DNA of 64,000 nucleotides from Pseudomonadota bacterium (GTDB taxonomy: Bacteria > Pseudomonadota > Gammaproteobacteria > Steroidobacterales > Steroidobacteraceae), in assembly GCA_021822385.1 (NCBI GenBank), contig JAKARC010000007.1:1-64000 (forward strand), read 5' to 3'. Positions 1 to 64,000 of the stretch are shown here, piece after piece. Under the pieces are notes generated by a model. It searched no databases. It was not told where the DNA came from and saw only the letters and a list, made by a program, of their open reading frames with translations. The stretch's first letter is position 1, and every line of letters starts with the position of its first letter. The translations under genes were made by a program, and so were the position numbers.

Positions 1-15
1 AAAGGTGGTCGGTGA

Positions 16-434
16 GTGCCGCACGCGCCATCGCCATCAGGAGTGGTTGAGATTCCGGTGTCGCTTGGAGCGCGAGTTTTCCTCGCGGCTCAACCCCATT
101 TGGTCATGGACAACTACGGAAGGTATAAGGAACCAGACGTGCAACGATGGCTGAAGAGGCATCCGCGCTTCGTGTGCCACTTCGTCCCGATGAGCTCGAG
201 TTGGGTGAACTTGGTCGAACGCTGGTTCAGAGAATTGACAGACAAGGCAATCCGCCGTGGTAGCGTTGTGAGCGTGCCGGATTTGAAGCGAGCGATGAGT
301 TTCTGACTGCTTGGAACAAAGATTCCAGGCCTTTCATTTGGACGGCCGCAGTCGAACAACTCATCGCGAAAATAGGCAGGGCGAAAGCTAAAATGGAGCA
401 GCTCGAGCCCGGGTCCGCCCTCCTGAGGAGCTGA
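16..434 (+). pseudogene. IS630-family transposase relic (C-terminal part, frameshifted)
   Basis: Residues encoded from about position 95 read HLVMDNYGRYKEPDVQRW and continue to a SWVNLVERWFRELT stretch. This is the C-terminal half of the DDE domain of IS630-type transposases, with the second catalytic Asp in MDNY and the Glu in LVERWF. The frame closes near 305. A second frame entered around 291-296 continues with DEFLTAWN and PFIWTA, the usual IS630 C-terminus, and ends at 432-434. One frameshift therefore splits the tail. The N-terminal catalytic part is not in the window, and an in-frame stop lies just before position 16. No terminal inverted repeat was recognised. The element is dead. Confidence 0.8.
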
Positions 435-459
435 AAAGGTGCTCTGTAATCCCCCGTTC

Positions 460-978
460 ATGGACACTACACTAGACTTTCAGTTGACGGGCACCGGTCG
501 CTGCGCCAACGCGGCCCAGTCGATGGGCTGCATGCGATTTGCGCCGCTTGCCGAACACATACGCAACCTCCCCTACGGCCGCGTTCCGGGCGATTCGCAC
601 GGCCTCACCGTCGTACGCGAGGGCCGCGGAACCTGCAGCTCCAAGCATCAATTCCTGGCCGCTCTGGCGCACGAGTGCGGCCGCGCCGACATCGTCCTGA
701 CCGTTGGTTTGTACAGAATGTCCGCACGCACGAACCCGGCCATCGGACCGATCCTCATGGCCGCCGGGTTCGACGATATTCTCGAGGCACACTGTTATCT
801 GACCTACCAACGTCAGCGATACGACTTCACCGGGCTACCCGCCGGTGCGGTCTCTCCGTTCGATGTCCTGATCGACGAGCGCGGCACGACCCCGGAGAAC
901 CTGGCTGCGATGAAGGTGCCTTACCACCGCGAGGCGCTGATCCGCTGGGCTCGAGCCCATGGCGTTGATGCCGGATGA
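460..978 (+). CDS. Hypothetical protein, probable transglutaminase-like fold
   Basis: A 172-residue soluble protein without signal peptide or membrane segment. The ATG at 460 was chosen because the reading frame upstream overlaps the transposase relic; no clear ribosome-binding site is visible. Cys59 in GTCSSKH, His111 in EAHCYLTY and Asp122 in RYDFTG have the order and spacing of the Cys-His-Asp triad of transglutaminase-like proteins, with the Cys at the start of a helix and the Asp followed by Phe-Thr. This assignment is an inference from motif pattern only. It stands alone between the transposase relic and the convergent PLP enzyme gene, so context gives no function. It may have arrived with the mobile element. 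Confidence 0.6.
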   Translation: MDTTLDFQLTGTGRCANAAQSMGCMRFAPLAEHIRNLPYGRVPGDSHGLTVVREGRGTCSSKHQFLAALAHECGRADIVLTVGLYRMSARTNPAIGPILMAAGFDDILEAHCYLTYQRQRYDFTGLPAGAVSPFDVLIDERGTTPENLAAMKVPYHREALIRWARAHGVDAG

Positions 979-1201
979 GCGTGGGCCGTCCGCGAACAAT
1001 GCATCGAGGCCCTCGCCCGTCCGCGATTGACACCCGCCTCCACCGTCCCATGAATTACTGCTGTTGACCGACAGGAGGTCTTTGCCAGTTGCCGCTCCCG
1101 GGGTTCGTGCGCGTCGCGACTCGGCAAGTCGAGGAGGCGATACGACCGTTCCGCGCAGTTCGTTCGGGCCGGTGAGTGTGCGGGTTGCCGGCCGTCGCGC
1201 G

Positions 1202-3019
1202 CTACTCGGCGCAGCGCGCTGCGATCCAACGGCAGTGCACGTCGGTGTAAACTTCCTGGTAAATCGCATTGATCTGCGCGCGCGTTGGAAATCCGGCGAC
1301 GAATTCCGGCGCGCTGTCGCCGGCTGCGAGTTCTGCGGCGCGCTGTAGATGTTCGAGCAGGTAGCGCGGATCCTCGTCGCCGACGGAGATGCGCAATGTG
1401 CTCGCCGTGATGCCGGCGGCCGCGAGGGCGGCCGCGGAAAGCTCGGAATGGCTGGTGAGTCCGGGGCACAGCACCACGGTGTTGGTCTGGCCGAGGGAGA
1501 CCTGCAGGCCGAAGGCGGGCTCCAGGCTGTCGAGCAGGCGCTGCAGCCGCCATTTCTCCAGGCGCAGCGGCCGCTCCGCGGTGCCCTCAAAGTCGATGGT
1601 AAACAGCGGCGCCGGCAGCCCGAGCCGCATCAGCTGTGCGCGCAGCGGTGCGTTCGGATGGCCTGCCACCGCCGAGCAGTGGACGTTGATCTGCGGATGC
1701 ATGGCCAGAGCGCGGGCCAGCACGATGGTATTGATGCACTTGTGCAGCATGCGCAGTTCGAGCGTACGCATGCCGCTGAGGACCTCGAATGCTTTGTCGG
1801 AATCAAGGAACGCGCCCTTGACGTAATAGACGTTCCAGAACATCGTCTCATCCCAGCGGTATTCGCGTTCCGCGCCATCGTGACCGACGGCGCGTACGGA
1901 TTCGCCTTTGGGCAGAAACATCCGCTCGTTGCGGCCGATCACCACGCCCGCGGTGGTGTTGCCCGAGCCGCACAGGTCCTTGGTGTACGAGTGAATGACG
2001 AAGTCCGGACGCTCGCGCTGATCGGCGCGGCGCAAGGTGGCCTGGAGAATGGGAGTTCCGACGGTCGCATCGCAGATGACCGTAAGACCGCGAGCGTGCG
2101 CGAGGCGGCAGATGCCGGGAACATCGAGGACATTGCCGTGCGGGTTGCAGGGCGACTCGACGTAAACGTAAATCTGCCGACCCTGTGCCAGCCGCGCGGC
2201 GTATTGCCGTTCAATGTCGGCGAGCCGCTGCGCGAAGTCCGAGCCGCGCTCACCATCGAACCATTCGACGGCGACATTGAGGTTGCTGCGCTTGCCGTAC
2301 CAGTCGTGCAGCAGCTGATACGTGCCACCATAGACATTGCGGCTGGCGAACACGATGTCCTCGTAGCCGAGCAGATTGGCGAGGGTGGCATCGATGGCCG
2401 CCATGCCGGAGTTGAAATTCCACGCGAAGTAATCGGCCGACTCCGCGCCTGCCTCGAGATCGACGATGTGGTTGGCGAGGCAGATCGAGGTGGGGTTGAG
2501 CAGCCGCGAGTAGATTTCGTGCAGCAGCTCCTTGCCCTGAAAGGCGTCCTCGACCCATTCGGTGCACGCGTAGACGTAGGTTGCGGTACGGGTGATCACC
2601 GGCGTGGCGCTGAACAGCGCGGTGACATTGTCGAACAGAGGGTAGGGGCCCTTGGCCACCGCCGTCGCGGTATCATCCATGATGGATTGATACGTTGCGC
2701 GCAACGGATTTTGCAGCGTGTCGAGAACCTTGGCGAGTTGAAAGCAGGCAAAACGCTTGGCGTTGAACCAGGCGATGCGATCGCGACGGTCGAGGCTCGC
2801 GAGCGTCTCGGTCGTCAGCCGCCACGCCTCGTGCGCCGCGCCATTGGCCTCCATGAGCGCACGCGCCAGATGCGCCAGCGCGCGGCCGTGACGCGTTTCC
2901 GGAGAAAGGCCGAAGTGCTGCAGCTGTTCGTGCACCAGCTCATCCACGGTGTGTGCGGTGGTGGAGTGACGGCGCGGGCTCAATTGCACGGCAGCTGGTG
3001 GTGGGTTTTCGATGACCAT
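1202..3019 (-). CDS. PLP-dependent enzyme of the Cys/Met-metabolism (cystathionine gamma-synthase) family, long form
   Basis: 605 residues from the chosen ATG, which sits 3 bp behind a strong GGGGGAGAG ribosome-binding site; a longer frame exists upstream but lacks one. The first 130 or so residues are a helical extension not found in ordinary family members of about 400 residues. The fold-type I core follows, with NSGMAAIDATL, RNVYGGTYQL, VESPCNPHGNVLDV and the Schiff-base lysine in HSYTKDLCGSGN. The C-terminal domain ends with the usual RISVGDEDP motif that contacts the carboxylate. The family performs gamma-replacement, gamma-elimination or beta-elimination on sulfur amino acids; the substrate here cannot be read. 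The sequence has its own promoter space and is convergent with the small upstream gene. Confidence 0.85.
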   Translation of the reverse strand: MVIENPPPAAVQLSPRRHSTTAHTVDELVHEQLQHFGLSPETRHGRALAHLARALMEANGAAHEAWRLTTETLASLDRRDRIAWFNAKRFACFQLAKVLDTLQNPLRATYQSIMDDTATAVAKGPYPLFDNVTALFSATPVITRTATYVYACTEWVEDAFQGKELLHEIYSRLLNPTSICLANHIVDLEAGAESADYFAWNFNSGMAAIDATLANLLGYEDIVFASRNVYGGTYQLLHDWYGKRSNLNVAVEWFDGERGSDFAQRLADIERQYAARLAQGRQIYVYVESPCNPHGNVLDVPGICRLAHARGLTVICDATVGTPILQATLRRADQRERPDFVIHSYTKDLCGSGNTTAGVVIGRNERMFLPKGESVRAVGHDGAEREYRWDETMFWNVYYVKGAFLDSDKAFEVLSGMRTLELRMLHKCINTIVLARALAMHPQINVHCSAVAGHPNAPLRAQLMRLGLPAPLFTIDFEGTAERPLRLEKWRLQRLLDSLEPAFGLQVSLGQTNTVVLCPGLTSHSELSAAALAAAGITASTLRISVGDEDPRYLLEHLQRAAELAAGDSAPEFVAGFPTRAQINAIYQEVYTDVHCRWIAARCAE

Positions 3020-3284
3020 GGCTCTCCCCCCCGGGGACCTCGTTCGTTCTGCAAGCGATTGTGCCACTGCGTGGGTGATGGGTCAGTTTCGAATGCACGC
3101 GGAGCCTTTTCGGCGCGGCGCCGCGAGTGCGATCGCGCCTCGATGTGCGTGTTTATGAGCGTCGCGCGAGCATTCGCCGGCGCGGTCCGAGCGGTGGTGC
3201 TGTGCCGGGCTCGGGCGGTATACTGAAGTTCGCGGTCCACGGCGGCGACCGGTTGTTTTTGCTCACAACGCTAAGGAGTTGGGG

Positions 3285-4277
3285 GTGCTGACGCGCAAAT
3301 TGGGTAAACATGGGCCGCAGGTCTCGGCGCTCGGGCTGGGCTGCATGGGAATGAGCGATTTCTATGGCCCGCACGATGACGCTCAGTCCATCTCCACCAT
3401 CCGCCTGGCGCTCGACCTCGGCGTGACGATGCTCGATACGGCCGATATGTACGGACCGTTCACCAATGAGCTACTGGTTGGCCGGGCCATCGAGGGACGG
3501 CGCGAGCAGGTGTTTCTGGCCACCAAGTTCGGGATCGTCCGCGACCCGGCCGACCCCGCCAAACGCGCGATCAATGGACGGCCGGAATATGTGCGTGCTG
3601 CCTGCGAGGCGAGCTTGAAACGTCTCGGGGTGACGCACATCGATCTTTACTATCAGCACCGCGTCGACCCGACGGTGCCGATCGAGGAGACGGTGGGGGC
3701 GATGGCCGAGCTCGTCCATGCCGGCAAGGTACGCTTCCTCGGGCTCTCTGAAGCCGCGGCGGGAACGATCGAGCGGGCGGCACGCGTACACGCGATCGCA
3801 GCGGTGCAGAGTGAGTTTTCGCTGTGGTCACGGGACGTGGAGACCGACGGCGTGCTCACCACGTGCCGGCGACTCGGGATTGCATTGGTCGCTTACTCTC
3901 CGCTCGGTCGGGGCTTTCTCACCGGCGCCATCCGGCGCCCGGAAGACCTTGCGGAAAATGATTTCCGCCGCCAGAACCCGCGCTTTCAGGGTGAGAACTT
4001 CGCGCGCAATCTGCAACTCGTCGACCGGGTACGGGCCCTCGCGGCGGCCAAGGGCTGCTCACCGGCCCAGCTGGCGCTCGCCTGGGTGCTCGCACAGGGG
4101 CAGGATATCCTTGCCATTCCCGGGACGCGGTATCAAGCCCGCTTGACCGAAAATCTCGCGGCCCTGGATGTCCATCTGAGTGCCGCTGATCTCGGTGAGC
4201 TCGAGCGGGCCTTTCCCCTCGGGGCGGCCGCCGGGATGCGTTATCCGCCCGCAGGCATGGCGATGGTCAACCGCTGA
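3285..4277 (+). CDS. Aldo/keto reductase
   Basis: 330 residues. The GTG at 3285 is preferred because AAGGAG lies at 3273-3278, six bases upstream; the TTG at 3279 would leave no spacing. The start [22 protein letters not shown], the catalytic Asp/Tyr in DTADMYGP, Lys in TKFG and His in YYQHRVD fit the AKR13/YakC-type TIM-barrel NADPH reductases that reduce carbonyl compounds. The C-terminal [17 protein letters not shown] loop is the usual cofactor-binding segment. It is convergent with gyrB, from which it is separated by a GC-rich hairpin. The natural substrate is unknown. Confidence 0.88.
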
Positions 4278-4303
4278 GTCGTCGTTGCGCAGTGGCGGCA
4301 ACC

Positions 4304-4323
4304 GCCTCGGCATTGGCCGAGGC
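4304..4323. terminator. GC-rich hairpin between convergent genes
   Basis: A perfect 8-bp stem (4304-4311 with 4316-4323) with a 4-base loop lies between the stop codons of the aldo/keto reductase and gyrB. There is no clear T-tract on either side, so it may act only weakly or serve as an RNA end-stabilising element. Confidence 0.4.
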
Positions 4324-4328
4324 AGCAT

Positions 4329-7831
<3,503 letters not shown>

Positions 7832-7889
7832 GCGACCGAGCAAACGATCCCGCGGACAACCCCACGAGCAGGCACCGCAGTTCCCGGGA

Positions 7890-8984
7890 TCACAGCCGCA
7901 TCGGCATCACAACGTATTGTGCCTGAGTGAGTCCAGGGGCCCGAATGAGGCAGCTACTATTCGCATCGGCGAATCCCAGCTCTACGCGATCGGTCTCGAC
8001 GGCGTTTAACGCGTCGAGCAAGTAATTGACGTTGAAGCCTATTTCGACTTCTTCACCCTGATATTCGATCTCGACCTGGTCCTCCGCTTCTTCGTGCTCC
8101 GGATTATGGGCCTGCAGCGTGAGCATGTCCGCTTTCAGACCCACCCGAATACCTCGATATTTTTCATTGGACAGAATAGCGGTTCGCTGCAAAGCCTGTC
8201 GCAGCAGCGCCCGATCGGCATGCACGATTTTCGGGGGATGATCAGGAATCACGCGTCCATATTCTGGAAACTTGCCATCAATAAGCTTCGAAGTGAAGCG
8301 AATATTACCAATCTGGGCACGAATGTGATTAGTCCCGATGGCCAATTCGATACTGCCCTCCGTCCCCAGGATTCGCTGCAGCTCAAGGACCGCTTTGCGG
8401 GGAACGATGACTTGACCCGGTCGAATGGGCTCACTGAGGCTCATCTCACACCATGCCAGCCGATGACCGTCGGTGGCCACGGCACGCAAGGTTGTCTCGG
8501 CAGTTTCGAGCAGGAGCCCATTGAGGTAGTACCGCACATCCTGCTGCGCCATCGAAAAATGCGTCATGTCGATCAGGCGGCGAAACTCGCCCTGCGGCAG
8601 CGTCAAGGTCTGTTGCGCCTGAATTTCCTCCAGTGTGGGAAATTCCGCCGCCGGCAGAGTGGCCAGCGTAAACCGGCTGCGGCCGGAGCGTATGACGACC
8701 TTATCGCCGTCGGTACTGACGTTGACATCCACTTCGGCCGGCAGCGCACGCAGAATGTCGTGCAGCTTGCGACCCGGCACCGTGACATCCCCAGGCATGT
8801 CCACCTGCACCGCACCGACGGCGGCCAGTTCCACCTCCAGATCCGTACCCGTGATCCCGAGGTGCCTCTCTCGGGCCGCCAACAGCACGTTCGCGAGCAC
8901 CGGCATCGTCTGCCGGCGCTCGACCACACCGATCACGTTCTGCAGGGGAGCGAGGAGCTCCTCGCGTTTCGCCATCAGCTTCAT
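7890..8984 (-). CDS. dnaN: DNA polymerase III sliding clamp, beta subunit
   Basis: 364 residues, close to the 366 of E. coli. Starts MKLMAKREELLAPLQNVIG, followed by VVERRQTMPVLANVLL, and ends with the hydrophobic cleft-forming QYVVMPMRL that binds clamp partners. Three repeated clamp domains of about 120 residues fit the length. It encircles DNA and holds DNA polymerase III on the template. It lies downstream of dnaA with a 218-bp gap that carries DnaA-box-like sequences. Confidence 0.97.
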   Translation of the reverse strand: MKLMAKREELLAPLQNVIGVVERRQTMPVLANVLLAARERHLGITGTDLEVELAAVGAVQVDMPGDVTVPGRKLHDILRALPAEVDVNVSTDGDKVVIRSGRSRFTLATLPAAEFPTLEEIQAQQTLTLPQGEFRRLIDMTHFSMAQQDVRYYLNGLLLETAETTLRAVATDGHRLAWCEMSLSEPIRPGQVIVPRKAVLELQRILGTEGSIELAIGTNHIRAQIGNIRFTSKLIDGKFPEYGRVIPDHPPKIVHADRALLRQALQRTAILSNEKYRGIRVGLKADMLTLQAHNPEHEEAEDQVEIEYQGEEVEIGFNVNYLLDALNAVETDRVELGFADANSSCLIRAPGLTQAQYVVMPMRL

Positions 8985-9202
8985 AGGTCTTGCTCTTCTT
9001 TATCTTAAGATCTGAAAATCAGATTGTAGTGATGATTGGGCCTGTGAACAGTGGTAACTCATCTGTCGGACCCATCCGATCAACCGCTTGCATACCATTT
9101 GCGCGACCTGTGCATCGGGGACACTCTGGGCATCGACTGTGCATTGGGTGTGTGTAACGTTATCCCCAATTCTGTGCACCGGCTATCCACAGATTTATCC
9201 GC
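8985..9202. other. Candidate chromosomal replication origin (oriC) in the dnaA-dnaN gap
   Basis: The gap holds three forms close to the DnaA box TTATCCACA: TTATCCCCA at 9160-9168 (one mismatch), CTATCCACA at 9183-9191 (one mismatch) and TTATCCGCT at 9195-9203 (two mismatches). At the dnaN side an AT-rich stretch (about 8996-9036, with TTTATCTTAAGATCTGAAAA) could be the unwinding element. TGTGCAT recurs at about 9109, 9138 and 9174. The other candidate gap, between dnaA and rpmH, shows no recognisable box. The number of good boxes is low, so the call is tentative. Confidence 0.5.
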
Positions 9203-10546
9203 TCATCCGGTGAGGGTTCTCAACAGGTTCAAATAGTCGACCTTCATGTGGTCGTCCATATCGCGCAGCGATTTGATGCGCTTGCATGCGTGCAGCACGG
9301 TGGTGTGATCTCTTCCACCGAAGGCGTCGCCGATCTCCGGCAAGCTTTGGCTGGTAAGTTCCTTGGCCAGGGCCATCGCCACCTGACGCGGGCGGGCGAC
9401 CGAGCGGCTGCGGCGCTTGGAGAGCAGGTCCGCCATCCTCACTTTGTAGTAATCCGCCACGGTCTTCTGAATATTCTCGATGGTCACCAATTTCGCCTGC
9501 AGCGATAGCAGGTCCTTCAAGGCTTCCTTGGTGAACTCGAGGGTGATCGGCTCGCCGGTGAAACGCGCATTCGCGATGACGCGCCGCAACGCGCCCTCGA
9601 GCTCGCGCACATTCGAGCGAATGCGCTTGGCGATGAAGAACGCGACCTCCTCCGGCAGCGGCATACCGAACTGACGCGACTTGCTCATCAGGATGGCGAC
9701 ACAGGTTTCGAGCTCCGGGGGCTCGATCGATACCGTCAATCCCCAGCCAAAGCGGGATTTCAAGCGTTCCTCGAGGCCATCGACCTCCTTCGGATAGCGA
9801 TCGCAGCTGAGGATTACCTGATGCTGCCCTTCGAGTAACGCGTTGAACGTGTGGAAGAACTCCTCCTGCGACCGTTCCTTGCCGGCAAAGAACTGGATGT
9901 CATCGATCATCAGCGCATCGAGCGAGCGGTAGGCCGTCTTGAACTCGTTCATAGAGTTGTGCTGCAGGGCCCGCACCATGTCACTGACGAAGCGTTCCGA
10001 ATGCACGTACGCGATGCGCACTTCCTCGTTTTGCATACGCATGAATTGCCCGATCGCGTGCATCAGATGCGTTTTGCCCAGTCCTACGCCACCGTATAGA
10101 AACAAAGGGTTGTAGGCGCCTCCGGGATTTTCCGCCACCTGCAGCGCGGCCGCCTTGGCCATTTGATTGCTCTTGCCCTCGACGAAGGTGGCAAAGGAAA
10201 AATCCGGGTTCAGGCGTGCGCCGATTACCAGGCCTTCGCGCCGCCCGGTCCGCTTCGCCGGCTCCGCGGCCACGCTCACCGGCGCGGCCTCGAGCGGCGC
10301 CGGGCGCGATCCGACCTCCACCGTGACGATCGGGACATCACCGGTGCTTTTGTCACGCAGCAGCTCGCCGATCCGCGGCAGCAGCCGCTCGTTGATCCAC
10401 TCGACCACGAAACGATTCGGCGCGAGCAGCTTCAGTGCACCGGCACCCTCGAGCGCCTGCAATGGGCGCACCCAGGTATTGAACTGCTGTTCCGGAAGCT
10501 CGGCCTCCAAGGCACACATGCACCGAGCCCACAATGACGCTTCCAC
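9203..10546 (-). CDS. dnaA: Chromosomal replication initiator DnaA
   Basis: 447 residues from the GTG at 10546, which begins [18 protein letters not shown] and has a purine-rich GGGGGTAGGCAGG segment upstream. The frame remains open to 10594, but that extension is not family-like. Domain I ([15 protein letters not shown]), a variable linker, the AAA+ domain with Walker [14 protein letters not shown] and Walker B LMIDDIQF, and domain IV with the DNA-binding signature [15 protein letters not shown] are all present. It binds DnaA boxes and opens oriC. Divergent from rpmH. Confidence 0.97.
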
Positions 10547-10704
10547 CCTGCCTACCCCCGATGGCAACTGCGCGCCGTGCTCAGCCCGGCGCATCGACGC
10601 GAATGCGGGAGATGCATCAGGGATGAGTCCGGCTTCGTGGAGAAAGGGCTCGGCAGTCTATACCGATCGACGCGTGCGCTGAAGATTTTCACATGCTAAA
10701 AATA

Positions 10705-10733
10705 TTGACACTTTGGCGGTCAACAGCTTAGCC
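10705..10733 (+). promoter_or_regulatory. Possible rpmH promoter
   Basis: TTGACA at 10705-10710 is a perfect -35 hexamer; 17 bases later TTAGCC is only a weak -10. It lies 48 bp upstream of the rpmH start on the correct strand. The -10 is poor, so the call is moderate to low. Confidence 0.4.
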
Positions 10734-10780
10734 TTGCCGCCCCTTTTTGGAACCTCGATAGAATCCTCTGGAGCCCCGGT

Positions 10781-10915
10781 ATGAAGCGAACCTATCAGCC
10801 GAGCAAGGTGCGTCGAAAGCGCACGCACGGGTTCCGAGCGCGCATGGCGACTCAAAACGGTCGCAGGGTGCTGGCCCGACGCCGCGCCAAGGGGCGCAGG
10901 AAGCTGATTCCCTAA
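10781..10915 (+). CDS. rpmH: 50S ribosomal protein L34
   Basis: 44 residues, [20 protein letters not shown] at the start and GRRKLIP at the end, the standard length and sequence of L34. Very basic. It is a component of the large ribosomal subunit. First gene of the rpmH-rnpA-yidD-yidC-mnmE series that runs away from dnaA. CTCTGGAG lies about 6 bases before the ATG. Confidence 0.98.
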
Positions 10916-10928
10916 TCGGGAGCGCTTT

Positions 10929-10955
10929 GCGCCACCGCCGCTGGTGCGGTGGCGC
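10929..10955 (+). promoter_or_regulatory. Perfect hairpin between rpmH and rnpA
   Basis: GCGCCACCGC (10929-10938) pairs completely with GCGGTGGCGC (10946-10955) around a 7-base loop. It starts 13 bases after the rpmH stop and ends 13 bases before the rnpA ATG. No T-tract follows, so it is more likely an RNA-processing, stability or attenuating structure than a full terminator. Confidence 0.5.
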
Positions 10956-10968
10956 GCCGCTGGCCCGC

Positions 10969-11352
10969 ATGTCCCGTGCGCCTCGAGAGCAGCTGACCTT
11001 TCCGGCGCACCGGCGCCTGAGGCATAAATCGGAGTTCGAGACCGCGTATGCGCGCGGCCGACGCTTTGGCAACGGATTTTTCGGGGTGACAGTGATCAGC
11101 AACGACAAGAGCGGGCCTCGCCTCGGTATGGCGGTCGCGCTACGCGTGACGCGTACCGCCGTGGAGCGAAACCGCATCCGGCGCATCATCCGCGAATCGT
11201 TCCGAACCCACCAGCATATGCTGCCGCCCGTGGACGTGGTGGTCGGTGCCCGTGCCCGTGCCCCGGGCGCCAGCGCACACGTGCTGCGCACCCATCTCGA
11301 GCCGCTATGGCGACAGGTCAGCGAGCGATGCGTACTCTCGCCACCGGCCTGA
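10969..11352 (+). CDS. rnpA: Ribonuclease P protein component
   Basis: 127 residues, basic. The RNR signature [15 protein letters not shown] is present, with [15 protein letters not shown] at the front as in the family. It is the protein cofactor of RNase P, which matures tRNA 5' ends. ATG 10969 gives the normal length; a TTG at 10927 with GGGAG upstream is possible but would run through the hairpin. Its 3' end overlaps yidD by 25 bp, which suggests translational coupling. Confidence 0.95.
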
Positions 11353-11573
11353 TCCGCCTGTATCAATGGACCCTCAGTCCCCTGCTCGGCCCGAACTGCC
11401 GATTTCATCCCTCGTGTTCCCAGTACGCGCTCGAGGCGATCGAGCGGTTCGGGGTGCTGCGCGGTGGATGGCTGGCCGTCAAGCGCATCGGCCGCTGTCA
11501 CCCGTGGCATCCCGGGGGATACGATCCGGTGCCGACCCATGGCGCAGACCGGCTTGCTCATCGACATGACTAA
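11328..11573 (+). CDS. yidD: Membrane protein insertion efficiency factor YidD
   Basis: 81 residues from ATG 11328, inside the end of rnp[35 protein letters not shown] and [13 protein letters not shown] are the conserved YidD blocks, including the cysteines. It is a small amphipathic inner-membrane-associated protein that assists YidC-dependent insertion. The end overlaps yidC by 8 bp. Confidence 0.95.
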
Positions 11574-13263
11574 TCAACTTCGCTACTTTCTCTGGCTAGG
11601 CCTGCTCGTCCTGTTGTGGTTCAACTACACGACGTGGACCGCGCAGTTTGCGGCGGAGCCGCAATCTTCGGCCGCACTCCGTGCGGCGAGCCGCGCACCG
11701 GCGCTCTCGAACACCATACCCCAGACCTCGGCGCCGCCGGCGTCGACTGCGACTTCAGCTGCGCCCAGCCCCGCCAAGCCCGTAACGCGGGTGTCTCCCG
11801 TGCCGCTCGCCACGCCAAAAATCGTGTTAGGCGCGGCGCCGGTGATTCACGTTCACACCGATGTATACGACCTCGAAATCAGCACCGAGGGCGGGACGTT
11901 GGTGAAGGTCGACCTGCGTCGCTACGCCAAGGTGCAGGGTGAACGCGCTCGCGTTCAGCTCGAGAACACGGTCCCGGCGACCCAATATCTTCTGCAAACC
12001 GGCCTGACCGGCAATCCTGCGACGAATTATCCGACCCAGAGCGCGCGCTTTACTGCGCCGCAGCTCGATTACCGGATGGGTGCCGCGTCGGAATTGCGCG
12101 TGCCGCTCACTTGGCGTCACGACGGCGTCACCGTCACCAAGACATTCGTCTTCCATAAGGACTCGTATCGCATCGGTCTGCACTATCTCGTCGTGAACCA
12201 CAGCGGTGCGCCGTGGACGTTCGCCCCCTACGCACAGCTGTTCCGCAACGATCCGCGCACCAAGGGCAGCTACTTTCATCCCACGAGTAATGCCTATCAC
12301 GGACCGGCCATCTGGGATGGGCACAAGTACGTCGAGCTCAATCCCGCCAGCCACAAGTACCAGCACTTCGAACAACAGGTCACGGACGGGTGGATTGCCG
12401 TGCCGCAGCTCGACTTCGTCAGCGCCGTGGTGCCGCCCGCCGGTGCGCCCTATCGGATCACTTCGCAGGTTTCCGGGAGCGATTACCTGCTGGCAGCCAC
12501 CGGGCCGGACCACACGGTGCCTCCTGGCGCCACGCAATCATTGCGCCAGACACTGTTCGTCGGACCGACTCTGCATGGACAGCTGGAGAAGACCGATCCC
12601 ACGCTCACCTACCTGGACAACTACGGGTTCTTTACGCTGCTCGCCCGGCCGTTGTTCTGGCTGCTCAGCCGTGTTCACGGCATCACGGGCAATTGGGGTG
12701 TGGCGATCATCGTCGTCACCATCCTCCTGAAGCTGCTGTTCTATCCGCTCTCGGAAGCCAGCGGTCGCTCCATGGCGAAGATGAAAGCGCTGGCGCCGCG
12801 CATCAAGACCATCCAGGAGACCTACAAGGACGACAAGGAGAAGCTCGGCCGCGCCATGATGGAGATCTACAAGCGCGAGAAGGTGAATCCCGTCGCCGGC
12901 TGTCTGCCCATGCTCCTGCAGCTGCCCGTGTTCATCGCATTTTATTGGGTACTGCTCTACAGCGTGGAGCTGCGCCAGGCGCCCTTCATCTTCTGGATCC
13001 ACAACCTCTCGGCGCGCGACCCGTACTTCATTCTTCCGGCCATCATGGCCGGCACCGGCTACCTGCAGTTCAAGCTCAATCCGGCGCCACCGGATCCGAT
13101 CCAGGCCAAGATGATGATGATCATGCCGCTGATCATGGCCGGTCTGTTCGCCTTCTTCCCCTCGGGATTGGTGCTCTACTACGTCGTGAACAGCCTCTTG
13201 TCGATCGCCCAGCAGTGGCATATCAACCGGCGCATCGTCGCGGCGACGAACCGGCGCACCTGA
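11566..13263 (+). CDS. yidC: Membrane protein insertase YidC
   Basis: 565 residues, gram-negative long form. One N-terminal membrane segment ([15 protein letters not shown]) is followed by a Pro/Ala/Ser-rich linker and a large periplasmic domain. The conserved insertase core then follows with [21 protein letters not shown], the [19 protein letters not shown] coiled-coil loop and four further helices. The C-terminus is basic ([12 protein letters not shown]). Works alone or with SecYEG in inner-membrane protein insertion. ATG 11566 overlaps the yidD end. Confidence 0.97.
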
Positions 13264-13314
13264 ACGTCGCGGGAGTCCCGCTCGGACGCGGCAATCTGCG
13301 GTAGCATTCCCGGC

Positions 13315-14667
13315 ATGTTGCCTTCGGACACGATCGTGGCGCCGGCAACTGCGCCTGGGCGCGGTGGCATCGGCATCGTGCGCGTTTCCGGACCGAAGGT
13401 CCCGGAGATCGCCGCAGCATTGCTCGGCGAATTGCCGGCGCCGCGCACGGCGCACCTGGCCCCGTTCTGCGATGCCCTCCGGGTGCCCATCGATCTCGGC
13501 TTGGCCCTGTTTTTTCCAGCGCCTCACTCCTACACCGGTGAGGACGTATTGGAATTGCACGGCCACGGCGGACCTGCGGTACTCGACGCCCTGGTGGCGC
13601 GCGTTCTCGAGCTCGGCGCCCGCGCAGCGCGTCCCGGGGAATTTACGTTGCGGGCTTTTCTGAACGACAAGCTCGACCTGGCTCAGGCAGAGGCGATTGC
13701 CGATCTGATTGATGCCGGCTCCCGCGCCGCCGCGCGCGCGGCCGTGCGCTCACTGCAGGGCGAATTCTCGGCCATGGTCCAGGGTCTGACCGAAGCCCTC
13801 ATCGAGACGCGCACGCAGGTCGAGGCGGCCATTGATTTCCCGGAGGAGGAAATAGATTTTTTTGCGGATCGCCAACTGCAGGAGCGCTTTCAGGCGCTGA
13901 GTGAGCATTTCAACGCCGTCGAGCAGAGCGCCCGCCAAGGGGCTCTGCTTCGGGATGGCATGACGGTGGTGATTGCGGGACGACCGAATGCGGGTAAGTC
14001 CAGCCTGCTCAACCGCCTGGCGGGATATGATGCCGCAATCGTCACCCCCATTGCCGGCACGACGCGAGACATCGTGCGCGAACGGATCAATGTCGATGGC
14101 ATGCCACTGCACGTGCTCGATACCGCCGGACTACGGGATGACGCGGACACGGTCGAAGCGGAGGGCATCCGCCGTGCCGAGGAGCAGATGCGGCATGCGG
14201 ACCGAGTGCTGTTCGTGATCGATCTGCTCGATGATCCGAATGCTGGCGCCTACGTCCAGGAGAAGGCGCGTCTGCCGCCCGATGTTCCGGTCACCTTGGT
14301 GCTCAACAAGAGCGATCTTGGCGGTCCCATTCCGCTCGATGACACCGTGACCGGCCCGCCCCGCATCGTGCTGTCGGCGCTGACCGGCGCGGGCATCGAT
14401 CGGTTGCGCGAGCACCTGAAGGCATGCATGGGATTCCACAGCGTCGAAGGGGGTACGGTCTCTGCGCGCCAGCGCCATCTCGACGCGCTGCTGCGCGCAC
14501 GGCAGCACGTGACCCAAGCCGAACGGCTGCTGCGCGAAACCCGTGCCGGCGAACTGGTCGCCGAGGAGCTGCGGGGTGCGCAGCGGGTGCTTGGGGAAAT
14601 CACCGGGGAGTTCACCGCCGACGATCTGCTCGGTCGGATCTTCGGGAGTTTCTGCATCGGGAAATAG
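13315..14667 (+). CDS. mnmE: tRNA uridine-5-carboxymethylaminomethyl modification GTPase MnmE
   Basis: 450 residues. N-terminal tetrahydrofolate-binding domain starts with [19 protein letters not shown]. The central G domain has [25 protein letters not shown] and NKSD. It ends in the catalytic CIGK of the [11 protein letters not shown] terminus. With MnmG it modifies the wobble uridine of several tRNAs. Last gene of the rpmH series. Confidence 0.97.
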
Positions 14668-15292
14668 CGCGACACACATCCCGCTCCCGATAACGTTGGC
14701 GTGGCTCGCTCGCGATACGCTGGCGTCCGCCGTCTGGTGCCATCCGCCGTGGCCAGTTCACGCGACACAATACCCACCGGCTTCGATCGTGAGACCGTGG
14801 TCGCGAGCGACTTGCTCCGCTGGCGTTCCGCCGAGCCGGCTCGCCACCTCTACCATTGGCGGCTCAGTTCCGGGCTGGAAGTCGACCGCAGCCTCAGCTG
14901 TCCGCGGAAGTCAAAACGGCCGACGCCGTGGGTGCCAGCGAAGCGCGGGATGTGGTGACGTTCCGTGAGTGCCATGCCCATGCGCCGCGCGGGATCATGT
15001 TGAGCGGCGACCCCGAGATCAGAGTCATCCGGCCGGGCGTCATCGCGAGTCCCTGGTGGGCTGTCCTGTGACGAGGACGCTGCGGTTCCTGCGCCTTCTC
15101 GGCGAGTTGAGTCATGCGACGCAATTGCCCGAGTCGACGCAGCTGGGAGCGAACCGCCGTTCGACGGATGTAACCTTCATACGACAGGTTGTCCTGGACC
15201 AAGACGAAATCGTCGGCTTCCCAATGGCATCACGCATTAGCTAGACTCCTCCTTTTTTCGCAATCATCTCCGCACCGGACCCGACCTTCCTC
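14668..15292 (+). other. 625-bp stretch without recognisable gene
   Basis: GC-rich with several short open frames on both strands, none with family-like sequence or a ribosome-binding site. No tRNA, no strong terminator and no repeat was recognised. It separates the mnmE end of the origin block from the sugar-acid island and could be decayed coding DNA. Confidence 0.5.
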
Positions 15293-16144
15293 ATGAAGTT
15301 ACTGCGCTACGGTACCGTCGGCCATGAATCGCCCGGATTGCTCGATGCCAGGGGTACGCTGCGCTCGCTCGCGGCGATCATTCCGGATCTGACGGCAGCT
15401 CATCTTTCGCCCCAGAGTCTTGCGCGTCTCGCCACGATCGATCCGGCGAAGCTGCCGGCGGTCTCGGGTAAGCCCAGACTCGGCGTGCCGTTCGCCGGCA
15501 CGCGCAAGTTCATCGCCATTGGCCTTAATTACGCCGACCACGCCGCTGAATCGAACCTGCCGATTCCGACCGAGCCGATCGTCTTCAGCAAGGCCGTCAG
15601 CTGCCTGCAGGGGCCCAATGACGAGGTGATGTTGCCGAAAGACTCGCAGAAAACCGACTGGGAGGTAGAGCTTGGCGTGGTCATCGGCACCACCGCACGT
15701 TACGTCGAGGAGCGTAATGCACTCGGGTACGTCGCCGGTTATGTCGTGGTCAACGACATTTCCGAGCGCGAATACCAGATCGAACGCGGGGGCACCTGGG
15801 ACAAAGGCAAGGGCTGCGACACCTTCGGCCCGGTCGGACCGTGGCTCGTGACACCCGATGAAGTCGGTGATCCACAGAACCTCGACCTGTGGCTCGACGT
15901 CAATGGCCGGCGCATGCAGAGCGGCAATACACGCACGATGATCTTCGGCGTTGCTCCGCTCATCAGCTACGTCAGTCGTTTCATGACTCTGGAGCCCGGG
16001 GACATCATCACGACCGGCACTCCGCCCGGCGTGGGCATGGGGCAGAAACCCACGCCGATCTACCTCAAGCCCGGCGATCAGATGCGTCTTGGCATCGACA
16101 AGCTCGGCGAACAGACACAATCCGTCTGCGCATGGCGGCGCTGA
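15293..16144 (+). CDS. Fumarylacetoacetate hydrolase (FAH) family protein
   Basis: 283 residues. A short N-terminal domain (MKLLRYGTVGHESPGLLDA) precedes the FAH catalytic fold. RKFIAIGLNYADHAAE is present, the metal-binding acidic residues lie in DWEVELGVVIG and VVNDISERE, and GDIITTGTPPGVGMG is at the C-terminal side. Family members hydrolyse or decarboxylate beta-diketo and 2-keto acids; close relatives are annotated as 2,4-diketo-3-deoxy-fuconate hydrolases or ureidoglycolate lyase-like proteins. Placement beside a GntR regulator, a sugar transporter and sugar dehydrogenases suggests a role in sugar-acid breakdown. The exact substrate is not readable. Confidence 0.87.
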   Translation: MKLLRYGTVGHESPGLLDARGTLRSLAAIIPDLTAAHLSPQSLARLATIDPAKLPAVSGKPRLGVPFAGTRKFIAIGLNYADHAAESNLPIPTEPIVFSKAVSCLQGPNDEVMLPKDSQKTDWEVELGVVIGTTARYVEERNALGYVAGYVVVNDISEREYQIERGGTWDKGKGCDTFGPVGPWLVTPDEVGDPQNLDLWLDVNGRRMQSGNTRTMIFGVAPLISYVSRFMTLEPGDIITTGTPPGVGMGQKPTPIYLKPGDQMRLGIDKLGEQTQSVCAWRR

Positions 16145-16602
16145 TGGGATCCGACCGATGCGGCCGCCGAGCGTAGCCTGCATGCACCCCGGGGCCCATG
16201 GTCTATCGAGACTGCGTGGACCGTGGTGCGACAGAGTAGCCGCCGCAGGTGCACGGATCGAGCCCACAGGACAGTCACTGCCCGCATCCTGACGAAGACC
16301 CGCCGCGAGCCGCGAACCGGCTCAAAGCGCCGCAGAGCCGCGGTCGGCAACGGTGCGCAGACGTGTCAGGGCAGGACTCCACGCACTGTGACTGGGCCGC
16401 TTCCGATGCCTGGAGGGCGGCCGCACCCCGCGCGCCGGAACCGTGACTCTGGCGTGGTGTCCACCGGCGCGACCGTCAAACACAGGGTCGGTTGCTCGCA
16501 ATTCCTCCTGAGCCCTCAAGCTCAAGGAGCACTCCGGCCCGCCGAGGTCAAGTTTACGGGGCTATACTTGCAGCCACTGATCACCCGGCGAGTGCGTCTG
16601 CG
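16145..16602 (+). other. 458-bp non-coding stretch upstream of the GntR regulator
   Basis: No gene recognised. Near the end (16553-16572) TTTACG and TATACT are visible, but spacing is short, so they do not form a convincing promoter. The two operator-like 13-mers seen further downstream at 18.7 kb do not occur here. Confidence 0.4.
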
Positions 16603-17379
16603 ATGCGAGCCCCGAAGCCCATTTCCATCAGCGGTGCACCGCGTGCCAAAGCGTTGCGGCTGCACGGTACCATTGCCCGTGATATTGGTGTGCGCATCGT
16701 GTCGGGGTCGATCGCACCGCGCACGGTGATGGATGGAGAGATCGCCGCGAGCGAGCGCTTGCAGGTGTCGCGTACGGCGTATCGGGAGGCGCTGCGCATC
16801 CTTGCCGCCAAGGGGCTGCTCGAGTCGCGCCCGAAGCTCGGCACGCGGGTGAATGAGGCGAGCGCCTGGCATCTGCTCGATCCGGATGTCGTCTCCTGGA
16901 TCTTCAGTGCCGAACCGGACCCGCGCCTGCTGTCGGGGCTGTTCGAGCTGCGCGCGATCATCGAGCCGGCGGCTGCAGCGCTGGCCGCGACCCGCCGGAC
17001 CCGCGAGCAACTGCATGCGTTGGGTACCGCCCTCGACACCATGGCGGCCGAGTCGCTCGCCGTCGAGGCGGGCCAGCAGGCCGATCGACAGTTCCATTCG
17101 GTGCTGCTTGAAGCTTCAGCCAATCCATTTCTCGCCTCGCTGACGAGCGGTATTGCCGCCGCCGTCAGTTGGACCACTATTTTCAAGCAACGCACGGCGC
17201 CGCTCGTGCGCGATCCGCTGCCCGACCATCGGCGCGTGTATGCGGCGGTGGCCCGACGTGATGCGCGGGCCGCGCGGGCCGCCATGGCCGATCTGGTGCG
17301 TCTGGCGCGGCTCGACACGACCCGGGCACGGCCGGCGGTCAGGAAGCGCTCAGCTGTTCGTTCGGCACGGCGCCGGTAG
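16603..17379 (+). CDS. FadR-subfamily GntR transcriptional regulator
   Basis: 258 residues from ATG 16603. The winged helix-turn-helix occupies about residues 20-85 (ERLQVSRTAYREALRILAAKGLLESRP), followed by the all-helical FCD ligand domain with His-rich metal-site positions (FHSVLLEASANPF, DHRRVYAAV). It resembles DgoR-like repressors of sugar-acid pathways. Its end overlaps the convergent transporter gene by 41 bp. The likely targets are the two near-identical sites at 18710 and 18771 and the catabolic genes around it; this link is inferred. Confidence 0.88.
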   Translation: MRAPKPISISGAPRAKALRLHGTIARDIGVRIVSGSIAPRTVMDGEIAASERLQVSRTAYREALRILAAKGLLESRPKLGTRVNEASAWHLLDPDVVSWIFSAEPDPRLLSGLFELRAIIEPAAAALAATRRTREQLHALGTALDTMAAESLAVEAGQQADRQFHSVLLEASANPFLASLTSGIAAAVSWTTIFKQRTAPLVRDPLPDHRRVYAAVARRDARAARAAMADLVRLARLDTTRARPAVRKRSAVRSARRR

Positions 17380-18649
17380 CGCGGTAGCCCCACAACGCAT
17401 AAAAGAGCACGTAGCCGTAGCAGGCCCACGGCAGGATGTACGACAGATGCAGACCGATGTGGTCTGCGAGCACACCTTGCAGCTCCGCCAAGCCACCGCC
17501 GGCGATCGCCATGATGAGCAATCCCGAACCTTCCTCGGTCAAGGGTCCGAGGCCGCTGATGCCGAGCGTGAAAATCGTCGGGAACATGATCGAGTTGCAC
17601 AGCCCGACCGCAAGCAGACAGTACATCGCAACGTGGCCGCTCGTGACCAGGACGGTGGCTACCAGCGCCAGCGCCCCCACCGCAACGGCAGTCAGCAGCC
17701 GCTGCGGTCGCATCCGACGCAGCAGCCACGCGCCGATGAAGCGCCCGGCCATGGCACCGCCCCAATAGAGCGTGAGATAGTCGGCGGCCCGCTGATGCGA
17801 CAAGCCGCCGATGGACGGCATGGACATGAAGTTGATCAGTGTCGAGCCGATGCCGACCTCGCAGATCAGATAGAGCGCGATCGCCGGCACGCCGAACACC
17901 AGATTGCGGTGCCGCCAGAGGCTGTGGCGCGCGCGCTCGCTGCTCGCCATGCGGCGCGTCTCCTTGCCGAGATCCGGCAGCCGCACGCGCCACACGAGCG
18001 CGGCGAGCGCCAAAAGAACCACGGCGATGAGCGCGTACGGCAATTCGACCGTGTGCACGCTCGCGACCCGCTGCGCGGCGGTCAGGTGGGCCGCAGCGCG
18101 CCCGGCGGCGGGGCTGTGCCCGAGGATCAGCAGGCCGCCGAACAGGGGCGCGAGCATGGTGCCGGCGGAGTTCAGCGCCTGGACCAGGTTCAGGCGGCTC
18201 GAGGCGGTGGCGGGCGGACCGATGACGGCAACATACGGATTGGCGGCCACCTGCAGCAGGGTGATCGAACCGGCCAGCAGAAACAGCGCCACCAGAAACA
18301 GACCGTAAGACTCCAGCATGGCCGCTGGAATGAAACCCGCGGCGCTCACGCCCATGCCGAGCAGACCGAGCACCACGGCAAGCTTGTAGCCGGTACGCTC
18401 GAGAATCTTGGCCGACGGTATGGCCATGATGAGGTAGGCCAGGAAGAACACCAGCTGAATGAGCAGAACCTGGCCATAGTCGAGCTGGAACGCGGTCTTG
18501 AAGTGCGGGATCAGGGTGTCGTTCAGGACCGTCACGAAACCCCACATGAAGAAGACGGTGGCGAGCACCGTGAGCGCCGCAGAGTAAGTCTGCCTGAGGC
18601 CGCTTCCCGGGCGCACCGTGCGCGCATCGCCGCCGATCATCACTGCCAT
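17339..18649 (-). CDS. MFS sugar transporter, FucP/GluP type
   Basis: 436 residues with about 12 hydrophobic segments. TVLATVFFMWGFVTVLNDTL near residue 27 is the hallmark of fucose/glucose-galactose permeases, with LLQVAANPYVAVIGP and SRLNLVQALNSAGTM further on. It is a proton-coupled inner-membrane importer of hexoses or pentoses. Divergent from the AraD1-type gene, with operator-like site 1 about 60 bp upstream of its start. Confidence 0.9.
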   Translation of the reverse strand: MAVMIGGDARTVRPGSGLRQTYSAALTVLATVFFMWGFVTVLNDTLIPHFKTAFQLDYGQVLLIQLVFFLAYLIMAIPSAKILERTGYKLAVVLGLLGMGVSAAGFIPAAMLESYGLFLVALFLLAGSITLLQVAANPYVAVIGPPATASSRLNLVQALNSAGTMLAPLFGGLLILGHSPAAGRAAAHLTAAQRVASVHTVELPYALIAVVLLALAALVWRVRLPDLGKETRRMASSERARHSLWRHRNLVFGVPAIALYLICEVGIGSTLINFMSMPSIGGLSHQRAADYLTLYWGGAMAGRFIGAWLLRRMRPQRLLTAVAVGALALVATVLVTSGHVAMYCLLAVGLCNSIMFPTIFTLGISGLGPLTEEGSGLLIMAIAGGGLAELQGVLADHIGLHLSYILPWACYGYVLFYALWGYRATGAVPNEQLSAS

Positions 18650-18709
18650 GCTGAACGCTCCGCATCGGTGGGCTCTGCCCTGAGCGCGATGGCGCCACGG
18701 CCTGCCGTA

Positions 18710-18722
18710 TAATCAGACAATT
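18710..18722. promoter_or_regulatory. Operator-like site 1 (TAATCAGACAATT)
   Basis: TAATCAGACAATT, reading AATTGTCTGATTA on the other strand. That is the imperfect GTC-N-GA(C/T) palindrome style of FadR-subfamily GntR repressors. It overlaps a TATAAT at 18708-18713. A second copy with two transition differences lies 61 bp downstream. Confidence 0.55.
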
Positions 18723-18770
18723 GGATTTAACGATACGGAGCTGATGGAGCGGCTGTCAAGCCCTGTATAT

Positions 18771-18783
18771 TAATCGGATAATT
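18771..18783. promoter_or_regulatory. Operator-like site 2 (TAATCGGATAATT)
   Basis: TAATCGGATAATT matches site 1 at 11 of 13 positions and abuts a TATATT at 18766-18771. It ends 43 bp before the AraD1-type start codon. The 61-bp spacing is about six helical turns, which would put both sites on the same DNA face. Confidence 0.55.
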
Positions 18784-18826
18784 AAGCGGCGCGGCCGCTC
18801 CATGAGAAGGCAGCATCGGAGTCTCC

Positions 18827-19807
18827 ATGTCTTTGCGTCTGGTACAAGTTGAAGCCGCCGGTGCGCGCGGTGTCGCGGTGCTCGCTGACCGGCATTCGGC
18901 CTATCGCCTGGCGGATGTCGCCAGTGTCTACGCGCTGGCGAGCGAGGCCATCGCCAGCGGTCTGACACTGGCTGAGGTCGTGGGCCGGCGGCGCACAGCA
19001 GAGCGCATCGCGCTCGCGGACGTTCGGCTGCTGGCGCCGATCGACCATCCGGACCCGGCGCACGTGTATCTGACCGGTACGGGCCTGACCCACCTGGGCT
19101 CGGCGGAGAGTCGCGACAAGATGCATGCACTCGCAGCCGGCGAGGCCGGCCAGACAGACTCCATGCGGATCTTTCGTGAGGGGCTTGCGGGCGGCAAGCC
19201 GCGCGCGGGCCACCCGGGAGTGCAGCCGGAATGGTTCTACAAGGGCGATGGCGCAAGCATCGCGGCGAACGGTGCGCCGCTCGAGTCACCGCCATTTGCG
19301 CTCGATGCCGGTGAGGAGCCGGAAATCGCCGGCATCTATCTGATCGACCCCGCAGGCGTACCGCGGCGACTCGGCTTCTGCCTTGCCAATGAGTTCTCCG
19401 ATCATGTGACCGAGCGGCACAATTACCTGTGGCTCGCGCACTCGAAGCTGCGCCCGGCGGCATTAGGTTCCGAGCTGCTCACCGGCGAGCTGCCCGCCGA
19501 CGTGCGCGGCACCAGCCGTATTCTCCGCGGCGGACGGGTGCTGTGGGAAAAGCCGTTTCTCACCGGCGAGACGAACATGTCGCACTCGATTGCCAACCTC
19601 GAGCACCACCATTTCAAATACGCCAATTTTCGCCGTCCCGGAGACATCCACGTCCACTTCTTCGGCACCGCGACGTTGTCATTTTCCGATCAGGTCCGCC
19701 CCGAGCCGGGCGACGTATTTGATATCCAAGCCGACGCCTTCCTGCTGCCGCTGCGCAATCCGCTCGCGCGCAGCGCAATCTCGGGGATCGAGCCTCGACC
19801 CCTATGA
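18827..19807 (+). CDS. AraD1/GguC-family protein (FAH superfamily), probable 2-keto-3-deoxy-pentonate dehydratase
   Basis: 326 residues; GGAG lies 5-6 bases before the ATG. YLTGTGLTHLGSAESRDKMH, QPEWFYKGDG, LCLANEFSDHVTER-like FCLANEFSDHVTE, ETNMSHSIANLEHHHFKYA and a C-terminal HVHFFGTATLSFSDQV are the family blocks. AraD1/GguC proteins are predicted to dehydrate 2-keto-3-deoxy sugar acids to 2-oxoglutarate semialdehyde. The neighbouring semialdehyde dehydrogenase and XylB-like dehydrogenase agree with this. The reaction has not been shown for this protein. Confidence 0.82.
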   Translation: MSLRLVQVEAAGARGVAVLADRHSAYRLADVASVYALASEAIASGLTLAEVVGRRRTAERIALADVRLLAPIDHPDPAHVYLTGTGLTHLGSAESRDKMHALAAGEAGQTDSMRIFREGLAGGKPRAGHPGVQPEWFYKGDGASIAANGAPLESPPFALDAGEEPEIAGIYLIDPAGVPRRLGFCLANEFSDHVTERHNYLWLAHSKLRPAALGSELLTGELPADVRGTSRILRGGRVLWEKPFLTGETNMSHSIANLEHHHFKYANFRRPGDIHVHFFGTATLSFSDQVRPEPGDVFDIQADAFLLPLRNPLARSAISGIEPRPL

Positions 19808-19833
19808 ACGTCCGCGCAGACGATGCCGGCGGA

Positions 19834-21417
19834 TCAACCGCGTCGGGCCAGACGCCGCTCGCCGTCCAATCGATGCGGCCAGCCCGGCAGCTCGGCCGTC
19901 CGCAACTCGACGGGCAGCAGCGCCTCAGGGAAACCCTGATAGCAGACCGGTCGCAGGAATCGTTCGATCGCCAAGCTGCCCACCGACGTGCTGCGGGCAT
20001 CGGAGGTGGCCGGGAACGGCCCGCCGTGGACCATGGCATGAGAGACCTCGACGCCGGTGGGCCAGCCATTGACGATGAGGCGACCGGCCTTACGCTCGAG
20101 CGCGGGCAGCAGGGCCTGGGCGAGCGGCTGGTCGGATTCCTCCATATGCACAGCGAGGGTCAACTGGCCTTCGAGCTGCTCGATGATCTGCCGGACCTCA
20201 CCGAGCGTTGCGCAGTGCACCAGCAGCGCAGCCGGGCCGAAGGTTTCCTCGGCGAGTTGCGGCTGGTCGATCAGCGCGGCGGCCGGGACGCCGAACAGCG
20301 CGGCGCGGCCGCTGTTCGCGGCACCGCCCTCGCCGCCGTGCGCGAGCCACTGAGCGCCATGCGCGCGCGTGCGCTCGAGACTCTGCACATAGTTTCGCTG
20401 AATGCCTGCGGTGAGCATGACACCCGGTGTGACACCGGCGAGGGCAGTGCGGGCCGCCTCGATGAAGGCCTGCACCGGCGGACACTGCAGCGCGAGCAGG
20501 ATGCCGGGGTTGGTGCACATCTGGCCTACCGCCAGCGTCAGCGAGCTGACGAACTCGTGCGCCAGGCGCTCGGCGCGCGCGCCGAGGGCGCCCGGGAGCA
20601 AGATCACCGGATTGACACTGCTCATCTCGGCAAATACCGGGATCGGCACCGGACGCTGCGCCGCCACCTGCATCAGCGCCAGTCCGCCGGCGCGCGAACC
20701 GGTGAACGCGACCGCGTGAATGCGACGGTCGGCGACGAGCGTTGCGCCGAGCTGTGTATCCGGGCCATTCAGCAGCGAAAACACCCCCGCGGGCATCCCG
20801 GTCTCGGCCGCAGCGGCCACGATGGCCTGTGCCACCCATTCGCTGGTGCCGGGATGGGCGGGGTGGCCCTTGACCACGATGGGACAGCCGGCCGCAAGTG
20901 CCGCCGCACTGTCGCCGCCGGCGACCGAGAACGCGAGCGGAAAATTGCTTGCACCGAACACCGCAACCGGCCCGACGGCGATCCGACGCAGGCGCAGGTC
21001 CGGACGTGGCGCGGGCTGTCGGTGCGGCAGCGCCGGGTCGACGCGCAGATCCAGCCACTCGCCCATCCGCAGCTCGGCAGCAAACATCCGCAGCTGGTGT
21101 GCAGTGCGTGCCCGCTCGCTCTCCAGCCGCGCCATGGGCAGTGCGGTCTCACGGTGCGCACGCTCGAGCAGCGGCTCGCCTTGCGCCATGATGTGCGCAG
21201 CGATGGCCTCCAGAAACACGGCACGCCGTTCGGGCGCGAGCCCCCGATATGCATCGAACGCCTCATGCGCGCGCGCACAGGCGGCCTCGATTTCGGCCGC
21301 GCCCGCAACGCTGAAGGCAGGCTCGAGCGGCCGGCCGCAGCTCGGATCGTAGGCTTGGAACTTGCGCGCGCTACCGTGGCGCTCGCCACCGATGAACAGC
21401 TCTCCCGTCAATGTCAT
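19834..21417 (-). CDS. NADP-type aldehyde dehydrogenase, likely 2-oxoglutarate semialdehyde dehydrogenase
   Basis: 527 residues, longer than the usual 480-490 and typical of the KGSADH group. GELFIGGERHG is at the start, VAVFGASNFPLAFSVAGGDS is the cofactor segment, FAEMSSVNPVI carries the general-base Glu, and GQMCTNPGILL carries the catalytic Cys. This group oxidises 2-oxoglutarate semialdehyde to 2-oxoglutarate, the last step of oxidative pentose or sugar-acid routes. Convergent with the AraD1-type gene (26-bp gap) and divergent from the SDR gene. Confidence 0.87.
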   Translation of the reverse strand: MTLTGELFIGGERHGSARKFQAYDPSCGRPLEPAFSVAGAAEIEAACARAHEAFDAYRGLAPERRAVFLEAIAAHIMAQGEPLLERAHRETALPMARLESERARTAHQLRMFAAELRMGEWLDLRVDPALPHRQPAPRPDLRLRRIAVGPVAVFGASNFPLAFSVAGGDSAAALAAGCPIVVKGHPAHPGTSEWVAQAIVAAAAETGMPAGVFSLLNGPDTQLGATLVADRRIHAVAFTGSRAGGLALMQVAAQRPVPIPVFAEMSSVNPVILLPGALGARAERLAHEFVSSLTLAVGQMCTNPGILLALQCPPVQAFIEAARTALAGVTPGVMLTAGIQRNYVQSLERTRAHGAQWLAHGGEGGAANSGRAALFGVPAAALIDQPQLAEETFGPAALLVHCATLGEVRQIIEQLEGQLTLAVHMEESDQPLAQALLPALERKAGRLIVNGWPTGVEVSHAMVHGGPFPATSDARSTSVGSLAIERFLRPVCYQGFPEALLPVELRTAELPGWPHRLDGERRLARRG

Positions 21418-21528
21418 GTGACCGCTACGCTCCTAAGCTCATGTCGCGTGGGCGCATGATGATACGCTCGCACGCGCCATGATGCGCCTCGTTCTCAACC
21501 ACCATGTTTTTTCGGAGTGCTCCGCAAG

Positions 21529-22287
21529 ATGACAGCCGTATATTCGGATCTGAAAGATCAAGTTGTTCTGGTGACCGGCGGCGGCTCGGGGATCGGCGCC
21601 GCAGTGGTGCGGGCATTTGCCGGACAGCGGGCCAAAGTCGCCTTCATCGACGTGATGCCGGAGCCGGCGCGGGCGCTTGCGGCCGAGCTTACCGACGCCG
21701 GTGTCACCGTGCACTTCGAGCCGTGCGATCTCACTGACATCGACGCACTACGGCTAGCCGTCGCGAACTGCGCGGCGCGCCTAGGTCCGATCACCATACT
21801 GGTCAACAACGCTGCCAGTGACGAGCGACATGCCACGGAAGAGGTTACCGAGGCGTTGTGGGATGGTCGCATGGCCGTCAATCTCAAGCAGCAGTTCTTC
21901 TGTGCGCAGGCGGTGCTGCCGGGCATGAAGTCTGCTGGTCGCGGCGCGATCATCAATCTCGGCTCAACGTCATGGATCATCGGCCAGGGTGGCATGGTCG
22001 CCTACACCACGGCGAAGTCCGCGGTGCTGGGCCTCACCCGCTCCCTGGCACGCGATTACGGCGTCTACGGCATCCGCGTCAACGCAGTCGCCCCGGGCTG
22101 GATCATGACGCCGCGCCAATTGGAAAAATGGGTCACGCCGGAGACCGAAAAGGAAATCAACCTGCGCCAATGCCTCAAGCGCAAGCTCCAGCCCGAGGAA
22201 GTCGCGAACGTCATCGTTTTTCTCGCCTCGGACGCCGCGAGCGCGTGTACCAATCAGCAATATATCGTCGACGGCGGATGGGTTTGA
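21529..22287 (+). CDS. SDR sugar 1-dehydrogenase, XylB-like
   Basis: 252 residues from ATG 21529; a GTG at 21517 is the alternative. VTGGGSGIGAA binds the cofactor, NNAAS and YTTAK are the SDR catalytic motifs. The C-terminal region (GWIMTPRQLEKW, EKEINLRQCLKRKLQPEEVA, FLASDAASACTNQQYIVDGG) closely follows the Caulobacter-type D-xylose dehydrogenase pattern. Predicted to oxidise a free aldose such as xylose or arabinose to its lactone. It leads into the following aldehyde dehydrogenase, with a 37-bp gap. Confidence 0.86.
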   Translation: MTAVYSDLKDQVVLVTGGGSGIGAAVVRAFAGQRAKVAFIDVMPEPARALAAELTDAGVTVHFEPCDLTDIDALRLAVANCAARLGPITILVNNAASDERHATEEVTEALWDGRMAVNLKQQFFCAQAVLPGMKSAGRGAIINLGSTSWIIGQGGMVAYTTAKSAVLGLTRSLARDYGVYGIRVNAVAPGWIMTPRQLEKWVTPETEKEINLRQCLKRKLQPEEVANVIVFLASDAASACTNQQYIVDGGWV

Positions 22288-22324
22288 CCACCGGCCGTGA
22301 CTCTCCGGACGGAGGATCGACACC

Positions 22325-23776
22325 GTGACTGCTCCAAGTTCGGATCTGTTCGAAACACGTCTCCTGATCGATGGCGAGCGGATCGCGGGCACCGGTCCCG
22401 CCGAAACCGTCCTCGATCCGGCCACCGGACAATGCATTGCCACCGTTCCGGCAGCCACTCGGGATCAGCTCGAGGCGGCCGTGAGCGCTGCCGTGCGGGC
22501 GTTTCCGGGATGGTCGCGGACGACACCGGCACGGCGCTCGGCCGCGTTGCTCGCAATTGCCGCGCACCTCGAGGCGCAGGCCGACGTCTACGCCGCGCTG
22601 GAATCGCGTAATACGGGCAAGCCACTCGCCGCGATGCGTCGTGACGAAATGCCGGCCATCATCGACACGTTTCGATTCTTTGCCGGCGCTGCCCGGGTGC
22701 AGAGCGCACCGGTGGCCGCGGAATACGTGCGCGGGTACACGAGCATGATCCGCCGCGATCCGGTGGGGGTCGTCGGTTCGATCGCACCCTGGAACTACCC
22801 GCTCCTGATGGCGGCTTGGAAGTTGGCTCCAGCACTGGCCGCCGGCAACACGGTGGTGCTCAAGCCGTCGGAGCAGACTCCGCTGACGGCGCTCAAGCTG
22901 GCCACGGCGCTTGCCGAACTGCTGCCCAAAGGAGTCGTCAATATCGTGTGTGGACGCGGCGAAGCGGTCGGTGCGCCGCTCGTGGCGCATCCGGACGTAG
23001 GCATGGTGTCGCTGACGGGTGATGTGGCGACGGGGCAGAAGGTCCTGACGGCGGCCGCCGGCACTCTCAAGCGCACGCATCTTGAGCTTGGCGGCAAGGC
23101 GCCGGTCATCATCTTCGCGGACGCCGATCTCGAGGCTGTGGTGGCCGGGCTGCGCGTGTCCGCATTTTACAATGCCGGACAGGATTGCACCGCCGCGTGC
23201 CGGGTGTATGTCGAGGCTTCCGTATACGACCGTGTCGTTGCCGATGTGACGCAGGCGGCCGCGAGTCTCGCGCTCGGTGTGCAGAGCGACCCCGACGTGG
23301 ACATGGGGCCGGTCATTTCCACCGCACAGCGCGAGCGTGTCGCCGGGTTCGTCGCGCGCGCGGCGGCGACCCCCCACCTCAGCGTGACCACCGGCGGACG
23401 CATGCGCGCGGGCACGGGCTTCTTCTACGACCCGACCGTGATCGCGGATGCTCGGCAGGATGATGAGGTCGTTCGCCGCGAGATCTTCGGGCCCGTCATG
23501 ACGCTGACGCGCTTCACCGACGCCGAGCAGGCCGTGCATTGGGCCAACGACTCCCAGTACGGGCTTGCTTCGTCGGTGTGGACGCGTGATATCGGCAAGG
23601 CGATGCAGGTGGCCGCCCATCTCCAATACGGCTGCACGTGGATCAACACGCACGGCATCCTCGCTCGGGAGATGCCGCACGGGGGATTCAAACGATCAGG
23701 CTATGGCAAGGATCTCTCACTGCTTGCCCTGGAGGACTACACCGTGGCGCGTCATATCATGATCAAGTTGGGATAA
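22325..23776 (+). CDS. NAD-dependent aldehyde dehydrogenase, aminobutyraldehyde/betaine-aldehyde type
   Basis: 483 residues from GTG 22325, with GGAGG about 8 bases upstream. [20 protein letters not shown] is the cofactor segment, [14 protein letters not shown] carries the Glu, and [12 protein letters not shown] carries the catalytic Cys. The end [21 protein letters not shown] is shared with gamma-aminobutyraldehyde dehydrogenases (PatD). In this setting it could also act on a glycolaldehyde or similar aldehyde from sugar cleavage; that is conjecture. Likely co-transcribed with the SDR gene. Confidence 0.85.
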
Positions 23777-23811
23777 AAGGGGTCTGCGCGCCGCGTCTGC
23801 CGTGCTCAGCT

Positions 23812-26800
23812 TCAGCGCAAAACCACCAACAGATCCTTCGGATCCACCTGCTGTCCCGGCGTTACCAGTACCTCCGCGACTTCCCCGTCGATCTCGGCTC
23901 GCACCTGTGTCTCCATCTTCATTGCCTCGAGACTGACCAGTACGTCCCCGCGGGCCACCTTGCGACCGACGCTCACGGCAATCGTCGCCACCGTGCCGGG
24001 CATCGGCGCTCCAACTTGGCGCGGATCGTCGGGCTGGGCTTTGCGCTGCGGCGGACGTTTGGCGACTTGACTGCGGTCCGGAACGCGCAGCGAACGGGGC
24101 TGGCCATTGAGCTCCATGAAGACGGTCCGTGTTCCGTCCTCGTGCACGTCGCTGCAGGCAATGTAGCGCACGAATAGACGTTTGCCCCGCTCCAGATCGA
24201 CACTGATTTCCTCACCCGGCTCCATACCGTAGAAGAACACCGACGTCGGCAGCAGGCCGACGTCGCCGAAACGGGTCCGTTCAGCCGCGTAGTCGATCCA
24301 GACCTTCGGATACATCAGGTAGGAGGCCAGATCGTCATCAGTGACCGGCCGCGCCGTGTATTGTTGGATGTGAGTTCGCTCGGCCTGCAGATCCACCGGC
24401 GGGAGGGACGCGCCGGGCCGCCCGGTGAGCGCCGCGGTACCCTTCAGCACCTTGCGCTGCAGCGCCTCCGGAAAACCGCCAAACGGCTGGCCGAGCTCGC
24501 CCCGGAAGAACTTCACCACCGACTCCGGGAATGGAACATCGACTTGCGGGTCGAGCACCTGTGCGGCGGTGAGGTCGCTCGTGACCATCAGCAGCGCCAT
24601 GTCGCCGACTACCTTGGAACTCGGCGTCACCTTGATGATGTCACCGAAGAGTTGATTCACTTCCGCATAGGCGCGCGCCACCCGTGGCCAATGCGCGTTG
24701 TCGATGCCCAGGGCACGCGCCTGCTCGCGCAAGTTCGTGTACTGTCCACCGGGCATGCCATGGACGTATACCTCGGAAGCGCCGGAGCGGATGTCGCTCT
24801 CGAACGCCGCGTACAAGCGGCGCACCTGTTCCCAGTACGCCGACAGGACACGCAGCTTGTCCGGGTCGATACCCGAGTCACGCGGGCCGTGCCGCAACGC
24901 CTCGACGATCGAGCCGAGATTCGGTTGCGAGGTGAGCCCACTCATCGCATCGATGGCGCCATCCACGGCGTCCGCACCCGCCTCGACCGCGGCCAGGACG
25001 CTGGCGGCGGCGATACCGCTCGTGTCATGCGTGTGGAAGTGAATGGGCAGATCGATTTCCGCCTTCAACGCCTTGACCAGCCGATACGCCGCGCTCGGCC
25101 GGCACAGCCCCGCCATGTCCTTGATGGCGAGAATATGCGCACCGGCCGCCTGGAGCTGGCGCGCCAGATCGAGGTAATAGTCGAGCGTGTATTTCTTCTC
25201 GGCCGGATCGCTGAGATTGCCCGAATAACAGATTGCAGTCTCGCACAGCCGGCCGGTCTCGAGCACCGCATCGATCGGCACGCGCATGTTCTCGATCCAG
25301 TTGAGCGAATCGAAAATGCGGAACACGTCGATGCCGCGTTCGGCCGCCCGTTTGACGAAGAACCGCACCGCGTTGTCCGGATAATTGGTGTAGCCGACCG
25401 CATTCGATGCACGCAGCAGCATCTGCAGCAGCAGGTTGGGCATGCGCTCGCGCAGCGTCGCCAGCCGCTCCCACGGATCTTCCCGCAAAAAGCGCAAGGC
25501 CACGTCGAAAGTCGCACCACCCCAACACTCCACCGAGAACAGCTGCGGTACGAGACTGGCGTAGTAGGGTGCGATCGCCGCCATGTCGATGGTCCGCATC
25601 CGCGTGGCGAGTAGCGATTGGTGCGCGTCGCGCATGGCCGTATCGGTGATGAGGACCCGCTTCTCGGCGAGCATCCAGCGGCTGAAGCGTTCCGCGCCGA
25701 GCGCGTTCAGCCGCTGCCGGGTTCCCTCCGCAGGCGTGTCGGGGAGCGCCACCGTGGGCAGCCTCGCGCTCTCGATGCGCACCGGTCGCGGCCGGTTGCG
25801 GGTCTCGGGGTTGCCGTTGACGATGGTTTCGGCAATGAAGGTGAGCAGGCGGGTTGCCCGATCGCGCTTGCGCGGCCACTGAAACAGCTCCGGCGTCTCA
25901 TCGATGAAGCGGGTGGTGTAGGTGCCGTCGGCGAAGCGCGGGTGCGTGATGACCTGGTCGAGGAAACGAAGATTAGTCACCACGCCGCGCACCCGGAACT
26001 CCCACAAGGCGCGGTGCATGCGCGCGATGGCCTCAGCGGGCGTCGAGGCCCACGCCGTCACCTTGACCAGCAGCGAATCGTACGAACGGGTGATGATGGC
26101 GCCGGTGTAGGCCGTGCCGGCATCCAGGCGCACGCCAAACCCGGCCGGACTGCGGTAAGCGCTGATCTTGCCGTAATCGGGAATGAAGTTGTTTTCCGGA
26201 TCCTCGCTGGTGACCCGGCACTGCAGGGCATGAGCCTGAATGCGGATGTCCTGCTGTGCCGGCACGCCGCTCTCGGGTGTGCCGATGCGCGCACCGTCGG
26301 CGATGCGGATCTGTGCCTTGACCAGATCGATGCCGGTGGCGCATTCCGTGACCGTATGCTCGACCTGGATGCGCGGATTGACCTCGATGAAGTAGAACTC
26401 GCCGGTGTCGGCATCCTGCAGGAACTCGACCGTGCCCGCGTTGGTATATGCCGCCGCGCGCCCGATGGCGAGAGCGGCCTGACAGATCTCGGTGCGCTGC
26501 GCGTCGGTCAAAAATACCGCCGGCGCCCGCTCGACCACTTTTTGATTGCGCCGCTGGACCGTGCAATCACGCTCGAACAGATGCACCAGGGTGCCGTGGG
26601 TATCGCCGAGTATCTGCACCTCGACGTGGCGGGCATGCCGTACCAGCTTCTCCAGGTACACCTCGTCGTTGCCGAAGGCCGCCTTTGCCTCGCGGCGCGC
26701 TACCGGCAGCAGCTCGGCGAGCTGCGCATCGCTGTCGATGACGCGCATGCCGCGTCCACCGCCACCCCAGCTCGCCTTGAGCATCACCGGGTAGCCGATT

Positions 26801-27261
26801 TGTGCGGCCAAACGGCGGCACTCCTCCATATCGTCCGGCAGGGGTGTGGTCGCGGGCATCACCGCCACGCCGGCCTGTACCGCCAGATTGCGGGCGGAGA
26901 CCTTGTTGCCGAGCAGACGCATGGTCTGCGGCTCCGGGCCGATAAAAATGATCCCGGCCCGCGCACAGCCGGCGGCAAGGTCCGGGTTTTCCGAGAGAAA
27001 GCCGTAGCCGGGATGCAGGGCATCCACGCGTGCCTCGTGCGCGATCCGCAGGATGTCCTCGATATCGAGGTAGGCATCGATCGGCCCTTTCCCCTCGCCG
27101 ACCAGATAGGCCTCGTCCGCCTTGGTGCGGTGCAGTGAAAAGCGGTCTTCCCGCGAATAGATGGCCACCGTCCGCAACCCGAGTTCGGTCGCGGCGCGCA
27201 TCACGCGGATGGCGATTTCACCTCGATTGGCAACCAGAATGCTTCGAATCCTGTGCGGCAT
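23812..27261 (-). CDS. pyc: Pyruvate carboxylase, single-chain
   Basis: 1149 residues from ATG 27261 (a GTG four codons upstream is possible). The biotin carboxylase domain opens with IRSILVANRGEIAIRVMRAA, has the ATP-grasp glycine loop LKASWGGGGRGMRVI and spans about 450 residues. The carboxyltransferase TIM barrel has DTAMRDAHQSLLATRMRT and the HFHTHDTSG metal site. The C-terminal biotinyl domain has VSLEAMKMETQV with the biotin lysine. It forms oxaloacetate from pyruvate, an anaplerotic reaction. It stands alone on the minus strand, convergent with the aldehyde dehydrogenase. Confidence 0.97.
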   Translation of the reverse strand: MPHRIRSILVANRGEIAIRVMRAATELGLRTVAIYSREDRFSLHRTKADEAYLVGEGKGPIDAYLDIEDILRIAHEARVDALHPGYGFLSENPDLAAGCARAGIIFIGPEPQTMRLLGNKVSARNLAVQAGVAVMPATTPLPDDMEECRRLAAQIGYPVMLKASWGGGGRGMRVIDSDAQLAELLPVARREAKAAFGNDEVYLEKLVRHARHVEVQILGDTHGTLVHLFERDCTVQRRNQKVVERAPAVFLTDAQRTEICQAALAIGRAAAYTNAGTVEFLQDADTGEFYFIEVNPRIQVEHTVTECATGIDLVKAQIRIADGARIGTPESGVPAQQDIRIQAHALQCRVTSEDPENNFIPDYGKISAYRSPAGFGVRLDAGTAYTGAIITRSYDSLLVKVTAWASTPAEAIARMHRALWEFRVRGVVTNLRFLDQVITHPRFADGTYTTRFIDETPELFQWPRKRDRATRLLTFIAETIVNGNPETRNRPRPVRIESARLPTVALPDTPAEGTRQRLNALGAERFSRWMLAEKRVLITDTAMRDAHQSLLATRMRTIDMAAIAPYYASLVPQLFSVECWGGATFDVALRFLREDPWERLATLRERMPNLLLQMLLRASNAVGYTNYPDNAVRFFVKRAAERGIDVFRIFDSLNWIENMRVPIDAVLETGRLCETAICYSGNLSDPAEKKYTLDYYLDLARQLQAAGAHILAIKDMAGLCRPSAAYRLVKALKAEIDLPIHFHTHDTSGIAAASVLAAVEAGADAVDGAIDAMSGLTSQPNLGSIVEALRHGPRDSGIDPDKLRVLSAYWEQVRRLYAAFESDIRSGASEVYVHGMPGGQYTNLREQARALGIDNAHWPRVARAYAEVNQLFGDIIKVTPSSKVVGDMALLMVTSDLTAAQVLDPQVDVPFPESVVKFFRGELGQPFGGFPEALQRKVLKGTAALTGRPGASLPPVDLQAERTHIQQYTARPVTDDDLASYLMYPKVWIDYAAERTRFGDVGLLPTSVFFYGMEPGEEISVDLERGKRLFVRYIACSDVHEDGTRTVFMELNGQPRSLRVPDRSQVAKRPPQRKAQPDDPRQVGAPMPGTVATIAVSVGRKVARGDVLVSLEAMKMETQVRAEIDGEVAEVLVTPGQQVDPKDLLVVLR

Positions 27262-27336
27262 GCGTTCGTTCACCCGTAAAACTCACCGTCGATCATAATG
27301 GCTGCGGGCCACGGCCGCGCAGGACTCAATTCTGAA

Positions 27337-28242
27337 ATGTACGCTATTGCAATTCATGGGGGTGCCGGCGCTTTGCCGTGGCAGCATCTCTCGCTCGAGC
27401 TGCAGCGGCGCTATGACAGCGCTCTGGCCGTTGCGCTCGATCGGGGCTATGCGGTCCTGGCCGACGGTGGATCAAGCCTGGATGCAGTGACCACCGCGGT
27501 CCGCATCCTCGAGGATGATCCGTTATTCAATGCCGGCCGGGGCGCGGCGCTCACCCGGGAGGGAACAGCCGAACTCGATGCAGCCATCATGGACGGTAAC
27601 ACGCTGCGCGCGGCAGGTGTAGCGGCGGTGCGGCACGTGCAAAACCCGATCGAGCTGGCCCGCCGGGTGATGGAGAACTCCCGCCATGTGCTGCTGGTGG
27701 GTGCGGGCGCGGAGGAATTCGCGCTTGCGGAGGGCTTCGAGCTGGTGCCAAACGCATATTTCCGTGTACCGGAACGGCAGGCCGAATTGGACCTGCTGCG
27801 CGGCGGACACAGTGTCTCGGAGCTGATGCCCGTCCCGAGCGGGACCGTCGGTGCGGTGGCACGGGATGCGCACGGCAATCTGGCGGCAGCCACCTCCACC
27901 GGGGGCATGGCCGATAAGCATCCGGGACGCGTCGGAGATTCTCCCATCATTGGCGCCGGCACCTATGCCAGAAATGGTGCCTGCGCCGTCTCGGCCACCG
28001 GTCACGGCGAGTTTTTCATGCGACTCGTGGCTGCTCATCACATCTGTGCCTCGGTGCAATACCGTGGGCTCAGCCTGCAAGAAGCGGTGCACGAGACGAT
28101 CCATGAGCACCTCGCCGCGCTCGGTGGCCGGGGCGGCATCATCGCCGTCGACGCCGACGGGCGGATGATCCTCGATTTCAATACCGAGGGCATGTTCCGC
28201 GCCGCCCGCGACAGCGGCGGCCGGCGTGAGATCAGTCTCTAG
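27337..28242 (+). CDS. Isoaspartyl peptidase / L-asparaginase (Ntn-hydrolase)
   Basis: 301 residues from ATG 27337 (MYAIAIHGGAGALP). The autocleavage site is the Gly-Thr of SGTVGAVARDAHGNLAAATS, where the Thr becomes the N-terminal nucleophile of the beta subunit. NAGRGAALTREG and TSTGGMADKHPGRVGDSPIIGAGTYA are conserved plant-type asparaginase blocks. Removes isoaspartyl residues from peptides or hydrolyses asparagine. Its last 4 bp overlap the convergent unknown gene. Confidence 0.92.
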   Translation: MYAIAIHGGAGALPWQHLSLELQRRYDSALAVALDRGYAVLADGGSSLDAVTTAVRILEDDPLFNAGRGAALTREGTAELDAAIMDGNTLRAAGVAAVRHVQNPIELARRVMENSRHVLLVGAGAEEFALAEGFELVPNAYFRVPERQAELDLLRGGHSVSELMPVPSGTVGAVARDAHGNLAAATSTGGMADKHPGRVGDSPIIGAGTYARNGACAVSATGHGEFFMRLVAAHHICASVQYRGLSLQEAVHETIHEHLAALGGRGGIIAVDADGRMILDFNTEGMFRAARDSGGRREISL

Positions 28243-28901
28243 CCGGCGCCTCTGGGGTAGCCCGGATACACGAGGGTGGCCAACTCGGTCGCCACCAGCC
28301 GCATGCCTTGCAGTCCCGCGCGCGCATGGGCAATGCCCCCCTCGGCCGCGCCATGGACGAGGTCTTCCCAGACCTCCGGAGCGTTCAGCCACCGCGGTCG
28401 CAGCCACCCCGCGGTGCGGGGCGCGAGCAGCAGCATCTGCAGGATGGTCCGCTTGGCAATCTGCTCGGCACATTGCGGATGCATGCCGAGCGCAAGCGGA
28501 GCATGGTCCGCATGGTGACCGGCAATCGACCAGGCGTAGCAGAGCACATACTGTGCGCCGGTGATCTGGCGCGGCGTCGCGGCGAGCTGCGCATACTCGG
28601 TCGGTGCTGTGTCATGGATCCGGGCGGATTCCAGCCCGAGCCAGTGGCGCGGATCGGCAAAACCGGCATCGAACAGGAGATAGGGATGGCTGGCGAGGCG
28701 CTTGCGCGCTGCGGCATCGAGCGCAAGCCACCGTTCTGCAATGCGCAGTGCGGCCGGATGCGCCGTTCCCGCCTGTGCCTGTTCCACGAGCGTGTCGAGG
28801 CAGTAGGTGTTCAAATCGGGCAGCGGCTCGAGCACCTCGCGTGGCGGCCGTGGCATCCAGGAACGTTGCCCACTTAGAGTATCCAGATCGTAATCGGACA
28901 T
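28239..28901 (-). CDS. Hypothetical protein
   Basis: 220 residues, not recognised. It has no signal peptide or membrane helix. It starts with an acidic MSDYDLDTLSGQRSWMPRPP segment. The middle is alanine- and leucine-rich and probably helical, with two notable histidine clusters (SIAGHHADHAPLALGMHPQC). A GGAGG-like GGAGGGTCCGTCG precedes the ATG. Codon use is like the neighbours, so it is probably a real gene. Function unknown. Confidence 0.6.
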   Translation of the reverse strand: MSDYDLDTLSGQRSWMPRPPREVLEPLPDLNTYCLDTLVEQAQAGTAHPAALRIAERWLALDAAARKRLASHPYLLFDAGFADPRHWLGLESARIHDTAPTEYAQLAATPRQITGAQYVLCYAWSIAGHHADHAPLALGMHPQCAEQIAKRTILQMLLLAPRTAGWLRPRWLNAPEVWEDLVHGAAEGGIAHARAGLQGMRLVATELATLVYPGYPRGAG

Positions 28902-29079
28902 CGACGGACCCTCCGTGCAATCCTCCCCACGCGGTCATGGTAGTCCTCGCGCCGCGGTTCGCCAGTGCTGCATTTCTGGCATTTTTCGCACGCAAGTGAG
29001 ATTGTTCTTTTCCCGAATTGGTCGAAAATGCTTCCCGAAAGCCGCAGTTGCGGCATAAGAACAGCGGAAAGGAGGGGCT

Positions 29080-29643
29080 ATGCGTATCGTCGAAGATCGC
29101 TATGAAGGGGAGCTGCAGAGCTTTCAATTGGCTCTGCGGTTCGTTCTACGTGAGGCGCGTACGCGCACCATCCGGCTGTACACCGGTCTGTCGGACCACC
29201 GGATCCGCAAGCTGTGGCGCCGCTACTGCGGCGGAGCGCGTGGCCTGACGCGCCATCGCGGCAAGTCCCCGCACCAGGCCCGCTACTTCATCCGCTCGGT
29301 GCGCGTGCGCATGGAGGCCTCGGTTCTCGCCGCCGCCTACTGCGCGTACGGGCTCGTGCGCGAAGACCAGGCCCCTGGGCAGCCGCAGTCCCAGCCGGGC
29401 CTTGCCCAGGGCATGCTGCTCAGCGAGATTTACGATTATTACGCCGTGGTCGCGCAGACTCCCGCCGTGTCATTCGAGCACGCAGTGTTTCTCTCCGAAT
29501 GTCTGCGCGAAGGCGGGGAAATCGTGGTGCGCCGCTGCGGCCGATGCCACGGGCACATGGTGGTGGAGCGTCTGCCGGTGCGGGATCGATGCTGCGATCA
29601 CTGTGCCGCTCACCGCGGTCCCGCACAGCACCCGGGCGGCTGA
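29080..29643 (+). CDS. FlhC-like transcriptional regulator, orphan
   Basis: 187 residues with AAAGGAGGGG directly before the ATG. The N-terminal half is a helical domain with RTIRLYTGLSDHRIRKLWRRY. The C-terminal part has a zinc-type cysteine set Cys153-x2-Cys156 and Cys172-x2-Cys175 (RRCGRCHGHM, RCCDHC), as in FlhC, the partner of FlhD in the flagellar master regulator. No flhD and no flagellar genes are nearby. It may regulate other genes or be an evolved FlhC paralogue. FlhC identity is based on fold-level pattern, not on strong sequence identity. Confidence 0.7.
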   Translation: MRIVEDRYEGELQSFQLALRFVLREARTRTIRLYTGLSDHRIRKLWRRYCGGARGLTRHRGKSPHQARYFIRSVRVRMEASVLAAAYCAYGLVREDQAPGQPQSQPGLAQGMLLSEIYDYYAVVAQTPAVSFEHAVFLSECLREGGEIVVRRCGRCHGHMVVERLPVRDRCCDHCAAHRGPAQHPGG

Positions 29644-29671
29644 TCCCGGTGCGCCCGGAACCGTCGATCTG

Positions 29672-30568
29672 ATGCTCGCCCGAGCGACCTTTTTTTCCGG
29701 TGCGTACCTCGACCGCCGCAGCGACACGCGGGATGAGGCCGATTGGCTGGAGCGTGCGCTTGCTGATCCTCACACACAGTTTTTGCTGGATCGCGGCGGC
29801 GCTCAGCTGTGGTTCGGCGAGCCGCGGCCGCACATCGCCTTCGTGAGCGGCCGCCATCCGGCTGTGGCGGGGGCCGAGGCGCACCAGTTCGCCTTGCTGG
29901 GATGGTTTCAGCAGCGGCGCTGTGTGCTGGTGATGCTGGGTGCCGAGTGGCAGGACATCGACCTGCCCGCAGGCGCCGCGTTCCACGAGCTGCGGGCGCT
30001 GTCGGCACAGCTGGCTCCCGAGGAGGCGGCGTTGGCGGCTTGCGCGCGGGCGCTATCGGTGTGGCGAGCTCGGCAGCACTATTGTGCAGTGTGCGGCGCG
30101 CCCACCGCGTCCGCCCGGGCGGGGCACAGCGCGGTCTGTACCCGCGCGGGGTGCGCGCACGAGTTCTTTCCACGGCTCGATCCGGCCATCATCGTCCTGG
30201 TCACGGATGGGCCGCATGCCCTGCTCGGTCGCCAGCGCACTTGGGACGCGGGACGCTATTCGACCATCGCCGGGTTCGTCGAGCCCGGGGAGAGTCTCGA
30301 AGATGCCGTGCGCCGCGAGGTGATGGAGGAAACGGGTATCCAGGTGATCTCGGCCCGCTATGACGGCTCGCAGCCGTGGCCATTTCCCGCCTCGCTCATG
30401 GTGGGCTTTCAGGCCGTTGCAGCCCCCGGCGTGGTGCGTGTGGGCCGAGAGCTCGAGGATGCGCGCTGGTTTACCCGTGCGCAGCTCGGCGACGGCGCGG
30501 TCCGGTTGCCTCCACCCTACTCGATCTCACGGCAGCTGATCGACGCGTGGCTCGGGGCGGATCCATAG
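29672..30568 (+). CDS. nudC: NAD(+) diphosphatase / NAD-decapping hydrolase NudC
   Basis: 298 residues from ATG 29672. The zinc ribbon has Cys pairs in YCAVCGAP and VCTRAGCAHEFFPR. The Nudix box GFVEPGESLEDAVRREVMEE is complete, and SQPWPFPASLMVGF is the SQPWPFPxS motif specific to NudC. It cleaves NADH to NMNH and AMP and removes NAD caps from RNA. Its stop codon directly abuts the next start codon, which points to translational coupling. Confidence 0.96.
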   Translation: MLARATFFSGAYLDRRSDTRDEADWLERALADPHTQFLLDRGGAQLWFGEPRPHIAFVSGRHPAVAGAEAHQFALLGWFQQRRCVLVMLGAEWQDIDLPAGAAFHELRALSAQLAPEEAALAACARALSVWRARQHYCAVCGAPTASARAGHSAVCTRAGCAHEFFPRLDPAIIVLVTDGPHALLGRQRTWDAGRYSTIAGFVEPGESLEDAVRREVMEETGIQVISARYDGSQPWPFPASLMVGFQAVAAPGVVRVGRELEDARWFTRAQLGDGAVRLPPPYSISRQLIDAWLGADP

Positions 30569-31354
30569 ATGTGTCTGCTGATACTGGCCTGGTGCGCACA
30601 CCCGCGCTACCGACTGATCGTGGCGGCGAACCGGGACGAGTATCACGATCGCGCGGCCGCGCCGCTCGCGCCGTGGCCGGCGCCGGATGAGCTGCTGGCC
30701 GGCCGTGACCTGCGGGCCGGAGGAACATGGCTCGGCATCGACCGCGCGCGCCGTTTTGGTGTGATCACCAACTATCGCGATCTGCATCAGTCTGCACCGG
30801 GTGCGCCATCGCGCGGCGGGCTGATTCTCGAGTACCTGCGCGGTGCGCGAGGGCCGGGCGAGTATCTGCGGGCACTGGAACCGCGCGCGGCCCTTTTCGG
30901 GGGTTTCAATCTGCTGCTCGCCGACGGCCAGTCGCTCTGGTATGCCTCGAATCGGGCACAACCCTTCGCGCGCCCGCTGCAGCCGGGCATCTATGGCCTC
31001 GCCAACGAGCTGCTCGATGCGCCCTGGCCGAAGGTCGTACGGGTGCGCCGCAGCTTCGAGCGTTGGCTGCGGGAGAGCGCCGCGCCAGCCACGCCCGCGA
31101 CTCTCCTCGCGCTCCTCGATGATCGGCGGCCGGCCGATGAGCATGACGGCGTGCTTGCCCATACCGGCCCGCCCGGGTGGACGCGGGCCCTCTCCGCGCC
31201 GTTCGTGGAGCATCGCGAGTTTGGTACGCGCTGCTCCACGGCTGTGCTGCTTGAGCCTGACGGTGCCCTGCAGATCGCCGAGCGACGCTTCGATCGCAGC
31301 GGACACTATGCCGGGCAGAGCGAATACGATCTGCAGGCCGGGCAGTGGTGCTGA
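30569..31354 (+). CDS. NRDE (TANGO2-type) family protein
   Basis: 261 residues. It starts MCLLILAWCAHPRYRLIVAA and carries the defining NRDE in AANRDEYHDR, followed by GGTWLGIDRARRFGVITNYR and a C-terminal FGTRCSTAVLL. The family has an Ntn-hydrolase-like fold with Cys2 as possible nucleophile. Eukaryotic TANGO2 members have been linked to heme and lipid handling; bacterial function is unclear. No gap separates it from nudC. Confidence 0.88.
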   Translation: MCLLILAWCAHPRYRLIVAANRDEYHDRAAAPLAPWPAPDELLAGRDLRAGGTWLGIDRARRFGVITNYRDLHQSAPGAPSRGGLILEYLRGARGPGEYLRALEPRAALFGGFNLLLADGQSLWYASNRAQPFARPLQPGIYGLANELLDAPWPKVVRVRRSFERWLRESAAPATPATLLALLDDRRPADEHDGVLAHTGPPGWTRALSAPFVEHREFGTRCSTAVLLEPDGALQIAERRFDRSGHYAGQSEYDLQAGQWC

Positions 31355-31762
31355 CCCCGGTCGGCCCGTTCGACAGGAGCTGCGCATACAGACATGGGCA
31401 GCGCCGGTGCCGGAGGGCAGCGTGGCCGGGCGCGGCGCTGTGCGCAGACAGCTTCAAGACCCGTTGATGGTGCTCTCCGCCCAGGGCCTCGCGTAATTTA
31501 AATTAATTGAAGTGCGTGAGTCCCGAGCATCGCATGCATCCGAGGAGCGCCGCCGGCGCGAGCGCGCTGCGGTGCGCGCATGGCAACTGTCGCAGGTCGG
31601 TCTGCGCGCCGATCTCGCGACAATCCAGCGGGCCTGCGATAGGAGACACTGGCGCTGAGCCTGCGTCAGCGTAGGCCGCGGGCGCACCGACAACACACGC
31701 GCGGGACGCTGGATGACATCGACCGGGTGCTCACCGTGCTGGGCACAGGGCCAAACGAGGGA
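31355..31762 (+). other. 408-bp non-coding stretch before the arginine operon
   Basis: No convincing gene. An AT-rich spot at 31495-31514 (TTTAAATTAATTGAA) stands out in otherwise GC-rich DNA and could be an upstream promoter element or an additional weak ArgR half-site. The remainder holds nothing recognised. Confidence 0.45.
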
Positions 31763-31807
31763 TTGACGTGCGTGAATTAATATGCACAATCGACGCACTT
31801 TTATGCA
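31763..31807 (+). promoter_or_regulatory. Promoter with two ARG-box-like operators upstream of argR
   Basis: TTGACG at 31763-31768 and CACAAT at 31785-31790 form a plausible promoter with 16-bp spacing. TGAATTAATATGCA (31773-31786) matches the ARG-box pattern TGAATwwwwATTCA except for one base, and CGCACTTTTATGCA (31794-31807) is a weaker second box. Their starts are 21 bp apart, the spacing of paired ARG boxes (18 bp plus 3) in E. coli. The first box lies between -35 and -10, so bound ArgR would block transcription. Confidence 0.7.
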
Positions 31808-31818
31808 AACCCCCGCCG

Positions 31819-32277
31819 ATGGCAATTTCCATGGATGCCGAGCAGCTTGAACGACGCCGGACGATCGTGCGCATCCTGCGCAGCGGCGTGGTGCAACGCC
31901 AGGCCGATCTCACCCGGCTGCTGCGCCAGGAGGGCTATGCGGTCACGCAGTCCTCCGTCAGCCGCGATCTGCGCGATCTCGGTGTGCTCAAGGCGAGCGG
32001 CCGCTATGTCCTGCCGCCGGAGGAATTCACGCGCACGCATGGCGATTTCGCCACGCTCGGTCAGTTCGTGCGTGGGCTGCGGCGCGCGGGTGCCTCTCTG
32101 ACCATCCTGCGCACCACCACCGGCGCGGCGCAGAGCGTCGCCGTCGCCATCGACCGCGCCGAATGGCCCGAGGTTGCCGGGACGCTCTCGGGCGACGACA
32201 CCATCTTCATTGCCACCGCCTCGGCCCGCGCCCAGGATCAGCTGGTCGCGCGCTTACAGGCGCTCTTTCGGATCTGA
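31819..32277 (+). CDS. argR: Arginine repressor ArgR
   Basis: 152 residues. N-terminal winged helix with RRRTIVRILRSGVVQRQADL and TQSSVSRDLRDLGVLKASGRY. The C-terminal arginine-binding oligomer domain has RTTTGAAQSVAVAIDRAEWPE and GDDTIFIATASA. The frame is open to a GTG at 31768, but that lies within the promoter and operator, so ATG 31819 (or 31831) is preferred. First gene of the arginine operon, 4 bp before argG. Autoregulation is likely from the ARG boxes. Confidence 0.93.
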   Translation: MAISMDAEQLERRRTIVRILRSGVVQRQADLTRLLRQEGYAVTQSSVSRDLRDLGVLKASGRYVLPPEEFTRTHGDFATLGQFVRGLRRAGASLTILRTTTGAAQSVAVAIDRAEWPEVAGTLSGDDTIFIATASARAQDQLVARLQALFRI

Positions 32278-32281
32278 ACCC

Positions 32282-33514
32282 ATGCCCACTGTTGCCACTG
32301 CGGGCGAGCAGCCCATCGTTCTCGCCTATTCCGGCGGCCTCGACACCTCGTTCCTGGTGCCTTGGCTGACCGAGACTTACCGCCGTCCGGTCATCACCTT
32401 GACGGTGGATACCGGTGGCATCGATGCCGAGGCGGCCCGGACGCTCGCCGAGCGCGCCCGAGCCCTGGGGGCGATCGAGCACCATCAGATCGATGCGCGC
32501 GCCCAGTACTTCGAACAGGTGCTGCGCTTCCTGATCATGGGCAATGTCCGGCGTGGACAGGTTTACCCCCTGTGCGTGGGCGCCGAGCGCGTGATGCAGG
32601 CGCAGACACTCGCGCGCATGGCGCGCGAACTCGGCACCACCATGATCGCCCATGGCTGCACCGCGGCCGGTAACGATCAGGTGCGCTTTGAGGTTGCGCT
32701 GCGCACGCTGGCCCCCGAGCTCGAAGTGCTCGCGCCGGTGCGCGATCGCGCATTCAAGCGCCCGGAGGAACTGGCCTTCCTGCAGGCGCGCGGCTTGCCG
32801 GTGCCGCCGTTCGGCGCCGCCTATTCGATCAATCGTGGCCTCTGGGGCGTCACGATCGGGGGCCAGGAGACCCTCACCTCGAGTGATGGCCTGCCGGAGC
32901 AGGCCTGGGTGCTCACTCGGGATGCATTCACGCGTCCGCGCCCCCCTGAGCAGCACGTCATTACATTCGAGCGCGGCCGCCCGACGGGTCTCGATGGCCG
33001 CGCGCTCGAGCCGGTGGCGCTGATCGAGGCGCTGGAAGCGATCGCCGCGCCGTTTGGCATCGGCCGCGGCATTCACCTCGGCGACACCATCATCGGCACC
33101 AAGGGTCGCGTGGCGTTCGAGGCGCCGGCTGCCGAAGTGCTGCTCACCGCGCATCGCGAACTCGAGAAGCTGGTGTTGACGGGCCGCCAACAGCGGATCA
33201 AGGAGCTGCTCGCCCAGCCCTATGGCGATCTGGTGCACGAGGGCCAGCTGCTCGATCCGGTGTGCCGCGACATCGAGGCGCTGCTCGAATCGTCGCAGAC
33301 GCGCGTGAGCGGTACTGTGCGCGTGACGCTGCGTCCGGGGAATCTGTTCATCGAGGGGGTCGATTCGCCGTATTCGCTGATGCGCGCCTCCAAGGGCGTC
33401 TACGGTGAAGCCGCCGGCGAATGGACGGCGCAGGATGCGCTCGGCTTCTCCAAGATCGTCGCGCTGAGCGGTGTGTTTCACCGGCGTGCAGGCTCCACCG
33501 GCGAGGTGGCCTGA
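32282..33514 (+). CDS. argG: Argininosuccinate synthase
   Basis: 410 residues. PP-loop LAYSGGLDTSFLVPWL for ATP, AHGCTAAGNDQVRFE, YSINRGLWGVTIGG and GTVRVTLRPGNLFIEG are family motifs. It joins citrulline and aspartate with ATP. ATG 32282 follows the argR stop by 4 bp; a longer frame upstream lies inside argR. If the downstream carbamoyltransferase acts on N-acylornithine, a deacylase must release citrulline before this step. No such enzyme lies in the window. Confidence 0.96.
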   Translation: MPTVATAGEQPIVLAYSGGLDTSFLVPWLTETYRRPVITLTVDTGGIDAEAARTLAERARALGAIEHHQIDARAQYFEQVLRFLIMGNVRRGQVYPLCVGAERVMQAQTLARMARELGTTMIAHGCTAAGNDQVRFEVALRTLAPELEVLAPVRDRAFKRPEELAFLQARGLPVPPFGAAYSINRGLWGVTIGGQETLTSSDGLPEQAWVLTRDAFTRPRPPEQHVITFERGRPTGLDGRALEPVALIEALEAIAAPFGIGRGIHLGDTIIGTKGRVAFEAPAAEVLLTAHRELEKLVLTGRQQRIKELLAQPYGDLVHEGQLLDPVCRDIEALLESSQTRVSGTVRVTLRPGNLFIEGVDSPYSLMRASKGVYGEAAGEWTAQDALGFSKIVALSGVFHRRAGSTGEVA

Positions 33515-33515
33515 T

Positions 33516-34592
33516 ATGTCGAACGGCATGCGCAGCGTCGTCGTCGACAAGATCGCCTCGGTGGCGCAGGCCTGCGGGCTTTCCCACGAAGTGCGGGTCG
33601 CAACCGACATACCGGCCGAGGAGGGCGTGGTCCTCGTGGTCGAGGTGTTGACCAACAAATCGACCTACAACCAGATCGAGTTGAGCAGCGGCCGCATGGC
33701 CAAGGTCGGCAAGGGCGACGTGGTCGTCGGCGCGCTCGGGCATCGCAAGGCGTTGTTCGGTTACTCCGGCCACATCCCGCCGACGGTCAAGGCGGGCGAT
33801 GTGATCCAGCTGCTCAACATCGGCGGGGTGCTCGGGGTGTGCGATTCGATCAACCCCGACAAGGGCCAGCCGTTCGACTGCCGCGTCATCGGTGTCGTGC
33901 TGCGCTTTCCCTATCTGGGCGAGCGCATCGGCGTGCCAGCGCGGGTCGGCTATCGGCGGCTCGAGCCGGCGGCGCCTCTCGATACCCGCAACGTGCCGGT
34001 CGTGGCGCTCGCCGGCACGTGCATGGAAGCCGGCAAGACCGCCGCGGCGTGCGCCGTGATCAGCCGTATGCGCCACCGCGGCCTGACCATCGATGCGTTC
34101 AAGGCCACCGGTGTGTCACTGCGGCGCGACATTCTCGCTATGGAGGATGCCGGCGCGCGCCGCTCGGCGATCTTCACCGATTTCGGAGTCGTCACTACGA
34201 CGCGCAGCAACGGACCTGCGCTCACCCGGACGATGCTCACCGAGCTTGCCGCCGGTAAGCCCGACGTCATCGTGTTCGAGCTGGGCGACGGCATCCTGGG
34301 TACCTACGGCGTGGATGCGATTCTCGAGTGCCCCGACATCCGCGCCGCGCTCACCGGCGTCGTGCTTTCGGCCAACGATCCGGTGGCCGCCTGGGGCGGC
34401 GTGAAACTCCTGCGTGAGCGCTTCGGCATCGAGCCGTGCGCCTTGACGGGCCCGGCCACCGATAATCAGGTCGGAATCGATCTGATCACCGAGCAGCTGC
34501 GGGTGCCGGCATTCAATGCCATCAGCAGCGGCGCTCTGCTCGGCGAGCAGGTGATGCAGGCCGTCGGTCTCGCTCGCGAGGCCGAGCGATGA
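33516..34592 (+). CDS. Unknown P-loop protein embedded in the arginine operon (DUF1611/BioD-like C-terminal domain)
   Basis: 358 residues from ATG 33516, one base after the argG stop; the end overlaps argC by 4 bp (ATGA). Residues 1-155 form a domain I do not recognise, rich in beta-strand pattern (VVLVVEVLTNKSTYNQIEL, KVGKGDVVVGALGHRKALF). From about 160 a P-loop domain begins with VVALAGTCMEAGKTAAA, whose Gly-x5-Gly-Lys-Thr spacing (Gly167, Lys174) is that of BioD and DUF1611_C. KATGVSLRRDI, IFTDFG and VIVFELGDGILGTYGVDAIL follow in the DUF1611_C order. Tight coupling to argG and argC implies a role in arginine synthesis. An acyltransferase role at glutamate is a hypothesis only. Confidence 0.9.
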   Translation: MSNGMRSVVVDKIASVAQACGLSHEVRVATDIPAEEGVVLVVEVLTNKSTYNQIELSSGRMAKVGKGDVVVGALGHRKALFGYSGHIPPTVKAGDVIQLLNIGGVLGVCDSINPDKGQPFDCRVIGVVLRFPYLGERIGVPARVGYRRLEPAAPLDTRNVPVVALAGTCMEAGKTAAACAVISRMRHRGLTIDAFKATGVSLRRDILAMEDAGARRSAIFTDFGVVTTTRSNGPALTRTMLTELAAGKPDVIVFELGDGILGTYGVDAILECPDIRAALTGVVLSANDPVAAWGGVKLLRERFGIEPCALTGPATDNQVGIDLITEQLRVPAFNAISSGALLGEQVMQAVGLAREAER

Positions 34593-35650
34593 GCGGGCGG
34601 ATCCCGGCGGTGGTGCTGGGCGGCACCGGTTACGTGGCCGGGGAACTGCTGCGGCTCCTCGCCGGACACCCGCGCTTCGAGGTGCGCGCCGTGATGTCCG
34701 ACAGTCAGCCGGGCGAGCCGATCGGTGCGGCCTTTCCGCATCTTGCCGCGATCTATGGGTCGGCGTGCTTCCGGGCGCAAAGCGACGTCGAGGCGCTGTT
34801 GACCGACGCGCCGCAGTCCGCGCTGTTCGGTGCGGCGCCGCATGGCGTTTCCGCCCGACTCATCGACGCGATGCTCACCGTTGCCGAGGCTGCCGGCACG
34901 CGCGTGCGCGCGGTGGACATCTCGGCCGACTTCCGCTTCCGCTCGAGCGATGCGTATCAACAGGTCTACGGCCATCCCCAGGGCGCGCCGCGGCGCCTGG
35001 CGCAGTTCAGTTGCGCGGTGCCGGAGCACCTTGCCGAACTCGCAACACCGCACGTGGCCCACCCGGGCTGCTTCGCCAGCGCGGTGCTGTTGGCGGGTGT
35101 ACCGCTGCTGCAGCTGAATCTGTCCGCGCCGCAGCTGTTCGTGTCCGGGGTCACCGGCAGCACGGGCTCGGGACGCAAGCCGGTGGCCGGGACCCATCAT
35201 CCGCTGCGCCACAGCGACCTGTATGCGTACAGTCCACTGGCACATCGGCATGCTCCCGAGATCGCCGCCTGCATCCACGGTGCCACGGGCGTTGCCGCGG
35301 ACATCGCGTTCGTGCCGCATTCCGGACCGTTCGCGCGCGGGATCCATGTGACGGTGCAGTCTGCGCTCGCGCGCCGGCTCGATACGGCCGCCATCCTCAG
35401 TTCGCTGCGCGAGTTCTATGCGGGGTCCCCCTTTGTGCGTGTCCTCGATACACCGCCACGGGTGAAAGACATCGTCGCGAGCAATTACGCTCACCTGAGC
35501 GCGACCAGCGACGGCCGCACGGTCGCGGTGATGTGCACGCTCGACAATCTCACCAAGGGCGCCGCCGGCGGCGCGATCCAATGGATGAACCGGCTGTTCG
35601 GTCTGGCGCAGACCGAGGGTCTCACGGCGCCGGCGCCCGGCTGGACTTGA
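34589..35650 (+). CDS. argC: N-acetyl-gamma-glutamyl-phosphate reductase
   Basis: 353 residues. Rossmann start VVLGGTGYVAGELLRLLAGHP, the catalytic Cys in HPGCFASAVL, and TGSTGSGRKPVAGTHH, VAFVPHSG-like IAFVPHSGPFARGIH further on. It reduces the N-acylglutamyl phosphate to the semialdehyde with NADPH. Family members accept acetyl, LysW-bound or possibly succinyl forms; the substrate acyl group here is not readable from this protein. Coupled to the upstream P-loop gene by the ATGA overlap. Confidence 0.95.
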   Translation: MSGRIPAVVLGGTGYVAGELLRLLAGHPRFEVRAVMSDSQPGEPIGAAFPHLAAIYGSACFRAQSDVEALLTDAPQSALFGAAPHGVSARLIDAMLTVAEAAGTRVRAVDISADFRFRSSDAYQQVYGHPQGAPRRLAQFSCAVPEHLAELATPHVAHPGCFASAVLLAGVPLLQLNLSAPQLFVSGVTGSTGSGRKPVAGTHHPLRHSDLYAYSPLAHRHAPEIAACIHGATGVAADIAFVPHSGPFARGIHVTVQSALARRLDTAAILSSLREFYAGSPFVRVLDTPPRVKDIVASNYAHLSATSDGRTVAVMCTLDNLTKGAAGGAIQWMNRLFGLAQTEGLTAPAPGWT

Positions 35651-35659
35651 GGCGAAGGC

Positions 35660-36829
35660 ATGAACACTCCGACACCCGTCCCAGCGCACGCGCCGCCCGC
35701 CGACGGCCTGGCACCGGTCTACACCCAGTACCCGTTCGAGGTGGAGCACGCCGAGGGTGTCTGGCTCATCAATGCCCGCGGCGATCGCGTCCTCGACCTG
35801 TATGGCGGGCATGCCGTTGCCGCGCTGGGGTACGGCCATCCGGGCTGGACCGAGGCGCTGACCGCGCAGGCACGCGCCTGTCAGTTTCAGACCAACGCGA
35901 TCGGCATGAATATCCGCGCGCGTGCCGCGCAGCGGCTGCTCGCGTTTTCCGGGCTCGATCTCGCCAGTGTGTTTCTCGTCAACAGCGGTGCGGAGGCCAA
36001 CGAGAATGCGCTGCGGCTGGCGCTGCACATGACCTCGCGACCGCACGTGGCAGCGCTCGAGGGTGCCTTTCACGGCCGCACGGCCGCTGCGGCGGCCGTC
36101 ACCTGGGGCGCCGAGGCGTGGTACGGTTTCCCGCACAAGCCCTTCGATGTCAGTTTCATGCCCCGGCACGACATCGGCGCCATCGCTGCGCACGTGACCG
36201 AACGGACCGCCGCCGTCATCGTCGAGCCGGTGCAGGGCCTGGCCGGCGCGGTCGATATCGGCGCGGCGTATCTCGGGGCGTTACGCGCTCGCTGCGACCA
36301 GGTTGGCGCGCTGCTCATCTTCGACGAGGTGCAGTGCGGGTTCGGGCGCGTTGGCGCACCCTTTGCCGCCACACTGTACGGGGTCACGCCGGATCTGCTC
36401 ACGACGGCGAAAGCGCTCGGCAACGGTTTTCCGTGCGCGGCACTGCTGTGTTCGGCGCCGGTATCGGCCGCATTGACCATCGGTCAGCTCGGCACGACTT
36501 ACGGCGGCGGCCCGATGGCCTGCGCGGCGCTGCTCGCTGCGATCGAGGCAATAGAATCCGAGCGGTTGCTGGACAATGTTCGGCAGATGAGCGCGACCAT
36601 CCGGCGCACCTGCTGCGTCGGGCCGGTGACCGCCATTCAGGGTGAGGGTTTGCTGCTCGGCCTGCGCGTGCGCCGCCCGGCCAAACAGATCCAGGCGGAG
36701 CTCCTGCGCCGCGGTATCCTCGCCGGCACGGCGAGCGACCCTGAGATCGTGCGGCTTCTGCCGCCCTTCATTCTCGCGGCGCAGCACGTCGAGCTGTTGC
36801 GGCGGGCGCTCGTGGACATCGGCGGATGA
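35660..36829 (+). CDS. argD: N-acylornithine aminotransferase
   Basis: 389 residues, class III aminotransferase. FLVNSGAEANENALRLA, AAVIVEPVQGLAGA, LIFDEVQCGFGRVG and the PLP lysine in TTAKALGNGFP are present. It makes N-acylornithine from the semialdehyde and glutamate. The end overlaps argF' by 4 bp. ArgD/AstC family enzymes are known to act on both acetyl- and succinyl-ornithine, so it fits either route. Confidence 0.94.
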   Translation: MNTPTPVPAHAPPADGLAPVYTQYPFEVEHAEGVWLINARGDRVLDLYGGHAVAALGYGHPGWTEALTAQARACQFQTNAIGMNIRARAAQRLLAFSGLDLASVFLVNSGAEANENALRLALHMTSRPHVAALEGAFHGRTAAAAAVTWGAEAWYGFPHKPFDVSFMPRHDIGAIAAHVTERTAAVIVEPVQGLAGAVDIGAAYLGALRARCDQVGALLIFDEVQCGFGRVGAPFAATLYGVTPDLLTTAKALGNGFPCAALLCSAPVSAALTIGQLGTTYGGGPMACAALLAAIEAIESERLLDNVRQMSATIRRTCCVGPVTAIQGEGLLLGLRVRRPAKQIQAELLRRGILAGTASDPEIVRLLPPFILAAQHVELLRRALVDIGG

Positions 36830-37827
36830 AGCGCTTTCTCGACCTGGCGCAGCTGCCGCGCGCAGAAGTGCTCGCGTTGCTCGAGCTTGCCGGCCGGCTC
36901 GAGCGTGAGCCGCAGCCGCGGGCGCTCGCGGGCAAGATCCTCGGTCTGCTGTTCATGAATCCCTCGCTGCGCACGCTCGCCTCGATGCAGGCGGGCATGG
37001 CGCGGCTCGGTGGCAGCTCGTTCGTGATCACGCCGGGACAAGGCACCTGGCAGCTCGAGACACGGCTGGGCGCAGTGATGAACGGGGCGGCCGCCGAGCA
37101 TGTGCGCGAGGGCATTCCGGTGCTCGCGTCGTATTGCGATGCGATCGGCATCCGCGCCTTCGCCGACGGTCGCGATCTTGCCGCGGATCTGGCCGAGTTG
37201 AATTTCAACGCCATGGCGGCCTTGACCGACAAGCCTCTGATCAATCTCGAATCCGCCGTCAATCATCCCTGCCAGGCGCTGGCGGACTGGAAGACGATGG
37301 ATGATCTGTCCGTGCCGCGGCACGGCCGATTCGTGCTCTCCTGGGTCTATCATCCGCGCCCACTGCCGCTCGCGGTGCCGGCCGCCGCGCTGCACATGGC
37401 GGCGCTGCGCGGCATGGAAGTCGTGGTGCTGCGGCCGGAAGGCTTTGCGTTGCCGCCGGCGATCATGGACAAGGCGCGCCACGCGGCCGCGAGCAGCGGC
37501 GGATCGGTTCGCGAGAGCGACGTGCGTCGCGAGGCGCTCGCCGGCGCGGATGTCATCTATGCCAAGGAGTGGGGTGCCCCCGGATGCTACGGCGACCCGG
37601 CGGCGGAGGCGCGTGTGCGTGCCGCGTACACGGATTGGTGCGTGCGCGGCGACTGGTTCGAGCATGCCGCGCCGGACTGCCGGCTGATGCATTGTCTGCC
37701 CGTGCGGCGCAACGTCGCGGTCGCCGACGAGGTCCTGGACGGACCGCGCAGCCTCGTGCTGCGTGAAGCGTACAATCGTCTGCCGGTGCAGATGGCCGTT
37801 CTTTACCACCTGTTGAAGGGGCTGTGA
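36826..37827 (+). CDS. argF': N-acylornithine carbamoyltransferase, predicted N-succinylornithine type
   Basis: 333 residues of the AOTCase/SOTCase class rather than ordinary OTCase. It shows TPGQGTWQLET, GAVMNGAAAEHVREG, SYCDAIGIRAFA, the carbamoyl-phosphate HPCQ in ESAVNHPCQALADW, and HCLPVRRN. Ungapped comparison with the Xanthomonas campestris enzyme puts Ala90 at the position of its Glu92. That residue is reported to decide acetyl- versus succinyl-ornithine use; replacing Glu92 by Ala, Ser, Val or Pro turned that enzyme into a succinylornithine form. The first phosphate loop reads SLRTL, so the final Arg of the usual SxRTR is Leu51. Starts inside the argD end. Confidence 0.92.
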   Translation: MKRFLDLAQLPRAEVLALLELAGRLEREPQPRALAGKILGLLFMNPSLRTLASMQAGMARLGGSSFVITPGQGTWQLETRLGAVMNGAAAEHVREGIPVLASYCDAIGIRAFADGRDLAADLAELNFNAMAALTDKPLINLESAVNHPCQALADWKTMDDLSVPRHGRFVLSWVYHPRPLPLAVPAAALHMAALRGMEVVVLRPEGFALPPAIMDKARHAAASSGGSVRESDVRREALAGADVIYAKEWGAPGCYGDPAAEARVRAAYTDWCVRGDWFEHAAPDCRLMHCLPVRRNVAVADEVLDGPRSLVLREAYNRLPVQMAVLYHLLKGL

Positions 37828-37872
37828 TCCAGCCTGGGTTTTCGCTATCCGGACGGAGGGCTCGCAACTGAC

Positions 37873-38811
37873 ATGATCATGCAACCCGGTGACCAGACAT
37901 TGGCCATACGCGCGCTGAAGAGCGCGGCGCCGTACATCCGCATGTACCGTGGCAAGACGTTCGTGGTCAAGGCCGGCGGCGGTGTGTTTGCCGATACCGG
38001 CGCGACACGTACCCTCGTCGAACAGATCGCTCTGTTGCATTATTTCGGTGTCCGGGTGGTGTTCGTGCACGGCGGCGGTCCTCAGGTCACCGAGCTTGCC
38101 AACGCGCTCGGCGTGGAGTCGCGCATGGTCGAAGGCCGACGCATCACCGATCGGCGCTCGATCGACATCACCGCGATGGTTCTCAACGGCACCATCAACA
38201 CGCACATCCTGGGCGTGTGCCGGGAGCTGAACATCGAGGCGGTGGGGGTGAGCGGCGTCGATGCCGGCCTGGTGCGCGCACACCGGCGCCCGCCGGTGCA
38301 GTTGGCCGCGGACGGCGCGCTGGTCGACTTCGGGTTCGTCGGCGACATCGATGTGGTCGATCCCACGGTGTTGCGCAAGCTCCTGGAGAACAATTTGATG
38401 CCGGTGGTGAGTCCGCTGTCGGCCGACGATGCCGGCACACTCCTCAACGTCAATGCCGACACCGTGGCGGCGGCCTTGGCCGCTGCGCTGGGCGCGGAGA
38501 AGCTCGTGCTGTGTACGGGCGCGCCCGGGATTCTGGCGGATCGCTCCGATCCGCGTTCGCTCATCTCCTACACGGATCTGGCCGGGTTGCGTGAGCTGCG
38601 CGAGCAGGGCTGCATTGCCGATGGCATGCTGCCGAAGGCCAAGGCCATCGAAGCGGCGCTGCGCGGCGGCGTGCGCCGCGTTCACGTCGTTTCATATCAG
38701 GCGCCCGAGGGCATTCTGGGCGAGGTGTTCACCAACGAGGGCACCGGCACGCTGATCGTCGCCGACATCAATGCGTTGACGCCGGCCGAGCAGCTGAGCA
38801 CCGGGAGCTGA
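37873..38811 (+). CDS. argB: N-acylglutamate kinase
   Basis: 312 residues, amino-acid kinase fold. VVKAGGGVFADTGATRTLV, VFVHGGGPQVTELA, NVNADTVAAALAAALGAEK and GCIADGMLPKAKAIEAAL are the kinase motifs. It phosphorylates N-acetyl- or N-succinyl-glutamate. It is too short to carry the GNAT domain of the Xanthomonas-type ArgB kinase-synthase fusion, so the acylglutamate synthase must be another protein. GGAGG lies about 14 bases before the ATG. Confidence 0.94.
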   Translation: MIMQPGDQTLAIRALKSAAPYIRMYRGKTFVVKAGGGVFADTGATRTLVEQIALLHYFGVRVVFVHGGGPQVTELANALGVESRMVEGRRITDRRSIDITAMVLNGTINTHILGVCRELNIEAVGVSGVDAGLVRAHRRPPVQLAADGALVDFGFVGDIDVVDPTVLRKLLENNLMPVVSPLSADDAGTLLNVNADTVAAALAAALGAEKLVLCTGAPGILADRSDPRSLISYTDLAGLRELREQGCIADGMLPKAKAIEAALRGGVRRVHVVSYQAPEGILGEVFTNEGTGTLIVADINALTPAEQLSTGS

Positions 38812-38813
38812 AC

Positions 38814-40013
38814 ATGAGCCGGCTGTGGGACAAGGGCACGCCGCTCGACGAGCGGGTGCTGCGCTTCACCGCCGGGGAGGATTTCAGCCTCGACGAGCGG
38901 CTCATCCCGTACGACATCCGCGCCTCGATCGCGCATGCCGAAATGCTGCACGCGCAGGGACTCCTCGCCGCAACCGATCTCGCGGCCATCCGTGACGGCC
39001 TAACGGCACTCGGGCAAGCGCATGCCCGCGGCGAGTGGCACGTCGAGCTCACCGACGAGGATGGTCACACCGCGCTCGAGCGGCGGCTGACCGAGCGCAT
39101 CGGGCCTGCCGGCGGGCGTGTTCATCTCGGCCGGTCCCGCAACGATCAGGTGCTCACTGCATTGCGGCTCTATCTGCGCGAGGTCGTGGCGGATCTCAGC
39201 GCGGGCGCGATATCGGTCGCGGCGGCACTGGACCGTCTTGGGGCGCGCGAGCAGGCGACCGCGCTGCCCGGCTACACCCACATGCAGCAGGCGATGCCGA
39301 GTTCCGTACCGTTGTGGGCGGCCGGCTTCGCAGCGGAGATCCGCGACGACGCGCAAGCGCTGCGCCATGTCGATCGGCGCCTCGGCCGCAGTCCGCTCGG
39401 ATCGGCGGCGGGCTATGGCGCGCCGGGTCTGCCGCTCGATCGCGAGGCGACCCGAGCGAAGCTCGGCTTCGCCGCCGTGCACGAGCCGGTGACCGCCGTA
39501 CAGCTGTCCCGCGGCAAGGCCGAAGCGGAGCTGCTCTTCCACATCACCGTGCTGCTGCAGGATCTCGGCCGGCTTGCGGCTGACCTGCTGCTCTTTTACA
39601 CGCAGGAGTTCGGTTTCGTGCGCTTGCCCGAGGCATTCACCACCGGCTCCTCCATCATGCCGCAGAAGCGCAACCCCGATGTCTTCGAGCTGATCCGCGC
39701 TCGTTCCGCCACCGCGCAAGCCTGTCTGCTCGAGGCGCTGGCGCTGTGCGCCAAGCTGCCCTCGGGCTATCAGCGCGATCTGCAGTTGTTGAAGTTTCCT
39801 CTGTTCCGTGCCATCGACCTGACGCAGCAGACGCTCGGCCTGCTGCCGGCAGCACTCGATGCGCTCTCCTTCCGGCCCGAGCGCATCCGGCTCGATCCGG
39901 CCATCCATGCCGCCGAGGAGGCCAACCGCCTGGTGATGAGCGAGGGCATTCCCTTCCGCGAGGCGTACCGGCGGGTTGCCGCCAAATTGAAGGGGCCGGG
40001 GTCGGCGGGTTGA
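38814..40013 (+). CDS. argH: Argininosuccinate lyase, short form
   Basis: 399 residues, about 60 fewer than E. coli ArgH. HLGRSRNDQVLTALRLYLRE, ALPGYTHMQQAMPSSV and the signature loop GSSIMPQKRNPD are intact. The protein ends shortly after SEGIPFREAYRRVA, where longer homologues continue with a small C-terminal segment. It releases arginine and fumarate. The start follows the argB stop by 2 bp. Last gene of the operon; the AlgZ-like kinase follows. Confidence 0.94.
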   Translation: MSRLWDKGTPLDERVLRFTAGEDFSLDERLIPYDIRASIAHAEMLHAQGLLAATDLAAIRDGLTALGQAHARGEWHVELTDEDGHTALERRLTERIGPAGGRVHLGRSRNDQVLTALRLYLREVVADLSAGAISVAAALDRLGAREQATALPGYTHMQQAMPSSVPLWAAGFAAEIRDDAQALRHVDRRLGRSPLGSAAGYGAPGLPLDREATRAKLGFAAVHEPVTAVQLSRGKAEAELLFHITVLLQDLGRLAADLLLFYTQEFGFVRLPEAFTTGSSIMPQKRNPDVFELIRARSATAQACLLEALALCAKLPSGYQRDLQLLKFPLFRAIDLTQQTLGLLPAALDALSFRPERIRLDPAIHAAEEANRLVMSEGIPFREAYRRVAAKLKGPGSAG

Positions 40014-40091
40014 GTGCCCGCATGGGCGGGAATCCCCGTCGTTGCGGCACCCGGACCCACAGGGCCCGCGGGCCGCACGTCTGCGCACCAG

Positions 40092-41237
40092 ATGCGGCAT
40101 AATGCACCCGTGATCGGCCAGGTGCGTTCCCAGGGCATGACGCGGCAGGCGCCTGCGGACGGCACCTTCCGCGGCGGCGACGCTTTTTATCTGCCGAATT
40201 TCTGCGCCTCACGCGCCGCCTCCGCCATCGTCGTCGTGGCCGAGCTGACCGCCATTCTCGTGTCCATTGCCCGCAGCGCGACCCAGGGTTTCTGGGCGGA
40301 CCTGGCGGTGCGTTCGCTCTTCCTGCTGTGGATCGGTCTGTTGTCGGCCACACTGCTGTGTGTGCTGCGCCCGTTGCTCGTGCGCTGCGGAGTGGCGCGC
40401 GGCTCGAGCATTGCCCTGGTGCTGTTGGCTGCCGTGATCGCGGCGAGTTCCGCCGGCGCGGTCCTGCTCGGGCATGCGGCGCTCGTGCGTGCTGCGGGCG
40501 CGAGCGGATTGTTCCCACGGCGCCTCGGCCCGTTCGTGTTGCGCAATACGGCCATCGGCCTGGTCATCGCCGCGGTGACGTTGCGCTACTTTTACGTGAC
40601 CCACCAATGGCGGCGCAACATCGAGCTCGGCGCCGCGGCGCGAGTGTTGGCCCTGCAGGCGCGGATCCGCCCGCATTTTCTGTTCAACAGCATGAACACC
40701 ATCGCCGCGCTGATCCGCACGGCGCCGCAGGCCGCCGAGCAGGCCGTGCAGGATCTCGCCGATCTGTTCCGCGCCTCGCTGGCCGAGCCGCTCGCCACCA
40801 TTACGCTTGCCGACGAGCTCGAGATCGCCCGCACCTACCAGCGCATCGAGCAGCTGCGTCTCGGCGAGCGGCTGCGGGTCGCCTGGCACGTTGCGGCGCT
40901 GCCGCTCGATGCCCGCGTGCCGGGATTGCTGCTGCAGCCGCTGCTCGAAAATGCGATCTATCACGGCATCGAACCGCGCCCGGCGGGCGGCACGGTCGAG
41001 ATCAACGGCGAGCGCTCCGGTGAGCTGCTCTCGTTGGTGGTGCGCAATCCACTCGGCACTTCGGTGCGCGAACGGGAGGGCAACCAGCTCGCGCTCGAGA
41101 ACATCCGCGAGCGCCTGGCGCTGCATTACGGCGCGCGGGCGCTGCTGAAGGCCGGCCGGTTCGGCGACGAATATATCGTGACGCTGCGTTTTCCGTACCT
41201 GCCCGTGGCCGCCCGCAGCGGCGGTGCGCCGGGGTGA
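40092..41237 (+). CDS. algZ: LytS/AlgZ-type sensor histidine kinase
   Basis: 381 residues from ATG 40092; ATG 40137 is also possible. Four or so membrane segments lie within the first 160 residues. The kinase part follows with the phospho-acceptor His in ARIRPHFLFNSMNTIAALIR, DLFRASLAEPLATITL and the ATP-binding LLQPLLENAIYHGIE. The family lacks the usual HisKA box. It is directly followed by its LytTR partner, in the same argH-algZ-algR order as in Pseudomonas, where the pair controls alginate and type IV pili. Its stop codon overlaps the ribosome-binding site of algR. Confidence 0.88.
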   Translation: MRHNAPVIGQVRSQGMTRQAPADGTFRGGDAFYLPNFCASRAASAIVVVAELTAILVSIARSATQGFWADLAVRSLFLLWIGLLSATLLCVLRPLLVRCGVARGSSIALVLLAAVIAASSAGAVLLGHAALVRAAGASGLFPRRLGPFVLRNTAIGLVIAAVTLRYFYVTHQWRRNIELGAAARVLALQARIRPHFLFNSMNTIAALIRTAPQAAEQAVQDLADLFRASLAEPLATITLADELEIARTYQRIEQLRLGERLRVAWHVAALPLDARVPGLLLQPLLENAIYHGIEPRPAGGTVEINGERSGELLSLVVRNPLGTSVREREGNQLALENIRERLALHYGARALLKAGRFGDEYIVTLRFPYLPVAARSGGAPG

Positions 41238-41247
41238 GGACCGGGGC

Positions 41248-41979
41248 GTGCTGAGGGTGCTCATCGTCGATGACGAGTTGCCGGCGCGTGAGCGTCTGGC
41301 GCAGCTGTTCACCGAGATCGACGGTGCACAGATCGTCGGCCAGGCCGCCACGGGACTCGAGGCGCTCGAACAGGCGGCGCGTCTGGCGCCGGATGTGGTC
41401 CTGCTCGATGTGCGCATGCCGGGACTGGATGGCATCGAGACGGCACATCATCTGAATGTCCTCGAGGCGCCACCCGCAGTCATTTTCACCACCGCCTACG
41501 ATCAGTACGCGGTCCATGCCTTCGAGACACATGCCGCCGGCTATCTCCTCAAGCCCATCCGCAAGGACAAGCTCGCCGCGGCTCTGGTGCATGCGGGACG
41601 TCTGACGCGTCCGCAACTGCGGCAGTTGGCGGGGGCCGCCGGCGTTCGTGCCCGTACGCACATTGCGGCGCGCCGCCGCGACCAGGTGAGCTTGATTGCG
41701 GTGCATGAGATTCTTTACTTCCAGGCCGACCAGAAATACACCACAGTGCGTCACCGTCTCGGTGAGGACCTGATCGAAGAGTCGCTGCGCACGCTGGAAG
41801 AGGACCTGGGCGCGGACTTCGTGCGTATTCATCGCAATACGCTGATCAATTCCAGCTACCTGCACCGCATCGTGCGCGACGCCGAGGGGCGCTGCTGTGT
41901 GCTGCTGCGCGGCCATCCCGATCCGCTGCCGGTCAGTCGCCGTCTGGCGGGGGAGCTGCGCGAGCGCTTCAAGGTCTGA
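41248..41979 (+). CDS. algR: LytTR response regulator, AlgR type
   Basis: 243 residues from GTG 41248, with GAGGA 8 bases upstream. Receiver domain VLIVDDELPARERL, phospho-acceptor Asp in VVLLDVRMPGLDG, and Lys in LLKPIRKDK. The C-terminal LytTR DNA-binding domain has EILYFQADQKYTTVRH, FVRIHRNTLINSSYL and PVSRRLAGELRERF. It pairs with the upstream kinase. Likely targets (pili, exopolysaccharide) are outside the window. Confidence 0.92.
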   Translation: MLRVLIVDDELPARERLAQLFTEIDGAQIVGQAATGLEALEQAARLAPDVVLLDVRMPGLDGIETAHHLNVLEAPPAVIFTTAYDQYAVHAFETHAAGYLLKPIRKDKLAAALVHAGRLTRPQLRQLAGAAGVRARTHIAARRRDQVSLIAVHEILYFQADQKYTTVRHRLGEDLIEESLRTLEEDLGADFVRIHRNTLINSSYLHRIVRDAEGRCCVLLRGHPDPLPVSRRLAGELRERFKV

Positions 41980-42012
41980 CCGCGGGCAACCCGTTACGGT
42001 ATGCTCATATCG

Positions 42013-42843
42013 ATGCGCATCGGCTTCACCAAGATGCACGGTCTCGGCAACGACTTTGCGGTATTTGATGCACCGCCGGGGGCGGCGCCATTTCCTGAAC
42101 GGGAACTGCGCCGGCTGGCCGACCGCCATACCGGCATCGGATTCGATCAGGCCCTGCTCGTGCAAGCGCCGCGGCGCGCGGGGACGGACGCCTTCTATCG
42201 AATCTTCAATGCCGACGGCAGTGAAGTCGAGCAATGCGGCAACGGCGCGCGGTGCGTGGCCGCGCTGATGGTGGCGCGCGGCGCCGGTCATGGCGGCACC
42301 GTCACGCTCGACAGTCCGGCAGGGCTCGTGCACGCGCACGTCCAGTCCGGCGGCCGGGTTGCCGTCGACATGGGCCAGGTTCGCTTCGATCCGGCCGCCC
42401 TGCCGTTCGACGCCCCCCGACAAGCCGACCGCTATCGGCTCGAACTCGACGGCGAAACCCTCGAAATCGGCGCGGTCTCGATTGGCAATCCTCACGCCGT
42501 GCTCGCCGTTGCATCGACCGACGCGGCGCCCGTCGAGCGGGTGGGCCCGGCAATCGAGAGTCATCCGCGCTTTGCGCAGCGGGTCAACGTCGGCTTCATG
42601 CAGGTGCTCGATCGCATGCACATCCGCCTGCGGGTTTACGAGCGCGGCGTCGGCGAAACGCTGGCCTGCGGCACGGGCGCCTGCGCGGCGGTGGCGGTGG
42701 GGTGCCGCTGGGGGCTGCTCGATCGTGAGGTGAGCGTCGGCGCGCCCGGCGGTGAGCTGCTCGTGCGCTGGGACGGTCCGGAGGCACCGATATGGCTGAC
42801 CGGACCGGCCGAAATCGCCTTCGTTGGTGAGATCGATCTTTGA
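42013..42843 (+). CDS. dapF: Diaminopimelate epimerase
   Basis: 276 residues. Starts MRIGFTKMHGLGNDFAVFD. The two catalytic cysteines are in EQCGNGARCVAA and LACGTGACAAVAVG. Converts LL- to meso-diaminopimelate for lysine and peptidoglycan. ATG 42013 matches the family start; an ATG four codons upstream is in frame. First of a dapF-DUF484-xerC series, as in enterobacteria and xanthomonads. Confidence 0.96.
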   Translation: MRIGFTKMHGLGNDFAVFDAPPGAAPFPERELRRLADRHTGIGFDQALLVQAPRRAGTDAFYRIFNADGSEVEQCGNGARCVAALMVARGAGHGGTVTLDSPAGLVHAHVQSGGRVAVDMGQVRFDPAALPFDAPRQADRYRLELDGETLEIGAVSIGNPHAVLAVASTDAAPVERVGPAIESHPRFAQRVNVGFMQVLDRMHIRLRVYERGVGETLACGTGACAAVAVGCRWGLLDREVSVGAPGGELLVRWDGPEAPIWLTGPAEIAFVGEIDL

Positions 42844-42857
42844 GGAGCGTCAGTATC

Positions 42858-43568
42858 ATGACAACACGCGAAGCCCACGATATCGCCGCCAGCCCAGTGG
42901 ACGAAGAATCGATGGTCGAGTACCTGCAGCACAACCCGGATTTCTTTGAACGCCACCCGGGGTTGCTGCTGCGCCTGCGTGTTCCGCACGCGCGCGGGGG
43001 CTCGACGATCTCATTGGTGGAGCGGCAGATCGAGGTGATGCGGGAGAAGCATGCTCAGCTCGAGAGCAAGCTCGCCGGGTTGATCGCGGTCGCACGGTCC
43101 AATGATGCGGTTGCCGAGAAGCTGCACCGCTTCACGCGCCGGCTGCTCTTGGCCGGGAATCGCGCCGACGCGGTCGAGCGGATCGAAGCAAGTCTGCGCG
43201 AGGATCTGGATGCTTTTCACAGCACCCTGCTGCTGGTCGGTTCATACCCTGATTTGACCCCACAGCGCTTCGTGCATGCCGTGAGCCGTGACAGTCCGGC
43301 ATTGAAATCGTTCGACACGCTCTTCAGCGGCGGCAAACCGCGTTGTGGGCAGGCGCGCGATTCGCAGCGCGAGCTGCTGTTCGGACCGGAATCGACGCAG
43401 ATCGCCTCCATGGCGCTCGTACCCCTGATGCACAAGGGAGCGCCGCTCGGTGTGCTGGCCCTCGGCAGTCCCGATCGCGACCGATTCCATCCCGGCATGA
43501 GCACGGAGTTTCTGGCCCGCATGGCGGACCTGATCGTCGATGCTCTGACCCTGCGGCGCAGCGCCTGA
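42858..43568 (+). CDS. DUF484 family protein
   Basis: 236 residues. VEYLQHNPDFFERHPGLLLRLRVPH and SLVERQIEVMREKHAQLESKL are the DUF484 signature, followed by a GAF-like domain. Function unknown. It always accompanies dapF and xerC in gammaproteobacteria, so a link to chromosome-dimer resolution or cell division has been suspected. The probable coiled coil covers about residues 50-80. Confidence 0.92.
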   Translation: MTTREAHDIAASPVDEESMVEYLQHNPDFFERHPGLLLRLRVPHARGGSTISLVERQIEVMREKHAQLESKLAGLIAVARSNDAVAEKLHRFTRRLLLAGNRADAVERIEASLREDLDAFHSTLLLVGSYPDLTPQRFVHAVSRDSPALKSFDTLFSGGKPRCGQARDSQRELLFGPESTQIASMALVPLMHKGAPLGVLALGSPDRDRFHPGMSTEFLARMADLIVDALTLRRSA

Positions 43569-43594
43569 GCGCCGCCTGAGCGCGCAGTGTGTCG

Positions 43595-44545
43595 ATGAAT
43601 CCCGAAGCGCTCGAGTGGCTGGAGCGGTTCCGGCGTCATCTGACGAACGAGCGGCGTGCCTCGCCGCATACCGTGGCGAGCTATCAGCGCGATCTCGACG
43701 CGCTGGCAACGTTTTGCGCTCAATCCGGGATTCATGCCTGGACCGGACTTGATGTCGCGCGCATACGCATGTTCGCCGCGAAGGCACATGCCGGCGGCTT
43801 GGCTGCGCGTAGCGTCCAGCGGCGCCTGTCCGCGGTACGCAGCTTTTACGACTTTCTCCTGCGTGAGGCACAGCTGCAGCGCGAACGCCGGGATGCGGAT
43901 GCCGGCGAGGACCTGTGCGCGCTGTTGAGCAACCCAGCGGTCGAGGTGCGTGCCCCGAAGGCCGCGCGCCGCCTGCCGGGGACGCTTGACGCGGACCAGA
44001 TGGCACGGCTGTTGGCCTTCGCGCCGAACACACCTCTGGCCGTGCGCGACCGTGCCATCATGGAGCTGCTGTATTCCTCCGGGCTACGACTCGCGGAACT
44101 CACCGAGCTCGACCTCACGCACCTCGATCTGCGCGACCGCACGGTGCGTGTGCTCGGCAAGGGGCGCAAAGAACGGATCGTGCCGGTCGGACGCTTGGCG
44201 GTGCAGGCGCTCGAGCGCTGGTTGCCGCAACGCGCAGCCTGGGCATCGGCCACGGAGCCGGCACTGTTCATCGGCCGCGGCGGCCGGCGCCTCGGTCGCA
44301 GGCAGGTCGAGAAGCGCGTCAGCTACTGGGCGTTGCGCCAGGGGCTGCCACAGCATGTGCACCCGCACCTGTTCCGTCACTCCTTCGCCTCGCATCTGCT
44401 TGAGTCCGGAGCGGAGCTGCGCGGCGTGCAGGAGCTGCTCGGCCATGCCGATATCGCCACGACCCAGATCTATACTCACCTTGATTTTCAGCACCTCGCC
44501 CGCATCTACGATGCGGCGCACCCGCGGGCGCGTCGCAGATCCTGA
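43595..44545 (+). CDS. xerC: Tyrosine recombinase XerC
   Basis: 316 residues. SAM-like N-terminal domain ([20 protein letters not shown]). The catalytic domain has Arg in [16 protein letters not shown], Lys in [12 protein letters not shown], HxxR in [15 protein letters not shown], His in [11 protein letters not shown] and the nucleophile Tyr in [15 protein letters not shown]. With XerD it resolves chromosome dimers at dif. The GTG at 43589 is a possible earlier start. Confidence 0.96.
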
Positions 44546-44594
44546 GGTGCCGGACCGGTGCGGTTCGCGCCGATTCAACCCGGCAAGAGATGCA

Positions 44595-45155
44595 ATGACC
44601 CACAACGCAGCGTTCGATCCACACGGTACGACCATTCTCGGCGTGCGCCGCAAGGGCAGCGTCGCGCTCGGCGGCGATGGTCAAGTGACGCTCGGCAACA
44701 CCGTGATGAAGAGCAATGCGCGTAAGGTGCGCCGCTTGTACAACGACAAGGTGCTGGCCGGCTTTGCCGGCGGCACGGCCGATGCGTTTACGCTGTTCGA
44801 GCGTTTCGAGGGCAAGCTCGAGAAATACGGCAACTTGACCCGTGCCGCCATCGAGTTGGCCAAGGATTGGCGCGCCGATCGCTATCTGCGCCGGCTCGAG
44901 GCGCTGCTGCTGGTCGCGGATCCGGATAAACTGCTCGTCATCTCCGGCAACGGGGATGTCATCGAGCCGGAAAACGACGCCGCTGCGATCGGCTCCGGCG
45001 GGCAATTCGCGCTGTCGGCCGCGCGCGCGCTCCTGGCGGACTCGGAACTTCCCGCGCGCGCAATTGTCCAGCGTTCACTCGAGATCGCCGCCGACATCTG
45101 CATCTATACCAATCGCAATCTGACCATCGAGGAACTGAGGCGCGAGGAACCCTGA
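44595..45155 (+). CDS. hslV: ATP-dependent protease subunit HslV
   Basis: 186 residues. The proteolytic Thr is predicted at position 12 of [20 protein letters not shown], after an 11-residue leader that must be removed; in E. coli only Met is cut. [37 protein letters not shown] and [16 protein letters not shown] are conserved. It forms a double hexamer with HslU to degrade misfolded and regulatory proteins. Followed by hslU after 25 bp. Confidence 0.97.
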
Positions 45156-45180
45156 CGGGGCTGCCGCGGCGCCGCACATC

Positions 45181-46518
45181 ATGTCTACGCTTACTCCACG
45201 CGAGATCGTCCAGGAGCTCGACAAGCACATCATCGGTCAGAACGCCGCCAAGCGCGCCGTGGCCATCGCCCTGCGCAATCGCTGGCGGCGCATGCAGGTG
45301 TCGGAGCCGTTGCGCCAGGAAATCACGCCGAAGAACATTCTGATGATCGGACCCACGGGCGTCGGCAAGACCGAGATCGCCCGCCGCCTCGCACGGCTCG
45401 CAAACGCACCGTTCGTCAAGATCGAGGCCACGAAATTCACGGAGGTCGGCTACGTCGGCCGTGACGTCGATTCCATCGTCAAGGAGCTGGCCGACGTCGC
45501 GGTGAAGATGACGCGCGAACAGGAGATGGAAAAAGTACGGCAGCGCGCCGCGCAGGGTGCCGAGGAGCGTCTGCTCGACGCATTGCTGCCGAAGCCGCGC
45601 GTGATGGGATTCTCCACCGACGAACCGCCGCAGCCGCGCGATGCGGAGACACGCGAGAAATTCCGCCGCATGCTGCGCGCCGGCGAGCTCGATGAGCGCG
45701 AGATCGAGATCGAGCTCAGCGCCCAGCCCATGGGCGTCGAGATCATGGCTCCGCCGGGCATGGAAGAGATGCAGCAGCAACTGCAATCGATGTTTCAGAA
45801 CCTCGGCGGCAACCGCACGCGCAGCCGTAAGTTGAAGGTGCACGAGGCGGCGAAACTGCTGGTCGAGGACGAGGCAGCCAAGCTGATCAATGAGGAAGAG
45901 CTGAAGATCAAAGCGGTCGCAAACGCGGAGCAGAACGGCATCGTGTTCATCGACGAGATCGACAAGGTCACGCGCCGGCAGGAGACTCTCGGCGCGGACG
46001 TGTCGCGCGAAGGCGTGCAACGCGATCTGCTGCCGCTCGTGGAAGGCTCGACGGTGACCACCAAATACGGACCGGTCAAGACCGACCACGTGCTGTTCAT
46101 CGCCTCGGGCGCCTTCAGCCTCTCGAAGCCCTCGGATCTGATTCCGGAGTTGCAGGGACGCCTGCCCATCCGGGTCGAACTCGAGTCGCTGAAGGTCGAG
46201 GATTTCGTGCGCATCCTGACCGAGCCCGACGCTTCACTCACCGCCCAATACCAGGCGTTGATGAGCACCGAGGGAGTGAAGGTGCACTTCACCGCCGCGG
46301 GTGTGCAGCGCATCGCCCAGATTGCCTATCAGGTGAACGAGCGGACCGAGAACATCGGTGCACGCCGCCTGCACACCGTCATGGAACGGCTGCTCGAGAC
46401 GGTTTCGTACGATGCGTCCGAGCATTCAGGCGCCGAGATCACCATCGATACGCAGTATGTCGATGAGCATCTGGGCAACCTCGCCAAGGATGAGGATCTG
46501 AGCCGCTATATTCTTTGA
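45181..46518 (+). CDS. hslU: ATP-dependent protease ATPase subunit HslU
   Basis: 445 residues. Opens with [28 protein letters not shown]. Walker [16 protein letters not shown], the pore loop in [13 protein letters not shown], Walker [12 protein letters not shown] and a C-terminal EDLSRYIL that docks into HslV are present. Unfolds substrates for HslV. The intermediate I-domain is Met-, Gln- and Glu-rich as usual. Confidence 0.98.
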
Positions 46519-46561
46519 GCTGCGCAGGCCATCCCTGGCCGTACCGCAACCGATGTCGCGA

Positions 46562-47311
46562 TCATCCCGCCTGCGGGTGATCGTGGACCCAGCGGGTGAG
46601 GAAGTTGATGAGCGCAATCACCCGCCGATCGCCGCTCGCCAGCCGGGACTCGTTTCCGTGGTAGCTGAAGTACGACGGTCCGGTCTTGAATCGTCCATCG
46701 ACGATGATGGTCGGAGTGGCCGTGATCTGATAGACATTGCCAAGCTGGCGGGCCCGGTCGAGTTCGACCTGCACATCGAATGAGTGGTAGGCATTGGCGA
46801 AAGCGCTGCCCGGCACGCCATGGCGTTCGGCAAACGCTTCCTGCAGGGCAAGCGTCTTGGCCGCGGTATCGCCGATCATGACATTCTCATCGCCGCCGGC
46901 GGCCTGCTCGAGCCGGTGCAGAGTGTTGAACGTCGTCGGCACCAGATCATCGCGGCCCACCGCCAGCAGCGTGTAATAGAACCGCGCGTCCGCCTGCTGC
47001 AGCGGCGCCCACATCACCGGCACCTGCTCGAACTGGACATAGGACGGTTTGTGCTTGCGCCAGGCGACGATGTGCGGCTCGAGGGCATGACAGAACGGGC
47101 AGGCGAGATAGAAAAATTCGATGACCTGCACTTTCCCGGCCGGCGCGTTGGTGGGCTGCGCGGGGGAGAGAATCTTGTAGTTGACGCCCGCCTTCCACCG
47201 GCTGCTCACCGGCAGGCTCGCCGCGGCCGCGCGCGCACCCAGTGCGCCCAGGCAACATGCCAGCAGCGCCGTCGCGACGGTCAGTGCGCCTGATTTGATT
47301 GAAACTCGCAT
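46562..47311 (-). CDS. Thiol:disulfide interchange protein DsbA, CPFC form
   Basis: 249 residues from ATG 47311, with GAGGAG about 10 bases upstream. A cleavable signal peptide ends near ARAAAA. The thioredoxin active site is Cys71-Pro-Phe-Cys74 (FYLACPFCHALEPH) instead of the classical CPHC. The cis-Pro loop is in ITATPTIIVDGRF. It is the second gene of a tandem pair with the lipoprotein DsbA, 4 bp downstream. The two share NAPAGKVQV-type and SSRWxxGVNY-type blocks, so they derive from a duplication. Periplasmic thiol oxidase or related function. Confidence 0.9.
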   Translation of the reverse strand: MRVSIKSGALTVATALLACCLGALGARAAAASLPVSSRWKAGVNYKILSPAQPTNAPAGKVQVIEFFYLACPFCHALEPHIVAWRKHKPSYVQFEQVPVMWAPLQQADARFYYTLLAVGRDDLVPTTFNTLHRLEQAAGGDENVMIGDTAAKTLALQEAFAERHGVPGSAFANAYHSFDVQVELDRARQLGNVYQITATPTIIVDGRFKTGPSYFSYHGNESRLASGDRRVIALINFLTRWVHDHPQAG

Positions 47312-47315
47312 CAAC

Positions 47316-48125
47316 TTAGCTCCTCTGCACATGATCGTGGTCCCACGCGGCCAGGAAGTCGATCAGCTCGATCAGCTGCTGCTCGCCGCCTGCCATGGCC
47401 GGATTGGTCTTGTATCGTCCATCGACAATGATGGTCGGTGTGGAGTTCACCGAGTAAGTCTGCTGGATCACCTCGGCCTGTTGAAGATGGGTATTGACGT
47501 CGATGGAATGATAGGCGCGGACGAAGGCGGCGGCTGAAACGCCGTTCCTGACGGCAAACGCCTCTTGCATCCTCAATGTGTTTCCGGCGCTGCTGCCAAC
47601 CATGACGGACTCAGAGTCGGTCCTCGCCTCCAGGGTGTGGATGTACCGGAATGCTTTTGCGATCAGATCCTTCTTCCCGAGCGCCTCGAGGGTGTAGAAG
47701 AGCCGGGCATGTGCCTGCTGCACCGGTCCCCACATCACCGGCACGCGCACGAATTGCACGTAGCTCGGTTTGGACTTGCGCCAGGCGCGCAGGTAGGGCT
47801 CAAGCTGATAGCAGTGCGGACAGGCGAGCCAGAAGATCTCCATGACCTGCACCTTTCCCGGCGGCGCATTGGTGGGCTGCGCCGGGGAAACTACATCGTA
47901 GTTGACGCCGGGCTGCCAGCGACTGCTGGCGGGCAGGGCAAGCGGACTGTCCGCCGCCGAGCGGATCGAGGCAGACGACGCGTTGCTGGCGTTGCTGTAC
48001 GCATGGGCCGGCGCGGCACCGGTGCCGGGGGATGCGGCGGTGCTCACGCTCGGCGGCGGGTGACGGGAGCTGCAGGCGCTCAGTGCGAGAGCGGCCACAG
48101 CGGAGACGGCGAGCTGGCGGATCAT
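47316..48125 (-). CDS. DsbA family protein, predicted lipoprotein, CPHC form
   Basis: 269 residues. Signal peptide with lipobox LSAC at Cys18 (MIRQLAVSAVAALALSACSS), followed by a Ser/Ala/Pro-rich linker to about residue 65. The DsbA fold follows with Cys102-Pro-His-Cys105 (FWLACPHCYQLEP) and the cis-Pro loop VNSTPTIIVDGRY. Membrane-tethered oxidase for secreted proteins. Residue 19 is Ser, which suggests outer-membrane sorting. AGGAG lies 11 bases before the ATG. Confidence 0.9.
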   Translation of the reverse strand: MIRQLAVSAVAALALSACSSRHPPPSVSTAASPGTGAAPAHAYSNASNASSASIRSAADSPLALPASSRWQPGVNYDVVSPAQPTNAPPGKVQVMEIFWLACPHCYQLEPYLRAWRKSKPSYVQFVRVPVMWGPVQQAHARLFYTLEALGKKDLIAKAFRYIHTLEARTDSESVMVGSSAGNTLRMQEAFAVRNGVSAAAFVRAYHSIDVNTHLQQAEVIQQTYSVNSTPTIIVDGRYKTNPAMAGGEQQLIELIDFLAAWDHDHVQRS

Positions 48126-48384
48126 GGTCTGGACAACTCCTGACTACGAGTACGGACTGCCGGGTGCATGGCATGCCGTCGGGTACGGGCGGTGCGGCGC
48201 GCTGCAGCCGCAGCGGGGACGCGGCCGCACCGGCTGTACGGGCGCCGATTGCTCGGGGACGTCCGCTGCGGTCGCAGGTCTGGCGATCGCGCCGGCGGCG
48301 GCCACGGGAATACGACATTTCGCCATGGTTCGCTATTTGATTCCGACCCGATGATGCGCAAGCGGCAAATTGTACACTACGACG

Positions 48385-48966
48385 ATGAGTGTCTTTCCCC
48401 ATGCGCAGTTCCTGCTGAGCGCCGCCGCTGCCGCTCAATTTCCGGCCGACCGCGGCGCGGAAGTGGCATTCGCCGGGCGCTCGAACGCCGGAAAATCGAG
48501 CGCGATCAATGCGCTGGTGGCGCAGAAAGCCCTGGCGCGCGCGAGCAAGACGCCCGGGCGCACCCGTCTGATCAATTTCTTCGCGCTGACTGCCGAAACG
48601 CGGCTGGTGGACCTGCCGGGCTATGGTTATGCGAGTGCGCCCGAGCAGGAGCGGCGTGCATGGCCGGCGCTGATCGAGGCGCTGCGCCGCCGTGCCTGTC
48701 TGCGTGGCGTATTTCTGATCGTGGATGCGCGGCGCGGTATCGGTGCAGGGGATACGGCACTGCTCGAGTGGGCAGGGCAGCTGCCGGTGCATGTGCTGCT
48801 CGCCAAGAGTGACAAGCTCTCGAGCGCCGAGGGACGCAAAGCGCTGGCGCTGGCCGCGCGTACGCTGGGAAACACGGCAACCGTGCAATTGTTTTCCGCA
48901 CATGGCGGCACGGGCGTGGAGGAGGCTCGACAGATGCTGGCCGCGAGAATCGGGCTGTCGGTTTAA
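48385..48966 (+). CDS. engB: Ribosome biogenesis GTP-binding protein EngB/YsxC
   Basis: 193 residues. G1 FAGRSNAGKSSAINAL, G2/G3 KTPGRTRLINFF and VDLPGYGYASAP, G4 LLAKSDKL are intact. It acts in assembly of the 50S subunit. ATG 48385 fits the family; an upstream ATG at 48370 is in frame. Followed by a rho-independent-like terminator. Confidence 0.95.
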   Translation: MSVFPHAQFLLSAAAAAQFPADRGAEVAFAGRSNAGKSSAINALVAQKALARASKTPGRTRLINFFALTAETRLVDLPGYGYASAPEQERRAWPALIEALRRRACLRGVFLIVDARRGIGAGDTALLEWAGQLPVHVLLAKSDKLSSAEGRKALALAARTLGNTATVQLFSAHGGTGVEEARQMLAARIGLSV

Positions 48967-49003
48967 AAGACCCCGATGGCCGCGCGGGCCACCGGGGCAG
49001 ACC

Positions 49004-49036
49004 AACCCGGCACAGGTCTCGTGTGAACCGGGTTTT
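49004..49036 (+). terminator. Rho-independent-type terminator after engB
   Basis: AACCCGG (49004-49010) pairs with CCGGGTT (49028-49034), and CAC (49011-49013) can extend the stem with GTG (49023-49025). Two further T residues follow the stem. A second hairpin just upstream (48971-48996) has one mismatch in an 11-bp stem and may add to termination. Confidence 0.65.
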
Positions 49037-49227
49037 AACCCGCTCAGGGAGGGAAGCGGGGAGTGCCGAAGCACTCTGTAGGTTCGAGCCGAGGGCAATG
49101 GGAAAGTTCCGCGTCCGACGACCGATCGATATCTGATTTTATATACAGTTTTCCGGCGGGTGATCCTGTCCGCAGAATGGCACTCAGTGCCTCGGTGGGC
49201 CGCTCGCCCATGGACGCAGGAGTCATC

Positions 49228-50682
49228 ATGCTCGAATTACAGGATCCCAGCCTGCTGCGCGCCCAAGCCTTTGTCGGCGGCCGCTGGATCGATGCGGACT
49301 GCGGCGCCGTCGTTGCGGTGCACAATCCGGCCACCGGAGCCGTGCTCGCGGCAGTTCCGGAACTCGGCGCCGCGGAGACTCGCCGGGCGATCGACGCGGC
49401 GCAGGCGGCGTTTGCGGGCTGGGCGGCCCGGACCGCAGGCGAGCGCGCCGCGCTGCTCGCACGCTGGTATGCGCTGATGATCGAGCAGCGCGAGGATCTG
49501 GCGAAGCTCATGACCGCCGAGCAAGGCAAGCCCCTGGCGGAAGCGCGTGGGGAAATCGACTATGCAGCGTCCTTCATTCAGTGGTTCGCCGAGGAGGCCA
49601 AGCGTGTGTACGGGGAGATCATCCCCGGCCATCAGGCCGACCGGCGGCTGTTGGTGCTGCGTCAGCCCGTGGGCGTGGTGGCCGCCATCACGCCGTGGAA
49701 TTTTCCCTCGGCAATGCTCACCCGCAAAGCGGCGCCGGCGCTGGCCGCAGGCTGCACATTCGTGTGCAAGCCGGCACTCCAGACGCCCTTGTCGGCGCTT
49801 GCTCTGGCCGCTCTGGCCGAGCGTGCCGGAATTCCGCCCGGTGTATTCAACATCGTCACCGGCAGCGATGCGGTCGCTATTGGGGCGCAGCTGACCGCCG
49901 ATGCGCGCGTGCGCAAACTCTCCTTCACCGGCTCGACGGCGGTGGGCAAGACGCTGATGGCGCAGTGCGCCGGGACGGTGAAGAAGATCTCACTTGAACT
50001 CGGCGGCAATGCTCCGTTCATCGTTTTCGACGATGCCGACATCGATGCCGCGGTCCGCGGTGCGATCGTCAGCAAGTTCCGCAATTCCGGCCAGACGTGC
50101 GTATGCGCCAATCGGCTGCTCGTGCAGGACGGGATTCATGACACCTTCGCGCGCAAATTGGCCGCCGCGGTCGCCCGGCTGCGTGTCGGCGACGGACTGG
50201 CGGGACCCACCGACCAGGGCCCGCTCATCGACGCGGCAGCCCTGGCCAAGGTGCAACGTCATCTCGCCGACGCCACGGCGAAAGGGGCCGAAATCCTCCT
50301 CGGCGGCAAACCGCATGCCCTCGGCGGCACGTTCTTCGAGCCGACCGTGCTCACCGGCGCGACCGCAGAGATGCTGCTCGCCCGTGAGGAGACGTTCGGG
50401 CCGGTCGCGCCGCTGTTTCGCTTCACCACCGAGGCGGAAGCGATACACATGGCCAATGACACCGCAGCCGGACTCGCCGCCTACTTCTACACGCGGGATC
50501 TCGCCCGGTGCTGGCGCGTCGCCGAGGCGCTCGAGTACGGCATGGTCGGGGTGAATACCGGTTTGATCTCGACCGCGGTGGCGCCGTTCGGCGGCGTCAA
50601 GGAATCGGGCATCGGCCGTGAAGGCTCGCGCCACGGCATTCTCGAGTACACCGAGATCAAGTATCTGTGCATCGGGCTGTAG
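49228..50682 (+). CDS. gabD: NAD(P)-dependent succinate-semialdehyde dehydrogenase
   Basis: 484 residues from ATG 49228, which has AGGAG 6-7 bases upstream. FVGGRWIDADCGAVVAVHNPATG, AAITPWNFPSAMLTRKAAPAL, SLELGGNAPFIVFDDADID and the catalytic Cys in NSGQTCVCANR are the GabD pattern. The C-terminal GGVKESGIGREGSRHGILEYTE is also typical. It oxidises succinate semialdehyde to succinate in the 4-aminobutyrate route. No gabT is adjacent. Confidence 0.9.
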   Translation: MLELQDPSLLRAQAFVGGRWIDADCGAVVAVHNPATGAVLAAVPELGAAETRRAIDAAQAAFAGWAARTAGERAALLARWYALMIEQREDLAKLMTAEQGKPLAEARGEIDYAASFIQWFAEEAKRVYGEIIPGHQADRRLLVLRQPVGVVAAITPWNFPSAMLTRKAAPALAAGCTFVCKPALQTPLSALALAALAERAGIPPGVFNIVTGSDAVAIGAQLTADARVRKLSFTGSTAVGKTLMAQCAGTVKKISLELGGNAPFIVFDDADIDAAVRGAIVSKFRNSGQTCVCANRLLVQDGIHDTFARKLAAAVARLRVGDGLAGPTDQGPLIDAAALAKVQRHLADATAKGAEILLGGKPHALGGTFFEPTVLTGATAEMLLAREETFGPVAPLFRFTTEAEAIHMANDTAAGLAAYFYTRDLARCWRVAEALEYGMVGVNTGLISTAVAPFGGVKESGIGREGSRHGILEYTEIKYLCIGL

Positions 50683-50731
50683 CGGACCCGGCGCGCATGC
50701 ACCGGTCCTGAGGACGAGCACTGCCGCCGCT

Positions 50732-53446
50732 TCAGTGCGCTTCGTCCCAGTTCTGCCCCTGGCCGATTTCCACCCGCAGCGCCACGCGCAGCGCTGCGGC
50801 GGCCGTCATGCGCGCGCGCAGCATCGCGATCACTTCCTCGACATGCGCGCGCGCCACCTCGAGAACCAACTCGTCGTGCACTTGCATGATCAGATGCGCC
50901 CGATCGTCGTGCCGGCGGCACCAGTCGTCGACGGCGATCATGGCGCGCTTGATGATGTCCGCGGCGGTGCCCTGCATGGGCGCATTGATGGCGCTGCGCT
51001 CGGCGTATTGACGGGTCTGCGGATTGCCCGAGCGGATATCCGGCAGATACAGCCGGCGGCCGTACACCGTCTCGACGTAGCCTTGCTCACGCGCCCGCTC
51101 CCGGGTCTCGTCCATGAAGCGACGCACCCCCGGGTAGCGCTGGAAATAGCGCTCCACGTAGTCTTGGGCCGCCGCACGCTCGATGCCGAGCTGACGCGCG
51201 AGGCCAAAGGGCGACATGCCGTAGATGAGGCCGAAATTGATCGTCTTGGCGAGACGGCGCTGCTCGGGTGTGACCGCGGCCAGGGGCGTGGCAAACACCT
51301 CGGCCGCGGTCGCCTGATGCACATCGTGCTCGTGCGCGAACGCATGCAACAGCCCCTCGTCACCCGACAGGTGCGCCATGATGCGCAGCTCGATCTGCGA
51401 ATAATCCGCCGCGACGAGAACATGGTCGGCCGGCGCGATGAATGCCTGGCGAATGCGCCGTCCCTCAGGCGTGCGGATGGGAATGTTCTGCAGGTTCGGG
51501 TCGGTGGACGACAGCCGTCCGGTCTGCGCGACGGCTTGATGATATGAGGTGTGGATGCGACCGGTGTTCGGGTTGATCTGCTGCGGCAGCGTGTCGGTAT
51601 AGGTTGATTTCAACTTGGCGAGCGCACGGTACTCGAGCACCGTCCGGGGCAACGCATAGTCCGCCGCCAGCTCCTCGAGCACGTCCTCGGCCGTCGACGG
51701 CTGTCCGGTCGGGGTCTTGCGCACCACGGGCAGCGCGAGCCGCGTGAACAATATCTGCTGCAACTGTTTGGGCGAATCGATGTTGAACGTGACGCCCGCC
51801 TCCCGCTGCGCCTGCGCGGTAAGCTGCGCCATGCGCGCGGCCAGTTCGCCGCTTTGCGCCTGCAGCAGCTCGCGGTCGATCAGGACGCCATGGCGCTCCA
51901 TGCGCAGCAGCACCGGCACGAGGGGCTGCTCGATGTCGATGTAGAGGCGCTCAAGGGCGGGGATGGCGGCGATCTTCGGCCACAAGGTCCGATGAAGCTG
52001 CAGCGTGATGTCAGCGTCCTCGGCGGCGTATTCGGCGGCGCGATCGACCGGCACCTGGCTGAACGGAATGGCTTTCGCACCCTTGCCGGCCACGGCTTCG
52101 TAGCGGATTGTTTCAACCCCGAGATAGCGCCGCGCCGCGCTGTCCATGTCATGTCGGATGGCTACACTGTCCCAGACGTAGGACTCGAGCATGCTGTCAT
52201 AGCGCATGCCGTTGAGTGCGATGCCGTGATTGGCCAGTACGTGCGCGTCGTATTTCAGATGATGACCCAGCTTGCCGCGCTGCGGATCTTCGAGCAGTGC
52301 TCGCAACGTCGCGAGCGTTTCACGCCGATCGAGCTGGGCCGGAGCACCTGCGTAATCGTGTGCAAGCGGCACATAGGCCGCCTCGCCCGGCGCGACGCTG
52401 AAGGAGACCCCGACAATCTGCGCCTGCATGTAATCGAGGCTGGTGGTCTCGGTGTCGAACGCGATCAGCTCGGCTTGCTCCAAGCGCGTGCACCAGCGCT
52501 GCAGGTCCGCGTGCGTCAGTATCGTTTCATAATGGCGCGCGCTTGCAGCGGCCGGCGCTACCGGGAGGTCCGGCGCGGCATGCGCGTCTTGTGTGGTATC
52601 GAGCTGCTGCCGCAGCGAGCGCAGATCGAAGTGCGTGTACAGCGCGCGCAGGCGGGGCAGATCGGGCTGTGCGGGAATCAGGTCATCCGGACCCACGGGC
52701 AGAGCAAGATCCGTGCGCAAGGTGGCGAGTTTTCGCGACAGCTCGAGCGTGGCCATCCCGGCGCGCAGATTCTCCCCGACCTTGCCCTGCACCTCGTGCG
52801 CGTGCGCAATGAGATTCTCGAGCGAGCCGTATTGGGCGAGGAGCTTGGCCGCGGTCTTGGGGCCGACTTTCTCGATGCCCGGGATGTTGTCCGCGCTATC
52901 GCCCGCGAGCGCGAGGTAGTCGATGATCTGCTCCGGGGCGACGGCATATTTTTCCTTGACGCCCGCCCGGTCGAGCCACGTGTTGTTCATCGTATTGACC
53001 AGCGTGATCGACGCATCGACCAGCTGCGCCATGTCCTTGTCGCCGGTGCAGATGATGACCCGGTATCCGGCGGCGGCCGCCCGCCGCGCCAGCGTGCCCA
53101 TCACATCATCGGCCTCGACGCCCTCGATGCGCAGCACCGGCAGGCCTTGTGCGGCAATGATCTGCAGCAACGGCTCCACCTGGGCGCGCAGCTCCGCTGG
53201 CATCGGCGGACGCTGCGCCTTGTATGCGCTGAAGAGTTCATCGCGGAAGGTCTTGCCGGGCGAATCGAACACCACCGCCACGCGCGGCGACGGATGCTCG
53301 CGCAGGAATTTCCCCAGCATGTTGAGGACGCCGAGCAGAGCACCGGTCGGCTCCCCGCGCGCGCTGGTCAGTTTTGGCAGCGCATGAAACGCGCGGTAGA
53401 GATACGACGAGCCATCGAAGAGGACCAGGTCTGCGGTGTCGGGCAT
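50732..53446 (-). CDS. polA: DNA polymerase I
   Basis: 904 residues. The N-terminal 5'-3' exonuclease has LFDGSSYLYRAFHAL and YRVIICTGDKDMAQL. The 3'-5' exonuclease keeps its acidic residues (IAFDTETTSLDY), so proofreading is probably active. The polymerase domain shows DYSQIELRIMAHLS, the O-helix RRLAKTINFGLIYG and MQVHDELVLEV. Repair and Okazaki-fragment maturation. It is downstream of lptM on the same strand with a 32-bp gap. Confidence 0.98.
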   Translation of the reverse strand: MPDTADLVLFDGSSYLYRAFHALPKLTSARGEPTGALLGVLNMLGKFLREHPSPRVAVVFDSPGKTFRDELFSAYKAQRPPMPAELRAQVEPLLQIIAAQGLPVLRIEGVEADDVMGTLARRAAAAGYRVIICTGDKDMAQLVDASITLVNTMNNTWLDRAGVKEKYAVAPEQIIDYLALAGDSADNIPGIEKVGPKTAAKLLAQYGSLENLIAHAHEVQGKVGENLRAGMATLELSRKLATLRTDLALPVGPDDLIPAQPDLPRLRALYTHFDLRSLRQQLDTTQDAHAAPDLPVAPAAASARHYETILTHADLQRWCTRLEQAELIAFDTETTSLDYMQAQIVGVSFSVAPGEAAYVPLAHDYAGAPAQLDRRETLATLRALLEDPQRGKLGHHLKYDAHVLANHGIALNGMRYDSMLESYVWDSVAIRHDMDSAARRYLGVETIRYEAVAGKGAKAIPFSQVPVDRAAEYAAEDADITLQLHRTLWPKIAAIPALERLYIDIEQPLVPVLLRMERHGVLIDRELLQAQSGELAARMAQLTAQAQREAGVTFNIDSPKQLQQILFTRLALPVVRKTPTGQPSTAEDVLEELAADYALPRTVLEYRALAKLKSTYTDTLPQQINPNTGRIHTSYHQAVAQTGRLSSTDPNLQNIPIRTPEGRRIRQAFIAPADHVLVAADYSQIELRIMAHLSGDEGLLHAFAHEHDVHQATAAEVFATPLAAVTPEQRRLAKTINFGLIYGMSPFGLARQLGIERAAAQDYVERYFQRYPGVRRFMDETRERAREQGYVETVYGRRLYLPDIRSGNPQTRQYAERSAINAPMQGTAADIIKRAMIAVDDWCRRHDDRAHLIMQVHDELVLEVARAHVEEVIAMLRARMTAAAALRVALRVEIGQGQNWDEAH

Positions 53447-53478
53447 GTGCCGAGTATAGCGAACGCCCGACGCCGGGC

Positions 53479-53688
53479 TTACGATCCGACTGGACTCGGC
53501 GGTGCGGCCTGGCGCGGGGCGTGCGCCGTGGATGTGGGCGCGCTCGCGGCGGGCGGATGCGTCACCACGGCCGCACGGTGCGTCGGCAGGTACAGCGGAC
53601 CCTTGAAGCCGCAGGCCGAGCAGCCGAGTAGAATGGCCGCGCCACCAATGACCCAGCGAGCGCTGCGTGCGGCCCGAGTGATCATCAA
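53479..53688 (-). CDS. lptM: LptM-type small lipoprotein
   Basis: 69 residues. A hydrophobic signal is followed by ILLGCSACGFKGPLYLP, which matches the LptM (YifL) hallmark CGxKGPLYxP. Two cysteines are possible lipidation sites: Cys23 has a perfect LLGC lipobox, while Cys26 is at the position used in E. coli. The remainder is Pro/Ala/Thr-rich. LptM assists LptD disulfide maturation in the outer membrane. Here it lies before polA rather than beside dapF. Confidence 0.88.
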   Translation of the reverse strand: MMITRAARSARWVIGGAAILLGCSACGFKGPLYLPTHRAAVVTHPPAASAPTSTAHAPRQAAPPSPVGS

Positions 53689-53692
53689 TCCC

Positions 53693-54127
53693 TCACGCCG
53701 CCGCCCGGCAGGGCACGACCGCCATCGTCAGCCGCGAGACGCAGATGAGACGTTCCGCTGCATCACGAATTTCGATGCCCCAGACCTGACTCCGATGCCC
53801 GATATGGAAGGGACGGGCGGTCGCACAGATCACGCCGGCAATCACTGGGCGCAGGTGATTGACGTTCAGCTCCTGGCCCAGGCACATGAAGCGCTGCGGA
53901 TCGACGCAAAGATTTGCCGCCACGCTGCCGGCCGTTTCCGCCAGCGCCGCGGATGCGCCACCGTGCAGGACCCCATAAGGCTGGTGGAGCTGGGGCGTTA
54001 CCTCGAGCGTCGCACACAGATAGTCCGGTCCGATGTCCGCCAGGCGAACACCGATGTGATCGGCGAATCCGCCAGCGGCGGCGCGCTGCAGAGACTCGCG
54101 CGGACTGTCGTTGAACCAGATGCTCAT
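53693..54127 (-). CDS. PaaI/YbdB-type hotdog thioesterase
   Basis: 144 residues. The hotdog catalytic block is PYGVLHGGASAALAETAGS, with the Glu as general base, followed by LNVNHLRPVIAGVICATARP. Members cleave acyl-CoA or acyl-carrier thioesters such as DHNA-CoA or phenylacetyl-CoA intermediates. It is 4 bp upstream of lptM and probably in the same transcript. Substrate unknown. Confidence 0.88.
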   Translation of the reverse strand: MSIWFNDSPRESLQRAAAGGFADHIGVRLADIGPDYLCATLEVTPQLHQPYGVLHGGASAALAETAGSVAANLCVDPQRFMCLGQELNVNHLRPVIAGVICATARPFHIGHRSQVWGIEIRDAAERLICVSRLTMAVVPCRAAA

Positions 54128-54227
54128 GGCAGGAGATTGTAGCCCGAAGCGCGGCCGGGGGCGGGCACCGTTTCGCCGCCGTGCCAGCCATGGCAGTCTT
54201 GCGCATTGTCATCGGGAGCGTACGACC

Positions 54228-54863
54228 ATGAAGCTTTTCACCTTCTATCGCAGCTCTGCGGCCTACCGCGTGCGCATTGCGCTCAACCTGAAGAATATCG
54301 CCTATGAATCCGTGCCCGTCGACCTGCGCGCCGGCGCGCAGCGTGACGCGCACTATCTCGCCCGCAATCCGCAAGGACTCGTGCCGAGCCTGGAGGATGG
54401 CGGCACGACGCTCAATCAGTCGCTCGCCATCCTCGAGTATCTCGACGAGAAGCATCCCGAGCCGCCATTGTTGCCCGGCTCGGCGCTCGACCGCGCACGG
54501 GTACGCGCCCTGGCGTTGGCGGTCGCCTGTGACCTCCATCCGCTGAACAACCAGCGTGTGTTGAATTACCTGCGCACGACGCTCGGTCAGGACGAGAGCG
54601 TGATCGATGCCTGGTATCGCCATTGGATCGCCGCGGGCCTGGGCGCGCTTGAGCAGATGGCGCAACACACGAGCGATGGACGGTATCTGTATGGGGGTCG
54701 CATCACGCTCGCCGACGTATGCCTGATTCCACAGATGTTCAACGCGCGGCGCTTCAACTGCGACCTGGCGCCGTATTCCACGCTGCGCAGTGTGGTGGCT
54801 TTTCTGGAGACCCATCCGGCCTTCGCGGCCGCCGCACCCGCCGCGCAGCCGGACGCGCCGTGA
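54228..54863 (+). CDS. maiA: Maleylacetoacetate isomerase (zeta-class GST)
   Basis: 211 residues. KLFTFYRSSAAYRVRIALNL is the zeta-class glutathione site; NPQGLVPSLEDGGTTLNQSLAI and DVCLIPQMFNARRFNCDL complete the match. It isomerises maleylacetoacetate to fumarylacetoacetate in tyrosine or phenylalanine breakdown. ATG 54228 fits the family; the upstream frame is not conserved. No hmgA or fahA neighbours are seen; the FAH-family gene at 15.3 kb is a different group. Confidence 0.92.
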   Translation: MKLFTFYRSSAAYRVRIALNLKNIAYESVPVDLRAGAQRDAHYLARNPQGLVPSLEDGGTTLNQSLAILEYLDEKHPEPPLLPGSALDRARVRALALAVACDLHPLNNQRVLNYLRTTLGQDESVIDAWYRHWIAAGLGALEQMAQHTSDGRYLYGGRITLADVCLIPQMFNARRFNCDLAPYSTLRSVVAFLETHPAFAAAAPAAQPDAP

Positions 54864-54871
54864 TGCCGTGC

Positions 54872-55762
54872 TCAGCCGCGGGCGTTGCTGTCCTGACCAG
54901 GCTCGAACAGCTCTGTTTTCAAGCGGAAGGTCGCCGAGATGTCTTCATCGCCATGACCGCGGGCGATGAGTTCGGCGTATTCGCCGAGCATACGTTCGAC
55001 CACGGGTAGCGAGACGCCGAATCGGGCCGCCATGTCGCGGCAGATGAGCAGATCCTTGGCATGCAGCCGGACCCTGAAGCCCGCCGGGTAGCTGCCGCGC
55101 ACCATGTTGGGGGCGCGATGCACGAAGTACCAGCTCGAGCCGGCGCCCTGGCCGAGGGTCTCGATGAGCTTATCGAGCGGCAGGCCCTGCGCATGCGCGA
55201 ACGCCATCGCCTCGGCGACGGCTTCGATGACCCCGGCGCACATGATCTGATTGGTCGCCTTGGCGGCCTGGCCGCTGCCGACCGGTCCGAACAATGTGAC
55301 GGTGCGGCCCATGGCCGCGAGCACGGGGCGGACCCGCTCGAAGTGCTCCGGGTCACCGCCGCACATGATCGCGAGCGTGCCGTCGCGGGCCCCCTCCACC
55401 CCGCCGCTCACGGGACAGTCGAGAAAGCTCACGCCCCGCACGCGCAGCAGATCGGCGGCCCGGCGCGCCGTGTCTGCCGCTGTGGTGGAGCAATCGATCA
55501 GCACCGCGCCGATCGCAAATCCCGCCGCCAGCGCTCCGGTCACTTCCAATACGTCCGCATCCGCGGCAACGCAGCTCACCACGACATCGACGGCGGCTGC
55601 GAGTTCAGCCGGTGAGGCACTCGGCGTCAGACCGAGTTCGGTCGCGAGCGCCGCTGCCTTCTGCGGCGTACGATTCCAGATCGCGCCGAGCAGGCCCGCC
55701 TTGTGCAGATTGCGGGCCATGTGCATGCCCATCGCCCCAAGTCCAATGAATCCCACACGCAT
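54872..55762 (-). CDS. 3-hydroxyisobutyrate dehydrogenase-family oxidoreductase
   Basis: 296 residues. Rossmann start MRVGFIGLGAMGMHMARNL. Substrate loop DCPVSGGVEGARDGTLAIMCGG and the catalytic Lys in GSGQAAKATNQIMCAG. Members include 3-hydroxyisobutyrate, tartronate-semialdehyde and similar beta-hydroxy acid dehydrogenases. Convergent with maiA. The exact substrate is not readable. Confidence 0.9.
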   Translation of the reverse strand: MRVGFIGLGAMGMHMARNLHKAGLLGAIWNRTPQKAAALATELGLTPSASPAELAAAVDVVVSCVAADADVLEVTGALAAGFAIGAVLIDCSTTAADTARRAADLLRVRGVSFLDCPVSGGVEGARDGTLAIMCGGDPEHFERVRPVLAAMGRTVTLFGPVGSGQAAKATNQIMCAGVIEAVAEAMAFAHAQGLPLDKLIETLGQGAGSSWYFVHRAPNMVRGSYPAGFRVRLHAKDLLICRDMAARFGVSLPVVERMLGEYAELIARGHGDEDISATFRLKTELFEPGQDSNARG

Positions 55763-55888
55763 TGTTGCCGCCGCCCCTCCGGTAGTCCTGCATCGACCGG
55801 GTGCGCTCGCGATGCGACGATCGCAGGTGCGCCCGCGACGGCCACTATAGGGCTATCGGGGTGCGAGCGGAACCATGCGTGGCCGTCT

Positions 55889-56362
55889 TTACCTCGTGCC
55901 CGAGCCGCACAGCTGCACCACGCGCTCGCGCGCGCTGATCCGTGCGGCATTATCCTCGGCACTGTTCATGTAATGACGGTGTCCATGCTTGCCAACGGTG
56001 TACAGACGCCGCGCGTACAGCAAGCGTTGATAGATGGCCTTGGCTTCCCGGCAGCGTTTGGCGCGTAGCCTGGCCTCGCTGGCCGCTACGGCGTGCGCGG
56101 CCTGCTCGTGCAAGCGGGTGGAGTTCGCCGCCCGATGGGCGCTGGTACCACGGCCGCCCCTATGCGCCGTGACATGGTGCGCGGTGTGGGCCATCGTGGT
56201 CACGCCGGTCCTCAGGCGCACGGCGCCTGGACGCCACTGGTCGCTGTAGTGCACCACGCCATGCTTGCCGATCCATTGGTAGACATGGGCGTGGGCGAGC
56301 GCCAACGTTGTGGCGAGCACGAGCGCGCCGATCGAGCTGATGCAAATTGCAGTACGTGACAT
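55889..56362 (-). CDS. DUF4124 domain exported protein
   Basis: 157 residues from ATG 56362 (MSRTAICISSIGALVLATTLALAHA), a signal peptide. The following HVYQWIGKHGVVHYSDQ is the DUF4124 pattern. The rest is His/Ala/Arg-rich, with a second such motif in TVGKHGHRHYMNS near the C-terminus. Periplasmic or envelope protein of unknown role. A longer frame upstream lacks signal-peptide character. Confidence 0.8.
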   Translation of the reverse strand: MSRTAICISSIGALVLATTLALAHAHVYQWIGKHGVVHYSDQWRPGAVRLRTGVTTMAHTAHHVTAHRGGRGTSAHRAANSTRLHEQAAHAVAASEARLRAKRCREAKAIYQRLLYARRLYTVGKHGHRHYMNSAEDNAARISARERVVQLCGSGTR

Positions 56363-56460
56363 AGACGGCTCCGGGCGTCGCGGAATGCGAATCAGACTCC
56401 GCGGCACGATACGGATTTACTCTGGCACAATCCGCGCACCCCGGCCAAGGGCTGCCTCTC

Positions 56461-56501
56461 AAAAATGAGATCCCCGACCGACAGGGCCGGTCGGGGATCT
56501 C
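56461..56501 (-). terminator. Strong rho-independent terminator of the ammonium transporter gene
   Basis: A perfect 14-bp stem (56467-56480 with 56488-56501) with a 7-base loop. On the minus strand the stem is followed by ATTTTTG, so it terminates the amt transcript 38 bp after its stop codon. Confidence 0.9.
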
Positions 56502-56538
56502 GCACTTGGCGCCCGCGGGTGGGGTGCCGCAGCGGCGG

Positions 56539-57924
56539 CTACATGTCGTAGGCCCGCTCGCCGTGGATCGTCGTGTCCAAGCCCTCGCGCTCGTCTTCCT
56601 CGGATACGCGCAGCCCGACCGTGTGCTTGACCAGATAGAAGCCGATCGCCGATACGACCGCCGTCCAGACGATCACGACACCGACGGCCTTGGCCTGGAT
56701 CAGCAGCTGCGCCCAGATGCCGGGATAGGCCGCACCCCCCGGGCCACCGAGCGCCGGGTCATTGAAGATGCCGGTCGCGAGCGCGCCAAAGACCCCGCCG
56801 AGAGCGTGCACGCCGAATACGTCGAGCGCATCATCGACGCGGATCATTCTCTTCAGACCCGTCACGCCCCAGAAGCAGATGGGACCGACCAACAAGCCAA
56901 TCACGAAGGCGCCCGGTATGCCGACGTTACCGGCCGCCGGCGTGATGGCCACGAGTCCCGCCACTGCGCCGGACGCCGCCCCGAGCATCGAGGGCTTGCC
57001 TTTGATGAGCCACTCGGTGCTCATCCACGTGAGCACGGCGCAGGCGGTGGCGAGGTAGGTGTTCATGAAAGCGAGCGCCGCCGAGCCGTTCGCTTCCAGG
57101 GCCGAGCCGGCATTGAATCCGAACCAGCCGAACCACAGCAGCGAGGCACCGATCATGGTCATGGTGAGGCTGTGCGGTGGCATCGGCTCCTTGCCGAGAC
57201 CGAGACGCTTGCCGAGAAACATCGCCCCCACCAGCCCGGCAACCCCGGAGTTGATGTGCACGACGGTCCCGCCGGCGAAATCCAGCGCCCCCCACTGCCA
57301 CAACAGTCCACCCACAGGCTTTGCCCCCGGCGTCGTGTCGAGGCCGGGCCAGTACCACACCATGTGCGCGACCGGGCAGTAGCAGAACGTGAACCAGAAG
57401 ATCAGGAACAGCAGGATGCCGGAGAACTTCACGCGTTCGACCAGGGCGCCGAGGATCAAGCAGCAGGTGATGGCGGCGAAGGTGCACTGGAAGGCGGCAT
57501 AGACGAGCTCATTGAGCACCACGCCCTTGTCAAAGGTCCCGACCGTGGAGAACACACCGGTTGCGGCGTTGAAAGTGCCGGCCAGGAACACCCGGCTGAA
57601 TCCACCGATGAACGCGTTGCCGGCGGTGAATGCCAGCGAGTAGCCGTAGACACACCAGAGAACGGTGATGAGCGAGAAGCCGACGAACACCTGCATCAGT
57701 ACCGAGAGCATGTTCTTGGTACGGACCAGGCCACCATAGTAGAGACCCAGTGCCGGCACCGACATCAGCAAGACCAAAGCGGTGGAGGTCATCATCCACG
57801 CCATATCGCCTTTGTTCGGCACGGCGGTGCCGGCCCGGGCCAACGCGGGGCTGAGGGCCGCGAGGACGGGAATGAGAGCCGCCTTCTTCAGGAAGGACCT
57901 GGAGATCTTGGAACTGCGCTGCAC
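56539..57924 (-). CDS. amtB: Ammonium transporter
   Basis: 461 residues from GTG 57924, with AGGAG 6 bases upstream. The frame extends to 57978, but that part would precede a normal signal peptide (LKKAALIPVLAALSPALARA). Eleven or so transmembrane helices follow, with GDMAWMMTSTALVLLMSVPALGLYYGG, DFAGGTVVHINSGVAGLVGA and the pore histidine segments GVHALGGVFGAL. It imports ammonium. A sigma-54 promoter and an NtrC-like site lie upstream, but no glnK is adjacent, which is unusual for amtB. Confidence 0.95.
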   Translation of the reverse strand: MQRSSKISRSFLKKAALIPVLAALSPALARAGTAVPNKGDMAWMMTSTALVLLMSVPALGLYYGGLVRTKNMLSVLMQVFVGFSLITVLWCVYGYSLAFTAGNAFIGGFSRVFLAGTFNAATGVFSTVGTFDKGVVLNELVYAAFQCTFAAITCCLILGALVERVKFSGILLFLIFWFTFCYCPVAHMVWYWPGLDTTPGAKPVGGLLWQWGALDFAGGTVVHINSGVAGLVGAMFLGKRLGLGKEPMPPHSLTMTMIGASLLWFGWFGFNAGSALEANGSAALAFMNTYLATACAVLTWMSTEWLIKGKPSMLGAASGAVAGLVAITPAAGNVGIPGAFVIGLLVGPICFWGVTGLKRMIRVDDALDVFGVHALGGVFGALATGIFNDPALGGPGGAAYPGIWAQLLIQAKAVGVVIVWTAVVSAIGFYLVKHTVGLRVSEEDEREGLDTTIHGERAYDM

Positions 57925-58031
57925 GTTTTCTCCTGAGCGGTTCGGTTGAGGCACGCGCTTCCGGCCCTCGCGCGGCAATTACGGCGGCGCGATGGGCTGG
58001 GATACGCGTATGCTGTTGACACGGGCCTTGG

Positions 58032-58047
58032 TGCAGAAACCATGCCA
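58032..58047 (-). promoter_or_regulatory. Sigma-54 promoter for amtB
   Basis: Minus strand TGGCATGGTTTCTGCA matches the sigma-54 consensus TGGCACGN4TTGCA at all but two fixed positions, with the invariant GG and GC at the right spacing. It faces amtB, about 108 bp before the GTG. Confidence 0.75.
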
Positions 58048-58099
58048 CTGGCATTTTTGTTTTATTATCAGTATGTTATGCCCGTACTTGCCCTGTGAC

Positions 58100-58116
58100 C
58101 GCACTGTTTTGGTGCG
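58100..58116. promoter_or_regulatory. NtrC-like binding site
   Basis: CGCACTGTTTTGGTGCG is close to the NtrC palindrome TGCACCN4TGGTGCA, with GCAC and GTGC arms exact. It lies about 55-70 bp upstream of the sigma-54 promoter, also between amtB and ubiK. Confidence 0.6.
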
Positions 58117-58161
58117 CATCGCAAGGCGTGTCGCCCCATTGTGGGGCATGCGAGGTGAGTG

Positions 58162-58419
58162 ATGACGGACAGGTTCGGAATCGACGCAATTGCCAGCCGG
58201 CTCGCGCAGAGCGTCCCGCCGGCCGTGCGAGCGGTGCAGCAGGATCTCGAGACCAATTTCCGGGCCGTGCTGCGTGCCAGCCTGGGCAAGCTGGATTTGG
58301 TGACCCGGGAGGAGTTCGATACGCAGACGCGTGTCCTGCAGCGTACGCGGGAGCGGCTTGCGGAACTCGAGAGCCGGCTGGCGGCGCTCGAGGGCGCGGC
58401 GCCGCCTGCGGGCGAGTGA
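58162..58419 (+). CDS. ubiK: Ubiquinone biosynthesis accessory factor UbiK
   Basis: 85 residues. MTDRFGIDAIASRLAQSVP, LETNFRAVLRASLGKLDLVTREEFD and a coiled coil QTRVLQRTRERLAELESRLAAL form the UbiK/YqiC (BMFP) pattern. Homotrimeric helper of the soluble Ubi complex for aerobic ubiquinone synthesis. The ATG at 58162 follows GTGAGTG; an ATG one codon upstream is possible. Divergent from amtB. Confidence 0.93.
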   Translation: MTDRFGIDAIASRLAQSVPPAVRAVQQDLETNFRAVLRASLGKLDLVTREEFDTQTRVLQRTRERLAELESRLAALEGAAPPAGE

Positions 58420-58742
58420 CGCAGGAGGCGCCGGTGTGATGCGTCCGTGCGATGATTTTTGCGGACGATGCGCCGGATTCCATCGTGCCGGTGTGTAGCG
58501 CGCAGGTCTCTGTCACGAGAGCTGCCCTGCGTGCGACTCACGGCCGCGGGCGGGGTTCTCCGTGGACGGCTGCGCGGCTTGCCGCGTATCATCCTCGACG
58601 TGGTGGCAGGAGCGCTCGGTGCTCCGCACCGGAACGCTCGAGCGCGCCGAGCTTCACGACGCGCCCTGCGCGGATCGAGTCACATGAGCATGATCGTGCT
58701 CGCGCGGGTGACCCGCCGGTCATCGGATAGGATTTCGGGTAC
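58420..58742 (+). other. 323-bp stretch between ubiK and tRNA-Arg
   Basis: No gene recognised. The last 30 bases before the tRNA contain GATAGGAT (58725-58732), which could be a -10 region of the tRNA promoter, with no good -35. Confidence 0.4.
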
Positions 58743-58819
58743 GCGCCCGTAGCTCAGTTGGATAGAGTGGCAGCCTCCGAAGCTGCAGGTCGCTGGTTCG
58801 AATCCAGTCGGGCGCGCCA
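58743..58819 (+). tRNA. tRNA-Arg (anticodon CCG)
   Basis: Acceptor stem GCGCCCG pairs with CGGGCGC. The D arm GCTCAGTTGGATAGAGT, the anticodon stem GCAGC/GCTGC with loop CTCCGAA (anticodon CCG) and the T arm GGTTCGAATCC are all regular. The CCA end is encoded. It reads CGG arginine codons, which are common in GC-rich genomes. Confidence 0.97.
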
Positions 58820-59618
58820 TTTAATACCATCATCCGTTACGCGCACAAAATCCGCACGAGTGTGCTCCGAGCGATTTTCCTTTTGGGGCGCTCCGGGCGT
58901 GTGTCGCGTGGGGATGATTCTTCGCCGGGCACCGGCACTGCGGGCCTGCCCCGCAAGTTCGAGGAAGCGCGTCTTGATCTGCGCCCAGAGGCCGGGCGGG
59001 ATGACACCGGAATTCCACGCCTCCGGTCGGCCAGGAACGGTCGTCAGTCCGGCGTTGGGCCACTTGATCCTGGTCCTCCTGTCTGAGGGAAATTTCCGGT
59101 TTTTTGATCAACTGCAGTGAGGGAATGGCCGAAATGTCCGGTACGGATCCTGACCGTGCTGGCGGCTTTTCCACGCGGGCTTCCGATTTGACGCTCGCCT
59201 TTGATTCGCCAGTACGGGAAGCACCCGCAGGGTGCGCGTGGGCTGCCCGGCAATGGATCGTCAGCGTCATCGTTCAGCCTGTGCGCCATGGACACGGGTC
59301 CGGGAGCACGCGCATCAACACGGTACTGGCGCGAGACAGACTGTGGTTGCAACAGCACATCAAAACGATCGCATGAGCATTGTCCACGGTGTATGCGCCG
59401 CCGCTTGTGCCGTGATCCGGATCATGCCCTGACAAGGACGTGCGTGTCGCGAGTGCGGCTTCGATCGAGCTCGTACGCGCACACGCCCCGGCAATCCGTG
59501 CGTTGGATCCGCACCACCCTGAGTTTCTGTTGGCACACCACACGTTCCAAGTGGCTGTCAATTCATACAGCGCTTACATACAATGGTGAGCGGTCGTAGA
59601 CAGAGTCGACTGCCCGTC
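58820..59618 (+). other. About 800 bp without recognisable gene downstream of tRNA-Arg
   Basis: Several short open frames on both strands, none family-like. The GC content looks lower than in neighbouring genes in parts. No integrase and no repeat of the tRNA 3' end was found. It may be decayed DNA of an old insertion at the tRNA. Confidence 0.45.
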
Positions 59619-60635
59619 ATGAAACAAGTCTGGATCAGTGCCGCCGGAGGTCCGCAGCGGCTGCAGGTGCGTGAGGCGCCCGATGTGCAACCGCGCACCG
59701 GACAAGTGCGTATCAGAGTCAGAGCGAGCGGAGTCAACTTCGCCGACATTCTTGCCCGCCAGGGTCTGTATGCGGACGCGCCGAGGCTTCCGGCCGTAGT
59801 GGGGTACGAAGTCTCCGGCACCGTCGATGCCATCGGCCCGCAGGCGGATGCCGCCTGGATGGGCCAGGAAGTCTTCGCGCTGACACGCTTTGGGGGCTAT
59901 GCCGACACCGTGGTCGTCCCGGAAACGCAGGTCTTCGCGAAGCCGGCGGCGTTGAGCTTCGAGGCCGCCGCGGCGATTCCGGTGAACTATCTGACGGCCT
60001 GGCAATTGCTCATCGTCATGGGCGCACTGAAGCCGGACGAGACGGTGCTCATTCACAATGCCGGTGGCGGCGTTGGCCTGGCGGCGATCGACATCGCCCG
60101 CCACGTTGGCGCGACGATCTACGGCACCGCGAGTGCCCGCAAACACGCGTTTTTGCAGCAACGCGGTCTGCACGCGGCGATCGACTACACCACGGGCGAC
60201 TGGACAGGCGAACTGGACCGGCTCACGCAGGGGCGAGGGGTCGAGCTGGTCATCGATCCACTCGGCGGATCGGAATGGAAGAAGAGCTATCGCGCCCTGC
60301 GTCACACGGGCCGGTTGGGCGTGTTCGGCGCGTCCATGATGACCGAATCGAGACTGCCCGGTCCGTTGAAGTTGCTGAGGGTGGGGATGGGCATGCCGTG
60401 GTTCAACCCGGTGGCCTTGATGAACCGGAACCGGGCGGTGTTCGGGGTCAATCTCGGGCACCTGTGGCATGAGGTGCCGAAGATCGGCGCCTGGATGAAA
60501 GCCTTGGTGGAGGGTGTGGATGCGGGCTGGGTGCGGCCGCATGTGGATCGGACCTTCCCGCTCGCACAGGCGGGTGATGCGCATGCTTATATGGAGGCAC
60601 GAAAGAACATCGGCAAGATTGTCCTGGTTACGTGA
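59619..60635 (+). CDS. VAT-1-like quinone oxidoreductase (MDR family)
   Basis: 338 residues from ATG 59619; an ATG 36 bases upstream is in frame. Zinc-free medium-chain dehydrogenase. ASGVNFADILARQGLY is the front block, TRFGGYADTVVVP is a VAT-1-type loop, and HNAGGGVGLAAIDIA binds NADPH. The C-terminal EARKNIGKIVLV is also typical. It reduces quinones or conjugated enones. It has no operon partner. Confidence 0.9.
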   Translation: MKQVWISAAGGPQRLQVREAPDVQPRTGQVRIRVRASGVNFADILARQGLYADAPRLPAVVGYEVSGTVDAIGPQADAAWMGQEVFALTRFGGYADTVVVPETQVFAKPAALSFEAAAAIPVNYLTAWQLLIVMGALKPDETVLIHNAGGGVGLAAIDIARHVGATIYGTASARKHAFLQQRGLHAAIDYTTGDWTGELDRLTQGRGVELVIDPLGGSEWKKSYRALRHTGRLGVFGASMMTESRLPGPLKLLRVGMGMPWFNPVALMNRNRAVFGVNLGHLWHEVPKIGAWMKALVEGVDAGWVRPHVDRTFPLAQAGDAHAYMEARKNIGKIVLVT

Positions 60636-60921
60636 CCCATGCCTCAGGCGCTGGTGTATTGGTCGACGCCGCTGACGGTCATGAGCGGACCCGTCAGCCC
60701 ACCTCGGGGCGCAGCGATGGCGCTCTCGCGGATGCTGTCATCCTGCTCAGTGCAGCGCATTCGCGATGTATAACGGCAGTTTCGACGGGCGGCTACCGAC
60801 CGGAAGTAAGCGTGGTGCCGAATGACGCACGACAGGACGGCATGCGCTACCGTCTGCGAACCAGAAATTCATGGAGTGTCTCTCGCCGTAGCGCCGGTGC
60901 GACCCGGCCTGCTCCGTGCGG
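60636..60921 (+). other. Gap with no recognisable gene
   Basis: 286 bp between the convergent oxidoreductase and GST genes. Open frames here lack family features, and no terminator-like hairpin was seen. Confidence 0.4.
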
Positions 60922-61617
60922 TCAACCCGGCGCGACCGGCCGGCGCAGATCCGCTGTGATCATGCCCGCATCGAGTGCCTCCTGTTCATGCGCCGCATCG
61001 CGCCAAGGTTCCTCGAGCGCTGCCTGGTACCATCCACGCATCGCCGGCAGCGCGAGCAGACGTGCGGCGTACTCACGCGCCGTGCGCTCCAGAGGTGGAT
61101 CATAGGTCTGGATGCGAAAGGCCACCGGTGCGTAAAAGGCATCCGCACCGCTGAAGGCCTCGCCGGCAAGATATGGTCCTCCGAAACGGCTCAAGCCGTC
61201 CTGCCAGAGTGCCTGCAGGCGCTCAAGATCGGCATGCAGCGCCGGTTCGATGTGATGCAGACGAACCCGCAACCCACAGTTCATGCCGCAGATCCGGCGC
61301 AGCGCGGTGAAGCCGGCATGCATTTCCGCCGCCGCCGCGCGCGCAAACGCTCGTGCGCGCGCGTCCTCAGGCCATACGCCGGGGTGACGCTCCGCGAGAT
61401 ACTCCACGATCGCAAGCGACTCCCACACCACCGTCGTGCCGTCGTGCAGGCATGGTACCTTGCCGTTCGGCGCGAATTTGCCAAAGTCATGTGGTGCGGC
61501 GGCGGTGCCGAATGGCACCAGCCGCTCCGCGAAGGGAATCGACAGGGTTTGCAGCAGTACCCACGGCCGCAACGACCACGAGGAATAATTCTTGTTGGCG
61601 ATGTATAGCGTGTACAC
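60922..61617 (-). CDS. Glutathione S-transferase family protein
   Basis: 231 residues. LYIANKNYSSWSLRPWVLLQ gives the catalytic Ser/Tyr region. GKVPCLHDGTTVVWESLAIVEYLAERHP is the glutathione-binding part of the thioredoxin fold, followed by a helical C-terminal domain (YLAGEAFSGADAFYAPVAFR). Substrate unknown. Its start is only about 22 bp from the insertion-element end, so its promoter region may have been altered by the element. Confidence 0.9.
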   Translation of the reverse strand: MYTLYIANKNYSSWSLRPWVLLQTLSIPFAERLVPFGTAAAPHDFGKFAPNGKVPCLHDGTTVVWESLAIVEYLAERHPGVWPEDARARAFARAAAAEMHAGFTALRRICGMNCGLRVRLHHIEPALHADLERLQALWQDGLSRFGGPYLAGEAFSGADAFYAPVAFRIQTYDPPLERTAREYAARLLALPAMRGWYQAALEEPWRDAAHEQEALDAGMITADLRRPVAPG

Positions 61618-61639
61618 GGCGATATCCCCGCCTCAGAGC

Positions 61640-61655
61640 CATCGCCGCTAAGTTA
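61640..61655 (+). repeat. Left terminal inverted repeat
   Basis: CATCGCCGCTAAGTTA; pairs without mismatch with 62452-62467. The match stops exactly at 61640 on the outer side. Confidence 0.9.
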
Positions 61656-61751
61656 ACCCAACTTGAGCAGAATCGAGTATAGCGGCCAGCAAGATCAATA
61701 GGTTACGCGAAAAGTCGGCACTACAAATCTGGTGCCACGGGCGCCGCGGGA

Positions 61752-62387
61752 TCAGGCGCAGAGGACGGCGGGCAGGACGATGGCGGGGATGCCCAGGCGC
61801 TTGGGGAGCGCGATGCCAAGTCGCTCCAACAGCACGGCCTGCGCGGCATCGGGCTGCGTGACGCAGTCGTCCGGATCGAAGTGCGGCTCGTGCAGCAGCC
61901 CGCGCCGCAGATCGTAGACCGCCTCCATGCTGCCGGGGATGATGGACTTGGTGGTCTTGCGCGCCACTTTCAGCATGCGCGCCACCTTCTCCACGCGCGA
62001 GCCGTCCACGGCATACACATCGGGGAACACCTTCGGATCAAGCGGCAACTCCCGCTCGAACGCCGAGGGCGCCTCGGTTTTCAGCGCTGTGGTGAAGGCA
62101 CGAAACACGTTCCGGAAGAACACCGGGCGGACGTTCTGAACCTTCTGAAAGAACGCTTCCGGACTGGCATCCACCGGCGGGAACAGCGCCGAGCCGGCCT
62201 GTGCCTCCAGCAGCGCAATCCAGAACCACACCAGCGCATAGCGCGTGCACTTCCGTTGCCGCTCGCGCTCTCGAGTGGCCGCAAACACCTCCTGACACAA
62301 CGACTCGGTCAGGTACTTCCATACGATCGACAAATAGTGCGCCGACGGTACCTCCTCGACCGCCAGCTCCAGCTTGCGTCGACTCAA
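61752..62387 (-). pseudogene. Truncated IS4-family transposase
   Basis: 211 residues, the N-terminal portion only. It includes ESLCQEVFAATRERERQR and the first catalytic Asp in DVYAVDGSRVEKVARMLKV, then RRGLLHEPHFDPDD. The frame stops at LPAVLCA without the second Asp, the YREK-type region and the Glu of a full DDE domain of about 400 residues. About 100 bp then lead to the terminal repeat. Without the missing part it cannot transpose itself, though it may be moved by a full copy elsewhere. Confidence 0.8.
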
Positions 62388-62451
62388 AGAGGACTTCCTG
62401 TTGTTTTTACAACAACATGTTGCGACTCTATGATCATGTTGTACACGAAAC

Positions 62452-62467
62452 TAACTTAGCGGCGATG
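62452..62467 (-). repeat. Right terminal inverted repeat
   Basis: TAACTTAGCGGCGATG on the plus strand, the exact reverse complement of 61640-61655. It lies 65 bp upstream of the transposase start. Confidence 0.9.
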
Positions 62468-63071
62468 CCGTTGAGCCCCATTTTGATGAACTTCGCAATG
62501 TCTCGATGATGGATCATGCTCAGCCGGTTGGCCGGATGGAGCCGCATGATTTGCGCGATATGGGGGATCTGCCCGAAATGACCGTCCGCGTCGCCATAGA
62601 CGAAGCCAAGACGCACTATCGACCAATTCAAGCCGCTCTGTTGCAGCAGTTTTCAGCTGCGATCTTGCTGGCCGGGTAGTCGCGTTCGGGCGCGACGGGA
62701 TCGCTTTCCCGTGAGGGCCTGGAGCTGTTTTCGCGATAGACCAGACCGGTGCTCGCCATGATGAAGCGAGCATCGGCCCCATGTGTCCTAGCGGCTGCAA
62801 TCAGATTGCGCGTGCCATCCACGTTGGCGCGCCAGATTTCCCTCACATTCGGTGTGCGCAGAATGGCAGCATGGTGGAAGATCGCCGTAGCGCCTCGGAC
62901 GGTCTCGACCAGGGAGGCGGGGTCGAGAATATCGCCTTCGACTACCGTGACACCAGATGGAACAGTCTTGCCCGAGCGCACCAGCGCCCGACAGTGCAGG
63001 CTGGCTTCCACGAGGCGAGGCAGCAGGCGGCTACCGACGAGGCCGGTCCCACCGGTAACAAGAATGGTCAT
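62468..63071 (-). pseudogene. NAD-dependent epimerase/dehydratase, frameshifted and cut by the insertion element
   Basis: Starts intact (MTILVTGGTGLVGSRLLPRL, the NAD-binding motif) and continues through ILDPASLVETVRGATAIFHH and the Tyr/Lys region (REN...YPASKIAAE). Translation then ends in NCCNRAA at an A4 run (62650-62653). Adding one A restores KLLQQSGLNWSIVRLGFVYG and the normal continuation to HHRDIAKFIKMGLNG. The reading is lost where the insertion element begins. No remaining 3' part was found beyond the other end of the element. Non-functional SDR of extended type. Confidence 0.85.
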
Positions 63072-63134
63072 CTTGACTTTCCTTTATTCAGGGCCATCTC
63101 GGGCCTCGTCGCCATGATCTGACTGCCGGGAAGC

Positions 63135-63962
63135 TCAGGCGCTATCAGTCGCGATCCGGTCCAGCCTGGTCCTGATGTCGTCCGGCAGGTGGAGTGCGGC
63201 TGCGCCGAGGTTTTCCCGCAGATGGACAACGGACGAGGTACCGGGGATCAGCAGAATATTCGGCGCGCGATGCAGCAGCCAAGCGATGGCCACCTGCATG
63301 GGCGTGGCGCCAAGCAGACCCGCCATCTCCGTCAAAACCGAGGATTGCAGCGGGCTGAAGCCACCAAGCGGGAAAAACGGCACATACGCGATGCCATCGC
63401 CACCGAGGTCGTCGATCAGCTCATCGTCCCCGCGATGCACAAGATTGTAGTGGTTCTGCACGCAGACGATTTCGCAGAGCCTGCGCGCCTCCCGCACCTG
63501 CGTAGGAGTGACGTTGCTAAGGCCGATATGACGGATGAGGCCCTGTTGCTGCAGCTCCGCCAACACCGTGAGCGGCACTTCGAGGGAGCCTTCCGCAGGT
63601 CCGTGCGCACCAAACATGAGGCGGAGGTTGACCACGTCGAGCACCTCGATGCCGAGATTGCGCAAGTTGTCATGCACTGCCTGGATCAGCTCGTCGCGCG
63701 AGAAGGCTGGATGCCATGCGCCTTTCTCGTCGCGCCGAGCGCCCACTTTTGTGACGAGCGTCAGCCCTGCGGGATAGGGCGCGAGCGCTTCCCGTATGAT
63801 TTGATTCGTGACGTGCGGCCCATAGAAATCGCTGGTGTCGATGTGGTCGACGCCGCGCATGACCGCTTCGCGCAGCACGGCCACGGCCGCCTCGCGATCC
63901 TTGGGCGGACCGAACACGCCGGGCCCGGCGAGCTGCATGGCGCCGTAGCCGAGCCGTTTCAC
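63135..63962 (-). CDS. Aldo/keto reductase
   Basis: 275 residues. MKRLGYGAMQLAGPGVFGPP, the catalytic Asp/Tyr in DHIDTSDFYGP, Lys in LVTKVGARRD, and LIPGTSSVVHLRENLGAAAL near the C-terminus are AKR motifs. The catalytic His position carries Asn in VVNLRLM, so activity may differ from standard reductases; this resembles oxidoreductases annotated as pyridoxal or YdbC-like. It is unrelated in detail to the AKR at 3.3 kb. It lies 63 bp upstream of the epimerase pseudogene on the same strand, perhaps once one operon. Confidence 0.88.
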   Translation of the reverse strand: MKRLGYGAMQLAGPGVFGPPKDREAAVAVLREAVMRGVDHIDTSDFYGPHVTNQIIREALAPYPAGLTLVTKVGARRDEKGAWHPAFSRDELIQAVHDNLRNLGIEVLDVVNLRLMFGAHGPAEGSLEVPLTVLAELQQQGLIRHIGLSNVTPTQVREARRLCEIVCVQNHYNLVHRGDDELIDDLGGDGIAYVPFFPLGGFSPLQSSVLTEMAGLLGATPMQVAIAWLLHRAPNILLIPGTSSVVHLRENLGAAALHLPDDIRTRLDRIATDSA

Positions 63963-64000
63963 GGTACGGCTACCGAGGCGAAAGAGTCCAGCCTTCTCGA

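Follow-up and report, generated by a model that had tools for sequence, protein, structure and literature searches.

A review separates the carbamoyltransferases that act on N-acetylornithine and on N-succinylornithine by residues 92, 185, and 302 (Xanthomonas numbering), with Glu92, Asn185, and Lys302 in the acetyl type and A/S/P/V/Q, P, and V/I/E, respectively, in the succinyl type (accessible sections of PMC4581275). GapMind agrees on the first of these sites, position 92, and describes a succinyl route to arginine in Bacteroidetes (accessible text of PMC7311316). According to the same text, the N-succinylglutamate synthase BT3761 of Bacteroides is more than 50% identical to the NAGS Cabys_1732, and its pathway has a succinyl-type ArgF′ and the very product that we propose below for a protein here called X. 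Another described system is DgcN, a D-glutamate N-acetyltransferase (NCBIfam NF041892; EC 2.3.1.312) in the available part of PMC11747546, and treated also in the available parts of PMC12363236 and PMC10845958. DgcN shares with X a P-loop domain from one broad superfamily, and the glutamate amino group is its target (PMC11747546, same part). Finally, the Xanthomonas-type ArgB-NAT, a kinase–synthase, carries out the same step as proposed for X and occurs in sister families of the order to which our sequence belongs.

The window, that is, the whole stretch of DNA analyzed, comprises 64,000 nucleotides of a Steroidobacteraceae contig (JAKARC010000007.1; order Steroidobacterales, class Gammaproteobacteria). 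It contains an arginine operon with the order argR-argG-X-argC-argD-argF′-argB-argH, all on the + strand (Pfam and NCBIfam assignments). The arginine repressor gene argR is at 31819..32277 (PF02863 and PF01316 over cut-off; the start codon, read as ATG, is uncertain). It is followed by argG for argininosuccinate synthase at 32282..33514 (TIGR00032, 287.6 bits, cut-off 268.2), with the start placed at an ATG inside a longer open reading frame from 32174. The gene for X, a P-loop protein of 358 aa and proposed N-succinylglutamate synthase, is at 33516..34592. Then come argC, N-acyl-gamma-glutamyl-phosphate reductase (34589..35650; TIGR01850, 267.9 bits, cut-off 233.6), and argD, acylornithine aminotransferase (35660..36829; best NCBIfam match TIGR00707 with 309.3 bits, below the cut-off of 410, and PF00202 over cut-off). 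The acylornithine carbamoyltransferase gene argF′ is at 36826..37827 (NF003384, 347.4 bits, cut-off 288), argB at 37873..38811 (TIGR00761, 209.5 bits, cut-off 151.3), and argH for argininosuccinate lyase at 38814..40013 (TIGR00838, 305.5 bits, cut-off 279.5).

The tight packing described in the first-pass annotation was borne out: the TGA stop of argG ends at 33514, one base pair before the ATG of X, and the stop of X shares ATGA (34589–34592) with the ATG of argC, a 4-bp overlap. The P-loop that it had pointed out, GTCMEAGKT, is present at residues 167–175. It had also held that the cluster lacks ArgA, ArgJ, and an ArgB fusion, and this too stands, with no ArgA, ArgJ, or NAT domain found in the arginine cluster by Pfam or NCBIfam and with ArgB a stand-alone N-acylglutamate kinase of 312 aa without a NAT domain. 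To this we add that argE is absent from the operon as well. Nor does X itself match a GNAT, NAT, or ArgJ domain of Pfam at E 0.1. Elsewhere in the window, gyrB, dnaA, yidC, and mnmE lie at 4329–14667 and the operon starts ∼21 kb from dnaA; the region of the replication origin is thus probably inside the window.

Scanning GTDB contigs, with one genome per species, gave 317 stretches encoding relatives of X, of which the best 80 were kept. These 80 are 75%–93% identical to X, and all of them align with it over at least 343 of its 358 residues. Their taxon labels are Proteobacteria/Pseudomonadota, Gammaproteobacteria, or Steroidobacteraceae, with one Lysobacterales and one Klebsiella. Directly upstream of X is argG in 78 of the 80 loci (a contig edge and argR in one each), and directly downstream a script found argC in 76 (a contig edge in two and argD in two, L046 and L069). 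On inspection, argC is present in L069 (254 bits, cut-off 233.6; 65% identical to argC of the window). With all 80 relatives matched over such lengths and the argG and argC flanks kept, neither the gene for X nor its location can be due to chance. In the 49 of the 80 loci with all eight operon genes, the median identity to the window is 83.8% for X, 82.6% for argG, and 69.1% for argC, and the most conserved gene is X in 33 and argG in 16.

There are local variations. In L055, L057, L065, and L071, the X operon has no space for argD between argC and argF′, and L071, one of the best 80, has argR-X-argC-argB without space for argG, argD, or argF′. The contig of L043, titled as a Klebsiella pneumoniae MAG, carries an X-type arginine operon with 63%–81% identity to the window; the record is probably mislabelled. 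Internal stops were flagged in 11 matches (10 TGA and 1 TAG) and selenocysteine was considered; they turned out to be ordinary stops. The BLAST alignments to X are free of stops in the 11 fetched flagged loci except L087, where the stop is at the C-terminal end, past the conserved part of X. One paralogue match to the X profile also has a TAA stop. In plasmid records, only distant matches to X occur (seven records, none spanning 80% of X), and there is no match to X in PHROGs at E 0.01.

The distribution was followed in 117 evenly drawn genomes of the order with a completeness of at least 85% (that of the window's own genome is 84.99%). The X profile matches 97 of them; three (G002, G028, and G108), with 86–96 bits, contain a distant paralogue and were left out, so that X proper occurs in 94/117 (in G070 as two pieces across two contigs). 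ArgJ is found in 0/117, with a control matched in 10 of 14, and ArgA over cut-off likewise in 0/117, with a control over cut-off in 1 of 14. The NAT domain of the NAT-fused ArgB is present in 12/117, never together with X proper; the control of that search matched in 0 of 14, so it has no positive control, though its 12 matches, with 134–159 bits, are above the cut-off of 27. For the window's own genome, which is 85% complete, a genome-wide profile search found no ArgA, ArgJ, or NAT, so that the absence claimed for the cluster extends to the genome. An argF′ over cut-off is present in 107/117, and in two of the genomes with X, G029 and G079, the matches are partial and fall below it. A second protein resembling N-acetylornithine carbamoyltransferase (234–262 bits, cut-off 288) occurs off the operon contig in seven genomes (G003:C23, G005:C5, G014:C6, G019:C20, G028:C3, G037:C244, and G049:C22).

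All 117 genomes can be sorted: 94 with X, 12 with NAT, two X-type operons broken off at a contig end (G083 and G114), one Xanthomonas-type operon broken off in the same way (G037), and eight in which both argB and an argF′ over cut-off are missing. Neither X proper nor NAT is matched in the 11 genomes of the last three groups. The eight (G007, G011, G021, G025, G035, G045, G053, and G108) are possible arginine auxotrophs; five of them are genomes of 1.3–1.5 Mb. Eleven of the 12 NAT loci could be fetched and nine show the full Xanthomonas order, argF′-argG-argE-argB/NAT-argC-argH (L145 and L152 are cut). By GTDB family, X and NAT are in seven and five families, respectively, without overlap, a split with a chance of 1 in 792 were the families drawn independently. 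Xanthomonas-type operons have an acetyl-type ArgF′ and include argE, whereas X operons are without argE, and the two never occur together in the 117 genomes. What alternates is thus the whole operon type, and the exclusion does not by itself point to acylation.

Other sources of the acylglutamate were considered. The DgcN model matches 31/117 genomes of the order (five over cut-off) and has no match in the window's genome, so DgcN was set aside. Unassigned GNAT-like matches are present in some X genomes, and one of them lies immediately after argH in L099; this protein of 172 aa was rejected as the synthase, with 30.9 bits against the cut-off of 202.85 of the NAGS model TIGR01890. A similar weak GNAT match is near the operon in G069.

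X extends beyond the order. In a sample of the class, 26 of 323 genomes match the X profile; five belong to the order, four others (G367, G151, G321, and G216) have X-like proteins with 297–345 bits, and the remaining 17 contain distant relatives with at most 96 bits. Three of the four have argD-argF′-argB-argH-argG-X-argC, and the fourth, on a short contig, has argG-X-argC. In a sample of the phylum, 31 of 397 genomes match X and, besides the window's own, only G635, from another class, scores high (556 bits); its locus holds argR-X-argC-argB only. ArgJ, the one known synthase searched for in these five genomes, is absent from all four of the class sample and was not found in G635. In G619 and G665, which have only distant relatives of X (146 and 112 bits, respectively), ArgJ is present. 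The products of argB and argC are the next two enzymes of the pathway, and the retention of X with them fits an early step.

The ArgF′ of the window has A, P, and A (A90, P181, and A298) at the positions equivalent to 92, 185, and 302, as aligned to chains of the Xanthomonas enzyme. Some of these chains are presumably mutants of residue 92, which fits the letters shown. Beside X, sites 92 and 185 are A-P in all 67 readable loci of the best 80, and site 302 is A in 65 and V in one (14 unreadable). The 13 further X loci of the order have A-P-V (seven) or A-P-A (six), the two cut X-type operons A-P-V and A-P-A, and three X loci outside the order P-P-E, P-P-E, and V-P-E. In the 12 Xanthomonas-type loci (11 with a NAT match and the cut operon of G037), the 10 that are readable at both sites have E-N, with E-N-K in eight and E-N-Q in two; site 302 is K in nine, Q in two, and unreadable in one. 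Site 302 beside X is never K, although the Ala of the window and of most X loci is outside the published V/I/E list. Judged by these residues, X pairs with a succinyl-type ArgF′ and NAT with an acetyl-type ArgF′, an association that appears to be new here. Whichever enzyme determines the acyl group should change together with the type of ArgF′, and the alternation of X and NAT fits such a switch. Since the residues beside X are those of the succinyl type, the product of X is most likely N-succinyl-L-glutamate rather than N-acetylglutamate.

X forms a family of its own, and its P-loop domain is of the BioD/DUF1611-like kind. In the predicted structure, the nucleotide-binding domain has a BioD-like P-loop fold that resembles BioD and DUF1611, and the Walker A loop of X is intact. 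The likeness to DUF1611_C seen by the first-pass annotation holds for the fold of the P-loop domain and fades in the profile, since PF07755 gives 15.6 bits over 42 residues against a cut-off of 25, a value reached by none of the six proteins compared (L105, 17.3; L173, 16.9; L174, 15.9; L176, 14.3; L220, no match at E 0.1; and X). Likewise, its comparison with BioD comes down to 34 aligned columns between E. coli BioD and the X profile (51% probability). In NCBIfam, X has no match at E 0.1, including BioD (TIGR00347) and DgcN (NF041892, cut-off 480). The analogy with DgcN drawn by the first-pass annotation is kept only at the level of the broad P-loop superfamily: between the two profiles, the P-loop domain alone aligns (11%–25% probability) and the N-terminal halves differ. 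The neighbor of DgcN is the DgcA racemase (L185, 445.9 bits, over the cut-off of 400, and probably L187, 386.7 bits, just below it), whereas X is flanked by arginine genes. The kinship of X and DgcN thus seems weak and confined to the P-loop domain, and no enzyme of known function can be shown to be a close relative of X.

The N-terminal part of X was said to differ from the known DUF1611 N-terminus. Indeed, Pfam gives no match for it at E 0.1, but it is common to another uncharacterized, DUF1611-like subfamily (L098, L100–L103, and L178), 28%–33% identical to X. The profile of this subfamily (A3, which also includes L104 with other neighbors) aligns with X over 322 columns, N-terminal domain included (probability 99.9–100, E 3.8e-48). 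Its P-loop is GTSMSAGKT, against GTCMEAGKT in X; it is not in arginine operons, and it co-occurs with X in some genomes (for example, G078 and G100). Sequence searches turned up no solved relative of X (at E up to 1) or of A3 (at E up to 0.01). The N-terminal domain of X is rich in invariant polar residues; predicted alone, from 60 sequences, it has a mean pLDDT of 37.4.

The evidence supports X as the leading candidate for the acylation step that is missing, and we lean toward its being the entry enzyme of an N-succinyl arginine pathway, a putative N-succinylglutamate synthase. From the gene position, the conservation, the absence of known synthases, the exclusion of NAT operons, the succinyl-type ArgF′, and the modelled P-loop fold, we infer the reaction, the acyl donor, and the roles of the domains and of DapE. 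The first-pass annotation had proposed a missing N-acylglutamate synthase; that role is retained, and the ArgF′ residues indicate N-succinyl rather than N-acetyl intermediates. X would succinylate the amino group of L-glutamate, with succinyl-CoA as the simplest donor, and N-succinyl-L-glutamate would then pass to ArgB, ArgC, ArgD, and ArgF′. The P-loop domain may bind CoA or ATP through their phosphates, and the glutamate and succinyl parts may be held with the help of the N-terminal domain. DapE, an M20 protein and by family an N-succinyl-diaminopimelate desuccinylase, would strip the succinyl group from N-succinylcitrulline. BT3761 is a GNAT, whereas X is a P-loop protein. A succinyl-CoA donor is favored because DgcN is classed as EC 2.3.1.312 (available part of PMC11747546). 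With succinate and ATP in its place, X would be a BioD-like N-succinylglutamate synthetase, in which the carboxylate of free succinate is phosphorylated and the amine of glutamate attacks the acyl phosphate. Arginine synthesis would then start with a ligase instead of an acyltransferase, from a new branch of the BioD/DUF1611 superfamily joining acyl groups to glutamate or related amines; we regard this variant as unlikely.

The end of the pathway has a gap of its own. In four genomes with X (the window's and the single-contig G027, G042, and G060), every M20-family match was classified. For the window's genome, these are DapE (551 bits against a cut-off of 284) and a dipeptidase-like protein; G027 and G060 have DapE and one aminopeptidase-like protein each, and G042 has DapE, a dipeptidase-like protein, and a 607-aa frame without NCBIfam match. 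ArgE over cut-off is in none of the four, and of such deacylases only DapE was found. Six further genomes have 4 to 13 M20 matches each, classified only in part. DapE could serve both lysine and arginine if the intermediates are succinylated. With ArgE missing and DapE the sole deacylase found in these four, there is room for X as a transacylase or a deacylase, and, the exclusion being confounded with operon type, genome evidence alone cannot separate acylation from deacylation.

An ArgJ-like transacylase that moves the succinyl group cyclically from N-succinylcitrulline to glutamate would replace synthase and deacylase at once, in keeping with the lack of both argA and argE in the X operon and with the M20 content of the four genomes. 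It is nevertheless improbable: X has no match to ArgJ, itself absent from the whole order sample, a P-loop is unexpected in a plain transacylase, DapE could act as the desuccinylase, and in G635 X stands with argC and argB only. Quite improbable, too, is that X is the N-succinylcitrulline desuccinylase, with an unrecognized protein, for example a GNAT, making the acylglutamate. The missing argE and the GNAT-like matches, such as that downstream of argH in L099, would suit it, but X follows argG and precedes argC (and the G635 locus keeps it with argC and argB), the known enzymes ArgE and DapE are M20 metallohydrolases whereas X has an intact Walker A loop, DapE is already at hand, and the L099 protein is far under the NAGS cut-off. 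That X is an accessory P-loop protein, a HypB/UreG-type metal chaperone or a regulator of one arginine enzyme, is very doubtful, since the first step would then have no known enzyme in 94 genomes and since conservation is about equal in the N-terminal part and in the full-length protein (82% and 83% mean column identity, from 60 and 30 sequences, respectively), which a mere nucleotide switch would not need.

For most genomes of the order sample, no recognized enzyme (ArgA, ArgJ, or NAT-ArgB) accounts for the first step of arginine synthesis, and X, as putative synthase, is one conserved gene that would close this gap. With succinyl as the predicted acyl group, the succinyl route described in Bacteroidetes (available text of PMC7311316) would extend to Gammaproteobacteria. 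If true, auxotrophy could be better predicted and an uncharacterized P-loop family would gain its first testable function. In the open-licence literature (most subscription papers and all bioRxiv preprints being outside its scope), we found no assignment of the first arginine step in these bacteria, and a text search of PMC11378808 showed no mention of arginine, DUF1611, or acetylglutamate.

The DUF1611-like relatives of X have neighbors of their own. In L098, L100, L101, L102, L103, and L178, a trio recurs, made of a protein of ∼205 aa, an M20 peptidase, and the X-related P-loop protein. The ∼205-aa member is flavin-reductase-like by Pfam (L098 and L178), and the peptidase is nearest to glutamate carboxypeptidases (L098 and L102). 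This trio may also act on N-acyl-glutamate. In L180 and L181, and possibly L179, distant P-loop relatives adjoin a gene for a protein of ∼568 aa, which in L180 is an ABC exporter by Pfam.
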